A stretch of DNA of 47,098 bases from a virus. The notes below the pieces were generated by a model that was not told the DNA's origin, ran no database searches, and was given only the letters and a program-made list of their open reading frames with translations. Both the position numbers and the translations under genes were made by a program. This document shows positions 1-47,098 of the stretch, piece after piece (position 1 is the stretch's first letter; each line of letters opens with the position of its first letter). The DNA lies in the IMG/VR virus record IMGVR_UViG_3300031576_000083, positions 1 through 47,098 of that record. The stretch is one strand, 5' to 3'.

Positions 1-617
1 CGCATCTGCTCGGCGGAGTCCCCAAAACCGTTCGAGACGGCGAGGCCGAGGTCCCGTACTGCGGTGCGGATCTCGCCGACCGTCGCCATCGGGCGGAGCC
101 GGATCTCGTCCACGAGCGGCACGGCGTCCTGCGCCTGCTGGGCCAGTACCGCGATCCGGTCGAGCAAGGTCGAGAGCCGCAGATGCAGGGCCTCCGACCG
201 CTCCGGTGCCACCTGGTCCGCCGGAGCCGGCGCCGAGAGCCCGGCGACCGTGACCTCCAAGGACACGGGCAGGTAGAGCGCGTCATCGACCGGCGCAAAG
301 AGCACGATGTACGCCCCGGTGCTCGGGAACGCGAGTGTGCTCGGCCCGGCCGGGAGCGTCGCGACCACTTCCTGCTCGGCGATCACCCGGCAAGGAACGT
401 CGAGGGTGACGAGCAACGGCGCGTCGGGCGCGACGGGCAGTGGCCCGAGTCCCACGGTCACCGCCGTCTTGGGCTCGAGCCCTAGCAGGTCGGAGCGCAT
501 TCGCTGGGTGGCGCCGTCCCCCAGCACCCCGACGAGGTGCGGCTCCTGCGGAGCCACGGAGCCCTCGCAGCCGTAGCGCACGCGGCGGGTGCCAGGGTCG
601 AAGACGGTGAAGATCAT
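1..617 (-). CDS. Putative tail-tip-associated protein, 3'-truncated by window edge
   Basis: The frame is open from an ATG at 617 to the left edge (205 codons seen, no stop), so the C-terminus is outside the window. The protein begins MIFTVFDPGTRRVRYGCEGS. It is rich in beta-type hydrophobic segments (about residues 35-115) and then has a helical stretch near 125-200. The ATG overlaps the stop of the tail tip gene (ATGA), so the two are probably translationally coupled. Position directly after the J-like protein suggests a tail tip or fibre-associated virion protein. I recognise no specific family, and the function is inferred from context only. Confidence 0.7.
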   Translation of the reverse strand, partial: MIFTVFDPGTRRVRYGCEGSVAPQEPHLVGVLGDGATQRMRSDLLGLEPKTAVTVGLGPLPVAPDAPLLVTLDVPCRVIAEQEVVATLPAGPSTLAFPSTGAYIVLFAPVDDALYLPVSLEVTVAGLSAPAPADQVAPERSEALHLRLSTLLDRIAVLAQQAQDAVPLVDEIRLRPMATVGEIRTAVRDLGLAVSNGFGDSAEQM

Positions 618-3600
618 GTGAAGCCGTCCTTCGCTGCGTGCAGCTTCATCGTGTACGAGCTGATCTTGGAGTTGCCAGAACCGATGAAGGCCGACAGCAC
701 GACCGTCTCGAGCGGCTTGGCTCCGGCGATCACCTCCGAGAACGGGAGGGTCACGATCCTGGCGGCGCCGCCCGAAGGGAACGAGGTCTGCGACGCGATC
801 ACGAGGGAGTGCGTCGCGATGGCGTTCTGCTGGCCCGAGGGTCCCGTGGGACCTACGGAGTTGAGCTGTCCGATGCGGAACGCATAGCCGTAGACGCCGT
901 TCACGGTGCGCGGTGCCCAGTCGACCGGGAGGTTCCAGCTCATATGGTGGCCCGTCAGGGGAAGGGCGATGAAGTTGCCGCCGGAGTCGAAGGACGGGAG
1001 CGGTGCCCACACGCCGCCGGTCGTCCAGTATTCGGCGCCGAGGTTGGAGCCGCCCGCCGGCAGCACGGGCGTGTCGTACTCGAAGTCGCGGTACACGGAG
1101 CCCGCCGAGTAGGGGAACTCGTTGATGGCGTAGAGGTAGTCGGCGCCCGGCGTTCCCGCCTGCACGCGCGGGCAGGTGTCGGCCGAGCCGGCACCCGTGC
1201 CGTTCCACTGCGCCGTCACGTCTACGTAGCTGGTGCCGTTGAAGAAGAACCACGCGAGCATGCGGAACTGGCGCTTCACCTCCAGGTAGCCGGTCAGGTT
1301 CGGCGATTGACCCGGTACGGCGCTGAAGTTCACGTGGCCGCTGATGGCGACGCGCCCGCCCGCCACGCCGGCCTGAACTGAGCCCGAGGCGAGGATCTGC
1401 GTGCCCAGGAACTCCCCGGTCTGCCCGAAGACGTTGAACATGTCCGTCACGGCGCCCGGGGCCAGGTCGCCGTCTTGAATCGGCAGGGTCGCCGAATCCA
1501 CCGTGAGGATGGTTTCCTCGGCGGACAACTCGAGCTCGGCCGCCGGGTCTTCCAGCAACGCGGGGTCACCGTTGAAGGAGTCGTAGAGGCCGATGCGCAA
1601 ATACCACTGCGTCTTCGAGGCCGCCGGGAACGAGAGGAAGTTGCCGGTGGCGCGGCCCTTGAAGTTGTCGCGGATCGGCGTGAAGCCCGGCGTCGTGCTC
1701 GCCCAGACCGCCATGCCCTGCGCGTCCGGCGGCGGCGTCGGTTCTCCCGTCGCCGTGATCTCTGCGTGAATCACGGCCTGCGCGGCACCCGCGAGATTGC
1801 CCGGCGTACTCGTCACGGCGATCCCTGCGGGCGCACGTCGAGCCGGGTTCGAGGGATAGAGATCCGTCGTCGGCCCGTCGTGTCCCACCACGTCGCGCAC
1901 CCACCCGCGAAAGCGCGGGGCGCGGAGCGCGGCATGGCGGCCGAGCTTCGCCTGGTCGGCGCGGTTCATGTCGTTGGTGTACGTCCAGCCGAACTCGCGC
2001 GTCTCGTGCGTGCGCAGCGTGCCGCCGCCCCGCGTGTCGATCACCTCGACCACGAAGGCGTCCACGGTCGCCGGAGCCTGCGCGCCCGAGTTGAACACCT
2101 CGCCGTCGGCGCCCGGCTCGGCGTAGTCCCACGCCAGCACGAAGTCGCGCGCCTCGCTCGTGTAGCCGTTGCTCGAGTCCTTGATGCGGAGACCCACGAT
2201 GCTGCCCGCGCCGCCCGCGGCGATGGAGTGCTCGTCGTAGGCGATCCGCGCGTTGACGGGCTTGCTGCGGCGGCCCTCCACGTCGACCGACCGAACCCAG
2301 AAGGACCACAGCCCGTACTCGGGCTCGACGAGGACGAACTCGTTGTACCGAACCAGCTCGCCGACGACGACGCCCGGCTCACTGTCCCGCGAAGCCGTCA
2401 CCTCGTAGCCGATGATCGAGTGCCGGTTCCGGTCGGTCGCGGATGCCTCGGCCCAGCGCACGCCGACGACGCGCTGGGACGCACCGGAGATCGCGCGGCG
2501 CTCGATGAAGCCGTCGGCCGACACGGGCGGCGGCACGTCGCTGCCGAACGCCGGGATCGGCTCGTGCTCGATCGGCACCACCGGGAAGTCCGGAAGCGCG
2601 TCGATCTTCGTATACCGGGTCGAGTCGTACTTGAGGCAGACCACTTCGTAGCTCACCTGATCGTCGCGTTCGCCACGGGCCACAACGCGCCACCGTTCGC
2701 CATCCTGATTCGGCCGTTTCAGCGCCCACGGCGTATGCGTGAGCGGCGGCAAGTCGAACGCCGTTGCCAGCGTGAGCCGCTGCGTGTCGCCCGCCGGGCT
2801 CGTCACGTCGCCCGTGTAGACCGGCAACATCCACTCGATCCGCGTCGGGACTGAGGTGCCGTCGGCGCCCACTTGCGGGCCGAGCTCCACGCGCTTCAGG
2901 CCGGCGTCGTAACCCTGGACCGTGCGGACGACTTCATACTCGCCGTCTCCGTCCCAATCCTGCCGCACCGTGACGAGTTCGGGGTCGTCGTTGCCGAGCG
3001 AGTAGGTGAGGAGGAGTTGCGCGACGTTCTTGGCCGCCATCAGGTCGAGCCGGTAGAACGGCTGCGCGACCGTCAGTCGATAGGTCACGCCCGCGTCAAG
3101 GGTCACGGTCTTGTCGAGCGTGATGGCGTTCGACTCGGCGAACTTCGCCAACCCCGTCTCGTATGTGATCCCGCGGTCCGGGTCGTAGACGTTCAGAACG
3201 TCCATCGGCAAATAACCACGCGCGCGCGGCCCCATGCGGAACGAACACACCTCGCCGGCCTGCTCCATCAGCAGAAGCCAATACGCCCATCGCTGCGCCT
3301 CGCTGGGCGACCGGATGCCGACCGCGCGAACGTCGCGCGAGACGATGCCGTAGAGCTTGATGAGCGCCGGATCTTCCACTACCTCGGAGCCTGCTCGGTC
3401 GAGATCGTCCGCGTTCGCGTACTGCACGACGACGCGGGTGTTCAGGTCTTTCACACCGGACCCGCTGTACTCGAAGGTCCCGCCGATTACGCTCGCCGGC
3501 ACCACCACGTCGCGCACGCTGCCCGGCCGGTCCTGGGAGAAGCCGATCCGGTGGCCGTCGTAGTAGGGCACGGTGAAAGCGGCTGAGAGGTGCTCCAGCA

Positions 3601-5320
3601 GCTTCCGCCAGGCGTTCGCGCGCGCGGTGTCATGTAGGTTGAACGAGTGGCGCGGCTCAAGCCCGCCCTTCTGATTGCTGACGAGCGTGTCGCATCGCTG
3701 CGCCGACCGGTACGCCGAGAGCCAGTTGATGTCGGCGTCGGTGACGAGGCGGCCGAGCCCCACGATCCGGTTCGTCAGGTACTCGCAGGCCTGCCAAAGC
3801 GGGTTGGCGGTGTAGTGCTTGTCGGCCTGGAAGGTGCCGTCCCAATCGCCAGTGTAGGTGCGCGCCGCGGCGTCATAGTTCGACGGCACGCGGCACTTGA
3901 GTCCGCGCGTGAGGTAGCGGCGCTCGATGTTTCCGGGGATCTGCGACGCACGCCACTTCATCGCCACCAGCGCCGAGCCAGGGTGACGTAGCTGCGCGTT
4001 ACTGACCTCGGTGAACCCCTCCCAGGTCACACCGCGATAGTGGCTTCCTTCGGTGTCCTCCGTCGTCTTGGTGACGGTGACGTTCCACGGTCCGGTGCCG
4101 GCGCAAGGAAGCTCGAACGTCAAGTTGCGGCGTTGCTTGGCCTTGGAGTAGTACGCCCGTTGGATCATCGTCGTCTGCCCGCCTGGGGCAGTGTCCGCAA
4201 TGGAGATCGTGAAGGCTAGGTCCTCGCGCCTCTCTCCTTCCGCGGTGGCGTGCAAGAGTTGCGTCAAGACGAGGTTGACGCGCACGGCACGAAGCGCCGA
4301 GCCGGTCGTGGTCGAGCGGGTGATCGGCCGGTCCTTGAGCATCTCCACGCCGACGCCAATCTCCGTCTCAGGAGAAGGTGCGAGCGTGAGCGGGGCCTGC
4401 GTCGCGGTGCCCGTGCGAAGCTCGAAGCCAAGCTCCCCTTTCTCGTCCTCCAGCAGGTCGCGCAGCTTCGTCTCGTTCAGCCGGATGCAGTCGAGCGGGT
4501 CGCCCGCAAAGCCTTCGATCTCGCCTTCGCTGAGCAGGTCCACCACGACGCGCTCAGCGTCGTGGAAGAAGTCGTCCGGCAGCGGACGACCGCCCGGCGC
4601 GTCGTTCTCCGTCCCGCCGTGCTCACCGGCCGCGCGCGACGAAGCCGACACCGCCACGCCGGATGCCCACACCTCGCCCCAGATGACCGGCTTTGGGGCA
4701 CCCTGGCTGGCCCCTTGGATCGTGCCTTGGAATCCGAAGCCGGCCGGACCACCGCCGCCAGTCGAGGGAAGATTGGAACTACCCGGGGCGAGAAGCGCGG
4801 CGACACCACCACCAACGACTAGTACGTATCCGATGTCTATCAGCAAGCTCCCGAGCGGGCCAAAGGGAGTGAACAGCAAGATGCTTCCGATGATGATGAG
4901 AAGCACGCCGACAACGGTTGCGATGAAACCGCCCGACTTGCCAGCGGCGAGCGGGAACGGTGCCACCTCGATCTGCTTCGTGTCCTTCGCCAACACGAGT
5001 GACAGGCGATCGGCCGGCACTTCCTCGCCGTCGGCCCAGACGCGGAAGCCGACCTTGCGCTCTGGCGTCTCGTCACACAGGTACTTACGCAGTCGCCCGT
5101 CGCGCTGCTCGTCGATCGCGAGCATGATTTCTTGGAGCGACTCGCCGGCCATCGCGTGCCGCGTGCCGAAGCGCTTGCCCAGTTCGCCGTGAAACACCAC
5201 CTCGCGCCGGATCTCCGCGCGTGTGCGCAGCGGCTCCGCCGGCAGCGCGGCGAGCTTGTCCGTGATGGCGTCGTCCAGCTCGCGATCGAGCCAGGAGAGG
5301 TCGTGTTCTCTGCGGCTCAC
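614..5320 (-). CDS. J: Tail tip protein: fused lambda gpI-like and gpJ-like domains
   Basis: This 1568-residue protein starts with GTG inside a GTGA overlap with the gpK-like gene. Residues about 40-230 resemble lambda gpI: VVFHGELGKRFG at 41-52, two hydrophobic segments (about 131-150 and 158-178), a Gly-rich linker, and a QGAPKPVIWGEVW stretch like the gpI C-terminus. From about 245 it reads as gpJ, with a DLLSEGEIEGF-type opening, followed by a long body with probable fibronectin-like modules. gpJ forms the central tail tip and binds the host receptor, while gpI is a separate assembly factor in lambda. The C-terminal part (about 1300-1568) is likely the receptor-binding region. The I-J fusion is clear by eye, but exact domain limits are estimates. 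Confidence 0.88.
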   Translation of the reverse strand: MSRREHDLSWLDRELDDAITDKLAALPAEPLRTRAEIRREVVFHGELGKRFGTRHAMAGESLQEIMLAIDEQRDGRLRKYLCDETPERKVGFRVWADGEEVPADRLSLVLAKDTKQIEVAPFPLAAGKSGGFIATVVGVLLIIIGSILLFTPFGPLGSLLIDIGYVLVVGGGVAALLAPGSSNLPSTGGGGPAGFGFQGTIQGASQGAPKPVIWGEVWASGVAVSASSRAAGEHGGTENDAPGGRPLPDDFFHDAERVVVDLLSEGEIEGFAGDPLDCIRLNETKLRDLLEDEKGELGFELRTGTATQAPLTLAPSPETEIGVGVEMLKDRPITRSTTTGSALRAVRVNLVLTQLLHATAEGERREDLAFTISIADTAPGGQTTMIQRAYYSKAKQRRNLTFELPCAGTGPWNVTVTKTTEDTEGSHYRGVTWEGFTEVSNAQLRHPGSALVAMKWRASQIPGNIERRYLTRGLKCRVPSNYDAAARTYTGDWDGTFQADKHYTANPLWQACEYLTNRIVGLGRLVTDADINWLSAYRSAQRCDTLVSNQKGGLEPRHSFNLHDTARANAWRKLLEHLSAAFTVPYYDGHRIGFSQDRPGSVRDVVVPASVIGGTFEYSGSGVKDLNTRVVVQYANADDLDRAGSEVVEDPALIKLYGIVSRDVRAVGIRSPSEAQRWAYWLLLMEQAGEVCSFRMGPRARGYLPMDVLNVYDPDRGITYETGLAKFAESNAITLDKTVTLDAGVTYRLTVAQPFYRLDLMAAKNVAQLLLTYSLGNDDPELVTVRQDWDGDGEYEVVRTVQGYDAGLKRVELGPQVGADGTSVPTRIEWMLPVYTGDVTSPAGDTQRLTLATAFDLPPLTHTPWALKRPNQDGERWRVVARGERDDQVSYEVVCLKYDSTRYTKIDALPDFPVVPIEHEPIPAFGSDVPPPVSADGFIERRAISGASQRVVGVRWAEASATDRNRHSIIGYEVTASRDSEPGVVVGELVRYNEFVLVEPEYGLWSFWVRSVDVEGRRSKPVNARIAYDEHSIAAGGAGSIVGLRIKDSSNGYTSEARDFVLAWDYAEPGADGEVFNSGAQAPATVDAFVVEVIDTRGGGTLRTHETREFGWTYTNDMNRADQAKLGRHAALRAPRFRGWVRDVVGHDGPTTDLYPSNPARRAPAGIAVTSTPGNLAGAAQAVIHAEITATGEPTPPPDAQGMAVWASTTPGFTPIRDNFKGRATGNFLSFPAASKTQWYLRIGLYDSFNGDPALLEDPAAELELSAEETILTVDSATLPIQDGDLAPGAVTDMFNVFGQTGEFLGTQILASGSVQAGVAGGRVAISGHVNFSAVPGQSPNLTGYLEVKRQFRMLAWFFFNGTSYVDVTAQWNGTGAGSADTCPRVQAGTPGADYLYAINEFPYSAGSVYRDFEYDTPVLPAGGSNLGAEYWTTGGVWAPLPSFDSGGNFIALPLTGHHMSWNLPVDWAPRTVNGVYGYAFRIGQLNSVGPTGPSGQQNAIATHSLVIASQTSFPSGGAARIVTLPFSEVIAGAKPLETVVLSAFIGSGNSKISSYTMKLHAAKDGFT

Positions 5321-6051
5321 CCGGCGCGCTCCAATTGGAGCCAGCGGTAGCCGAACGCGAGGTACTTCTGCGCGCGCTCGTCCAGTTCGGCCTCGTGCAC
5401 CACGCCGTCAATGAAGACCTGGAGGATCTTGCCGTCGCCGAGGTAGACCGCGAGGTGGTTCTCGCCAGGCCGCCGCGTCTCCAAGGACGGAACGCGGAAC
5501 GAAAGGAAGTCCCCGAAGCGCCACGGCGGCTCGACGCACACGAGCCCGAGGCCGGCATGGACGCCGTAGAAGAAGTCCTCGCCCTCGCCCGTCCAGTCGT
5601 CACCGGGCCACTGCGGGAGCGGGCCGGCCGGGCCGATGCCGTGAACGAGATCCGCGAAGGCGAAGCAGAGCGTGGCGCAGTCGCAGGTTCCCCACTCCCA
5701 CCGGCGCTCAAGCAGCCCGGCCCACGGCGCCGCGGGCTGGAGGATCTGTATGCGCGTCGGCGACACGACGAGGTACGGCACGCCGAAGCCGTCGCAGTAG
5801 GGTTGATCGGTGGCGCCCTCGCAATCGTGCGCGTGGGTGTGGTAGGAGAAGACGAGGGCGCGCGCTCCGGTGAGCGCCTCGCGCAGCGCGCGCGCGTCGG
5901 GAGCCGCGAGGTCGCCGGCCGGTGCGATGTTCTCCGCGCGAAGTACCGTAAGGGCACCGTCGGCCTCGCGCAGCACGAAGCCGCACACCTCGCGCTCGGG
6001 CGCCGTCCGTTGGTGCTCGCGGATCTCCGCCACCACGTCGTCGAGCTTCAC
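5317..6051 (-). CDS. K: Tail tip assembly protein, JAB/MPN plus NlpC/P60 domains (gpK-like)
   Basis: The start is taken as GTG at 6051 in a GTGA overlap, giving 244 residues; longer in-frame upstream sequence is a shadow of the L gene. The N-terminal half is a JAB/MPN domain with Glu21, the HTH pair His71/His73 and Asp82 as the probable metal ligands; the usual Ser of the motif appears to be Gly79. The C-terminal half is NlpC/P60-like, with Cys125 in the TCDCATL motif and His199 in NHLAVYLGDG as likely catalytic residues. In lambda, gpK acts in tail tip assembly and may cut peptidoglycan or a tail component. Order L-K-I/J matches lambda. Confidence 0.88.
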   Translation of the reverse strand: MKLDDVVAEIREHQRTAPEREVCGFVLREADGALTVLRAENIAPAGDLAAPDARALREALTGARALVFSYHTHAHDCEGATDQPYCDGFGVPYLVVSPTRIQILQPAAPWAGLLERRWEWGTCDCATLCFAFADLVHGIGPAGPLPQWPGDDWTGEGEDFFYGVHAGLGLVCVEPPWRFGDFLSFRVPSLETRRPGENHLAVYLGDGKILQVFIDGVVHEAELDERAQKYLAFGYRWLQLERAG

Positions 6052-6824
6052 GAGATGTTGTTCCGCTGCGTGAGCCGGCGGATCGCCGGGAAGCCGCCGA
6101 AGTCGAGCGGGAGGTTTCGCGCGTGGAAGCGCAGGTAGCAGCCTTGGTAGTCGAGTGAGCAGTTGTCCTCGGCCGGCGTGAACACCTCGACGTTCTGCGC
6201 ATCGAAGTACGGTCCCGAGGAGGGCGGACTTACGACATCGTGCGTCCACGAGCACAGCGGCGGGTCCGCGGCCTCGCGGTTCGGCCCGTAGACGAACGGG
6301 CACCACCCGTGCTCCAGCCGGCCCGTCGGCAGGTCGATCTGATCGAAGTCGACCTTGGAGGTCAACTCGAACTCCAGCAGCGCACGGCTTGCCCGGATCT
6401 TTCGCGACACCACCCACTCCTCGGGCGGCCAGAAGACGGCGCTCACGTCTGGCTGGCTTCCGTCGTCGAGGTGGCGGCGGTAGATGCGCTTCCGCGTGAG
6501 CCGCGCCCCGCGCAGGTCGCGCAGCGGGATCACGAGCGAGTGGAAGGCGCCCATGACGACCTCGGCCACGGTCAGCGACGGCCGCGCCTGCTGGCCCTGC
6601 GTGGTGATACGAACGCCCTTGAACTGTAGCGGCATCGGGAAGTAGGAGCGCCCGTTGTGCTGGAGCGTCTGTGAGTTCGAGTTGGCCGCGTCGGTGAAGG
6701 GATAGAGGAAGTCCGGGTTGCCGGGATCGCCAGCGAGCTTCGAGTAGTCGAGTTCGTGCAGGATGATGATGGCGTCCTGCTCCAGCTCCCGGGCCTGATT
6801 CGGCGGTAGCGCGATCCCGCTCAC
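6048..6824 (-). CDS. L: Minor tail protein L-like, probable iron-sulfur tail tip protein
   Basis: GTG at 6824 overlaps the preceding stop (GTGA), giving 258 residues; the much longer upstream frame is a shadow of the M-like gene. The C-terminal third carries four cysteines (Cys175, Cys191, Cys222, Cys229), with the last two seven residues apart. Lambda gpL has four C-terminal cysteines that hold an iron-sulfur cluster, and this arrangement is similar though the first spacings are wider. The N-terminal half is mixed and contains a LRDLRGARLTRKRI stretch typical of gpL relatives. It should sit in the tail tip between the M-like protein and J. Confidence 0.85.
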   Translation of the reverse strand: MSGIALPPNQARELEQDAIIILHELDYSKLAGDPGNPDFLYPFTDAANSNSQTLQHNGRSYFPMPLQFKGVRITTQGQQARPSLTVAEVVMGAFHSLVIPLRDLRGARLTRKRIYRRHLDDGSQPDVSAVFWPPEEWVVSRKIRASRALLEFELTSKVDFDQIDLPTGRLEHGWCPFVYGPNREAADPPLCSWTHDVVSPPSSGPYFDAQNVEVFTPAEDNCSLDYQGCYLRFHARNLPLDFGGFPAIRRLTQRNNIS

Positions 6825-8701
6825 GGCTCGAAGACCTCGATCACGGAGACGCTGATCGTTCGAAATCTCCCGTCGGGCCGGCGGCGAACCGCGCCATCGA
6901 CACGCGCCTTGAGCAGCACGCCCGAGTCCGGGTCGGCGATCAGGAAAGCGCGGCGGCCGAGGCCGCGCAGGTAGGCTTCGCGCTCGATCGCCACGGCCGG
7001 CGTGAGCTTCTTGTACTCCAGGGAGTAGCGGCGCCGGTAGTCCTGCGCGCCTTCGCCGATTCGGAGCTCGTAATTGCCCCCGAGCCGGTGCGTCGTCCAG
7101 ATCGGCTCGTTCGACGCCTCGCTCGTAACGCTCGGGCACCAGTCGAGGATTGCCGTCTCGTCGCGCAGCGAGGAGGCCGTGAAGCGGAAGGCCGTGGCGT
7201 CGAAGGCTTGGGCTGCCTTCGCACTGACGACGAACCGCGCCTCCTCCCCTTGGCTGAGGTAGACGGACGCCGAGAAGGGACGGTTGCTGGCGCCTGCGAA
7301 GGGATTGTCGGGCACGAACCCGGAGACATCCGCCGGCACGTCGACGCTCGCGAGAGTGGTGCGGGCGACGAGCTGGAAGTTCACACCGTCCCCTGAGACG
7401 GTCGGGTTGCCGCGCGCCACGTCGCCCGCGACGTACCACGTACCCGAATGCGGGGCGGTGAAGACGCCGACGGCGGCCTGCGCCGCGTCGGGGTGGAAGA
7501 TGTAGAAGCTGGAAGTGGGGATGGTGAAGTAGGAGGCGGCGAGCTTGCGGTGTGACACCTGTTGGATGTACGGGAGGCCGCCCGCGCCCTTGAACGCCGG
7601 CCCCACCCAGTAGTTCGCGTCGCCGAGGTACGTGCCCGCCGAAATCTCCTCGGCGTGGTTCCCGTTGTACGCGAGCGCCGTACCGTCGCCTCGGCGGTAG
7701 GTGAGCCCGCAGAAGACGTGGCGGCCGATCGTGTTCTCGCCGACGAGCGTGCGCACGGCGATCTTGCCGGGCTCGATGCCGGCGTTGAAGCCGTGCGGGT
7801 TCGCGGCCAGCTCGCCGCCGGTCCACGGGTCGGTCGGGCCGGGCGGGTCTTCGGAGTGGAGCTGACGAGTGTTGGCCCAGTCGAGCAGCTCGTACCAGCG
7901 GCCCGTGTCCGACCGATAGACCCGCATCCCGTCGTACCGGATGTCGACCGGATTGCCGTTGAGCACGTCGCCCGCGGCAAAGTCGAGTTGCCACTCCTGC
8001 ACGAGCGAGAACGGGTCCGTGTAGCCGATGCCGTCGGCGCCCGATGGCAGGTAGTAGTCCGCTACGTCGAACCACCCGTCTCCGAGGTCCATTCCGACGC
8101 GCCAGATCCAGTAGGTGCCGGTCGGGTTCCCAGCGGTCACGCCGAGCGGGACGAAGGTGCCGTCAGCGGTGCGGCGGAGGTTGCCGGCCGGGTTCGTCAC
8201 GGACTCGATCCGTCGCATTCGCCAGCGGATCGTCAGCGGCACGTTCATCGGGTCGCGCGAGTACACCTGACCGGACGTGCGGGCGCCGGCGATCCCGTCC
8301 ACCACCTCCCAAATGTGGGCGAGCCGTGGCGAAATTTCGGGACTCACAATCGGCTTGATGCCGCCGACGACCGTGTCGCCCGACGCCAGCCCGAACTGCT
8401 CAGACCAGTAGACGCCGAACGGCGGCTGCACGGCCGAGATCGCGATGTGTGTGGCAGGAGGCGGTGTGCCGCGCCAGTCGTAGTCGCCAGGTGTGAACAC
8501 CCAATGTTGATTCGCTAGCTGCGTAGTCATGTAGCCGTAGCGCATCCCGGGAAACGTGAAGTTGCCCCGGAACCAGTTGGTGCCGACCCCGCCGCCGAGC
8601 GCAACCGCCTTCGTGTTCCATTCGATCTGCGTGACCACGGGCGTGTTGGGCAGGTCCAAGCGCCGCGCGCGCAGGTCGGTTCCGCCGACCTTGGTTGCCA
8701 T
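6821..8701 (-). CDS. Large minor tail protein in the gpM position
   Basis: This is a 626-residue protein with an ATG at 8701, preceded by GGGAGG about nine bases upstream. Most of it (1-510) is a large beta-rich region rich in Trp, Tyr and Gly, which I cannot assign. The last 110 residues or so (GGNYELRIGEGAQDY onward) resemble a short gpM/distal-tail-type domain. Its position between tape measure and the L-like gene is that of lambda M, but lambda M is only about 110 residues, so the first 500 residues look like an added module, possibly a tail-side carbohydrate-binding or decoration domain. The role is inferred from context. Confidence 0.7.
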   Translation of the reverse strand: MATKVGGTDLRARRLDLPNTPVVTQIEWNTKAVALGGGVGTNWFRGNFTFPGMRYGYMTTQLANQHWVFTPGDYDWRGTPPPATHIAISAVQPPFGVYWSEQFGLASGDTVVGGIKPIVSPEISPRLAHIWEVVDGIAGARTSGQVYSRDPMNVPLTIRWRMRRIESVTNPAGNLRRTADGTFVPLGVTAGNPTGTYWIWRVGMDLGDGWFDVADYYLPSGADGIGYTDPFSLVQEWQLDFAAGDVLNGNPVDIRYDGMRVYRSDTGRWYELLDWANTRQLHSEDPPGPTDPWTGGELAANPHGFNAGIEPGKIAVRTLVGENTIGRHVFCGLTYRRGDGTALAYNGNHAEEISAGTYLGDANYWVGPAFKGAGGLPYIQQVSHRKLAASYFTIPTSSFYIFHPDAAQAAVGVFTAPHSGTWYVAGDVARGNPTVSGDGVNFQLVARTTLASVDVPADVSGFVPDNPFAGASNRPFSASVYLSQGEEARFVVSAKAAQAFDATAFRFTASSLRDETAILDWCPSVTSEASNEPIWTTHRLGGNYELRIGEGAQDYRRRYSLEYKKLTPAVAIEREAYLRGLGRRAFLIADPDSGVLLKARVDGAVRRRPDGRFRTISVSVIEVFEP

Positions 8702-8704
8702 CGC

Positions 8705-11700
8705 TCAGCCTCCCCGCCGCACGGAGCGCGGCCCCGTGCCTTCGAGCAGGCCGCCAGGCCGCTGCTCGCTGCGGACATAGGCGTCCATGGCCGCGGCGAT
8801 GCCGGCGGTCAACGCCGCGGCGCGCTCGCCCTCGGAGCGCCCGTCACGCCGACCCTCGCTGCCCGTCTCGCCGAATACGATCGTCGGGGCGATGACGGTG
8901 CCGCCGCCCGACTCCTCGCGGATCATCTGGCGCAGCACGCCGACCTTGAGGATCGCCTCGCCTGGGTGGATCTGCACGACTCCCGATTGGGTGGTGATGC
9001 CGCCGTGCGCCAGCGACGCCATGCGGCCGAGGTCGGTCGGAGTGATGTACCCGCCGCCGTAGCCCCCGCCGCCCACTCCGAATGCAGCACCGTGCAGAAG
9101 TGCCCGCGCGTCGCCCTCGAGTCCGATCGCGAGACGCGGCAAGGGCGGCAACGCGCCGAACTGGAGCACGGCGTTCGGGATCTCGGGCAGGTCGTCGAAC
9201 AGCACGACAGCGTGGAGCTGTGGCAGAACGGGCGGCTTGCCGAACTCGAGCATGGCGGCCGGCCGCAGCCCAGCGATCACACCGGCCTGCTCGTCTCGGA
9301 TGTACCCGCGCAGCATTTCGATCGGCAGGATTGCCTCGTGCGGATGCACGAGCACCATGCCGGTACGCGTCGTGATCGCGCCGTGCTGCGCCGACGCGCC
9401 GCCGCCGCCGCCGCCGGAGGTGAATACGAGTTGCAGCTTCACCTCCTCGACGCTTTGGCCGAACACGAGCGCGCCGTTCTGCTGGACGTTGTTGAAGTCC
9501 GAGGCGAGCACCAATGTCGCACCGGAGGTCATCGTCTGAATCTGCGACTTGAGCATGGCGGCGATGAATCCCACGGCGGTCAGCTTCGAGTCGAACCGAT
9601 CCACGAAGCCCAGGAGGCCGATCGGCGTGATGAGGGAGGCAAAGGTGTCGATTGTCGCGTTGCCGATGTTCGTCACGAGTGACGCCTGGAGCAGCGCCTG
9701 AGTCGGCCCCGCCGGTTCTCCGGTCGGCGCCGGTGCGCCGCCCGCCGGTGCGCCGCCTCCAGCCGCCGGAGCGGCGGCGTCGGCCCCAAGGACCGCCCCG
9801 CCTCCGGCCGTCGCGGCGAACTGCGCGACGGCGGCCGAGAACTGGGCAATGGAGGTGGCAAAGGTAGTCTGCGCGGTGGTTTCGGACACCTGCGCGGCCT
9901 GCTCCGTCGCTTGGACCGTCTGCTCGATCCCCAGGAAGGAGAGCAGGCCGCTCCCGAACTCAGAGACGAAGCCGCCGAAGCCCGTCGAGGTGTCCGCCAT
10001 CGTGCCGGCCGCGCCGGTCATTTCCGTCGCCGCCGCGCCGATCGCCGCCGCGTCGGCCGACGGCGCACCAACGCCTGCCACCGGAGCGACCGCCCCGACA
10101 ATCTGCGCGGTCACGGGTACGGGCTGCTGCTGCTTCGTCAAGAGCCCCTCGATGATCGAGTCCATGATGTGCGAGAAGCCGGCCTCCGCGAGCTGCTGGC
10201 TGGCGCTCGTGAGCGCGTTGACGAACAGGTCGCGGAGCGCGTCGCCGAACTCCTTTTCACCGCGCACGAACTGGGCGAACTCGGTCTTGAAGGACTCCCC
10301 GAAGGTCCGCATCGCGTTGGCACCGGCAGCCGACAGGTCCACGTCGAAGGCGCTGGCCCAGGCGCTCGACTCCAGCTGGATCTTCTCCCACTCGGCGCTC
10401 ACGGCGGCCACGGCCTGCTGCTCGGTGATCGCGCCCTCGCGCACCAGCTCGGCCGCGGCGCGCGAGAACTCCTCGATGCTGCGCAGGCGCTCGGCCTGGG
10501 AACGCTGCTCGTCCGTCAGCAGGGCGTCCAGCACCGTATTGGCGGCCACGCGCCTCGCCTCGCCGGCCTCGCGCTCGGCCGCCACCGTGGCCTGCGCCGC
10601 GGCGGCCTGCGCCTGGGCCCGCGCCGCGGCCACGGCGCCCGGGTCCACCCCTGGCACGAGCGCCGCCTGATCGAGCGTCGCGAGTCGCTGCGCAAGGGTG
10701 CCCTGGATCTGCCGCAGCGTGGCCTCCAGCTCCCCGGCGATGGGCGCGCCGATTGTCAGCGGGATCACGATCGCCTCGTTGCCCGCCTCACGCGCGATCT
10801 GCTGCACCTCGGCCACGGCCCGACGGGTCGTCTCGAGCGTCTGCGCCACGAAGGCCGTCTGCTTGCGGGCCGCCTCGCCCAGCTGCGCCTCGTAGCTGCG
10901 GATCGCGCCCACCAGGGCCACCCCAAGCTGCGTGCCGGCCTCGCCCGTGTCGCGCAGCGCCTGTTGGAGCGCCCCGGGCCCCTCGCGCGACGCCAGCACC
11001 AGGGCCTCGGCCGTCGCCACCGGCAGCGACTTCATCTTTTGCACGACCGACAGGACGTTCTGCTCCAGGCCCACGAGCGCCTGGAGCCGGGCGCGCATCT
11101 CGTCGGTGGTGGCGGATGCAATCTTGGCCTCGTTCTCGTAGCCCCGCGTGGCGAGCGCGAGCTCGTTGAGGGCGCCGGTGGCAGCATCGGCGCTCGCTGC
11201 GGCCGCGTCCGTCGCCGCGGCGTCCTGGCCGGTCGGCACGCCGCCCAGCCCCAGCGTGAAGTCCCGGCGCGCCTGGCCCGCGCGCGCTTGAAGGTCCGCT
11301 TGTTGTTCCAGCGCCTTCTTTAGATCCTGCTCGAGCTGCCGGGCCGCCGCGGAATCCTCCCCGAGCGCGCGCCCGACGGCTTCGAGCCCGCTCTGCAAGT
11401 CGTCCAGCAGGTCGAACTCGGGGGCCGGCCCGAGCTTGGTGGGATCGAATGCCTCGGGATCGATGAACTGCTGCTGTGAGCGCAGCTCGAAGATCCTGCG
11501 CTCGATCGCGTCCAGGGCGGCTTCGTCACTTCCGAACGCGAACTCCACCGTGACCGGGCTCAGGTTCTCGATGTCCGAGAGCCGCAGCACCAACTCCGCG
11601 GCCGCGCGAGTGATGACCAGCATCCCCTCGCCCACGTCGATCAAGACGGGCACCAGCTGAATCAGCGCGCGGTTGAGGTTGGCCTTGGCGGCGACGGCCA

Positions 11701-12373
11701 GGAGGTCGAGCCGGTCGGACAGCTCACCCGCGCTGCGCACCGTCTCCTGATCGATCACGACGCCGAGCCGGTGCGCTTCCTCGCGCAACCCGGACAGGGC
11801 GCGCCCGCCGTCGGCTCCGAGCTGTACCAGCTTGGCGCCGCGCAGGGTGAACAGGTCGAACGCGATTGCGTTGCGCTGCTGTTCATCCGCGACGCTTCCG
11901 AGGATTGCGATCAGGTCGGTGAAGACCGCGTTGGTGTCGCGCAGGCGGCCCGCATCGAACAGCTCCAGCTTCACGCCGGTTAGGCGCTGGAGCCGATCGG
12001 CGGCCTCCAGCAGCGGGCCGGTGCCCTGGCCCGCGAGCGCGATGTTGCGCGAGAGCAGCAGCAGGTTGCGGTCGAGCTGCTCCACGGGCACGTCTAGCGC
12101 GACGGCCGCGAAGCGGATCTCTTGGAGCGCCTCGACGCCGATCCCGATGCGATCGGCCGAGGTGGCGAGCGCGTCCATTTCCTCCGCGGACTCTCGCACG
12201 GCAGCGGCGGCACGCTTCGCCAGGCCGATGAGCAGCGCGAAGTTCTGCGTGAAGGCGAAGACGTTGAGGCTGCCCGCCACGCTCGCGATCCCGGTCAGCC
12301 CCGTGCGCACGCTGGCGATGGTGCGCGACACCTCGTCGCGCCCCCGGAACACGATGTCGACGACGTTCGCCAC
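8705..12373 (-). CDS. Tail tape measure protein
   Basis: At 1222 residues with long Ala/Gln/Glu-rich helical segments, this has the usual composition of a tape measure protein, which sets tail length and is ejected with the DNA. It follows the G/GT chaperone gene by three bases, as in lambda G-T-H. Hydrophobic segments occur near residues 35-60 and 240-275. The Gly/Ala-rich part about 800-900 looks flexible. Near the C-terminus two similar blocks recur (about residues 993-1031 and 1118-1155), each built around an HPxEAIL core, also seen near the end of many tape measures. No lytic domain was recognised. Confidence 0.9.
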   Translation of the reverse strand: MANVVDIVFRGRDEVSRTIASVRTGLTGIASVAGSLNVFAFTQNFALLIGLAKRAAAAVRESAEEMDALATSADRIGIGVEALQEIRFAAVALDVPVEQLDRNLLLLSRNIALAGQGTGPLLEAADRLQRLTGVKLELFDAGRLRDTNAVFTDLIAILGSVADEQQRNAIAFDLFTLRGAKLVQLGADGGRALSGLREEAHRLGVVIDQETVRSAGELSDRLDLLAVAAKANLNRALIQLVPVLIDVGEGMLVITRAAAELVLRLSDIENLSPVTVEFAFGSDEAALDAIERRIFELRSQQQFIDPEAFDPTKLGPAPEFDLLDDLQSGLEAVGRALGEDSAAARQLEQDLKKALEQQADLQARAGQARRDFTLGLGGVPTGQDAAATDAAAASADAATGALNELALATRGYENEAKIASATTDEMRARLQALVGLEQNVLSVVQKMKSLPVATAEALVLASREGPGALQQALRDTGEAGTQLGVALVGAIRSYEAQLGEAARKQTAFVAQTLETTRRAVAEVQQIAREAGNEAIVIPLTIGAPIAGELEATLRQIQGTLAQRLATLDQAALVPGVDPGAVAAARAQAQAAAAQATVAAEREAGEARRVAANTVLDALLTDEQRSQAERLRSIEEFSRAAAELVREGAITEQQAVAAVSAEWEKIQLESSAWASAFDVDLSAAGANAMRTFGESFKTEFAQFVRGEKEFGDALRDLFVNALTSASQQLAEAGFSHIMDSIIEGLLTKQQQPVPVTAQIVGAVAPVAGVGAPSADAAAIGAAATEMTGAAGTMADTSTGFGGFVSEFGSGLLSFLGIEQTVQATEQAAQVSETTAQTTFATSIAQFSAAVAQFAATAGGGAVLGADAAAPAAGGGAPAGGAPAPTGEPAGPTQALLQASLVTNIGNATIDTFASLITPIGLLGFVDRFDSKLTAVGFIAAMLKSQIQTMTSGATLVLASDFNNVQQNGALVFGQSVEEVKLQLVFTSGGGGGGASAQHGAITTRTGMVLVHPHEAILPIEMLRGYIRDEQAGVIAGLRPAAMLEFGKPPVLPQLHAVVLFDDLPEIPNAVLQFGALPPLPRLAIGLEGDARALLHGAAFGVGGGGYGGGYITPTDLGRMASLAHGGITTQSGVVQIHPGEAILKVGVLRQMIREESGGGTVIAPTIVFGETGSEGRRDGRSEGERAAALTAGIAAAMDAYVRSEQRPGGLLEGTGPRSVRRGG

Positions 12374-12376
12374 GGC

Positions 12377-13119
12377 CTACTTCTTCGCCTCGCCCGCGCC
12401 GAGTCGCAGCGTCGGCTGCGACGCCTCCTCGGCCCGCCGGTACTCCTCCGCGATCACGCCGAGCGCCATCCACTCCTCGTGCGACAGGTCGTCCTTGGCG
12501 AACGGGTAGCCGCCGCGCTGCACGAGGTGCGCGTCGAGGAGGCGGGTCGTTGCGGAGTCCATGCCGCTCTCCTCGATGCGGAGCCGGTGGATCGGGCACT
12601 CCTGGCACTGCTGGACCCACAGCGGCGGGTCCACCGTGGCTAGCTCTGGGCAGGTGCTTCGCTCGATCCCGCAGAGCTGGCCTCGGTAGAAGGCGCGGGC
12701 GAGCTTGCGGATTTTCCCAGATCCACGCCGACCTTCCCGCGCAGGTAGGCGAGCTGCGCGAGCGGCACGACGTGGTGGTAGCCCCAGCGCTTCAGCGCGT
12801 CGAGCGGGCCCACACCGGGCGGCGTCTCCAGTCCTTCGACCTGCGTGACGAGCTTGAGGCCGAACTCGAACAGCACCTTGCCGGCGCCACCGGCGCCGTC
12901 GTCCTTCTTCGACACGGCGGCGAAGTAGGCGACGTTGAACTCCGCCTGCTCCTCGAAGGTCGGGTCGCGCCAGGTCACCGTGCAGAGCGGCTCGGGGAGC
13001 GCCTGCGCGCCCGAGCCGTTGATGGAGACGACGTTGGGGCCGGGCTTGCGCAGCCGGCCCATCGGGTCGATGTCGTTCGGGTCGTAGAGCGGAGTGACGT
13101 TCGGGAAGCCGAGCTTCAT
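12377..13119 (-). CDS. Tail assembly chaperone GT, made by -1 ribosomal frameshift
   Basis: The G frame (13119 leftward) and a second open frame ending at 12377 meet at a GGGAAAA heptamer at 12718-12712. The G frame reads it as GGA AAA, the exact X XXY YYZ register; a -1 slip continues as IRKLARAFYRG and adds 111 residues, for about 247 in total. The added part has two close Cys pairs (LCGIERSTC and QQCQEC). In lambda and many siphophages the G/GT ratio is fixed by such a slip, and both forms load the tape measure. There is no good separate start for the T part near the site, which supports fusion. Confidence 0.85.
12640..13119 (-). CDS. Tail assembly chaperone G (unshifted product)
   Basis: The 159-residue product starts at an ATG at 13119 just after the tail tube gene. 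It begins MKLGFPNVTPLYDPNDIDPM and has a compact helical core up to residue 136, where the slippery heptamer lies. After the slip site the unshifted frame gives only a Ser/Ala/Pro-rich tail (residues 137-159), the usual pattern for gpG-type proteins. It is expected to coat the tape measure during tail assembly and be absent from the finished virion. Identification rests on position, frame overlap and slip site rather than on clear sequence similarity. Confidence 0.83.
   Translation of the reverse strand: MKLGFPNVTPLYDPNDIDPMGRLRKPGPNVVSINGSGAQALPEPLCTVTWRDPTFEEQAEFNVAYFAAVSKKDDGAGGAGKVLFEFGLKLVTQVEGLETPPGVGPLDALKRWGYHHVVPLAQLAYLRGKVGVDLGKSASSPAPSTEASSAGSSEAPAQS
12712..12718 (-). promoter_or_regulatory. 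Programmed -1 frameshift heptamer GGGAAAA
   Basis: On the minus strand the heptamer is G GGA AAA in the G reading frame. Lambda uses GGGAAAG at the same place. Codons GGA and AAA re-pair as GGG and AAA after a one-base slip, and the new frame stays open for 111 codons. Confidence 0.85.
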
Positions 13120-13195
13120 GGTGGTGTGCCGTTTCTTCCAAGCGGCCCGCCGGCGGACTCGGAGTGCTTCCCCGTGTCGCAGGCCGGCCTCGTTG

Positions 13196-14551
13196 CTATG
13201 CGTAGGTCGCGACCATGTTCTGGATGATGGCCGCTACGGTGACCTGGTTGTCCTGGAGGCCGCCCGCCGCGATGCCGGGGTCCTTGAGCACGGCGATCTC
13301 CAGGTTGTCGCGCCACTTCCCGTCCTGCGCCTCCTGCTTGGGCGTCAGCACTTTGCAGTAGGGGAAGAACAGCTGGACGAAGTAGCGGTTGCCCGCCTCC
13401 CACTCCGGCCCCTTGCTCCAGATCGAAATGCCGAAGGGCTTGTCCAGGTCGAGGAGCTGCTTCATGAGCCAGTCGCGAACGCCGCGGTTGACCGTGATGC
13501 GCTGCACCACGTCGCCCGTCTCGACCTGCTGCGCGTAGCCCACCTCATCGGGCGGGTCGGTGGTCGCCCAGCAGCTCGACGCTTCGGCGTTCCAGTTGAA
13601 GTCCCATTTGAAGTCGTCGATCTCGCACTCCCCGTACTGCCCGCCCGTCAGCGTCGGCGTCGCCAGGCTCGTGTCGATCTCCCCGCCGAGGTAGAGGCGC
13701 ATGTTCGCCGCCTTCATCTTGTACTCGGTCTGGCCCACGGCGGCGAGCACGTCCGTCTTCCAGGTGTCGACGGTTGCGGTGCGGTAGTAGCTCACGCGAA
13801 CCGAATGCGCGCCGGACAGCGAACCGCTGGACACGGTGAGCACGTTGGTCGCGGCCACGTAGCTCACGATCGTGAGCGGCAGCTCGTGATAGCCGACCCC
13901 GGTGCCGTCCACGAATGCCTGGATGCGATCGGCGCGCGCGCCGTCGGTCGCGCCCTCCGGGTCCGCCGTCAAGGTCACCGTCGCCGTGCCGGCGGTGAAG
14001 GTGGGCGTGAAGACCTCGTGCACGATGCCGTCGTCGAGATAGCCGAGCCCGACCACCGTGAGGTTCAAGGCCAGGAACTCGCCCTTCTGCGCGTTCAGCT
14101 CCGACTGCGCGATGGCGAGGCCGCGCTGCCGCGCGAAGTCCGCCGGGTTGCTCAAGGCCGACGCGCCGCCCTTGCGATGGGCCGCCGTAAAGTAGGGCGG
14201 GTTCGTCGGGTAGGCCGACATCTTGAAGACGTGCTTGAAGCCGACGCCGAGCGCGCTCGACGTCGCCGCGCCCAGCAGCATGCGCAGCGCCCAGGCGATG
14301 TGGTCGGGCTGCGCCTTCTTCGTGCTGAGCTTGCCGGCGGCCTTGCGGCCCTTCGTGTCGACGGACGTGGCCTCGACTTGCCCGGTCTTCTCGCCCTCGT
14401 TCGTCTCGGAGTCGCGCTCGATGTTCAGCGTCGACTCCTCGTCCCAGCCCAGCAGCTTGGTGAGCGTGGCGGGCGTGGTGCCGTCCGCCTGCGCGGCGCT
14501 GGACACCACGAGCAGGTCGCCGGCCACCTTGCGGTCGATGTTGAAGGGCAT
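13196..14551 (-). CDS. Major tail tube protein
   Basis: At 451 residues it starts MPFNIDRKVAGDLLVVSSAA and is beta-rich throughout. Its position between a tail-terminator-like gene and the G/GT chaperone is that of lambda V. The length exceeds that of a simple tube protein (about 150-250). The region about residues 180-290, rich in Thr and Val, could be an inserted Ig-like surface domain. The ATG has GGAG upstream. The tube assignment is by gene order, size and composition. Confidence 0.82.
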   Translation of the reverse strand: MPFNIDRKVAGDLLVVSSAAQADGTTPATLTKLLGWDEESTLNIERDSETNEGEKTGQVEATSVDTKGRKAAGKLSTKKAQPDHIAWALRMLLGAATSSALGVGFKHVFKMSAYPTNPPYFTAAHRKGGASALSNPADFARQRGLAIAQSELNAQKGEFLALNLTVVGLGYLDDGIVHEVFTPTFTAGTATVTLTADPEGATDGARADRIQAFVDGTGVGYHELPLTIVSYVAATNVLTVSSGSLSGAHSVRVSYYRTATVDTWKTDVLAAVGQTEYKMKAANMRLYLGGEIDTSLATPTLTGGQYGECEIDDFKWDFNWNAEASSCWATTDPPDEVGYAQQVETGDVVQRITVNRGVRDWLMKQLLDLDKPFGISIWSKGPEWEAGNRYFVQLFFPYCKVLTPKQEAQDGKWRDNLEIAVLKDPGIAAGGLQDNQVTVAAIIQNMVATYA

Positions 14552-14576
14552 GGGTGGAGCTCCTCGGGTGGAAGGG

Positions 14577-14981
14577 TTACGGGGTCGGCTCGCAGAAGTC
14601 GAGGGGGATCTGAAGCGACATCACGGCGCACTGCGCGTCGGCGTCAGGCTGAAGCTCGCAGAGCCACTCGCCAGCCCCCAGGTAGGTCTTGGCGAGCAGC
14701 GCCAGGAAGATCGCGTGAACGTCCGGCATCACGCGGTTCGACAGCAGCGCGGCCTCGCCGGCCACGCCGACCAGGTAGGCCACGCGCAGCTCGAGCATGG
14801 TGCCGGCCCACTCGATCGCGCCCGAGACGGGCCGGCCGGTGATGCGCGGCGTGAACAGCAGGAACGCCAGGTGCTGCACGCTGTCCGGCACCTGCTCCAC
14901 GGAGAAGACGCTCTCGGAGCGCCGGAAGCCGAGCGCGAGCACGGCCGCGGCCACGTCTTCGACGACTTCGGTGAGCGTCAC
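14577..14981 (-). CDS. Probable tail terminator or tail completion protein
   Basis: GTG at 14981 lies in a GTGA overlap with the connector gene, giving 134 residues; the longer open frame upstream is a shadow. It begins with a helical VTLTEVVEDVAAAVLALGF and is followed by beta segments. The slot between head-tail connector and tail tube is that of lambda U (tail terminator) and of related completion proteins. Size fits this group (130-150 residues). The fold similarity is an inference; no diagnostic motif is visible. Confidence 0.65.
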   Translation of the reverse strand: MTLTEVVEDVAAAVLALGFRRSESVFSVEQVPDSVQHLAFLLFTPRITGRPVSGAIEWAGTMLELRVAYLVGVAGEAALLSNRVMPDVHAIFLALLAKTYLGAGEWLCELQPDADAQCAVMSLQIPLDFCEPTP

Positions 14982-15400
14982 CGCAGCACCCGGATCTCTT
15001 GCACGCGACGCGGCGCCTCCTCGATCGACTCGTCGAGCGCGCCGCTCGCGTCGGCATCCTCGCGGTAGGCGAAGTCCTGTTGCAGCGTGGCGAGCTCGAC
15101 GCCGATCGAGTCGGCGAGCTTCTGGCTGCGCTCGTCGGTCGACTGCCGCACGACCAGCAGGAGCGTCGTCAGCACGCAGATGCGCTTCCAGGCCGAGGTC
15201 GTGCGGGCGACGCAGCGCAGGGCCGTGCGGCCCGTGTTCGCCTCGAAGGCCGCGACGGCATCGCCGATGCCGAGCGCGCACTGCGCTGCGAAGTTCGCAG
15301 CCCCGGTCGGGAGGTAGCGGATCGTGAGGTACGGCAGACGCGCCAGCAGGTCCGCGTCCACGACGGCCACCAGCGTCAGGTTGTTCGGCGTGTCCGGCAT
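14978..15400 (-). CDS. Head-tail connector (Gp36/DUF1320-like)
   Basis: The 140-residue protein is largely helical (VDADLLARLPYLTIRYL, then FAAQCALGIGDAVAAFEANTG). Proteins of this size and shape right after the coat gene are often head-tail adaptors that sit below the portal and close the head-tail interface. It overlaps the next gene by four bases. A Gp36 or gp6-like connector is the best guess, based on helices, size and place. Confidence 0.6.
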   Translation of the reverse strand: MPDTPNNLTLVAVVDADLLARLPYLTIRYLPTGAANFAAQCALGIGDAVAAFEANTGRTALRCVARTTSAWKRICVLTTLLLVVRQSTDERSQKLADSIGVELATLQQDFAYREDADASGALDESIEEAPRRVQEIRVLR

Positions 15401-15426
15401 CTACGCGATCCGCTCCCCTCCGCTGC

Positions 15427-15606
15427 TCAGCCGCGCCCGCCGTGGGCCGGGTCGCTCGGGTCGAGCAGCTGCGGCTCCAGGCCAGCGGCAGTCGCCGGCA
15501 GGTACTCGTCGCCCGCTTCGAGCTGGGCGGCGTTGCAGAGGCACGGCTTGCCCGACTCACGGTGGACGGCGGGCAGCAGGAGGTAGATCTCCACGTCGGG
15601 AGGCAT
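15427..15606 (-). CDS. Small protein between coat and connector genes
   Basis: The 59-residue protein starts MPPDVEIYLLLPAVHRESGK at the ATG at 15606, chosen because AAAGGAA lies about eight bases upstream; the longer frame adds a Pro/Arg-rich stretch that looks untranslated. Small proteins in this place are often minor head proteins. It has two close cysteines (CLC). The function is unknown. Confidence 0.6.
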   Translation of the reverse strand: MPPDVEIYLLLPAVHRESGKPCLCNAAQLEAGDEYLPATAAGLEPQLLDPSDPAHGGRG

Positions 15607-15744
15607 TTGCGGTTCCTTTCGTTCAGGAGGTGATGGAGCGGCCCGCGGCCGTGGCGCGGAGGCGCCATCGGGCGAGGACCACGGCACATGACCCGAGCAC
15701 GTCGGCGTTCCGGTTCACGAACCGCAGGCCGCCCCGCAGTCGCT

Positions 15745-16866
15745 CTAGTCCTTCAGCCGCGACACGGCTTCGGGGTAGAGGATCTTCCCGCCCCAGAGCA
15801 CGTCGAGCTGCCAGACGTTGCGCTTGTGCTCGCGCACGACCTCGAGCCGCAGCGTCACCCCCGTCACCGGGTCGGTCGCCACCGACTCGATCACGGCCGG
15901 GTGGCCCTGCGAGCTGAGCGGCCGGAGCGCGAAGACGAAGGCGTTGCGGTGGAAGGCGAGCCCGCCGATCTGGTGGGTCGCGCCGTCGTTCGTGATCGTG
16001 ATGACCTCGGTGTTGATGAGCGCCGCCTGGAGGCGCGGGGCCACTTCGAGCCCGCCCGCCGGGATCGACACCACCACGTAGGTCTGCGAGTGGCCGGCGA
16101 AGGTCAGCCGGTCGCCCGCCAGGAAGGCGCCCGTGCCCGCGCAGACCACGGTGGACGTGCCGCCGTTGGCGCTGACCTGCGCCGCGTGCGCCCCCGTCAC
16201 GGTCCAGCCCGTCGGGTTGCCGGCCGTGTGGAGCGGGAGCTGCCCGTTCGAGTAGAGGTCGAACTGGTACTTCCGCCCGAGCGAGGCTTCGATCAGGCCT
16301 GCCGTGTCGCCGCGCGCGTCGAAGCGGGCCATGATGTCCCGGGCCAGCAGCTCGGCCTCGATCGTGTCGCTGACGACCAGGCGCCGGTTGGCGCGCGGCG
16401 CCTTGAGGATGTTGAGCACCTTGCGCTGCGCGATCACGTCCGCCTCGGTCGCCGGGCTCGCGGCCGTCGCCATCGAGAACGACCCGCGGTAGAGGCCGCG
16501 GATGCAGAACAGGTCGATCGCGTCGCCGAGCGCGTTGATCGCCCGCTCGGCCGCCTCGGGCACGACGCGCGAGTCGATGACCTCGGCCATCTCCTTGTCG
16601 GTCATCAGCCAGCGGGATTCCTTCCACTGGTCGAGCTTGACCGACACGGTGTCGGGCGTCAGCTCGATCGCCGCGGACGGCGTGCCGGGCACCACGTCGG
16701 CGATCGTCATCGGCGCGTAGATCGGGATCTTGATCTCGTCGTTCTTCTCTTGGGCTTGGGCGTCGTAGTCCCGGTTCACCAGCATGGGCATGCGGGACTC
16801 GTTGCGGAAGGCGATGGCGGCGCGGACGATGAGTTCGTCGGCGACGGCCTGGAGGTTCTGGGGCAT
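15745..16866 (-). CDS. Major capsid protein, P22 coat type
   Basis: At 373 residues, this opens MPQNLQAVADELIVRAAIAF. The body has a helical spine region (about 75-135), an inserted beta domain (about 215-300) and an LAFHRNAFVFALRPL stretch near 300 that is typical of P22-type coat proteins. The family has the HK97 fold with an added insertion domain. The scaffold-like gene lies just upstream, as expected. P22-type coats normally serve short-tailed phages, but here the coat is joined to a lambda-type long tail. Confidence 0.88.
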   Translation of the reverse strand: MPQNLQAVADELIVRAAIAFRNESRMPMLVNRDYDAQAQEKNDEIKIPIYAPMTIADVVPGTPSAAIELTPDTVSVKLDQWKESRWLMTDKEMAEVIDSRVVPEAAERAINALGDAIDLFCIRGLYRGSFSMATAASPATEADVIAQRKVLNILKAPRANRRLVVSDTIEAELLARDIMARFDARGDTAGLIEASLGRKYQFDLYSNGQLPLHTAGNPTGWTVTGAHAAQVSANGGTSTVVCAGTGAFLAGDRLTFAGHSQTYVVVSIPAGGLEVAPRLQAALINTEVITITNDGATHQIGGLAFHRNAFVFALRPLSSQGHPAVIESVATDPVTGVTLRLEVVREHKRNVWQLDVLWGGKILYPEAVSRLKD

Positions 16867-16908
16867 GTGCGGGCTCCAGTGGAGCGCGCGCGCCTCGGCG
16901 CAGGTGGG

Positions 16909-17814
16909 CTAGGCGCGGCGGACGATGCGGGTCTTCTTGCCCGCCTTCTCCGCCGCTTCGAGCTTCACCACCTTGTCGGGGTCGTCGTGCTGGATCTCCA
17001 CCACGTCCCCAGCGCCACCCTCGGCGTCCTTCGCCGCTGCTGAACCGCCAGGGAGAACACCGCTCGCGAATAGGTACGCGAGCGACTTGGTGCGCTCCTG
17101 GGCGAAGAACTGCGTCGGCGTGAGCCGCTTGCCGCTCCCTTCGTCGCGTTCCGTCTTGTGGAACGTGGCGCCGGTCTCGACCTCGTACTCGAACAGGTCG
17201 TCGGTCACGAGAACCACCGTCGAGCGCGTCCCGCCCGGCGGCACTTGCAGCGCCTGGGTTAGCGGAGAGTTGGCGGCGGCCCCTGCCAGGATGGCCGCCT
17301 CCTTCATCCGCTGCGCCTCGCGCTTCTCGGCGGCGAGCTCGCGCTTCTCGGCGGCGAGCGTGGTGTTGCGGAGCTTCTCCTTCTCCGTCTGCCACGCGGC
17401 GCGCGCCGTGTCGAACTCGCCCTTCCGAACCTGCTCTGCCTGCTCGAGGTCGTGTGCGCGGTCCAGCTGTGCCTGGACCTCTTCGGGCGTCATGTCGCCC
17501 AGCACCGTGCCCATGTGCTGGAGCCGCTTCTTTCGCCCGATGCTCTCGGTCTCGAGGTTCCTCACCGTCGTGGACAGCGCCTCGACCTGCTTCGCCAGCT
17601 CTGCGTTCTGCCGCAGGATGGCGGGCACGTCGATGTCGCTGTCTGCGCCTCCGGCCCGCTGGCCGTTGCCTTTGCCGCCTGTCTTCGGTGCGGCGCCTCC
17701 GCCACCCCCACCGCCACCCGCGCCCGGCTCGCCCACCGGCGGCTCGGCCGCCGCGAAGGCGTAGCCGCGCGTGCTGGAGTTGAGAGGGTGGTTCCTGAGA
17801 AATCCTCGGATCAC
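16909..17814 (-). CDS. Capsid scaffold-like protein
   Basis: The 301-residue protein starts at a GTG (17814) with a weak GGAG 14 bases upstream. After a Gly-rich stretch (about 30-48) it has a long heptad-type coiled coil (about 65-175) with many Glu, Lys and Arg, and ends with a basic tail (KKTRIVRRA). A coiled-coil protein next to the coat gene is characteristic of scaffolds, which guide head assembly and then leave. A possible beta segment near 195-215 (STVVLVTDDLFEYEVETGA) is unusual and might bind the coat. Confidence 0.72.
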   Translation of the reverse strand: MIRGFLRNHPLNSSTRGYAFAAAEPPVGEPGAGGGGGGGGAAPKTGGKGNGQRAGGADSDIDVPAILRQNAELAKQVEALSTTVRNLETESIGRKKRLQHMGTVLGDMTPEEVQAQLDRAHDLEQAEQVRKGEFDTARAAWQTEKEKLRNTTLAAEKRELAAEKREAQRMKEAAILAGAAANSPLTQALQVPPGGTRSTVVLVTDDLFEYEVETGATFHKTERDEGSGKRLTPTQFFAQERTKSLAYLFASGVLPGGSAAAKDAEGGAGDVVEIQHDDPDKVVKLEAAEKAGKKTRIVRRA

Positions 17815-17959
17815 GTCGAGGGTTGCTCCTGCTGTGCCGTGTCTCGCTGACTCCCGGCGGGCTTGGCGGCGCGCCGGGCCTTGCTCCCAACCGGGAGCGA
17901 TCTTCGCTCGGTGTGCCGGCCGAGCGCCGAGCAGCCTACCACGGCCCTCCGGGGTGGTG
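17815..17959 (-). promoter_or_regulatory. Intergenic region with two GC-rich hairpins ahead of scaffold gene
   Basis: This 145-base gap holds two inverted repeats: CCCGGC/GCCGGG (17853-17858 with 17873-17878) and GCTCCC/GGGAGC (17883-17888 with 17893-17898, four-base loop). Neither is followed by a T-run on the minus strand, so they are weak terminators at best. The gap is one of the larger breaks in the virion operon and may carry a promoter or an RNA-processing site for the highly expressed scaffold and coat genes; I cannot place a promoter. Confidence 0.35.
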
Positions 17960-18403
17960 TCAAGTCGGACGGCCGACTTCGATGCCGCCGGTGATCCGAA
18001 CGCTGCGCGCGAACTCCGCGCCCGCGCGCTCGGCGATCGCCTGCACGGCGGCGCGCTCCTTGGCCGAGAGGCCCCAGTAGCGGTTGCGCTGCTCGAGCGC
18101 CTCGGCGATCACGCGGCGCTCGCGGAAGCCGATCGACACGCGCTGGGCCGAGCGGCCGGTCACGCCGAGGGCGTTGGCCGTGCTGCTGGTGAAGCGCTGG
18201 TCGGGCACGCCGGGGCGGCCCTTCTCCACCTTGCGTTTCTTGTACGCGGGCGAGAGCGCCTCGAAGCGGTCGCCCGCCACGCCGGTTCCCGCGCGCCCGC
18301 CGGTGGGAAAGGCGCGCCGGCGGACCTGCTGCACGGCGGCCTCGGCCATGCGCAGGAGGGCACGCTTCGAGAGGTCGGGAGGGATGCGGATTTGTACGGC
18401 CAT
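17960..18403 (-). CDS. Possible virion morphogenesis or tail-completion protein
   Basis: The 147-residue protein starts at ATG 18403. It is basic and helical, with a FEALSPAYKKRKVEKG stretch near the middle that resembles a motif of phage virion morphogenesis or tail-completion proteins (F-x-LSPAY-KxK). It ends with a beta-type RSVRITGGIEVG segment. Placement between the MuF-like and scaffold genes fits a head or neck protein. The family link is tentative. Confidence 0.6.
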   Translation of the reverse strand: MAVQIRIPPDLSKRALLRMAEAAVQQVRRRAFPTGGRAGTGVAGDRFEALSPAYKKRKVEKGRPGVPDQRFTSSTANALGVTGRSAQRVSIGFRERRVIAEALEQRNRYWGLSAKERAAVQAIAERAGAEFARSVRITGGIEVGRPT

Positions 18404-18408
18404 GCGGG

Positions 18409-18642
18409 CGGATCTTACGCGAAACGGGCGGGTGGAAAATAGGTCAACGGGGGGGCAACGAGGAGCAACGCGATTTTTCTCGAGACTTTCTCCGGCTAAG
18501 AGGCGCCTTCGTGCAACCTAACATCCCGGCGTTGCTCGTTTCATGGGTGGGGCTGGAAGGCGAAATAGCCCTGTCCCGTCCCGTCCTCTTCTCTGAGTCT
18601 TCTCCTCTCTTCGTGACTAAGACGGCGTGGGTCATTTCGTAA
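18409..18642 (+). pseudogene. Decayed partial copy of the replication initiator gene
   Basis: Read on the plus strand, this segment encodes an open stretch without a start that ends with TAA at 18640-18642 and contains EEQRDFSRD and EIALSRPVLFS. The intact gene at 42611-43765 (minus) encodes GEQRDFSRE and EIALSRPVLFS in the same order. At the DNA level, exact matches are 24 nt (18462-18485 with 43239-43262), 33 nt (18562-18594 with 43130-43162) and 17 nt (18452-18468 with 43267-43283), all inverted. The intact gene has an 11-base insertion relative to this copy next to the 24-nt block, so frames differ upstream. It is best read as a relic of recombination with a related phage. Confidence 0.7.
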
Positions 18643-18666
18643 CTGACGCCCCATGGTGGCTTCTGT

Positions 18667-19080
18667 ATGGTGCGCGTCCGAATGGCGGAAGGCGGACACA
18701 GCGGCGGCGGCCCCGACCTGGCCTGGTGGCAGGCCCTCCTCGGCGGGTTGGGGACGCTGCTCATGGGCTGGGGCATCGGGCTCCGGCGCGGGCGCACGCA
18801 GGGAGACACTGAGCTGTCGCGCGAGCTGGTCGAGTTCGGTCGCGCCGAGCACGCGCAGACGCGGGGCGACGTGCGGACGATCCTCGATCAGATGCGGGAA
18901 GAGCGTGAGCTGCAACGGGGCGACTTCACGAAGCTGCTCGAGCTGGTGCGAGACGAGGGCCGCGAGCAGCGGACGGCTATCTACGTCCTCGGCGACAAGA
19001 TCAAAGAGGGTCTCACGGCGATCGACAAGGACGTGACGCGGCTCCTCGACCGCGCGCCGCGCCGTGGCCCTGAGGATTGA
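18667..19080 (+). CDS. Small membrane-anchored coiled-coil protein (plus strand)
   Basis: The 137-residue protein has a single predicted membrane segment near residues 18-40 (LAWWQALLGGLGTLLMGWGI), then a long charged helix (about 45-130) with heptad character. The start may be the ATG at 18667 or the ATG at 18682. Its topology recalls spanin-like or holin-associated proteins, but this is only a topology match. It is on the plus strand inside the minus-strand head cluster, next to the decayed initiator copy, so the two probably arrived together. It converges with the MuF-like gene, leaving 13 bases between stops. Confidence 0.6.
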   Translation: MVRVRMAEGGHSGGGPDLAWWQALLGGLGTLLMGWGIGLRRGRTQGDTELSRELVEFGRAEHAQTRGDVRTILDQMREERELQRGDFTKLLELVRDEGREQRTAIYVLGDKIKEGLTAIDKDVTRLLDRAPRRGPED

Positions 19081-19093
19081 ACGGGTACTTGTC

Positions 19094-19915
19094 TCACGGC
19101 CTCTCCGGTTCCAGCACGGGCTCCCAGAGGTGCCGGCAGTTCCAGCCGCCGCCCTGCTCGCGCGCACTGCCCGGCCCCGCGCCCGCGCCGCCGTTCTCCC
19201 GCGAGTTGTCCAGTTCGTCGATCTCCTCCTCGGTCCACGTCTCTCCGGCCTCGGCCTCAGCGATGAGCGCGGAGCAGAAGGGCCGCGTCACGTCGTCGTC
19301 CGGCCCCACGTAGGTCCAGCGCGTGATGCCGAGCTCGTCGTCGAGCCGGCGCTGCATGACGCGGTGCAGCTGCGTCGTGGCGGTTCTGGCTAGTGTTCGC
19401 GCTGCCGCCACGGTCGCGCCGTTGTCCAGGGTGAGCGCGAGCTGCTTGGACCACGATTCGAAGCTCTCGCCCGTTGACACGGCGCGTTGCAGGCCGCGGC
19501 GCATCACGTTGACGGCCTCGTCGCCCAGGTCCGCGAAGGCGTCGAAGTGGGCGCCGCTGATCGCCGCGAACGCGTCCAGGTCGGGCTTGGCGAAGGCCGC
19601 GCGCTTCCCGGAGAAGGCCCGGTACTCCTGCTGGACCGCGCGCGCGATCTTCGAACGCGTGCCGAGCAGGCGACCCACCGCGTCCTGGTAGCCGCTGTCC
19701 TTGAGCCGCTGCGCGATCTCGCGCCGCGCTACGGCCAGGCGGGCGAGGTTGCGGGCGTCGGTGACGAAGAAGCCGTCGGCCAGCTTCAGGCGCGCCGCGA
19801 TCGCCGCCATGCTCCGCTCGAGGTCGCGCGCCGAGCGGCGCAAGTCGGCGTTGAACTGCTTGACGCTGGCCTCGCGGAACTCGACGCTGCCGCGGAGCTT
19901 ACGGCTATTCGCCAC
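19094..19915 (-). CDS. MuF/SPP1 gp7-like head morphogenesis protein
   Basis: At 273 residues it has the features of the MuF family: a long N-terminal helical part, then from about residue 190 a WTYVGPDDDVTRPFCSAL segment, a GETWTEEEIDELDN loop and a WNCRHLWEPV ending. The family binds the portal and is packaged in the head in small numbers. The gene follows the portal operon and precedes the scaffold, the usual place. The Cys/His pairs near the C-terminus resemble those of other MuF proteins. Confidence 0.82.
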   Translation of the reverse strand: MANSRKLRGSVEFREASVKQFNADLRRSARDLERSMAAIAARLKLADGFFVTDARNLARLAVARREIAQRLKDSGYQDAVGRLLGTRSKIARAVQQEYRAFSGKRAAFAKPDLDAFAAISGAHFDAFADLGDEAVNVMRRGLQRAVSTGESFESWSKQLALTLDNGATVAAARTLARTATTQLHRVMQRRLDDELGITRWTYVGPDDDVTRPFCSALIAEAEAGETWTEEEIDELDNSRENGGAGAGPGSAREQGGGWNCRHLWEPVLEPERP

Positions 19916-19921
19916 GGCGGC

Positions 19922-20218
19922 TCATAGGGCGGCCACCTCGAGCCCGAGCTGCATCTCGCTCTTCGTGCCGTCGGAGTGGGTTGCGAGGACCGTCAGCCGG
20001 TGCAGCCCAATCGCGCTCAAGGGGCCGATGCGAACCGGAACCACGTTCGCCACGATGGTACCGACGGTGGGGCTCGAGGCGCTTCCGCTCGGCGGCACGT
20101 GGACGGCGGTGGCGGTGGCGACGGTGATGCCGGCTGGGAGGTCCGGGCCAAAGTCGAAGTCCCACTGTCGGATCTCGTTCGTAGACTGCGGCTTGCTCGC
20201 GGTGAGGATGTCGGCCAT
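19922..20218 (-). CDS. Small beta-rich virion protein
   Basis: The 98-residue protein begins MADILTASKPQSTNEIRQWD and alternates short beta strands with Pro/Ser turns, consistent with an Ig-like or adaptor fold. It lies between the repeat-rich protein and the MuF-like gene and is probably part of the virion, perhaps an adaptor for the repeat protein. No family is recognised with certainty. Confidence 0.6.
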   Translation of the reverse strand: MADILTASKPQSTNEIRQWDFDFGPDLPAGITVATATAVHVPPSGSASSPTVGTIVANVVPVRIGPLSAIGLHRLTVLATHSDGTKSEMQLGLEVAAL

Positions 20219-20224
20219 GTCGGA

Positions 20225-21868
20225 TTACCCCTTGCGGACGCGCTGGCGCGCCGAAGGTCGCACGCGCTGGCGCGGTGCGGATCCTACCTCGCGGCGCTCC
20301 ATCGCGGTGAGCGTATCGGGATGGTCGGTGACGGGGCCACTGCGCTCCACCGCGATGAGCGTACCGAGCGGATCGTCGACGGGCCCGAACGTCCCGAGCG
20401 GCCCGAACGTCATAGGTCGCTGCGAATCCTGCTCGCTCGACGCCGCTGCCGCGAGGACGCGTAAGAACGCGCGAGCGCTCGCCACAGATGCCTCGTCGGC
20501 GCGACCGGCCGCAGCGAGCCGCAGCCAGGCGCGCGCGATGGCACTCTCCGCGTCGGAGGCCAGGCCGACAGGGAGCCCGCCGCCGAAGCTCAGCGCAAGC
20601 GCGACGTCCGTGGCGTCGGAGCGCCCGGGGTCCACCAGCTTCCGCCAGGCTCCCGCCAAGGCCGAGTCGGCCTCGGCTGCGAGCCCGCCGCCCACGGCAC
20701 GCACGAATGAAGCGCCGAGGGCCGCCACGATCTCCTGGGCCTGCCCCGCGGCCACGCGCCGCGCGAGCGCGAGCGCATTCGCGACCTCGACGGCGTTCGC
20801 CACGCCGACGCCGAGCTTCCGGCTCACGGCCAGGGCCAGCGCGGCATCCGCCTCGTTCGAGCGCCCGATGGACGCCCCGAAGGAGCGGGCGAGTCCGACG
20901 TCCGATTCAACGGAGACGCCGGCGGCCAGCAGGCGGCGCAGAGGCGCCGCGAGTGCGGTGCTCGACTCGAGGCCGAAGCCCGCGGCGATCCGCTTCGCCA
21001 GGACCTGCGCGAGCGCACTGTCCGACTCGGCGGCCAAGGCCGCTCCGCTGAGGGTCTTGCGCAGCGCTTGGGCCAAGGAGGTGCCGGACTCGGCGGCCAG
21101 CCCCGCGGGGACCAGCTTGGCGAGCGTCCGCGTCACGGCCGTGTCGGTTGCGTCGGCCCGGCCCGTGGGGAGCGGCACCAGCTCGCGGATTCCGACCCAC
21201 GCGAGGATGCAGTCGCTCGAGGTCCGCGTCGGGTTGTAGGTCTGCGTGGCCGCGGCGGTGACCACCTTGCGCTGCGACGTGATCGACACGGCGCTCGTGC
21301 CCGAACCCACCCCGGCGTGCTGGTGGGTGCTCCAGGCGCCGTTCGTCGTGTCGGCGTCGCCGGCCCAGGAGTCCGTGTTCTCGGCGAAGCCTCCGCCCAC
21401 GACCGCGTTGCCGTTCGCGATGCTGCCGGTGGTGACGGTCGGCGTGCCGGTCGCGGCCCCGGTGTTCACCCCGCCCGTGACGTACCCCACGCCGTTGCCG
21501 GCCCCGGGCGCCACCTCGGTCAGCGTCCACGCCTTGGCCTGGGTGTTCGCTCCGAAGGTCACGGTGATGACGGTCGTTGCCTGGAGCGTCCCGCCGTTCT
21601 GCTTCGTCGTGAAGACGGCCCCCTGGATGCCGGCGCTCGCGGCACCGGGGTCGTAGAGCGGGCCTTGGCGCTTGGTCCAGGTGTTGCCCAGCGTATCGGC
21701 CACGCTGTCGACGTTGTTCGTCGACCCGCCGCTGGCGGAGTTGTCCGCCGCGACCAGCAGCACCGCGAGCGCGCCCGCCACGAAGTTCGAGGCCGGGACC
21801 AGCGTGAACGTGGTGATGTTCAGCGCATTATCGGCGCCCGAGCCACGATCGGTGCAGGTCAGCGACAT
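20225..21868 (-). CDS. Virion protein with beta domain and about twelve 20-residue repeats
   Basis: The 547-residue protein has two parts. Residues 1-235 are Thr/Gly/Ala-rich and beta-like, with a DTLGNTWTKRQGP-type loop, perhaps a sandwich fold anchored to the head or tail. Residues 236-478 consist of roughly twelve repeats of 20 residues with a pattern of acidic pair, Ala-Leu-Ala, basic residue, Ala-Ala-Gly. The end (about 480-547) is Arg/Pro-rich with PRQRVRPSARQRVRKG. Similar repeat runs occur in some phage and bacterial surface proteins. Its place between portal and MuF is odd for a fibre. The repeats may form a helical stalk, though this is not demonstrated. Confidence 0.65.
   Translation of the reverse strand: MSLTCTDRGSGADNALNITTFTLVPASNFVAGALAVLLVAADNSASGGSTNNVDSVADTLGNTWTKRQGPLYDPGAASAGIQGAVFTTKQNGGTLQATTVITVTFGANTQAKAWTLTEVAPGAGNGVGYVTGGVNTGAATGTPTVTTGSIANGNAVVGGGFAENTDSWAGDADTTNGAWSTHQHAGVGSGTSAVSITSQRKVVTAAATQTYNPTRTSSDCILAWVGIRELVPLPTGRADATDTAVTRTLAKLVPAGLAAESGTSLAQALRKTLSGAALAAESDSALAQVLAKRIAAGFGLESSTALAAPLRRLLAAGVSVESDVGLARSFGASIGRSNEADAALALAVSRKLGVGVANAVEVANALALARRVAAGQAQEIVAALGASFVRAVGGGLAAEADSALAGAWRKLVDPGRSDATDVALALSFGGGLPVGLASDAESAIARAWLRLAAAGRADEASVASARAFLRVLAAAASSEQDSQRPMTFGPLGTFGPVDDPLGTLIAVERSGPVTDHPDTLTAMERREVGSAPRQRVRPSARQRVRKG
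20435..21163 (-). repeat. About twelve degenerate 60-bp in-frame repeats
   Basis: Unit spacing between the acidic positions is 20 residues in most cases, with one unit of 21 and one of 18. Examples are AESDSALAQVLAKRIAAG and LESSTALAAPLRRLLAAG. The two odd-length units show in-frame indels, so the array has been evolving by slippage or unequal exchange. Confidence 0.8.
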
Positions 21869-21886
21869 GGGCTACGGCGGGTCCGA

Positions 21887-22078
21887 TTAGGAGGCGCGGA
21901 AGAAGACGCCGCTCGTCAACTGGAGGTCGTTGCCGTCCGGCGTCGCCGCAGCGTCGAATAGCGTGAGCGGTAGGATCGCCGAATCCGCGCCGCCCGTGGT
22001 GTCGGCGTCGTAGCAGACGAGGACCTTCGAGATCGCGTTGCCGGTCGCGGCGGTCCAGGTCACCGTCGGCAGCGACAC
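21887..22078 (-). CDS. Small virion protein, possibly shortened
   Basis: A GTG at 22078 gives 63 residues starting VSLPTVTWTAATGNAISKVL and ending TSGVFFRAS. The open frame continues upstream into the portal gene without a standard start, and the protein looks like only the C-terminal half of a class of small phage structural proteins. It may therefore be translated from an unusual start or be a trimmed remnant. It sits between the portal and the repeat-rich protein. Confidence 0.5.
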   Translation of the reverse strand: MSLPTVTWTAATGNAISKVLVCYDADTTGGADSAILPLTLFDAAATPDGNDLQLTSGVFFRAS

Positions 22079-22112
22079 CTCGTAGCGGGCGAGGGCGAGT
22101 CTACCGAACGGC

Positions 22113-23654
22113 TCATGCAGCGGAGACCTCCTCCTCCTCCTCCTCGTCGCCAGGCGCCGGCTCCTCCTCGGAGTCGTCCGCGTCCGTGCCGGCTCCGAGC
22201 TGCGCGCGGAGCTGTGCCGCCATCGCCTCGCGCTCCTGCGCGGCGCCGCCCACCTCGCGGTTCTTGGCGAGGTTCTCCTTCACCTTCACCCACGCCTCGG
22301 CCTCGTTCGTCACGTTCGGGTGGCGCGCCATGTACCACTCGGCCTTCGAGGCGATGCCCTCCTCGACCTCGGCAATCCACTCCTCGGCCGCGCGGTCGGT
22401 CACTTGGAAGTGCCGGTTGTAGACGACCTTGACCTCGGGCTTGGCCTCGCCCCAGGCTCGCGCGAGCAGGCGCAGCACCGCCTCCTCGCCGCGCTCGGCC
22501 GACCCGGCGTGCTGCTCCAGCAGGGCGAGAAACTCCTGCCGGTCCTGCTCGCGCTTCTCGCCGCTCTCGGGCGCCGCGCTCGGGAGCTGCGCGCGCGCCG
22601 TGCGGTTGAACACGAGGTCCGCCACGCGGTCGACGATGGCGTTGATGCGCCGCATCCCCATCTCCGCCGGCACGCCAGTGGGGGCCGTGTAGGTCACCTT
22701 CGCGTCCTTCGGAATCTTGAGCCCCGCGCGCTCGCCGACCTTGATCTCGCTCACGGCGTCGTCGGTGGCGAACGTGAGGATCTCGAAGCCCTGGTGGTAG
22801 AAGCCTTCATCGAGCACGGACCACGTGTTCCAGAGCGCGTTGGCCGACAGCACCACGTCGTCGAAGATCGTCTGCGCCTGCATCGGCGCTTCGAAGTCGG
22901 CGTAGAACAGCACGAGCGGGACTTCGCCGAGGTGGTTCGGCATCTCGACGCCATCGTCGTCGCGCCCGCGCTTGCGGTCCTTGCCGACCTCGTAGGTGGT
23001 GATGGTGTTGCGCCGATAGACGCGATACCGGAGCAGCTCCTCGCCGCCCTGGCCGAGCGGCTCTCGGCCCCGCGTCACCTGGTCCAGGATCGTGACCCAG
23101 TTGAGCTGGCCGCGGCGCGCCGGGTCTTCCCGCTCCCAGTCCCAGTCGATGATGTTGAGCGGGCTCAGCAGCTCGCACCACGGCCGCAGGTTCTGCACTT
23201 GCGCCACAGCCTCGCTCACGGCGGCGCCGTCGGGGCTTCGCAGGGCGCCGAGCGGCGGCCCGTCCACCAGCACGCCGAAGACCCCGAGCAGCTTTGCCTT
23301 CGCCGTGACGCGCTCGAAGAAGTCGTCGGCGGAGGTGCCGAGCAGGTCGATGTTCGCGAGCGCCGGCGCCAGGCGCGACGGAAGCGTTCGCACCGGTTTC
23401 ACGCGGTAGAGCTGCGACTGGTAGACGTGCAGCGCCTTGCGCGGCAGGTTGTCGTAGAGCAGCATGGCGCGGTCGAGCCGGTCGGTGTAGTCCTCGTTGC
23501 TCTCCGTCCAGAAGCGCTTGAGGTAGCGCGGGGTGACGTTGCGGTTCTCGCGCTCGAGCGAGCGCCCGCCGTCGTAGTGGTGCTCGGCCATCGCCCAGGC
23601 CGGCCGCTGCTGCGCGTAGTACGGGTGGCGCTTCGTCAGGTCGAGCTGCGGCAT
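22113..23654 (-). CDS. Portal protein
   Basis: The 513-residue protein (start at the second ATG, 23654, because GGGAG lies five bases upstream) has portal-type features: KRHPYYAQQRPAWAMAEHHY near the start, a long helical middle, and a strongly acidic C-terminus of Asp and Glu. It resembles DUF4055-type portals found with MuF proteins and P22-type coats. The ATG at 23666 would give 517 residues but lies right next to the parS-like palindrome. The portal forms the ring for DNA entry and head-tail joining. Confidence 0.85.
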   Translation of the reverse strand: MPQLDLTKRHPYYAQQRPAWAMAEHHYDGGRSLERENRNVTPRYLKRFWTESNEDYTDRLDRAMLLYDNLPRKALHVYQSQLYRVKPVRTLPSRLAPALANIDLLGTSADDFFERVTAKAKLLGVFGVLVDGPPLGALRSPDGAAVSEAVAQVQNLRPWCELLSPLNIIDWDWEREDPARRGQLNWVTILDQVTRGREPLGQGGEELLRYRVYRRNTITTYEVGKDRKRGRDDDGVEMPNHLGEVPLVLFYADFEAPMQAQTIFDDVVLSANALWNTWSVLDEGFYHQGFEILTFATDDAVSEIKVGERAGLKIPKDAKVTYTAPTGVPAEMGMRRINAIVDRVADLVFNRTARAQLPSAAPESGEKREQDRQEFLALLEQHAGSAERGEEAVLRLLARAWGEAKPEVKVVYNRHFQVTDRAAEEWIAEVEEGIASKAEWYMARHPNVTNEAEAWVKVKENLAKNREVGGAAQEREAMAAQLRAQLGAGTDADDSEEEPAPGDEEEEEEVSAA

Positions 23655-23666
23655 CGGCGCTCCCAT

Positions 23667-23682
23667 TGTTCCACGTGGAACA
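23667..23682. promoter_or_regulatory. parS-like palindrome TGTTCCACGTGGAACA
   Basis: This is a perfect 16-bp palindrome that differs at only two symmetric bases from the common chromosomal parS consensus TGTTTCACGTGAAACA. It is one base from the first ATG of the portal gene. The window also encodes a ParB-like protein (36583-38091). I saw no other full match in the window. Whether the phage protein or the host ParB binds it is not known. Confidence 0.75.
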
Positions 23683-23705
23683 TTCCCGCGCGATCGACCG
23701 CAACC

Positions 23706-23792
23706 CTAGCAGGGCGCGAGGACGGGGCCTGGCTGCGCGAACCACGCCGCGAGCAGGGCCAGGGCCACGGCGCCCGAAGAACGCACGTCCAC
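23706..23792 (-). CDS. Possible 28-residue hydrophobic peptide
   Basis: A GTG at 23792, shortly after the lipoyl gene stop, opens 28 codons with a hydrophobic ALALLAAWFAQPGPVLA core and a stop at 23706-23708. It fills the gap between the lipoyl protein and the portal and could be a tiny membrane peptide. There is no clear ribosome site, so it may be chance. Confidence 0.25.
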   Translation of the reverse strand: MDVRSSGAVALALLAAWFAQPGPVLAPC

Positions 23793-23796
23793 GGGG

Positions 23797-24090
23797 CTAC
23801 TCCACCGGGTAGATGCGGCAGAAGGGAGCGCCCGGCATCAGGACGTCGCCCGCGGCCACGCGCCAAGCGATCAGTCCGGTCAGCTTGAGCCGCCAGGCGT
23901 ACTCGACCTTCTCGCACTCCAGCACGGCGACTGGCACGGTTTGGCCGGCCCGGTTCGCCCCCGCCTCCACCAGCGCGCCCTCCTCGACGAGCAGCTCGAC
24001 CACGTGCACCGGCTTGCCGGTCTGGAGCGTGGGGATCGGGATCTCGACGAACTCGAGCGGTTCCGGTTCGCTCACGACGGGCACCTCCAC
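23797..24090 (-). CDS. Stand-alone lipoyl/biotinyl attachment domain protein
   Basis: Started at the GTG at 24090, with GGTAGGA eight bases upstream, the protein has 97 residues, about the size of a single lipoyl domain. It shows the fold pattern of lipoyl/biotinyl carrier domains: VEIPIPTL opening, GKPVHVVELLVEEGALVEAG, a central CEKV turn with Lys61 in the place of the modified lysine (usually DK), then TGLIAWRVAAGDVLMPGAPF. In metabolism these domains carry lipoate or biotin on swinging arms of dehydrogenases and carboxylases, but no such enzyme is present here. It lies upstream of the portal and may be a virion protein using the same fold. Confidence 0.72.
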   Translation of the reverse strand: MEVPVVSEPEPLEFVEIPIPTLQTGKPVHVVELLVEEGALVEAGANRAGQTVPVAVLECEKVEYAWRLKLTGLIAWRVAAGDVLMPGAPFCRIYPVE

Positions 24091-24202
24091 GGCCCGTATC
24101 CTACCGGGTTTCACGGCGCCTCGGTGCTCCACGCTTCGCGCAAGAAGCGCAGCAGGTCGGGGTAGCTGGCACCACGAGCACAAGTCGTCGAGCGCACCCA
24201 AC

Positions 24203-24248
24203 CGTTAGAAATGGCCCGCGGCTCCGAGCCGCGCCGATATTTCTAACG
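24203..24248. promoter_or_regulatory. Nested palindrome between divergent genes
   Basis: Outer arms CGTTAGAAAT and ATTTCTAACG (24203-24212 and 24239-24248) are perfect inverted copies, and an inner palindrome GCGGCTCCGAGCCGC (24218-24232) lies between. The AT-rich outer arms stand out in this GC-rich DNA. It lies between the lipoyl gene (minus) and the HTH gene (plus), so it may be an operator for the HTH protein, a terminator, or an att-like site. Confidence 0.55.
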
Positions 24249-24267
24249 CCCGGGGTCGTGTGTCACG

Positions 24268-24543
24268 GTGGGCGGCACTTTGACCAAGCGGAGCGTCAGC
24301 CCCACGACCGACACGGACTTTCCCACCGTGAGGAAAGCTGCTGAGCGCGCCCGCATCGGCGAGCGCGCAATCCGGGCAGCTGTGCGCCGCGGCGAGCTCG
24401 CGCTCTACCGGCCCGACGGCACTTGGCCGCGCATCTACTGGCCCGAGCTGGTGTCGTGGGTGAGGGCTTCACGGGTGCGCGCCACACCGCATGCCGAAGC
24501 GCGGCTTGCCGAGGTGCTCGAGCGCGAGGGCGAGATGCCCTAG
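24268..24543 (+). CDS. Excisionase/MerR-like HTH DNA-binding protein (plus strand)
   Basis: The 91-residue protein begins at a GTG (24268). A helix-turn-helix stretch lies about residues 19-50 (FPTVRKAAERARIGERAIRA), followed by a basic RRGELALYRPDG wing and a C-terminal helix. This layout is that of small HTH_17-type proteins such as excisionases and phage regulators. It is transcribed away from the virion operon, with a nested palindrome 20 bases upstream, which is a good candidate binding site. No integrase is in the window, so a regulator is more likely than an excisionase. Confidence 0.6.
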   Translation: MGGTLTKRSVSPTTDTDFPTVRKAAERARIGERAIRAAVRRGELALYRPDGTWPRIYWPELVSWVRASRVRATPHAEARLAEVLEREGEMP

Positions 24544-24667
24544 CCCCGAGACGGCGCCAGGGATGACGAGTCTGAGCAGCGACCCTAGCGAACGAAGTCA
24601 CGCAGTACAGCAGGTGTGCCTCGAATCCTCCAGCACCGCGAGCGAGAAAGGAAGAAGTGACAGTTTC

Positions 24668-24711
24668 AGCTGCAGCCAGAGTCTCAGCGAGAGCTGCAGT
24701 AGTAGCTGCAG
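24668..24711. repeat. Three copies of AGCTGCAG with 24- and 12-base spacing
   Basis: AGCTGCAG occurs at 24668-24675, 24692-24699 and 24704-24711, in the gap between the ends of the plus-strand HTH gene and the minus-strand small gene. Each copy is nearly self-complementary. They may be protein sites or a local slippage array. The rest of 24544-24711 shows no gene. Confidence 0.4.
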
Positions 24712-24900
24712 TCAGTAGTCCTCGGATAGACGAGCGGTCGTGCGGACTTGCGATTTCGACTGCCCAGCCTGGAGTGCCATAGAGCCCGTAGGTTCCATCC
24801 GCGCCGCAGTCCCAGGAGTTCTCGCCCCGTTCCACCCGCGGCCGTGGCTCCAGTAGCGAGGCGGCTTGTGGTCGTTCAAGTCCTGCCAACGCCAGCTCAT
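24712..24900 (-). CDS. Small hypothetical protein, Trp-rich N-terminus
   Basis: The 62-residue frame starts at ATG 24900 in an ATGA overlap and begins MSWRWQDLNDHKPPRYWSHG. The first half looks coding; the second half has lower GC at third positions, and a neighbouring frame reads NSWDCGADGTYGLYGTPG, so an indel near residue 24 cannot be excluded. The function is unknown. Confidence 0.45.
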   Translation of the reverse strand: MSWRWQDLNDHKPPRYWSHGRGWNGARTPGTAARMEPTGSMALQAGQSKSQVRTTARLSEDY

Positions 24901-25244
24901 CGCGTTCCTCCCGTCCGTGCCTTCCGCACGCGGTCGAACTCCGACATCATGTGCGCCTTGCCGTTGGCCGCCACGCCGGCGATCAGCTCGGCCGCCTCCT
25001 CGAGTCCGCCGGCGAGTGATTCGCGCCTCGCGTAGATGGACACCTGGTCGTGGAAGGCGAGCGCCGCCCAGTCCATCGCGCGCTCGGCCTCGTAGATCGC
25101 GGTGCCCACGCAGCGCCAGTCCTCGTCGGCCCGTTCGAGGGCGGTGTTCGGCATGCGGAACCAGCGCCAGCCAAACCAGAGCGACGTGACCCTGGCCCAG
25201 CGCCCGCCTCGCAGGCGGCGGTACCAGCGGAAGCGGCTCAGCAC
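24897..25244 (-). CDS. Hypothetical protein
   Basis: The 115-residue protein is read from the GTG at 25244, which overlaps the end of the preceding gene. It begins with an Arg/Trp-rich region (RFRWYRRLRGGRWARVTSLW) and continues with helices rich in Ala and Glu. It overlaps the next small gene by ATGA. No family is recognised. The operon placement with two other small genes suggests an accessory role. Confidence 0.55.
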   Translation of the reverse strand: MLSRFRWYRRLRGGRWARVTSLWFGWRWFRMPNTALERADEDWRCVGTAIYEAERAMDWAALAFHDQVSIYARRESLAGGLEEAAELIAGVAANGKAHMMSEFDRVRKARTGGTR

Positions 25245-25633
25245 TCGGGATGATCGAGCAGCACCTCGTCGGCGTGTGACAGGCCGTCTGGGGTGAAGCA
25301 GCCGAGCAGACCGACCACCATGTTCGACACCCACGCATCGGGGTCGAAGTCCGTCACGGCGCCGTTGCTGGTGGTGGCGCGCACCGCGTAGCGGGCCGCG
25401 GCCTCGACCTGCTCGACGAGTTCGCGCCGACGCGGATCGTCCATCCCGACGCGCTGCGGCATCGGCGGGTCGTTGTCGCCAGGCGCCGTCAGCCAGTGGT
25501 CTGCCGGCAGCGGCAGGGACATCGTGGCGAAGCCGCTCCCGTCGGGCAGCGGCCCGTGGACCTCTTCGATGGTGCCGCCGCAGTCGCTCGCGAGTCGTTG
25601 CAAGACTTCGGGAATCCTCGGGTCGTCGGGCAT
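25238..25633 (-). CDS. Hypothetical protein
   Basis: The ATG at 25633, with GGGGAGGA six bases upstream, gives 131 residues; the longer frame upstream is not supported. It opens MPDDPRIPEVLQRLASDCGG and has mixed helices and loops, ending LLDHPEC. No motif was recognised. It is the first gene after the probable terminator at 25.7 kb. Confidence 0.65.
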   Translation of the reverse strand: MPDDPRIPEVLQRLASDCGGTIEEVHGPLPDGSGFATMSLPLPADHWLTAPGDNDPPMPQRVGMDDPRRRELVEQVEAAARYAVRATTSNGAVTDFDPDAWVSNMVVGLLGCFTPDGLSHADEVLLDHPEC

Positions 25634-25683
25634 GGCGGTCCTCCCCGTGTGCCGTGATGCCGACTGCTTAGCCCCGTGCTCCA

Positions 25684-25725
25684 GAAAGCGAAAGGGCGCG
25701 CCGGCTGTGCAGGCCAACGCGCCCT
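25684..25725 (-). terminator. Probable rho-independent terminator
   Basis: Arms AGGGCGCG and CGCGCCCT (25718-25725 and 25693-25700) form an 8-bp perfect stem, with a 17-base loop that can pair further inside. On the minus strand the stem is followed by TTTCGCTTTCT. It lies between the terminase block and the next small genes, so it would end a transcript from the terminase genes. Confidence 0.6.
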
Positions 25726-25874
25726 CCCGTGATGGGGGGTATGCCATCAAAGGGCTGAAAGACTGAAAGACCTTCTTGCGTGGTCCCTTGCCGAATCTCT
25801 CCAGTGCTACCACCGCCGTCTGAACCCGAGTCCCTCCCGGGCACGACGTCGGCACTGCGACGCTAGCGCCGCCG

Positions 25875-26159
25875 TCAGAGTGACACCACCTCCTCGGGCG
25901 GCTCCGTCGAGTAGCGGTCCTTCTGGACGCGGCGGCGCTTGGGCGGTTGCATGGCGGGCTCGCGGAACTCGGCCCGTGCCTGCCGGCCGTGCCAATGCGA
26001 GCGCCGGATCGAGACGTGATCCCCGTCGTGGTCGCTGGCCCGGATGCAGCGCGCCTGGAAGCCGTTGCGTAGCGCGGTGGCGTTGCAGCGGCCCACGCGA
26101 TCGGGATCGACGACGTGCGCCGCGTAATCCCGAGCCGGCTTCTTCTTCACGAAGTGCAT
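25875..26159 (-). CDS. Small probable zinc-binding protein
   Basis: The 94-residue protein has an ATG at 26159 with GGGGAG upstream. It contains CNATALRNGFQARCIRASDH, then DGDHVS: a C-x(n)-C followed by two His (H43 and H48 region) that could bind zinc. Similar short GH-G-H motifs are common in phage small proteins. It is the gene after the large terminase. The function is unknown. Confidence 0.65.
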   Translation of the reverse strand: MHFVKKKPARDYAAHVVDPDRVGRCNATALRNGFQARCIRASDHDGDHVSIRRSHWHGRQARAEFREPAMQPPKRRRVQKDRYSTEPPEEVVSL

Positions 26160-26174
26160 TGTCCGCTCCCCTGG

Positions 26175-27590
26175 TTATGCGTTTGGCCGCAGGATGTCCC
26201 GCGGGTTGAACATTTCGATCGCGTCGCCCGCGCGAACCTTGTGGCGGAGCTCGAACCAGTAGCCGGTGGCGTCGGTGATGTGGATCATCTGACCACACTT
26301 CTGCTCGTCCGGCTCGCTCGTGCCCTCCTTGTAGAGCACGCCCTCCAAGTCGGTGATGAGCCGCGAGGTGCCGAAACCCTCGCGGTCGGAGACGAGCGAC
26401 GGGTGGATGTGGACGCGGCGTCGACCGGCGGCGTTCAAGAACTGGCCGTTGACGGCGTTCCACCGGTCGCGCCTCGAGGGTGCGGCGTCACGGCTGGCGG
26501 TCTTGAAGCCGGCGGCCTGGAGCAGCGAGTGGTCCGTAGCGCCGGCGACGGCGCTGCTCTTGCGCGCCTTGCCGCTCGGGTCGGGGTGCATCATGAAGGC
26601 GCCGAACCGCCCGGCCCGCTGCTCGCAGCGGAGCTTGATCTCGCGCGCGGCCACCGACGTGTCGGCGTTGCGGGCCCAATAGGCGTCGTACACGAAGGCG
26701 TGCTTCTCGATCCTGCCGTCGGGCGCGCGCAGGTCCTGCTCCCAGCCCCAGACGGCGCACATGGGGTCCACGTTGAAATCCATCCCGCCGAGCCAGGGCA
26801 TTCCCTCCGTGCCGATCCCGGGCGGCAGCGGGAACTCGTGGACGTCGAGCCGTCGGTCGAAGGCGTAGTAGATCCGACCGGCGGCGTCCTCCCAGCTCGC
26901 CTCCATCTGCTCGCGGAAGTCGCGCGGCGACAGGTCGTGGCGCAGCGCCTCGATCTGCGACGGCTCCAGCACCTCGTCCGCGCGCCAGGTGTAGGCGCCC
27001 CAACGGTCGCCTTTCAGTTGCGCATCGCACCAGCGGTTCCAGTAGTGGTTGCGGCCGACCGGCGAGCCGATCAACCACAGCTTGCCCTGGTGGCCGCGGG
27101 TCGCGAGCGCCGGGCGCAGCACCTTCGTGAAGACCTCGGGCCGCATCTCGCCGTACTCGTCGAGGATCAGGAAGTCCACGGGCCGGCCGGCAATCCGCGG
27201 CTTCTCGAGCCCCACCACGCGAACCAGCCAGCCCGTCGACGTGGCGAGCAGCAGCTCGCTCTCGCGCAGGAGCGTGATCCAGTCGCGCGGGATCAGCGCC
27301 TTGACCCGATCCCACCAGATCAACTTCGCCTGCGCGCGGGTCGGCGCGCCGAGGACCGCGTTGCGGTAGGTGTCGAACACGCCGGGGCGGAACCCGCGGG
27401 TGGGGTTCGCGATCTCCCGGAGCAGCGCCCAGCACGCGATGTGGGTCTTGCCGCTCCGTCGCGCCGCCGGCACGATCATGTACGGGCGGGTGTCGAGCCA
27501 CAGCGCGCGCTGCGCGGGCACGTGCAGCTCGAACGGCGCCACGCACGCCGGGTCGATCCCGGACGGCGGCCGGATCTGGAGCGACGACAC
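26175..27590 (-). CDS. terL: Terminase large subunit
   Basis: The GTG at 27590 gives 471 residues. The ATPase half has a Walker A AARRSGKT (42-49) and a Walker B FLILDEYGEM (140-149), with the catalytic Glu after Asp. The nuclease half begins near GGMDFNVDP (Asp271) and has further acidic residues downstream. It moves DNA into the head and cuts the concatemer. It lies three bases after the small subunit gene. The length is normal for the family. The packaging mode cannot be decided by eye. Confidence 0.93.
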   Translation of the reverse strand: MSSLQIRPPSGIDPACVAPFELHVPAQRALWLDTRPYMIVPAARRSGKTHIACWALLREIANPTRGFRPGVFDTYRNAVLGAPTRAQAKLIWWDRVKALIPRDWITLLRESELLLATSTGWLVRVVGLEKPRIAGRPVDFLILDEYGEMRPEVFTKVLRPALATRGHQGKLWLIGSPVGRNHYWNRWCDAQLKGDRWGAYTWRADEVLEPSQIEALRHDLSPRDFREQMEASWEDAAGRIYYAFDRRLDVHEFPLPPGIGTEGMPWLGGMDFNVDPMCAVWGWEQDLRAPDGRIEKHAFVYDAYWARNADTSVAAREIKLRCEQRAGRFGAFMMHPDPSGKARKSSAVAGATDHSLLQAAGFKTASRDAAPSRRDRWNAVNGQFLNAAGRRRVHIHPSLVSDREGFGTSRLITDLEGVLYKEGTSEPDEQKCGQMIHITDATGYWFELRHKVRAGDAIEMFNPRDILRPNA

Positions 27591-27592
27591 CG

Positions 27593-28045
27593 CTACGCGG
27601 GCTTGGCGCCGCCGTTGGTCGGACCGGCCGGCACCACGTTGCGGAGCTGCTCCTGCAAGAACACCACCTGGTCCGCGAGGGTGCTCTCCTCGACATCGCT
27701 CGGCGGGATCGGCAGCCGCAGCTCGATCATCCGGTCCCGCGTCCGCGCGCGCAGGACTTCACCGCCGGCACGAATCTGGTCGCTCTCGGTCTTCGCGTGA
27801 CTCGCCAGGTGCGACAACCGCGCCTCGACCTCGTCGAACACGAAGTTCCGCACGGCCCGAAATCGCTCGGCAAACCTCGGATCGTCCCGCAGCCAGCACC
27901 GGAGCGCCCACTTCGAGCACCCGGCGCGCCGGAGCGCGATCTCGCAGTTCAGGTTGGTCTCCGAATAGCTGTGGAGAAACACCATCTTGCGTCGCGCCCT
28001 GGCGAACTGTCGACCCGTCATCATCTGGTCATACGCGGCAGCCAT
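27593..28045 (-). CDS. terS: Terminase small subunit
   Basis: The 150-residue protein is placed directly upstream of terL with two bases between stop and start. A helix-turn-helix-like part (about 25-60, FLHSYSETNLNCEIALRRAG then SKWALRCWLRDD) would bind the packaging site, and helical segments follow. The C-terminus is Pro/Gly/Ala-rich and probably contacts TerL. The assignment is mainly by position and helices. Confidence 0.75.
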   Translation of the reverse strand: MAAAYDQMMTGRQFARARRKMVFLHSYSETNLNCEIALRRAGCSKWALRCWLRDDPRFAERFRAVRNFVFDEVEARLSHLASHAKTESDQIRAGGEVLRARTRDRMIELRLPIPPSDVEESTLADQVVFLQEQLRNVVPAGPTNGGAKPA

Positions 28046-28235
28046 CGGCCGTCAGCATACGCGCGCGAGGCAGTTTCGGACAGCGCCCCCTCTCGCCATC
28101 ACGGCGCCTGGGTGGTAGAAAACCACAGGATGCACGGGCGCGACGAGCGGCGGATGGTTCGGGTGACGGTGAGCTGGCGAGCGCTCGGGGCCGGTTGGCG
28201 CTACCTCATGGGCGGTCTTCGCAGGAGGGTGGCGC
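28046..28235. promoter_or_regulatory. Divergent intergenic region between terminase and plus-strand island
   Basis: This 190-base gap separates the TerS gene (minus) from a plus-strand gene, so it should hold promoters in both directions. A small inverted repeat, GTGGT-AGAAA-ACCAC (28112-28126), lies in the middle. An AGGAGG site precedes the plus-strand gene at 28236. I could not confidently place promoter boxes. Confidence 0.4.
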
Positions 28236-28640
28236 ATGGGTTGGCTGAAGCTTCTCGTCCAGCAGCGCCTGCTCGCGGCGGCGATGCCGTTTCTGATGGC
28301 GATCCTCAGCCGGGCAGGGTTCGAGGGGCCGGCGACCGCGCTGAGTGAGCTCGTGCAGGCGGCGATCGTCTTCGTGCCCTCGGCGCTGTCGCTCACGTCG
28401 TACTTCGGGATCCTGAAGTCCGACCGCCTGCTGTTGCAGAAGCGGCTGCTCGCGGCGTTCCTGCCGACGGCGGCGGTGCTGCTGAAGCAGCTCGGGGTGG
28501 TGATTCCCGACGACGTGCTGGCGTCGACGACCACGCAGGGCGGTCTGCTCTTCGCGGCGCTGCTCAACGTGCTGAGCTTCTTCACGGGGAACCAGCAGGG
28601 GGCGGTGGGCAAGGGCGCCTTCTTGCCGGCGCCGGGGTAG
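28236..28640 (+). CDS. Multi-span membrane protein, holin candidate
   Basis: The 134-residue protein has a strong AGGAGG site before its ATG. Three or four hydrophobic stretches are visible: about 12-27, 37-60, 72-92 and 102-116, separated by short basic or polar turns. Size and topology match a holin, and the gene is first of a plus-strand group of four. No endolysin was seen beside it, so the assignment stays tentative. Confidence 0.5.
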   Translation: MGWLKLLVQQRLLAAAMPFLMAILSRAGFEGPATALSELVQAAIVFVPSALSLTSYFGILKSDRLLLQKRLLAAFLPTAAVLLKQLGVVIPDDVLASTTTQGGLLFAALLNVLSFFTGNQQGAVGKGAFLPAPG

Positions 28641-28643
28641 GCG

Positions 28644-28952
28644 GTGGCTGCCGAAGCCCCCGCGCCCGAGTCGCTGGTCTACGTCGACAAGCGGACGGCG
28701 CAGCCGGCGTCGCTCTCGGTCTCGGTGCTGTTCACGCCGCTGGCGATCCGGGCCGCCTGGAGCCGCGCGGCGCCCGACGAGCACCTGTTCTTCGAGTTCG
28801 CAAACGAGGCGGCGTGGGAAGCGCTGCCGACCTGGCGCAAGCTCGCGGTCCTCGGCCGCGTCGCCGAGCTGGCCCAGGAGCACGACGACGCCGTGGCGCG
28901 CGGCCTGCGCGCCTCGCCCACGGTAGAGCCCGACCCCCTCACACCCGCCTAA
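28644..28952 (+). CDS. Hypothetical protein
   Basis: A GTG at 28644, three bases after the previous stop, gives 102 residues. It starts VAAEAPAPESLVYVDKRTAQ, then has helical segments with LFTPLAIRAAWSRAAPDEH. It is transcribed with the membrane protein and the next gene. The function is unknown. Confidence 0.6.
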   Translation: MAAEAPAPESLVYVDKRTAQPASLSVSVLFTPLAIRAAWSRAAPDEHLFFEFANEAAWEALPTWRKLAVLGRVAELAQEHDDAVARGLRASPTVEPDPLTPA

Positions 28953-28961
28953 GGAGGCCCC

Positions 28962-29327
28962 ATGCCGCTCGAAACCACCGTGACCCAGGACCCCGCCGGC
29001 GCCCGCCAGCGCGTGCGCTACGTCTGCGCGCCCAACACGAAGGCGGACGGCTCGGGCAGCCCCGCAGCCGTCGACGGCCCGGTGGGGGTGGAGTTCGACG
29101 ACCCGACGCAGCCGGTGACGGGCGTCTCGGTGTCGCAGCTCGAGCCCGCGGTGCGCGCGCCGGCGGACTTCATCGGCGACGTGGCCGGCAGCCTGGTCGC
29201 GGACGCCGACCTGGGCGCGGGGGTGGTGCGGATCAGCGAACGCTTCCTGATCCACTACGTCCACCCGCAGGCCGAGAACCTCGGCGCCTCGACCGCCGTC
29301 GTCGAGCCGGACCCCGACCCGGCGTAG
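28962..29327 (+). CDS. Probable Ig-like virion or surface protein
   Basis: This 121-residue protein has an AAGGAGG site before its ATG. It starts MPLETTVTQDPAGARQRVRY and contains FIGDVAGSLVADADLGAGV, a stretch like the last strands of Big-2/Ig-like domains in phage proteins. It ends VVEPDPDPA. The plus-strand group could be a small accessory virion or lysis set. Confidence 0.55.
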   Translation: MPLETTVTQDPAGARQRVRYVCAPNTKADGSGSPAAVDGPVGVEFDDPTQPVTGVSVSQLEPAVRAPADFIGDVAGSLVADADLGAGVVRISERFLIHYVHPQAENLGASTAVVEPDPDPA

Positions 29328-29334
29328 CCCCTCG

Positions 29335-29727
29335 GTGGGTCAAGTGGGACGGGGTTCGTTCCCCTGGATCGAAGCGATCCGCAGGCGGCGGGCGGCCGAG
29401 CGGGCTCGGATCGCGGAGTTCGACGCGCGCGCGGCGGCTCAGGTCGAGGCAGAGACCACCTCGAAGGCGGAGTGGTTGATCCGTCGAATCGAACCAGGCG
29501 CCGGCGCGCCGCAGGAGAAAGAGATGAGCGACACCACGAGTCCTGACGTCCCCGACACGAAGGCCGAGTGCGTGGGCTGCGGACCCTCCACGCCGCAGCC
29601 GCGACCCGGAATGCGCGGCGGTCTCATGTGGTCGATCGAGCTCTGCCCGGCCTGCACGCAACGGATGGCGGCGAAGGCCGTGTGGAAGATCACCAAGCGC
29701 TTCCTGCGAGAGCAGCTCGACCTTTGA
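29335..29727 (+). CDS. Small protein with C-terminal zinc ribbon
   Basis: The frame from GTG 29335 encodes 130 residues. The C-terminal half has CVGCG and CPAC motifs (two Cys pairs), a probable zinc ribbon. An AGGAG site lies six bases before the ATG at 29524, so a shorter 67-residue protein may be made instead or in addition. The N-terminal half is a charged helix (IEAIRRRRAAERARIAEFDA). The function is unknown. Confidence 0.55.
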   Translation: MGQVGRGSFPWIEAIRRRRAAERARIAEFDARAAAQVEAETTSKAEWLIRRIEPGAGAPQEKEMSDTTSPDVPDTKAECVGCGPSTPQPRPGMRGGLMWSIELCPACTQRMAAKAVWKITKRFLREQLDL

Positions 29728-29896
29728 CGCGCCGACCCCCGGCGCTCCACCGCCGACATGGACACAGCGTTCGCACGGAATGCGCTCCGCGTCCCCTTCT
29801 GGCCGCCCTCGGCTCTATGATCCTGGCGGTGCAAGGTCCGCGGTTTCGCTCTCCAGTGTGCTCGCCCTTCTCGTGGCCGCAGACGCACTCGCTCAC
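29690..29896 (-). CDS. Small cysteine-rich, probable zinc-binding protein
   Basis: The GTG at 29896 has AGGAG six bases upstream, giving 68 residues; the longer TTG-start form is less likely. It has the pattern CVCGHEKGEH, then PC, then CPCRRW, seen in small phage zinc proteins. It is convergent with the plus-strand zinc-ribbon gene and overlaps its end by 38 bases. It is the last gene of the early minus-strand run. Confidence 0.6.
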   Translation of the reverse strand: MSECVCGHEKGEHTGERNRGPCTARIIEPRAARRGRGAHSVRTLCPCRRWSAGGRRVKGRAALAGSAW

Positions 29897-29927
29897 GACT
29901 TTCTCCTCGCTCTCGGCCGTGCTGACT

Positions 29928-30227
29928 TCACACAACGTTGTTGCCGGTGCCCGGCCAGGTCACGTAGCCCCAATGCAGGGCCGTCAGGTCGGTCGGGCAG
30001 GCAAGCGGTACGGGGAGCAGCTCGGCAGCGGCCGGAGCGGCGAGGACGAGGAGCCCGTCATCGAGAAGGAGACCTCTTGAAGCGCACCATCTTTGCCCTG
30101 TCGTAGCGTCGAATGCGGTCAGGCACGCGATCAGGTAGTCGGCGAGGATGCAGTCGGGTGTGTTGCTGCTGCTCTCCGCGCTGTGGCGGTTAATGGCGGC
30201 CTGGATGTCATCGCGTAGGTCGCTCAA
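29928..30227 (-). CDS. Conserved small phage protein of unknown function
   Basis: The 99-residue protein starts with TTG (TTGA overlap) and reads MSDLRDDIQAAINRHSAESS followed by NTPDCILADYL. This N-terminal pattern (INRHSAE-x-NTPD-x-ILA-x-YL) recurs in phages from GC-rich hosts. The second half is less typical. The role is unknown. Confidence 0.65.
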   Translation of the reverse strand: MSDLRDDIQAAINRHSAESSSNTPDCILADYLIACLTAFDATTGQRWCASRGLLLDDGLLVLAAPAAAELLPVPLACPTDLTALHWGYVTWPGTGNNVV

Positions 30228-30607
30228 GGCTTCTTCTCCTCGGTGCGTGCGGCACGGCGAGCGTCGATGGCAGCGCGCAGCGGCGTACTAGGATGAACTC
30301 CGCAGCGATAGAACGGATGTACATCGACAGATGCGTCCAGCCAGTCGAGCCGCTCCTTGTCGGCGCGCAGCTCGGCGATCTCTTCGACTGACGGCAGCAG
30401 CCCGTCGAGCTTGGCGGCGAGGGCTACGAGCGCGACTTCCAGGTCATCGTTGCAAGCGTCGTCCTCGTTCTCGAAGGCTGAGAGGACCGCTACGAGATCA
30501 AAACGGGCATGCCAGAGTGCTACTCCGGCCGATCTGGGATCGTATGATGGATTGCCTAATTCGACTAGCCTCCGTAGTCGCTCGGCAACGGTCGGATGGG
30601 TGGTCAC
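30224..30607 (-). CDS. Hypothetical protein
   Basis: The GTG at 30607 (GTGA overlap) gives 127 residues: a VAERLRRLVELGNPSY helix, an acidic middle, and ELRADKERLDWLDAS near residue 79, a motif frequent in small phage proteins. It ends TEEKKP. It overlaps both neighbours by four bases, so it belongs to a coupled run of small genes. Confidence 0.65.
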   Translation of the reverse strand: MTTHPTVAERLRRLVELGNPSYDPRSAGVALWHARFDLVAVLSAFENEDDACNDDLEVALVALAAKLDGLLPSVEEIAELRADKERLDWLDASVDVHPFYRCGVHPSTPLRAAIDARRAARTEEKKP

Positions 30608-30825
30608 GGTGCGACTCCCAACGGCATACCGTCAGCGATGTAGCACTCGGTACAGTAGAAGTGACCGTTTACTTGGTTGTACGTACCCTCGTTCTCGCGC
30701 ACATAGTCGTCGGCTGACAGCTCTTCGGCAGCGCCAGCGTCTACGTATTCAGCAAGTTCGGCGGGATACTTGCCGCACCCGACGCACTTGAGGTCGCTCA
30801 CGGCAGTTTGCATCTCGGACAGCAT
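30604..30825 (-). CDS. Small zinc-ribbon protein
   Basis: The ATG at 30825, with AAGGAG eight bases upstream, gives 73 residues. It contains KCVGCGKYP and YCTECYI, two CxxC pairs at a distance fit for a zinc ribbon. The start is TGATG with the preceding short frame, implying coupling. The function is unknown. Confidence 0.65.
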   Translation of the reverse strand: MLSEMQTAVSDLKCVGCGKYPAELAEYVDAGAAEELSADDYVRENEGTYNQVNGHFYCTECYIADGMPLGVAP

Positions 30826-30947
30826 CACTTCTCCTTGGTTCGTTTGGCAATCTCTCGTTCTGCCGCTCCCTCGCAAAGCCGCGCGTCGGCCTCGCAGGCA
30901 GGACTCCAGCGGATGCGCCAGCCGGCGGCACCACACGCATCAACCAG
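30825..30947 (-). CDS. Possible short protein with CTG start
   Basis: The frame between TAA of the upstream gene and TGATG of the next encodes ACGAAGWRIRWSPACEADAR and ends REIAKRTKEK, with a CTG as the only start-like codon (40 residues). Its last codons, AAG GAG AAG TGA, are the ribosome site of the next gene, exactly as at the end of RecT. No ATG/GTG/TTG fits, so the evidence is modest. Confidence 0.35.
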   Translation of the reverse strand: MVDACGAAGWRIRWSPACEADARLCEGAAEREIAKRTKEK

Positions 30948-30971
30948 AGCCCAGGCTCCGTGAAGCCCGCG

Positions 30972-31328
30972 TTACACTACCGAATCCTGACCGGCTGTGT
31001 CGAGCAGCGCGCGCTGCTTCGCGTCGAGCACGGCGAAGGCATCCGTGATACCGCGCGATCGAAGCAGCACCACCAAGTGCGCCGGCCCGTAGAGCTCCGC
31101 CGTGCGCGCGCGATCCTTGTTCCGCGGCAGCTTGGAGAGCCACTGGAGCGCGAAGATGGCGGCTGAAATCGCGGCGACGTCCACCGACGGCCCGCCCATC
31201 AATGCGCCCTGGCCGGCGCCTTTGATCTTGTCGTTGCGGTTCTCGATCGCCACCCACGACCATCCGGTGATTCCTCCGGCCGGGCCGTCGCATGCACGAG
31301 CGCCGAAGCTGATGTCGAGAGCACTCAT
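30972..31328 (-). CDS. Hypothetical protein, weak RNase H-fold resemblance
   Basis: The 118-residue protein starts MSALDISFGARACDGPAGGI. The order of an early beta stretch with Asp4, a GITGWSWVAIENRND segment and an AAISAAIFALQWL helix is reminiscent of RNase H-like domains, but the helix lacks the usual Glu, so activity is doubtful. It is part of the early small-gene run. The function is unknown. Confidence 0.55.
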   Translation of the reverse strand: MSALDISFGARACDGPAGGITGWSWVAIENRNDKIKGAGQGALMGGPSVDVAAISAAIFALQWLSKLPRNKDRARTAELYGPAHLVVLLRSRGITDAFAVLDAKQRALLDTAGQDSVV

Positions 31329-31330
31329 CG

Positions 31331-31594
31331 CTACGGCCAGTCCGGGTAGACGAGCACGCCGACGCTGGTTCCATCAGGTCGCTTCTCGCTGACTTCCACG
31401 GCGTTCACGAACGGCAAGCGCCCGAGCGTGTCCGCGAGAACGATGGAGGGCAGGCCCTCGCGCTCCAGGATCTCTCGCGTTGTCTTGCGGTCGCCGACGG
31501 CGCGTACCAAGTCCGCCTGCTGCCGCCAGACCCGCACGCGGCGGCCGTCTCGCAGCTCCACCGCCGTGATGCTCTCCACGATCCGCTCACCCAT
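31331..31594 (-). CDS. Hypothetical protein
   Basis: The ATG at 31594 (AGAGGAG upstream) gives 87 residues; the start overlaps the end of the preceding gene by eight bases. It begins MGERIVESITAVELRDGRRV and is a mix of short strands and helices. The long upstream frame is a shadow. The function is unknown. Confidence 0.65.
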   Translation of the reverse strand: MGERIVESITAVELRDGRRVRVWRQQADLVRAVGDRKTTREILEREGLPSIVLADTLGRLPFVNAVEVSEKRPDGTSVGVLVYPDWP

Positions 31595-32219
31595 GACTGG
31601 GCTCCTCTGTTGCCACCGGGCCACCCACCGGGCCGAAGTCCGGCCAGGCGGCAAGCTCCAACTCCTCGAACTCACGTAGTCCGTCGAGGGGAATGCGCAG
31701 CGCCTTCGCGCGGTGGTCGGGCGGGCCGACCTCAACCTCGCGCTCCTTCTCGGCCCACTCCCAGCCGTAGACCCACCCGACGATGCGCACCGCGCGCAGG
31801 TCTGGCTCGGGCGACTCCTCCTGCAGGACACGAACCGCCAGCACCCAGACGTCGGCGCCGCCTGGCTTGTTATGGGGCAGGCGGTCGAGCCCGTCGGGCC
31901 GGAACTTCGTCTTAACCTCGACCGTCGCACCTTGCAGGCGCGGCACCGAGAAGTCGAACTCCCCGCCGTCGCCGGCGGTCCCCTTGCGGCCGACCTTCTT
32001 GCCGAGCACCGCGCCCTTCGCCTCGAGCCCGAGCAGCACGGCGACCGCGTACTCGCCCATCACGCCGGCGAGCTGGCGTTGAAGGTGCGAGTCCTTGTCG
32101 CCCACCGACCAGTCGGCGCCAGGCTTCACCCGTTTCGCGCGGGCCTCGGCTTCCTTGGCGCAGGCTCGCATCATGGTCTTCGTGAAGAAGAACCACGGCG
32201 CGGGGCGAAGCAGCGGCAT
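31587..32219 (-). CDS. Probable PD-(D/E)XK nuclease-like protein
   Basis: The ATG at 32219 (TGATG with the previous stop) gives 210 residues. It shows a GEYAVAVLLG helix (residues 55-64), then GGEFDFSV (about 85-92) and ATVEVKTKF (about 98-106), in the order expected of PD-(D/E)XK nucleases: an Asp, then E-x-K. It is an early accessory gene, so a role in anti-defence or DNA processing is possible. The fold is inferred from motif order only. Confidence 0.6.
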   Translation of the reverse strand: MPLLRPAPWFFFTKTMMRACAKEAEARAKRVKPGADWSVGDKDSHLQRQLAGVMGEYAVAVLLGLEAKGAVLGKKVGRKGTAGDGGEFDFSVPRLQGATVEVKTKFRPDGLDRLPHNKPGGADVWVLAVRVLQEESPEPDLRAVRIVGWVYGWEWAEKEREVEVGPPDHRAKALRIPLDGLREFEELELAAWPDFGPVGGPVATEEPSHG

Positions 32220-32521
32220 CAGTCCCGCCTCGGCGACAGTGCCAGGATGGTCGCCTTCACCCAGGCATCCGGCGGGCGCGGCATTCCGGCCGGGCACCAG
32301 ACGCGCACAGGCGTGGGGTAGCCCAGGTCGAAGTGAAACTCTTGGAGTGGGTACCGCCACGAGGGCTCGCGCGGCCCGCGAATGTCGCCAGGGTTGCCGA
32401 ACGCTGCGCTGCCGGCCGGCGTCACGCGCTCCTCGGACGGCATCGTCACGCCGATCACGTCCGACAAGAGGGCCACGACGTTGCCGAGCACCACGTAGAC
32501 GATGAAGCCGGGTGAGGGCAT
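32219..32521 (-). CDS. Hypothetical protein with N-terminal hydrophobic segment
   Basis: The 100-residue protein starts MPSPGFIVYVVLGNVVALLS, a stretch that may be a membrane anchor or a signal. The rest is Pro-rich and polar, with no recognised motif. The stop overlaps the next start (TGATG). Confidence 0.55.
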   Translation of the reverse strand: MPSPGFIVYVVLGNVVALLSDVIGVTMPSEERVTPAGSAAFGNPGDIRGPREPSWRYPLQEFHFDLGYPTPVRVWCPAGMPRPPDAWVKATILALSPRRD

Positions 32522-32524
32522 GGG

Positions 32525-32791
32525 TCAGTCCACCTGTCCGACGACGCCCGGCGGCGAGTCGCGGTTCGCTTCGAGTACGTCCGCCGTCTCGCGCAGCACC
32601 TTCACCAAGTCCTCGCGCTGAGCGTTCGAGACGTGCGTCAAGTAGCCGTGCTCGCCGAAGCTGAACACGAGCAGCGCGAACCCGAAGCCGGGCGGCAGGC
32701 GCTCGTCGATCAGGCGCGCCACTTGCTGGGCGGAGCGCTTGACCCCGGGCCAGAGACGGCGGATGGCGGCGCGGCCGAGGAGGATGCTCAC
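32525..32791 (-). CDS. Conserved small phage protein of unknown function
   Basis: GTG at 32791 in a GTGA overlap gives 88 residues. The pattern LPPGFGFALLVFSFGEHGYL followed by SNAQREDLVKVLRE is common in small phage and prophage proteins. It has no known catalytic motif. Confidence 0.7.
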   Translation of the reverse strand: MSILLGRAAIRRLWPGVKRSAQQVARLIDERLPPGFGFALLVFSFGEHGYLTHVSNAQREDLVKVLRETADVLEANRDSPPGVVGQVD

Positions 32792-33045
32792 GCGCACGCC
32801 CTCATGCAGGACTGCGCCCCTGGCGTGTCCGCGCTGACCCAGTTCATCTGCTCGTCGGTGACGTTCACGTAGTGCGCCGGCACCACGGACAGGTCCTCGC
32901 GGAGATTATCGAGGTCGTTGCCGTAGATGCCTTCGACTTCCTGTGCGTGCTTCAGGACCGCCGCGCGCGCGATTGCCTCGTCCTGCGTCCCGAGAACCAG
33001 CCACTCGTCGCCGCCGTCTAGGGAGATCACTTCGGGGTCGCTCAC
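32788..33045 (-). CDS. Hypothetical protein
   Basis: The 85-residue protein starts with a GTG at 33045 (GTGA overlap), reads MSDPEVISLDGGDEWLVLGT, and is acidic with mixed helices. It sits between the DUF5131 gene and another small gene. The function is unknown. Confidence 0.65.
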   Translation of the reverse strand: MSDPEVISLDGGDEWLVLGTQDEAIARAAVLKHAQEVEGIYGNDLDNLREDLSVVPAHYVNVTDEQMNWVSADTPGAQSCMRACA

Positions 33046-33974
33046 GGCTTCGCCTCCGTCTTCGGGAACTCGCGCACGCGCAGGTCAGTCGGCCACTCAG
33101 TCGGGTCGCCTCCCTTGCGGTGACGCAGCTCGATGGGCACGAGACAGCCTCCCTTGGCGGTCCCCACTTCTCGGTACGCACACGGGAAGGAACCGAGTTG
33201 TTTGCAGAACACCGGCACCATCGCCGCCTTGCACTGCTCGACGAGGCTGCGGATCCAGGCGACATCGCACGGGCGCGCGCCGGGGCCGCTCTCGCCTCCG
33301 ACGATCACCCAATCTGGACCGCGAGCGTTGGCGCCGAGCGTCGGATCGTTCTTCAGGCGCCAGAGCACCACCGGCCCGAGCAGCGGCTCCACCGAGAGGA
33401 AGCGCACCGCCGCCGGCGTCTGGAGCAGCAGCGGAATCCGCTCGTCGGCGCGCGCCTGATCCTCGCAGCTCGTCCCCAGCCAGACGTTTCGGATGGGCCA
33501 GGTCCAATCGACGTGGCACACGCTGCGCACACCGATTCGATTGAGGGCGTTGCCGACGCAAGCCTTCACTGCGGCGTCTTCGAGCCCAGTGAAGCACCCG
33601 ATCACTTCGCGCATCCGCTCGGGCCTCTTCGTCAAGATCTGGAAGGTGTGCTGCGGCGCGAGCGCCGCGACGCCGAGCACGGCGAGGATAAACTCGTCCG
33701 GCACCTTCTCATGAAAAAGATCCGACATCGAGTTGACGAAGATCCGCCGCGGCTTCCTCCACCGCAGCGGCTCGTCGAGCTTCTCGGGCACGAGGCGGAC
33801 GTCGCCGGTCCAGACGGGGCCGCAGTTCGTGAGCTTCGTCAGGCCCGCATACCAGCCGGTCGAGAAGCGGTGCGCCTGCTTCATGGCGTAGCAGTTCGTG
33901 CAGCCCGGCGAGACGACGGAGCAGCCGCGCACGGGATTCCAGGTGAAATCGGTCCATTGGATCGTGGTCATCAT
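33042..33974 (-). CDS. DUF5131 / phage Gp37-Gp68 family protein, three-Cys motif
   Basis: The 310-residue protein starts at the second of two ATGs (ATGA overlap). It carries the family signature CSVVSPGCTNCYA, with Cys18, Cys25 and Cys28 placed as in radical-SAM-like proteins (C-x6-C-x2-C), followed by FVNSMSDLFHEKV and ILTKRPERM, typical of the family. The family is of unknown function and probably uses a metal cluster. Its common partner, TcmP, is not visible here. It is in an operon with a YkgJ-like cysteine-cluster protein. Confidence 0.85.
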   Translation of the reverse strand: MMTTIQWTDFTWNPVRGCSVVSPGCTNCYAMKQAHRFSTGWYAGLTKLTNCGPVWTGDVRLVPEKLDEPLRWRKPRRIFVNSMSDLFHEKVPDEFILAVLGVAALAPQHTFQILTKRPERMREVIGCFTGLEDAAVKACVGNALNRIGVRSVCHVDWTWPIRNVWLGTSCEDQARADERIPLLLQTPAAVRFLSVEPLLGPVVLWRLKNDPTLGANARGPDWVIVGGESGPGARPCDVAWIRSLVEQCKAAMVPVFCKQLGSFPCAYREVGTAKGGCLVPIELRHRKGGDPTEWPTDLRVREFPKTEAKP

Positions 33975-34168
33975 CTCTCCAGTTCGTGCGCGACGAGGAA
34001 GCGCGTCACCCACTCGATGAGCGCGTGCGCGCCGATCGCGTTCACCTCGATAGAGTCCTCGGCATCGCACGTCTCGCACCAGACGCGCAGGCCGACCAAT
34101 TTGGCCTCCACGTAGGTGACGTGCTTCAGCGTCACTTGCTCGTCGCCGCGCATGAACACCGACCTCAC
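33971..34168 (-). CDS. Small CxxC protein
   Basis: GTG at 34168 (GTGA overlap) gives 65 residues; a longer start is not supported. It has WCETCDAEDSIEVNAIG, with one CxxC, and a helical end (LIEWVTRFLVAHELER). It is tightly packed between the YkgJ-like and DUF5131 genes and may share their metal-related role. This inference rests only on neighbours and the CxxC. Confidence 0.6.
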   Translation of the reverse strand: MRSVFMRGDEQVTLKHVTYVEAKLVGLRVWCETCDAEDSIEVNAIGAHALIEWVTRFLVAHELER

Positions 34169-34743
34169 CTGCCTTCCTGTGCGCGCTGCTGCGCGGCCAC
34201 CCACTCCGGGATCCAGTCTCGCGTCTCGCGCCAGCCACCCCCGCGCACCACCGTGGCATGGACTGCGCCGGGCGGAATCAAGAAGATCGGGTGGCCGCGC
34301 CCACGCTCGAAGCACTCCATCGCGGCGCGCTCGATCACTGGGATGTGCTCAGGGCCGATCGGCACACGCGGGTTCCATCGGAAGCAGAAGACCACGCCCG
34401 GCACGTCACCGACGCCGCGCTGCAAGTCGATGCTCAACCCGATCCGCGGGTCCACGTCGGTCATGCCTTGCCGCCAGGCGCAGAGGAAGACGACGCACTC
34501 ATGCGGCCGGTCGGGGTAGACGCCGCAGCCGATGCCACCGGGCACCGGAACTCGCGCGAGGTTCGGGCAGGGCGTCCAGGGCTTCTTGTCGATCCCGTGG
34601 ATCTCCATCGTCACGCAGCAGGTGGCGCATCCGGCGCAGGTGCGGGAGGCGACCTTGTGCGCGTGCTCCTTCTCTCCGGCGCGAAGCAGGTTGCGCACCA
34701 TCTTCAACTGGTCCTGCGCCATCCGCTTCTCGACCCGCCTCAC
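34165..34743 (-). CDS. YkgJ-like cysteine-cluster protein
   Basis: GTG at 34743 (GTGA overlap) gives 192 residues. It has CAGCATCC (Cys36, 39, 42, 43), Cys59, then CGVYPDRPHECVVFLCAW (Cys73, 83, 88), the pattern of YkgJ/Fli-B-like cysteine clusters that bind zinc or Fe-S. The role is unknown. It is between the HerA-like ATPase gene and the CxxC/DUF5131 genes. Confidence 0.8.
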   Translation of the reverse strand: MRRVEKRMAQDQLKMVRNLLRAGEKEHAHKVASRTCAGCATCCVTMEIHGIDKKPWTPCPNLARVPVPGGIGCGVYPDRPHECVVFLCAWRQGMTDVDPRIGLSIDLQRGVGDVPGVVFCFRWNPRVPIGPEHIPVIERAAMECFERGRGHPIFLIPPGAVHATVVRGGGWRETRDWIPEWVAAQQRAQEGR

Positions 34744-36530
34744 CGGCCGTCTCCTTCGAGGAACAGCCACCCGCGCGCGACCACGTGCCCGCGGTCCGGG
34801 TAGGCGATGCAGCCGCAGGTGCGCAGCCGACCGAGCGCGTTGTTGAACGACCCCGTGCCGAACTCATACCGCGCCGCCTCCGCCAGCCTCTCGCGCGTCA
34901 TCGGCCGCGGGAAGCAGGCCAGCAGCGGCTCCAGGCACCGCTGCATGGGGCCGTCGCACTTCTTCAGCACGCGGCTCTGGAGCTCGTCGGCGCCGCTCAC
35001 CGCGTCGGGTCGATGCGCCGCTGCGCGGCCGGCGTCGGTCATCTCCACCTTGCCACCGCCCGGGTACGTCACCAGCCCGGCCCCGTTGAGGCGCCCGAGG
35101 GCGTTGTTGAAGGAGCCAGTCCCCGGCTTGTAGCGCGCTAGGAACGCGACCTGCTCGCGGGCGTAGGGCGGCTCCAGGCCGGCGACCTCCAGCCAAGCGA
35201 TTGCATCGAGCACGCGCTGCATGGGGCCGTCGATGCCTTCGGCGCGAACTGCCGTCTTGCGCTCCGGGCGAGGGTGGGCAGCGGCGCGCGACGTCTCCCG
35301 CCGTAGCGCGAGATGAGGCTCGCTGCGCACCTCCTCCCGTCGCTCCGGCACTTCGATCGGCTCGCGCAGCGCATCGGCCGCGATCTTGATCTGCGCGAGC
35401 GCCTGGTCGAGCGCCCCGGCCGCGCGCCGGCGACCGGCCTCGGCGGAGCCGACCACCTGGGCCAGTTCCCGCCGGTGGTCCTGCTGCATGTGCGCGGTCG
35501 CGTCCTGCGCCCCGCGTGCGCGCTCGGTCGCGAGGCGGGCCGTGTCCGGGGTTCCCGCCTGCGCCTTGCGCAGATCGGCCTCGAGCTTCGCCACCTTCGC
35601 GCGGAGCGCCTTCGGGTCGTGGGCCTCGGCCTTCGCCACCACCTCGACCATCGACGCGCGCAGCGCCTCCAGGTCCACCGCCCCGAGGGGTGCCGCTGCC
35701 GCCACCTTCTTCGCGGACGCCATCGTAGGGGTGGCCGACGCGTCGAACGTCGTGCGCGCCGCGATCCGCACCCGCTCCAGCACCCCCAGCCAGCTCGGCG
35801 ACCACACGTAGGCCTCGCCGCTCTGGAGGGCCGGCAAAAGGTCCACCAGCTTCTCCTGCTCGCCGTGGTGGGCGATCCACTCGCGGAGGGCCTTGCGCTC
35901 GTGTGCGCCGACCGTCTGGAGCGCCACGAGGCACTCGGTCTGGTTGAGTGCCTCCTTCGACACGGCCTGCGGGCGCTGGGTCACGAGCGTGATGCCGATG
36001 CCCCAGTTGCGCCCGAGCTTCACGAGCCGGACGAAGGCCGCCTTCATCCGCTCGTCGTCGCCCTGCGCGCGCTCGGGCAGCAGCTCCTGGGCCTCCTCGA
36101 CGAACAGGTGGAGCGGCGTCGGCTGCGCCTCGCCCTTCTTGCGCTGGAGCAGCCGCTCGCCGAAGTCGCGGGCGAACCGTTTGAGCTCGCCCTGCGTCAT
36201 CAGCGAGACGTCGAGCACGAGCGACGTGCGCCGGTCCACCACCAGGTCGGCGAGCAGAGCGCCGGCGCCGGGCTCCAGCGGCAGGTCGCCGCGGTGGCCG
36301 CCCAGCACCGGCACGTCGAAGCCCCGCGCCTTGCCGTCGGCCGCGAGGCGCAGAGACCATGCCTTGCCGACTGGGTCGATCACAATGATCTGCACGCCGC
36401 TCGCGAGAAACAGCTCGGCGAGTTTCATAGCGCCGTAGGTCTTGCCTGACCCCCTACGCCCGACGAATCCAAAGCACTGTGTCGCCGCGTCGTCGGGGAG
36501 CGCAAGGTTCTTCGCAAACTGCAACTTCAT
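34740..36530 (-). CDS. HerA/DUF87-like ATPase with two C-terminal winged-helix repeats
   Basis: This 596-residue protein has a Walker A GRRGSGKT (24-31), a Walker B-like LHLFVEEAQELLP near 142-154 and an ITLVTQRPQAVSKEAL segment typical of HerA/FtsK-type hexameric ATPases. A charged helical linker follows (about 290-380). The C-terminus has two winged-helix copies, both holding GTGSFNNALGRL, near residues 455 and 550. HerA-type ATPases pump or translocate DNA with NurA, which was not seen. Context is ParB and SMC-like genes. Confidence 0.8.
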   Translation of the reverse strand: MKLQFAKNLALPDDAATQCFGFVGRRGSGKTYGAMKLAELFLASGVQIIVIDPVGKAWSLRLAADGKARGFDVPVLGGHRGDLPLEPGAGALLADLVVDRRTSLVLDVSLMTQGELKRFARDFGERLLQRKKGEAQPTPLHLFVEEAQELLPERAQGDDERMKAAFVRLVKLGRNWGIGITLVTQRPQAVSKEALNQTECLVALQTVGAHERKALREWIAHHGEQEKLVDLLPALQSGEAYVWSPSWLGVLERVRIAARTTFDASATPTMASAKKVAAAAPLGAVDLEALRASMVEVVAKAEAHDPKALRAKVAKLEADLRKAQAGTPDTARLATERARGAQDATAHMQQDHRRELAQVVGSAEAGRRRAAGALDQALAQIKIAADALREPIEVPERREEVRSEPHLALRRETSRAAAHPRPERKTAVRAEGIDGPMQRVLDAIAWLEVAGLEPPYAREQVAFLARYKPGTGSFNNALGRLNGAGLVTYPGGGKVEMTDAGRAAAHRPDAVSGADELQSRVLKKCDGPMQRCLEPLLACFPRPMTRERLAEAARYEFGTGSFNNALGRLRTCGCIAYPDRGHVVARGWLFLEGDGR

Positions 36531-36582
36531 GTCCGCACCGAACGGCGAGCGACCCTGCGATCGCCTCGCTGGAATCGCAAGC

Positions 36583-38091
36583 TCACTTCTTCCCCTTCGC
36601 CTTCATCCTGCGGGCCGGCCTCTTCTCCTTCGCCGCCACCACTGCCTTGAGGTACGCCGCGCACGCAGCACGCACCTTCGCCCGGTCCACGCCGAGCGCG
36701 CGTTCGAGCGCGGGCGCGTCTGTCGCGTAGGCCGGCAGCAGCGCGACGATGCAGCGCGCGCGATCGGCCGTTGACTTCGGCACCAGCTTGCCTCCGTAGA
36801 GCGCTTCGCAGTGCTCCAGCCGGGCCCCGAAGATCCCGGCGCTGAGCTGACGAATCACCGCGTCGAGCAGAACGTTCGCGCCTGCCGACACCTTCAGCGG
36901 GAGCACGCCTGCCGCTTGTGACACCATGCGCCGCCTCACCTCCAGCTGCACCGCGTTGTCGAAGCGCCGCTTCCGGCCTTCGTTCAGCGCCGCCTCGCGT
37001 GTTCGGCCTCCGGTACCGGCCACCTTGAACGAGTGCCCAGCGAGCGCGAGCGCTGCGCGCGCCTGCTTCGCGTCGACCAGCTCGACGGTTCGATCTTCGA
37101 GCACGGCCAGCGTGATCGGCGGGCAGTGCTTGCCGAGCAGCCGCGAGTAGACGCGCTGCTTCGGGTCCTCGACGCAGCGATCCGACAGCAGCTTCCACCT
37201 ACGGCTGTCTCGCACCGCGTCTCTCGCGGCGCTGTCGGTGAGCACCGCCGTACCCGCCGCCTTCGCCTCGCGGAGTCGAGTCGCGCCGACCTCCTTGATC
37301 TTTCCGTCCCAGCAGGCGAAGTCGAGGCAGCGATCGTCCTTCTCCGTACCCTCCTCGAAGAGCAGCACCTGGGCCGCGCTTCGCTTCGGGCAGGCGGCGC
37401 ACGGGCCGCCCGGGAGCGTTGCGTCCTTCCGATCGAAGGGCGCGTCGGAGAGCTTGCGCCTCAATCCTTCGACGTGATGGCGCACCCAGTGGGCGTCGAC
37501 TGTTCCTTTCGGGGCGTACTGCGTGCCGCGCTTCCACGCTTTCTGCATCGCCGACTCGCTCTGCAACGTGCCGATCAGTTCAGCCGCGCCGAGCGACAGA
37601 CGTTCCTCGTCCAGCGCCTTGCGCACCGCCTTCGGCAGCGCCAGCAGTCGCAGCCGCCGCGCCACCGTCGTCGGCGAGAGCCCGACCCGGGCCGCCGCCT
37701 CCTCGATGTTCCCGTCGTGCTGCGCGAGCAGGTGCCGGCAGGTGTCGGCCTGCTGAAGCGGGGTCGGGTTCACGCGGTGGAGGTTCTCGGCGATGAGGGC
37801 TTCGAGCGCGCGATCATCCGCCATCGCCTCCTCGCACTGCGCGCGGCCCCAGGCATCCGGGCCGAGCGTCACGTCGAGCTTGAGCTTCTGGAGCGCCGCG
37901 AGCCGGCGGTGGCCGAAGACCACCTCGTAGTGTCCCGCCTTCTCCGCGTGCGGGCGGAGCCGGATCTTCTGGAGCAGGCCGCGCTCCGCGATGTCGCGGG
38001 CGAGGTCGTCGATGCTGCCGCGCGCGCCCTCGGGCTGGAAGCGGCTCGGGTGGATCTTCGCGTAGGGGATCGCCGTCGTTTCGATTGCCAT
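36583..38091 (-). CDS. ParB-like DNA-binding protein
   Basis: At 502 residues it has a ParB/Srx N-terminal domain with GHRR (60-63) in place of the GERR CTP motif, ENLHR (102-106) and a helix-turn-helix near 130-150 (EEAAARVGLSPTTVARRLRL). The middle part has a CAACPKRS and CLDFACW Cys set that may bind zinc. It ends with a basic KKRPARRMKAKGKK-like tail. ParB proteins spread from parS using CTP; the phage has a parS-like site at 23667. The leader AGAGGACCACGGCA is shared with the next upstream gene. Confidence 0.82.
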   Translation of the reverse strand: MAIETTAIPYAKIHPSRFQPEGARGSIDDLARDIAERGLLQKIRLRPHAEKAGHYEVVFGHRRLAALQKLKLDVTLGPDAWGRAQCEEAMADDRALEALIAENLHRVNPTPLQQADTCRHLLAQHDGNIEEAAARVGLSPTTVARRLRLLALPKAVRKALDEERLSLGAAELIGTLQSESAMQKAWKRGTQYAPKGTVDAHWVRHHVEGLRRKLSDAPFDRKDATLPGGPCAACPKRSAAQVLLFEEGTEKDDRCLDFACWDGKIKEVGATRLREAKAAGTAVLTDSAARDAVRDSRRWKLLSDRCVEDPKQRVYSRLLGKHCPPITLAVLEDRTVELVDAKQARAALALAGHSFKVAGTGGRTREAALNEGRKRRFDNAVQLEVRRRMVSQAAGVLPLKVSAGANVLLDAVIRQLSAGIFGARLEHCEALYGGKLVPKSTADRARCIVALLPAYATDAPALERALGVDRAKVRAACAAYLKAVVAAKEKRPARRMKAKGKK

Positions 38092-38122
38092 TGCCGTGGT
38101 CCTCTTTCTGTTGGGGTTGTGG

Positions 38123-39448
38123 TTATCGCTCGTTCACGACGCCGCGCACGCGTCCGTCTTCGAGGATCACCGTGCAGGAGTCGTCTTCGCGCACGACCTC
38201 CAGCCACACCTGAGCCTCGGCCGCTGCGGCCATCTCTCCAAGCAGGCGCAGGTTGTCAGCGTCGAGGAGGCTCCCGTCGCGCACCAGCAGCACGCGCAGG
38301 GTGGGGTTGAGCGCGAGCCCCATCGCCACCGACACGCGGAGCTGCTCCGCGCTGCTCGCCTGCGCGAACGGCACGCCTTGGAAGACGACGCCGTGCTCGT
38401 CGAACGACAGGCCCGGCACCGGGAAGGCCGCGCCCGCGAGGCCCTTGGCCTTTTCCGCGTCGAGTGCCTCGATCGCCGCGCTCAGCTTCTCGACCTGCGC
38501 GCGCCCGCCGGCGACCTCGGCCGCCTGCTCGGCGCGGTCGGCGTTCTCGCGCCCTTTCCGGTTCTGCTCCTCCGCCGACGCGATGCGCGCGCGAATCGGT
38601 GCGAGGTCCGGGACCGCGGCCCGCTGGGCATCGGCCGCAGCGCGAGCCCCCCCCGCTCCCTTGCGCTGCGCCGCCAGCAGATCCTCCTCGTAGACCGCTG
38701 CCCTTCTCGCCTCCGTGAGATCGCTCTCGAGTTTCGCGCGGTGCTCCCTGGACTCTGACACGCGCTCCTCGTGCCGCGCGATGTCGCGCTCCCACTCCTG
38801 CGCTGCGCGCTCCGCTTCGTCCGCTTCGTTGACGATCCTCTGCCCTGCGTCCAGCTCCACGAGCAGATCCCCGACGATGATCGACTGCGCAGGCGCGTCG
38901 GCGTGCAACGTCATCGCCGCCAGCCGTGCCTCCAGCGCCTTTGTCGTGCGGGAGACGGCCGTGCGCTCCTCGAACAGCCCGAGCCGCTTCGCCTCCAGCG
39001 CCACGAAGTCGAGCCCGACGAGCGCCCGCAGCGTCTCGCGCTGCTGCCTCGGCTCCTGCATCACGAACGCCAGCGGGTCGAAGCTCAGGCGCCCGAGCAG
39101 CCGGTCGAGCAGCGCCTGCGGCGACCGGAAGACGGCGCCCTCCTTGTTCGACAGCGTGAGGCTCCCGCCGCCCGCGGCAGTGAAGGTGCGCCGCGCGATG
39201 ACCCCGTCGTTCAGCTCCACCTCGACGTGGCCGTGGTCCGCCCCCTTGCGCAGCGGGAGCGCGGGCACCAGGTCTTTGCCGCCCAAAGCCATCGCGATCG
39301 AGTCGAGCACGGACGACTTGCCCGCCCCGTTCTTGCCGCCGACCACCACCAGGTTGCCCTCGGGCGTGATCTCGACGGCAACCAGTCGCTTCACGTTCTC
39401 GGCCTCGAGCCGCACGATGCGGAGCGGGGCCGCGGTCTTCTCGCTCAT
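38123..39448 (-). CDS. SMC/RecF-type ATPase
   Basis: The 441-residue protein has a Walker A GKNGAGKSS (38-46), a long coiled-coil region (about 160-330), and a QLRVSVAMGLAL signature with LRVLLVRDGSLLD at the C-terminal end, the place of the ABC signature and Walker B. The acidic residue after Walker B Asp is Gly rather than Glu (DG), so hydrolysis may be weak. It is small for an SMC and nearer to RecF or phage SbcC-type proteins. It precedes the ParB-like gene. Confidence 0.8.
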   Translation of the reverse strand: MSEKTAAPLRIVRLEAENVKRLVAVEITPEGNLVVVGGKNGAGKSSVLDSIAMALGGKDLVPALPLRKGADHGHVEVELNDGVIARRTFTAAGGGSLTLSNKEGAVFRSPQALLDRLLGRLSFDPLAFVMQEPRQQRETLRALVGLDFVALEAKRLGLFEERTAVSRTTKALEARLAAMTLHADAPAQSIIVGDLLVELDAGQRIVNEADEAERAAQEWERDIARHEERVSESREHRAKLESDLTEARRAAVYEEDLLAAQRKGAGGARAAADAQRAAVPDLAPIRARIASAEEQNRKGRENADRAEQAAEVAGGRAQVEKLSAAIEALDAEKAKGLAGAAFPVPGLSFDEHGVVFQGVPFAQASSAEQLRVSVAMGLALNPTLRVLLVRDGSLLDADNLRLLGEMAAAAEAQVWLEVVREDDSCTVILEDGRVRGVVNER

Positions 39449-39469
39449 GTGCCGTGGTCCTCTTCGGTG

Positions 39470-39733
39470 CTACAGCAGCACCAGTTGGTTGTTCTCGATC
39501 CGCGCCTTGCCGGCGTCGCCCTTGTGCTCGGGCAGCTTGACGGTGGTTTCGTACTTCACGTCGAAGTCACCGTCCTCGCGCTCGGCGATCGTCACCGCGA
39601 AGGTGATCTTCGCCGCCCCTTTGTCGACCTTGAGCCGGCTCACCGCCAGCTCCTTGAACTGCCGCAGGCCGCGCTGGAACTGATCCTGCGCGTCCTCCTC
39701 GAACCGCTCGGCCGACTGCCCTGCCTTCGTCAT
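39470..39733 (-). CDS. Small hypothetical protein
   Basis: The ATG at 39733 has AGGGGG upstream and gives 87 residues. It begins MTKAGQSAERFEEDAQDQFQ (helix) and continues with beta strands (AKITFAVTIAEREDGDFDVK, YETTVKLPEHKG). A small helix plus beta-sheet layout could be a DNA- or protein-binding fold. Position next to the SMC-like gene suggests a DNA-related role; no family is recognised. Confidence 0.65.
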   Translation of the reverse strand: MTKAGQSAERFEEDAQDQFQRGLRQFKELAVSRLKVDKGAAKITFAVTIAEREDGDFDVKYETTVKLPEHKGDAGKARIENNQLVLL

Positions 39734-40145
39734 CGGGTTTCCCCCTCTCGTCTTGGACGAGGTGCGGCGGGCTCCATGCCCAGCGCGACCACGACCAGTG
39801 AACCTCGCGCCACCGGCGCTTCCCGACGTAGCCCCAGACCTCCATGCGCGTCGTCGCGGCGAGGCGCACGCGCAGCAGGTCGTCGCGCGGGTTGAGCCGC
39901 TGGAGGAACTGCTCCTCGATCTTGCGCAGCCGCGCGTTGACGCAGTGCCAGCTCGTCCACTGCACCAGCAACCACTTGGCCCCGTCGAAGCCCGCGCCGT
40001 CGAAGCAGCCGTGGAACAAGTCCTCGGCGATCGTGAACGGCTGGCCCGCGGCATTCCAGCGCAGCGACTTCTTGGCGAGCTCGTGTACCAGCACGCGCGC
40101 CACCAGCCGCTCGACCGCGCGCGCTTTAATCGTCGCCGGCGTCAT
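39567..40145 (-). CDS. PD-(D/E)XK-fold-like protein, frame unusual at its end
   Basis: ATG at 40145 (ATGA overlap) starts MTPATIKARAVERLVARVLV. The central stretch DLFHGCFDGAGFDGAKWLLV then QWTSWHCVNARLRKIEE has the order of a degenerate PD-(D/E)XK fold, with QW where E/Q-x-K is expected. The open frame runs on to 39567, overlapping the next gene by 167 bases, and the overlapping part reads like a shadow. A -1 shift at the G5 tract near 39743 would instead end as DERGETR with TGA inside an ATGA overlap. So the true end is probably about 39730. Confidence 0.6.
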   Translation of the reverse strand: MTPATIKARAVERLVARVLVHELAKKSLRWNAAGQPFTIAEDLFHGCFDGAGFDGAKWLLVQWTSWHCVNARLRKIEEQFLQRLNPRDDLLRVRLAATTRMEVWGYVGKRRWREVHWSWSRWAWSPPHLVQDERGKPDDEGRAVGRAVRGGRAGSVPARPAAVQGAGGEPAQGRQRGGEDHLRGDDRRARGR

Positions 40146-40336
40146 GACGGCCACCTCCCTTGGGCGAACACGCGGTCGACGTCCATCCTGTAGACGGTCA
40201 TCCCGAACAGGCGCCCGCGCAGGCCGACCGGGACGCGCGTGCCGCTCGGCACGACGACTGACACGGGGATCAGGCCGCGCTCCCTCAGCTTCCGGCGCGC
40301 TTCGATCACGGCCGCGAACAGCTCCGCCTGGCTCAC
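40142..40336 (-). CDS. Small hypothetical protein
   Basis: GTG at 40336 (GTGA overlap) gives 64 residues, starting VSQAELFAAVIEARRKLRER. The C-terminal part (LFGMTVYRMDVDRVFAQGRW) is beta-like. It lies between the primase-helicase and nuclease-like genes and may be an accessory replication protein. Confidence 0.65.
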   Translation of the reverse strand: MSQAELFAAVIEARRKLRERGLIPVSVVVPSGTRVPVGLRGRLFGMTVYRMDVDRVFAQGRWPS

Positions 40337-42234
40337 TTGTCCCACCACCACGGCTCGCCCGCCGCGTCCGTCATCGGGGTCGCATCGATCCGGAACGGGT
40401 TCGGCGCGTCCGCTGGTCGCAGCCGGAAGTCCTCGCCCCGTTGCATCCGCTGCACCTCGGGGCGCTTCGTCTCGCGCGTCTTCTCGACGAAAACCGACAG
40501 GTCGCCGCTCTTTTCCTCCTGGACGCGGATCTCGACGTCGAGCGTGAAGTCGATCTTCCCGCCGAGCATATTCCCCTTCAGCGCGAGCTCGCTCGCCATC
40601 AGGAAGCCGACGCGCCCTTCCGTCGCCACGCGCACGTCCTGCATCCACAGCAGCGCCTGCTTGTAGAGTGGGAAGTAGCCGACGTCGCCCGCCACCGTGG
40701 CCTTGTCGAGAAACGTGTTGAGCGAGTCCACGACCACGAGCAAATGCTTCGTCTCGGGCGAGATCAGTGCGCAGATCCACTCCTGCAAGTCGCCGAGCGT
40801 GACGCCCGAGTCGATCCAGTGCCGATCGAGGCGCCGCAGGCGCTCGCGCACCACGTCCAGCGGCTGCCCGAACCAGTGCAACACGCGCCGATTCCACACG
40901 TTGCCGGCGTTCTCGCTGTCGAAGTACGCCACCGCCCAGTCCGGCTCCAGCGCGGTCGTCAGCGCGGCGTTCAGCAGAAACGTGCTCTTCCCCACGCCCT
41001 TCGCTCCGCCCACCGCGGTCAGCCCGTAGAGGCCGCCCATGCTGGAGTCGATGAAGTCAATGCCGCTCGGGTAGCGGTGCGTCGGGTCCACGGTCGCCGT
41101 GAGCGCCACGGGCGTGATCGGCCCCGCGCGACCCGCCGCTGGGTTGCGCACGAGCGCGCGGAGCGTAGAGGCGGCGTCGCCGCTCGGCTCCACCTCCGCC
41201 GCCCGCCGCTTCGCCGCCACCCCCTTCCACGTCCGCTCCCAATAGTCGGCGCGCTTCGCCTTCGCCGCGTCCTCGCCCGCGCGAATCCGCGCCTGCTGGC
41301 ACGCCGCGATGATCTCGGCCTTGGTCAGCGTGGCGTGGCGCGCGAGTTCGCTCATCAGGTGCCAATCGAACACCGAGCCCGAGACGTCCTGCGGGTCCTT
41401 CCGGTTGCGCGGCAAGGCGTTGGGGTCGTGCAGGTAGAGCTGCCGCACGCGCGGCGAGGACTCGAGCACGGCGCGCACGCGCTCCGGCAGCTCCGTCGTC
41501 GCGCCCACCGCCGGCGTTCCCGTCCCGCGCGCCTCCGCCCGCGCGGCGCGCCCGATCGCGTGCAGGGCCTCGAAGTCGCGCGGCTGGTAGAGGTGGCCGC
41601 CGCGCTCCAGCACCGCGCACTCCGCTACGCCGCTTCGACCCTTCGCGCGCTTCTTCACGTCGGGCCAGTTCCGCGTCCCGGGCACGCGCATGATCCGCGC
41701 TACGTCCACCACCTTCGGGTCCGCCTCCCACTCGGCCGCGCGCCACTTGAGCTGCAACCCCTTGAGCGCGCACTCCAGCCACTCGATCCGCTTCTCGGAG
41801 TCCACCGGCACCGGCTCCTCGAACAGCCAGTAGCAGTGACGGCCGCCGCCGCTGTCCACCACGTAGCTCGGCGCGGGCGCGAACTGCGGCCAGGCCGCGA
41901 GCGCGACGTCGAAGGCTCCGCCCGCGTCGGGTTGCAGGAAGTCGAGGTCGACCCAGAGCGCGCGCATCTGCGCGAGGTCGGCCTTGCCGCCTGGCGATCG
42001 CTCGCGGCGCGAGGCCATGCCGGTGTAGAGGTTCCATCCGTCCTCGCTCGTGTCCTGGTCGAACACCACGTCCGCCGTCTCCTCGGCCGAGCTGCACCAG
42101 CGCAGGAAGGGCCGGCCCCGCGGCTGCTCCTTGTCGGGTCGCACTCCGGTAGCCGGGTCATGCCAGAAGCCGCGCACCTCGATGAAGCCCGCGATGCCCT
42201 CGTAGAAGTCCGCAAGCCAGAGCAAGTCGATCAT
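40333..42234 (-). CDS. Primase and RecA-fold helicase fusion (replication)
   Basis: The 633-residue protein has an N-terminal primase-like part (WVDLDF near residue 93 and GGRHCYWLFEEPV near 128-140), a middle region with a helical PriCT-type linker, and a C-terminal RecA-fold domain with Walker A GGAKGVGKS (about 410-418) and Walker B HLLVVVDSLNTF (about 497-508). This is the layout of phage primase-polymerase/helicase proteins that start and unwind replication. It overlaps neighbours by four bases. Confidence 0.83.
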   Translation of the reverse strand: MIDLLWLADFYEGIAGFIEVRGFWHDPATGVRPDKEQPRGRPFLRWCSSAEETADVVFDQDTSEDGWNLYTGMASRRERSPGGKADLAQMRALWVDLDFLQPDAGGAFDVALAAWPQFAPAPSYVVDSGGGRHCYWLFEEPVPVDSEKRIEWLECALKGLQLKWRAAEWEADPKVVDVARIMRVPGTRNWPDVKKRAKGRSGVAECAVLERGGHLYQPRDFEALHAIGRAARAEARGTGTPAVGATTELPERVRAVLESSPRVRQLYLHDPNALPRNRKDPQDVSGSVFDWHLMSELARHATLTKAEIIAACQQARIRAGEDAAKAKRADYWERTWKGVAAKRRAAEVEPSGDAASTLRALVRNPAAGRAGPITPVALTATVDPTHRYPSGIDFIDSSMGGLYGLTAVGGAKGVGKSTFLLNAALTTALEPDWAVAYFDSENAGNVWNRRVLHWFGQPLDVVRERLRRLDRHWIDSGVTLGDLQEWICALISPETKHLLVVVDSLNTFLDKATVAGDVGYFPLYKQALLWMQDVRVATEGRVGFLMASELALKGNMLGGKIDFTLDVEIRVQEEKSGDLSVFVEKTRETKRPEVQRMQRGEDFRLRPADAPNPFRIDATPMTDAAGEPWWWDK

Positions 42235-42614
42235 CCGACTACGCCCTCCGCGCGGCGCTCCGCCGCAGGCTCCTGCGCGCTAGGCGGGTACCAAAGCATC
42301 CACTCCGGGTTCGGATCGCACGCCTCCCCGCGCAGCCAACGGTCGAAGCTCGCGTGGCCTTCTGGGAGACAGTGGATCCCGTGGTTGTTGAGCCGCACGT
42401 CCTGGCCGGCGCAGCAAGGAGCCCACGCGACCAGGGCTCGTTGCAGCTCGCGGTGGATCCAGAACGAAAAGCTCACCATGCAGACCTGCGTGACGCACGT
42501 CTCTGGCGTGAGTAGGAGCCGGCGCGCGAACTCGGCATAGCGCGGGTTCCAGTCCCACGGTTGCACTCCGCCGCTGATGGCGTGCGCCAGCTCGGTGCCG
42601 TCGTCGTGGTTCAT
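42231..42614 (-). CDS. Hypothetical protein
   Basis: ATG 42614 (ATGA overlap) gives 127 residues, starting MNHDDGTELAHAISGGVQPW. It has PCCAGQDV and several Trp, His and Cys, hinting at metal binding, but no family is recognised. It is coupled at both ends to the replication genes. Confidence 0.65.
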   Translation of the reverse strand: MNHDDGTELAHAISGGVQPWDWNPRYAEFARRLLLTPETCVTQVCMVSFSFWIHRELQRALVAWAPCCAGQDVRLNNHGIHCLPEGHASFDRWLRGEACDPNPEWMLWYPPSAQEPAAERRAEGVVG

Positions 42615-43765
42615 GTCGCTCCTTTCTTGGCGCCCTGGAGCAGCGCGTCGAACTCGAGCACGCCGGCGCGCACGGCGTCGTCTGGCATGTTGGCGCGCAG
42701 CCACGCCATCGCCCCGCGCAGCTCCGCCCAGGTACGCGCGCTCGGCGTGCCGCTGCTGATGTCGTCGCAGGTTCGGCGCCACCACGACGCCGCCGTTTGC
42801 TTCGTCGCCGGCTTCCGCCCCGCCTTGGCGCGCGCTCTCGCCGTCTCGTCGATCCCGTCCCACGCGCGCACGAGCCAGCCGACCATAACGCCGGGCGCCG
42901 ACACGCTCTCGACGCTGCCGCCCGCGAGCGGGATGCGGTCGAGCCGCGCGTACCCCATCGCCTCCGCCAGCTCCTGCGCGCGCGCGCGATACCATGACCG
43001 CGGCCAACGGGGAAATCCGTCGGGCAAGCGGGCGGAGGGCGGCGGCGCGAGCACCGGGTCCGCTTCGCCGCCGTCCAGCTCCAGCACGGCCGCGTCCGCC
43101 GTTCCCTCTTTGTCACGAAGACTAGGAGAAGAGAAGAGGACGGGACGGGACAGGGCTATTTCATCGACTTGCCCCAGAGCGAAACCCTGGTATTTCGCCC
43201 AGTTAGGCACGATCAAGGCCCCTCTTATGGCGAGAGTTTCTCGAGAAAAATCGCGTTGCTCCCCCTTTGCTCCTCGTTGCCCCTGTTTCGACCCCCCTTC
43301 CGGCGCCTCCGTGAGAAACCGGGTCGGCCGGTCGAGCCGTGCGATACAACCGCGCTGAATCAGCTCGTCGAGGCACTTCGCGGCGTGGTCCGTGCGCGTG
43401 ATTCCCATCCACTTGCGGAGCGTCGCGGGGTCGCTGGGCAGCAGCCCATCGGTATTGCCGCGCGCCGTGAGGCGGTCTGTCAAGCGCGCGAAGGCGCGAA
43501 AGGTGCGATCAGAAACGTCGTCGAGGTCGAGCGTCCAGTCCACGAACCAGGCGGTGTACCGACGGCCCCACGGCATTCGTCGCTTCCGAAGGGACCGAAG
43601 GTGGACGGTCTGCCACTCCTCGGGCGGATCGAGGGGGAGCGGCGGCTGCGCAGGTTCCTCTTGACTCTGCGCGCGCGCGGCGCGTACACTCCGCCTGCCA
43701 TTGTTGCTCAGAGGGCCCTCGGCGCGTTCGTCACGCCGGGGGCCTTCCCCTTTCGGGTCGGCCAT
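42611..43765 (-). CDS. Replication initiator-like protein with winged helix
   Basis: ATG 43765 is chosen since a G10 tract lies just upstream and the longer frame adds only Arg/Gly-rich sequence. The 384-residue protein has an Arg/Pro-rich N-terminus, a winged-helix-like part (about 85-155, DRTFRAFARLTDRLTARGNT then CIARLDRP), the linker GQRGAKGEQRDFSRE, then PNWAKYQGF and a C-terminal part like DnaB-loader or initiator proteins (GVMVGWLVRAWDGIDE). It precedes the primase-helicase, typical of phage replication modules. A relic of its middle part lies at 18.4-18.6 kb. Confidence 0.72.
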   Translation of the reverse strand: MADPKGEGPRRDERAEGPLSNNGRRSVRAARAQSQEEPAQPPLPLDPPEEWQTVHLRSLRKRRMPWGRRYTAWFVDWTLDLDDVSDRTFRAFARLTDRLTARGNTDGLLPSDPATLRKWMGITRTDHAAKCLDELIQRGCIARLDRPTRFLTEAPEGGSKQGQRGAKGEQRDFSRETLAIRGALIVPNWAKYQGFALGQVDEIALSRPVLFSSPSLRDKEGTADAAVLELDGGEADPVLAPPPSARLPDGFPRWPRSWYRARAQELAEAMGYARLDRIPLAGGSVESVSAPGVMVGWLVRAWDGIDETARARAKAGRKPATKQTAASWWRRTCDDISSGTPSARTWAELRGAMAWLRANMPDDAVRAGVLEFDALLQGAKKGAT

Positions 43766-43772
43766 TCGCTCA

Positions 43773-43782
43773 CCCCCCCCCC
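43773..43782 (-). repeat. G10 homopolymer upstream of the initiator gene
   Basis: Ten consecutive G (minus strand) end eight bases before the ATG at 43765 and may act as the ribosome site. Long G-runs can slip during replication, so initiator translation could vary. Sequence error is also possible. Confidence 0.55.
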
Positions 43783-43866
43783 AGTAACCCGTTCGCCGTC
43801 CGTTCCTCTCGGGGCCGGGGTTCCTAGTAGAGCATGGATCCCGGCGCCGAAGCAAGAGCCTTGTCG

Positions 43867-45015
43867 CTACTCCTCGCTGGCCTCCAGCAGCCGCTCGGCC
43901 TTGTAGATGTCGAGGCGCTCCTCCTCGACCTTCGGCTGGGCGTCGCGCCAGTCGAGCAACCTCTGCACGGCGTCACCGAGGCCGAGCGCGGCGCCCCCCC
44001 GCCGTAGAGTGGCTTCGTTGAAGGACACGCGCTTCGACGCCGGCAACACCGCGAGGAACTTGCCGGGCTCGACTTCCATTGGGCCGAACGCAGCCACGAA
44101 CTGCTTGATGTGCTCGCTCAATTCCTTCGCGCCCTTCTCCAGCAGCTTCCGCAGTTCGTGCAGCCGAACGACGTTGTCGTAGTCGATCTCGATGGAGAGC
44201 ACAGTGTCGGTGCGCTTGCCCTTCTGACCGTCGGCTTTGATGCGCGGCGCCAGCTCGAGCGCAGATAGGAGCGAAGTGGTCTCGTGTCGAATCGCCGGGC
44301 ACGTCACGCGACCTGGGCAGTAGTCGCAGTGGTGCGACATCTGGAAGCGCCGCTTCTCCAGCGGCAGCGCGGCCTGCGCGACCGCAGTGCGCGCGATCCG
44401 AAGAAGGTTCTCTCGGACCGCTGGCATGGCGTCGCGCGTGATCTCGTAGCACGCTGACCAGCCATTGCTGCCGCGTCGCGCGTAGAACTTCCAGGTGCGG
44501 ACCTTCTGCGCCTCGGGTCGCGCCTCGAAGAACCCCACCGTGTAGCTCTGCGTCTGCGGGTCCTCCCACGGCTCCGGGTCTTCGTCGATGCGGCGCGTGG
44601 TCTTGTAGTCGGTCAAGTCGTAGGTGCCCGGCTCGTTCGGATCAGCGTCGACGATATCCAGACGCCCGCGGATCACGAGCTTGCCCTCGTGATCGATGAT
44701 CTCCGTGGGAAGCTCCGCCTCGCCGCCGTGCGGGTCGTAGTCGGCACGCGCCCAGAGGCGGAGCAGATCCGTGGGGTCGGCGCCGTGCCGAATCGCGTGC
44801 GCGCGTACGTCGACCTGGGCGCGACCGACGGAGGCGGCCTCGGCCATCGCGTCGTGGTAGGCCGAGCCGAAGCCGGCAGGTTCGCCGCTCGGGTCGAGCT
44901 GGTCGAGCGATTCCGCGTAGGAGGCAGGGCACACCTCGATGCGCGCGAGCGCGCCCGAGCGCACGCGCGCGTAGGTCTTGAGTGTGGGGTCGGTGTCGCT
45001 TTGGTAGGCGCTCAT
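43867..45015 (-). CDS. Cas4/RecB-like PD-(D/E)XK exonuclease with Fe-S cysteines
   Basis: ATG 45015 (ATGA overlap) gives 382 residues. Motifs are GRLDIVDAD (Asp120), TDYKTT (Asp136, Lys138) and QTQSYTVGFF (Gln155/Gln157 region), plus four cysteines: Cys29 and Cys230, Cys233, Cys239 (CDYCPGRVTC). That Cys arrangement is the Cas4/AddB 4Fe-4S pattern. It probably acts as a 5'-3' exonuclease with RecT, which lies one gene upstream. The long upstream frame is a shadow. Confidence 0.85.
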   Translation of the reverse strand: MSAYQSDTDPTLKTYARVRSGALARIEVCPASYAESLDQLDPSGEPAGFGSAYHDAMAEAASVGRAQVDVRAHAIRHGADPTDLLRLWARADYDPHGGEAELPTEIIDHEGKLVIRGRLDIVDADPNEPGTYDLTDYKTTRRIDEDPEPWEDPQTQSYTVGFFEARPEAQKVRTWKFYARRGSNGWSACYEITRDAMPAVRENLLRIARTAVAQAALPLEKRRFQMSHHCDYCPGRVTCPAIRHETTSLLSALELAPRIKADGQKGKRTDTVLSIEIDYDNVVRLHELRKLLEKGAKELSEHIKQFVAAFGPMEVEPGKFLAVLPASKRVSFNEATLRRGGAALGLGDAVQRLLDWRDAQPKVEEERLDIYKAERLLEASEE

Positions 45016-45215
45016 GCGGGCACCCTGGGCCCGACCGGAGGGCCGAACAGGGCCATGGGCTGCGCTTGAGCGGAGCCGATCACGAAGGTGGCGTTGCAGA
45101 GCGGGCAGTGCGCGACCACGGCGGCCCATCCGTCGCCAGTCTCGCGCACCCAGGTTTCCACCTTGTGGACGCCCTGGTCGCACCCTGCTGTCACGGTCAC
45201 TGAATCGGTGGACAT
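45012..45215 (-). CDS. Small zinc-ribbon-like protein
   Basis: ATG 45215 (TGATG) gives 67 residues, starting MSTDSVTVTAGCDQGVHKVE. One CPLC pair (VVAHCPLCNATF) and an earlier Cys/His (C12, H17) suggest a partial zinc ribbon. It is sandwiched between RecT and the nuclease, so it may help the recombinase pair. Confidence 0.65.
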   Translation of the reverse strand: MSTDSVTVTAGCDQGVHKVETWVRETGDGWAAVVAHCPLCNATFVIGSAQAQPMALFGPPVGPRVPA

Positions 45216-46210
45216 CACTTCTCCTTCGGCTGTGCCGCCCGCAGCGGCGGCAGGGACGCGAGCACCTTGTCGCGCTGGCTGCGCGTCACTACGCGGAGAT
45301 CCACGCGCTGGCCCAACGCACCGGCGATGGCGTCCATCACCTGCGCAGCCTTGGTCATGCCGCGCATCGCAAGTTCCTTCTGGAGCGCGGCACGCTCGGG
45401 GAAGGTGAGCGGGGGATCGACCGGCACGGCGTCCTCGGCGGCGCCCGCGAGCTGCGCGGACACCGGCGGATCGGGTTCCTTCGTCTGCGCCGCTACCGCC
45501 TCCTCGGCTTGCGCCGGGAGCGCGGCCAGTTCCGGCGTCGTTGTGCGGTCGTCGTCGTCGGGGATCGCCACTCCGAACTCCTCCGCTGCGTACAGCGAAG
45601 CCAAGTCAGGCGCGACGAGCCGACCGATCCGGCAGATGGCCGTCTTCCAGCAGAAGTGCGCGGGGATCTTGTCGCGCAGCGGGTTCTTGCCGCTCGACAG
45701 CAGCTCGTGCGCGGGCCAGAACTTGCCCGTCACCACGCGCCCGCTCGCGTCCTTCGCTGCGGCCCAGGCGCCGAGGATTTTGGCCGCGCGGCCACGGTCC
45801 TTCTTCGGCGCGAACTGGTGGCGCAGCGGGGCGCCCGTCATGGCGTCCATCACGAAGTCGTCGCCCTCCTCCACGAAGTCGCCGATGAGCACGAAGCCGG
45901 CGCGCCGCGCGCGCGACACGAACACGTGGTAGCTGGTGACGAACGTGATGGTCGTCGTACCCTTGTCCTCGTCGCGCCTTGGGATGGCGAACAGCTCGCG
46001 CTTGATCGGGTTCAGCCCGTGCGCGTTGCAGGTGGCGAGGTAGAGCCACTGGTCGCGGGGGTCGGTGCAGTACGAGGCTACCGTCTTGAAGATCCAAGCG
46101 ATGTCCTCCTTGGCGAACAGTCCCTTGCCTGCTCCGATGACGGCGAGCTGCGCCGTCTCGCGCGCGATTTCGAGGCCGACGGCGGCCCCGCGGTGGTCGG
46201 TTCGTGCCAT
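45215..46210 (-). CDS. recT: RecT-family single-strand annealing protein
   Basis: The 331-residue protein has a RecT core: DPRDQWLYLATCNAHGLNPI then KRELFAIPRRDEDKG near the start, TFVTSYHVFVSRARRAGF and FCWKTAICRIGRLVAPDLAS in the middle. RecT anneals complementary DNA and supports phage recombination. The C-terminus (about 230-331) is variable and acidic. Leader CCGAAAGGAGATTTAC gives a strong ribosome site. A nearby exonuclease completes the recombination pair. Confidence 0.9.
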   Translation of the reverse strand: MARTDHRGAAVGLEIARETAQLAVIGAGKGLFAKEDIAWIFKTVASYCTDPRDQWLYLATCNAHGLNPIKRELFAIPRRDEDKGTTTITFVTSYHVFVSRARRAGFVLIGDFVEEGDDFVMDAMTGAPLRHQFAPKKDRGRAAKILGAWAAAKDASGRVVTGKFWPAHELLSSGKNPLRDKIPAHFCWKTAICRIGRLVAPDLASLYAAEEFGVAIPDDDDRTTTPELAALPAQAEEAVAAQTKEPDPPVSAQLAGAAEDAVPVDPPLTFPERAALQKELAMRGMTKAAQVMDAIAGALGQRVDLRVVTRSQRDKVLASLPPLRAAQPKEK

Positions 46211-46233
46211 GTAAATCTCCTTTCGGTTGGTTG

Positions 46234-46425
46234 TCAGTCGTCAGACGAGATGGTGAAGTCGGGTGCCGCAGCGCACTCCGCGAAGTGCGCGTGGAAGTGT
46301 TCAGCCACGGGTCGCGCCCCGAACCCGACGATGACCTGCTCGCCGCAGCCGCCGGAGAGCAGCACGCGCGCGTCGTTCTGTTGGCAGCGCATCAGCACGC
46401 CGCATTTCGGATGGATGGGCCTCAC
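46234..46425 (-). CDS. Small Cys/His-rich protein
   Basis: GTG at 46425 with AAGGAG seven bases upstream gives 63 residues: MRPIHPKCGVLMRCQQNDAR, then SGGCGEQ, HFHAHFAEC. Three or four Cys and several His suggest a zinc-binding small protein. The longer frame (from 46599) lacks a ribosome site and reads through a hairpin region. The function is unknown. Confidence 0.6.
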   Translation of the reverse strand: MRPIHPKCGVLMRCQQNDARVLLSGGCGEQVIVGFGARPVAEHFHAHFAECAAAPDFTISSDD

Positions 46426-46524
46426 GGTAATCTCCTTCGGTCGGTCGGTGCCGGATGATTCGGCATCGCGCAACGCCAGCGATCCGCCGCGTTGCGCGAG
46501 AGCGAACCGGGCAGTCAAGAACTG

Positions 46525-46593
46525 GGGGGTGGCCCCTCGGCGATCGCCGCAGGACAAGGAGATCGAACCTGCGACGGCCGAAGAACCACCCCC
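46525..46593 (-). ncRNA. Structured stem-loop element of unknown type
   Basis: Nested perfect stems: GGGGGTGG with CCACCCCC (46525-46532, 46586-46593), CGGC with GCCG (46538-46541, 46577-46580) and CGCAGG with CCTGCG (46548-46553, 46568-46573), leaving a 14-base loop. It lies in the leader of the gene starting at 46425. It could be a leader RNA structure, terminator-like element or processing site. It is not a tRNA (see rejected list). Confidence 0.45.
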
Positions 46594-46628
46594 ACCCATC
46601 GGCGCAGCTTACCTACGCCGCGAGCTTT

Positions 46629-46775
46629 TTATCGGCTCCTGCGTTTCCTGTTCTGAATGCGAACGCACTCCCGGCATAGACGCTGCCCTTCCCTGTTTCC
46701 ATGCCGGAGGATCAGGTTGGACCGACTCAACGGGTGTCCGTTCTTGCAGTGCGGAAGGCAAGGTCTAGGCGGCAA
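46629..46775 (-). CDS. Zinc-knuckle protein, 48 residues (HNH-like motif)
   Basis: A TTG at 46775 (AGGAG ten bases upstream) opens 48 codons encoding CLPHCKNGHPLSRSNLILRH and REGQRLCRECVRIQNRKRRS, a C-x(n)-CxxC pattern with a GHPLS segment, typical of small phage zinc-knuckle proteins (part of HNH-type zinc sites). It overlaps the end of the DUF932 gene by 11 bases. Its short length hides it from usual ORF cutoffs. The function is unknown. Confidence 0.55.
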   Translation of the reverse strand: MPPRPCLPHCKNGHPLSRSNLILRHGNREGQRLCRECVRIQNRKRRSR

Positions 46776-47098
46776 GGCGTGTGATCTCCTTCCAGTCCGT
46801 CGGCGAGAGCTCGATCACCTTGGCGCCGGCCTGCTCCAGCTCGAAGGAGCGGTCGTAGCTAGCCGCGTCGTGCGCCAGCCGCGTGACCGCGTTCGCCAGG
46901 CCCCACTGCGACAGGTCGCCGCCGTCGATCAGGTGGCGCAGCATCGAGGAGCCCTCCGTTTTCGTCAGGCTCAGCCGCGCCGCCGTGACCTCCACGGTCT
47001 TCGCCAGGTCGGCCTCGATTTTGACCGACGCGGCGAGCTGCATCCGTTCGAGCGTCCTGCCGAACGCCTCCTCGGTGAGCAGACCCGCCACCGTGTCG
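46765..47098 (-). CDS. DUF932-like protein, 5' end cut by window edge
   Basis: The frame is open to the right edge (111 codons seen), so the N-terminus is missing. The C-terminal part, LSQWGLANAVTRLAHDAASY, matches the DUF932 ending (typical WGL-NAVT pattern). DUF932 proteins occur in phages and plasmids near recombination genes; the function is unclear. The stop is at 46765-46767. Confidence 0.75.
   Translation of the reverse strand, partial: DTVAGLLTEEAFGRTLERMQLAASVKIEADLAKTVEVTAARLSLTKTEGSSMLRHLIDGGDLSQWGLANAVTRLAHDAASYDRSFELEQAGAKVIELSPTDWKEITRLAA

Follow-up and report, generated by a model that had tools for sequence, protein, structure and literature searches.

The window, that is, the whole stretch of DNA that was analysed, is a tailed-phage record of 47,098 bases with 69% GC, in which a 2,520-bp insert separates the genes for the terminase large subunit and the portal protein. 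The insert contains a gene for a 97-aa lipoyl-domain-like protein (P0002), three other small ORFs without a known family and a possible divergent helix-turn-helix ORF. The features of the locus, in the order of transcription of the minus-strand genes, are:

26175-27590, minus strand: terminase large subunit (phrog_2, E = 1.9e-30), the upstream border of the insert
23655-26174: insert of 2,520 bp with the P0002 gene, flanked by terminase large subunit and portal and delimited by gene adjacency in about 75 relatives
25875-26159, minus strand: 94-aa ORF of the insert, no known family (codon score 15.9; no Pfam match)
25238-25603, minus strand: 121-aa ORF of the insert, no known family (codon score 26.1; no Pfam or PHROG match)
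24897-25244, minus strand: 115-aa ORF of the insert, no known family (codon score 31.8; no phage match)
24268-24543, plus strand: possible HTH_17/excisionase-like ORF, 91 aa (sub-threshold match to PF12728, E = 0.088)
24204-24247: 44-nt palindrome between the P0002 gene and the divergent HTH-like ORF, folding strongly on either strand (z = -3.5 and -4.1)
23797-24090, minus strand: gene for the 97-aa lipoyl-domain-like protein, P0002 (translation, codon statistics, profile matches)
23908-23910, minus strand: codon of Lys61 in the ECEK-V hairpin (HMMER, MAFFT alignments A2 and A3, HHalign with and without ECEK masked)
22113-23654, minus strand: portal protein (phrog_145, E = 2.4e-62), the downstream border of the insert
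15745-16866: P22-type coat protein, beyond the portal

The P0002 gene starts with GTG at 24090 and stops at 23797 on the minus strand, and its 97 codons are translated into MEVPVVSEPEPLEFVEIPIPTLQTGKPVHVVELLVEEGALVEAGANRAGQTVPVAVLECEKVEYAWRLKLTGLIAWRVAAGDVLMPGAPFCRIYPVE. Under a codon model derived from the long genes on the minus strand of the window, this frame has a log-likelihood of 33.4, compared with 9.8 for the best overlapping ORF on the plus strand. The GC content at the three codon positions is 0.77/0.41/0.93, a codon signature that is common to P0002 and other genes of the phage, with the plus-strand frames scoring far lower. Because the codon model clearly favours this frame, 23797-24090 on the minus strand is a real gene. 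The 97-residue protein that a sequence-only reading of this DNA had placed here is borne out, and the strand, missing from that reading, can be added.

The ORF at 24268-24543 is divergent from the P0002 gene and its codon bias is weaker than that of its neighbours. The palindrome between the two, GTTAGAAAT...ATTTCTAAC, has a GC-rich core, is present in a single copy in the window and is possibly an operator or a hairpin. Next to the HTH-like ORF, about 350 bases (24544-24896), in which the GC content goes down to 0.63, consist of short CTGCAG-rich repetitive text with no convincing gene.

Elsewhere in the genome, a lambda-like tail-tip gene also lies downstream of the portal, and a 547-aa gene that comes soon after the portal (20225-21868) encodes repeated 'AESDSALA'-like segments and belongs to no known family. 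A DUF5131 family protein is encoded at 33042-33974 (E = 2e-83). The apparent replication side of the genome includes a ParB-like protein with ParB_N and HTH_ParB domains (36583-38091) and an SMC/RecN-like AAA ATPase whose gene (38123-39448) adjoins it.

The terminase and portal genes adjoin each other in about 75 relatives (81 rows, six of which repeat the same records) that were found mainly via the terminase and share 33-35% identity at best; the gap between the two genes is estimated there at about -21 to +90 nt. The P0002 gene is therefore an insert, not a conserved head gene. Searches with the portal and major capsid proteins detected no relatives in IMG/VR, whereas the terminase search did find some. 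In the Tunturiibacter phage Tunturi_4, a glycosyltransferase gene is located between terminase and portal (L082:1567-2565), so that this site accepts accessory genes. As these relatives are distant ones and IMG/VR contains redundant records, the comparison reveals a variable place in the genome rather than the time of the arrival of the insert. The position of the insert tips the balance away from a head protein and towards an accessory gene, and the P0002 gene is likely to be accessory. The initial description of the gene as lying among virion genes is thus correct with regard to position, but the gene sits in a terminase-portal insert.

Searches of the curated family collections with P0002 yielded little. 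There is no match to Biotin_lipoyl (PF00364), for which the curated family cut-off is not reached, and the sole Pfam match at any score is a sub-threshold one, to Biotin_lipoyl_2 (PF13533; residues 30-44, E = 0.089, 13.1 bits compared with the cut-off of 29.8). PHROGs, NCBIfam and PDB sequence searches found nothing. The resemblance comes out in comparisons with a custom 33-member profile, for which lipoyl and biotinyl domains were collected from eight bacterial genomes and which includes three seed domains. In a HMMER search against P0002 together with its reversed sequence and 50,000 shuffles, P0002 scored 14.1 bits and ranked second of 50,002, with one of the shuffled copies outscoring it; among 6,412 six-frame viral ORFs, it ranked first, with an E-value of 0.027, compared with 1.8 for the next ORF. 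HHalign aligned P0002 with the same profile over 81 columns with a score of 25.8 (P = 6.9e-5); the highest scores of the controls were 14.1 (500 shuffles) and 16.0 (500 viral ORFs). When phmmer was run on the ORFs of 131 phage and bacterial loci, the three best matches of P0002 were genuine lipoyl/biotinyl domains (E-values of 0.4 to 1.4).

The lipoyl-like pattern in P0002 is, accordingly, beyond chance and extends over nearly the full length of the protein. With an HMM of lipoyl domains only, the raw HMMER rank of P0002 is 7th of about 50,000, so that the support for the lipoyl reading is good, not overwhelming. Single-sequence AlphaFold2 models, with pLDDT of 46 for the whole protein and 41 for a trimmed version, are too poor for use. 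On the strength of the profiles, P0002 looks like a lipoyl domain and probably is a domain of the lipoyl type; it is not formally assigned to Biotin_lipoyl, as it falls short of the curated threshold when tested against it. The profile search that had been suggested against the Biotin_lipoyl families thus gives a split answer, with custom profiles matching P0002 but PF00364 failing to match and PF13533 staying below threshold. The proposal of a stand-alone lipoyl/biotinyl domain, from which that search followed, is supported by the sequence profiles, best for the E2 type, but lacks a PF00364 match at the curated cut-off. Overall, the initial interpretation is partly supported.

Pattern-based scans, with three query forms in IMG/VR and one in GTDB genomes, detected no homologues of P0002; such scans reach close relatives only, so that distant relatives may exist. 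None were detected by tblastn in 50,697 phages and 72,556 plasmids either. Patterns derived from P0002 aligned with genuine lipoyl domains produced no confirmed distant relative, and a search of the whole records of 13 viral relatives, which had no positive control, found nothing. When the phage collection was queried by tblastn, a single classical lipoyl domain retrieved 19 records and a single biotinyl domain 29 records, and the annotated records among these encode ordinary bacterial enzymes in DNA resembling that of the host.

Comparison with the individual families narrows the assignment. The best HHalign match of P0002 is to the E2-type lipoyl subset (30.6 over 72 columns, P = 1.8e-5), whereas the match to the biotinyl subset is weaker (22.6 over 58 columns). 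With the lipoyl domain of E2 (PF00364), P0002 shares a near full-length alignment that includes the N-terminal 'vEIpiPtL' segment, an E2-like strand, as well as the two half motifs (V-x-x-G-x-x-V-x-x-G) and the E-x-x-K-V hairpin with Lys61 at the modified position. There are also differences: P0002 is phage-borne, falls below the Pfam cut-offs and stands alone whereas the E2 domain is fused to an acyltransferase; it contains a 7-residue insertion ahead of the lysine strand; it has ECEK in place of E-x-DK; and the usual E-V-P-A-P segment after the lysine is missing. The insertion, the ECEK sequence and the missing segment could disturb lipoylation. The biotinyl domains of BCCP, pyruvate carboxylase and similar proteins belong to the same fold class as that predicted for P0002 and align with the lysine in register, but P0002 lacks their A-M-K-M motif. 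GcvH (PF01597) is likewise a small, separate lipoate carrier; a GcvH-type identity was rejected (HHalign score of 12.6 over 9 columns), and so was an HlyD-type one (16.0 over 15 columns). Nor is P0002 a 2-oxoacid dehydrogenase E2 enzyme, being a single 97-aa domain; when the larger ORFs were scanned with Pfam, neither an acyltransferase core nor partner families came up.

Lys61, one of only three lysines in P0002, occurs in the context L-E-C-E-K-V, which confirms the initial placement of this residue in a CEKV turn. All full-length alignments, whether by HMMER, MAFFT or HHalign, place it opposite the modified lysine; the glutamate at position -3 relative to Lys61, a residue that matters to lipoate ligases, is kept in the MAFFT alignment. 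After masking of ECEK, the register is unchanged and the HHalign score is 26.7, compared with 19.7 for the best masked shuffle, which aligns over only 17 columns. The placement of Lys61 therefore did not drive the match and provides independent support for it.

The resemblance and the location of the gene can be accounted for in other ways. P0002 could be an unmodified lipoyl-type barrel that is made with the late genes and serves as a part of the virion or of head assembly, for instance in capsid decoration or head completion, with Lys61 being incidental. The gene is indeed flanked by terminase and portal and lies on the late strand, and the product is small and beta-rich, as are the capsid decoration and cement proteins encoded in head modules; the structural option came from the sequence-only reading itself. 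Relatives with both terminase and portal have nothing at this position, however, which speaks against a core head gene, and the two capsid-cement families do not match: the profiles of the lambda-type decoration protein (PF02924) and of Phage_cement_2 (PF09956) fail, with HHalign scores of 13.8 over 16 columns and 13.4 over 13 columns, respectively. The structural option is weakened by the adjacency of terminase and portal in the relatives together with these failures, and appears unlikely. A slightly less probable alternative is that P0002 is an unmodified lipoyl-like module that binds another host target, for instance as a protein-protein adaptor or an inhibitor, and is regulated by the divergent HTH gene via the palindrome. 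The divergent HTH-like ORF, the 44-nt palindrome and the location in an accessory insert are all compatible with such a role; conversely, the HTH match is sub-threshold, and Lys61 and the glutamate three residues earlier, both in register, would be needless in an unmodified module. Finally, an unrelated small beta-rich protein with a Gly/Val pattern that imitates a lipoyl domain is improbable: the lack of a curated family match and of detected homologues, the one shuffled copy with a higher score, the poor structure models and the choice of the hypothesis after the sequence had been viewed, which calls for a correction for many families, are in its favour, but it is at odds with the full-length alignment, the presence of both half motifs, the lysine that stays in register after ECEK masking, the first rank among the viral ORFs and the preference for lipoyl domains over the four other families compared.

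The analysis shows the gene, its resemblance to lipoyl profiles, where Lys61 falls in the alignments, and the insert; the fold, modification, partner and effect of P0002 are inferred. According to the preferred reading, P0002 would be a stand-alone E2-type lipoyl-domain-like module encoded in an accessory (moron-like) insert. By the profile alignment, it is predicted to adopt the lipoyl barrel fold, in which the hairpin tip would carry Lys61, and the lipoylation enzymes of the host, of the LplA or LipB/LipA type, would probably attach lipoate to this lysine. The window contains no match to lipoate ligase (PF03099), so that the modification would be supplied by the host. There is also no PF00364 match in the window, nor did such a family turn up when its larger ORFs were scanned with Pfam, and, within the range of these tests, the initial claim that the window encodes no lipoate-dependent enzyme holds. 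Lipoylated P0002 might then act as a free mimic or decoy of the E2 domain of the host and draw away lipoate or the E1/E3 partners of 2-oxoacid dehydrogenases, and such competition may shift the carbon flux of the host in infection. The other option of the sequence-only reading, that the phage modifies host metabolism, may hold. For the functional chain as a whole, that is, an accessory E2-type lipoyl module that is lipoylated by the host and is a free mimic of the host E2 domain, the probability is estimated at about 0.35-0.4. The more specific proposition that such a domain, as the product of an accessory phage gene, reroutes or blocks the 2-oxoacid dehydrogenases of the host by swinging-arm mimicry is more doubtful.

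Lipoyl domains are the swinging arms of central-metabolism enzymes. In the open literature searched, no description was found of a phage steering host metabolism through swinging-arm mimicry. If the proposed reading is correct, P0002 would be a phage protein that imitates the swinging arm of central-carbon enzymes and steers the metabolism of the host.
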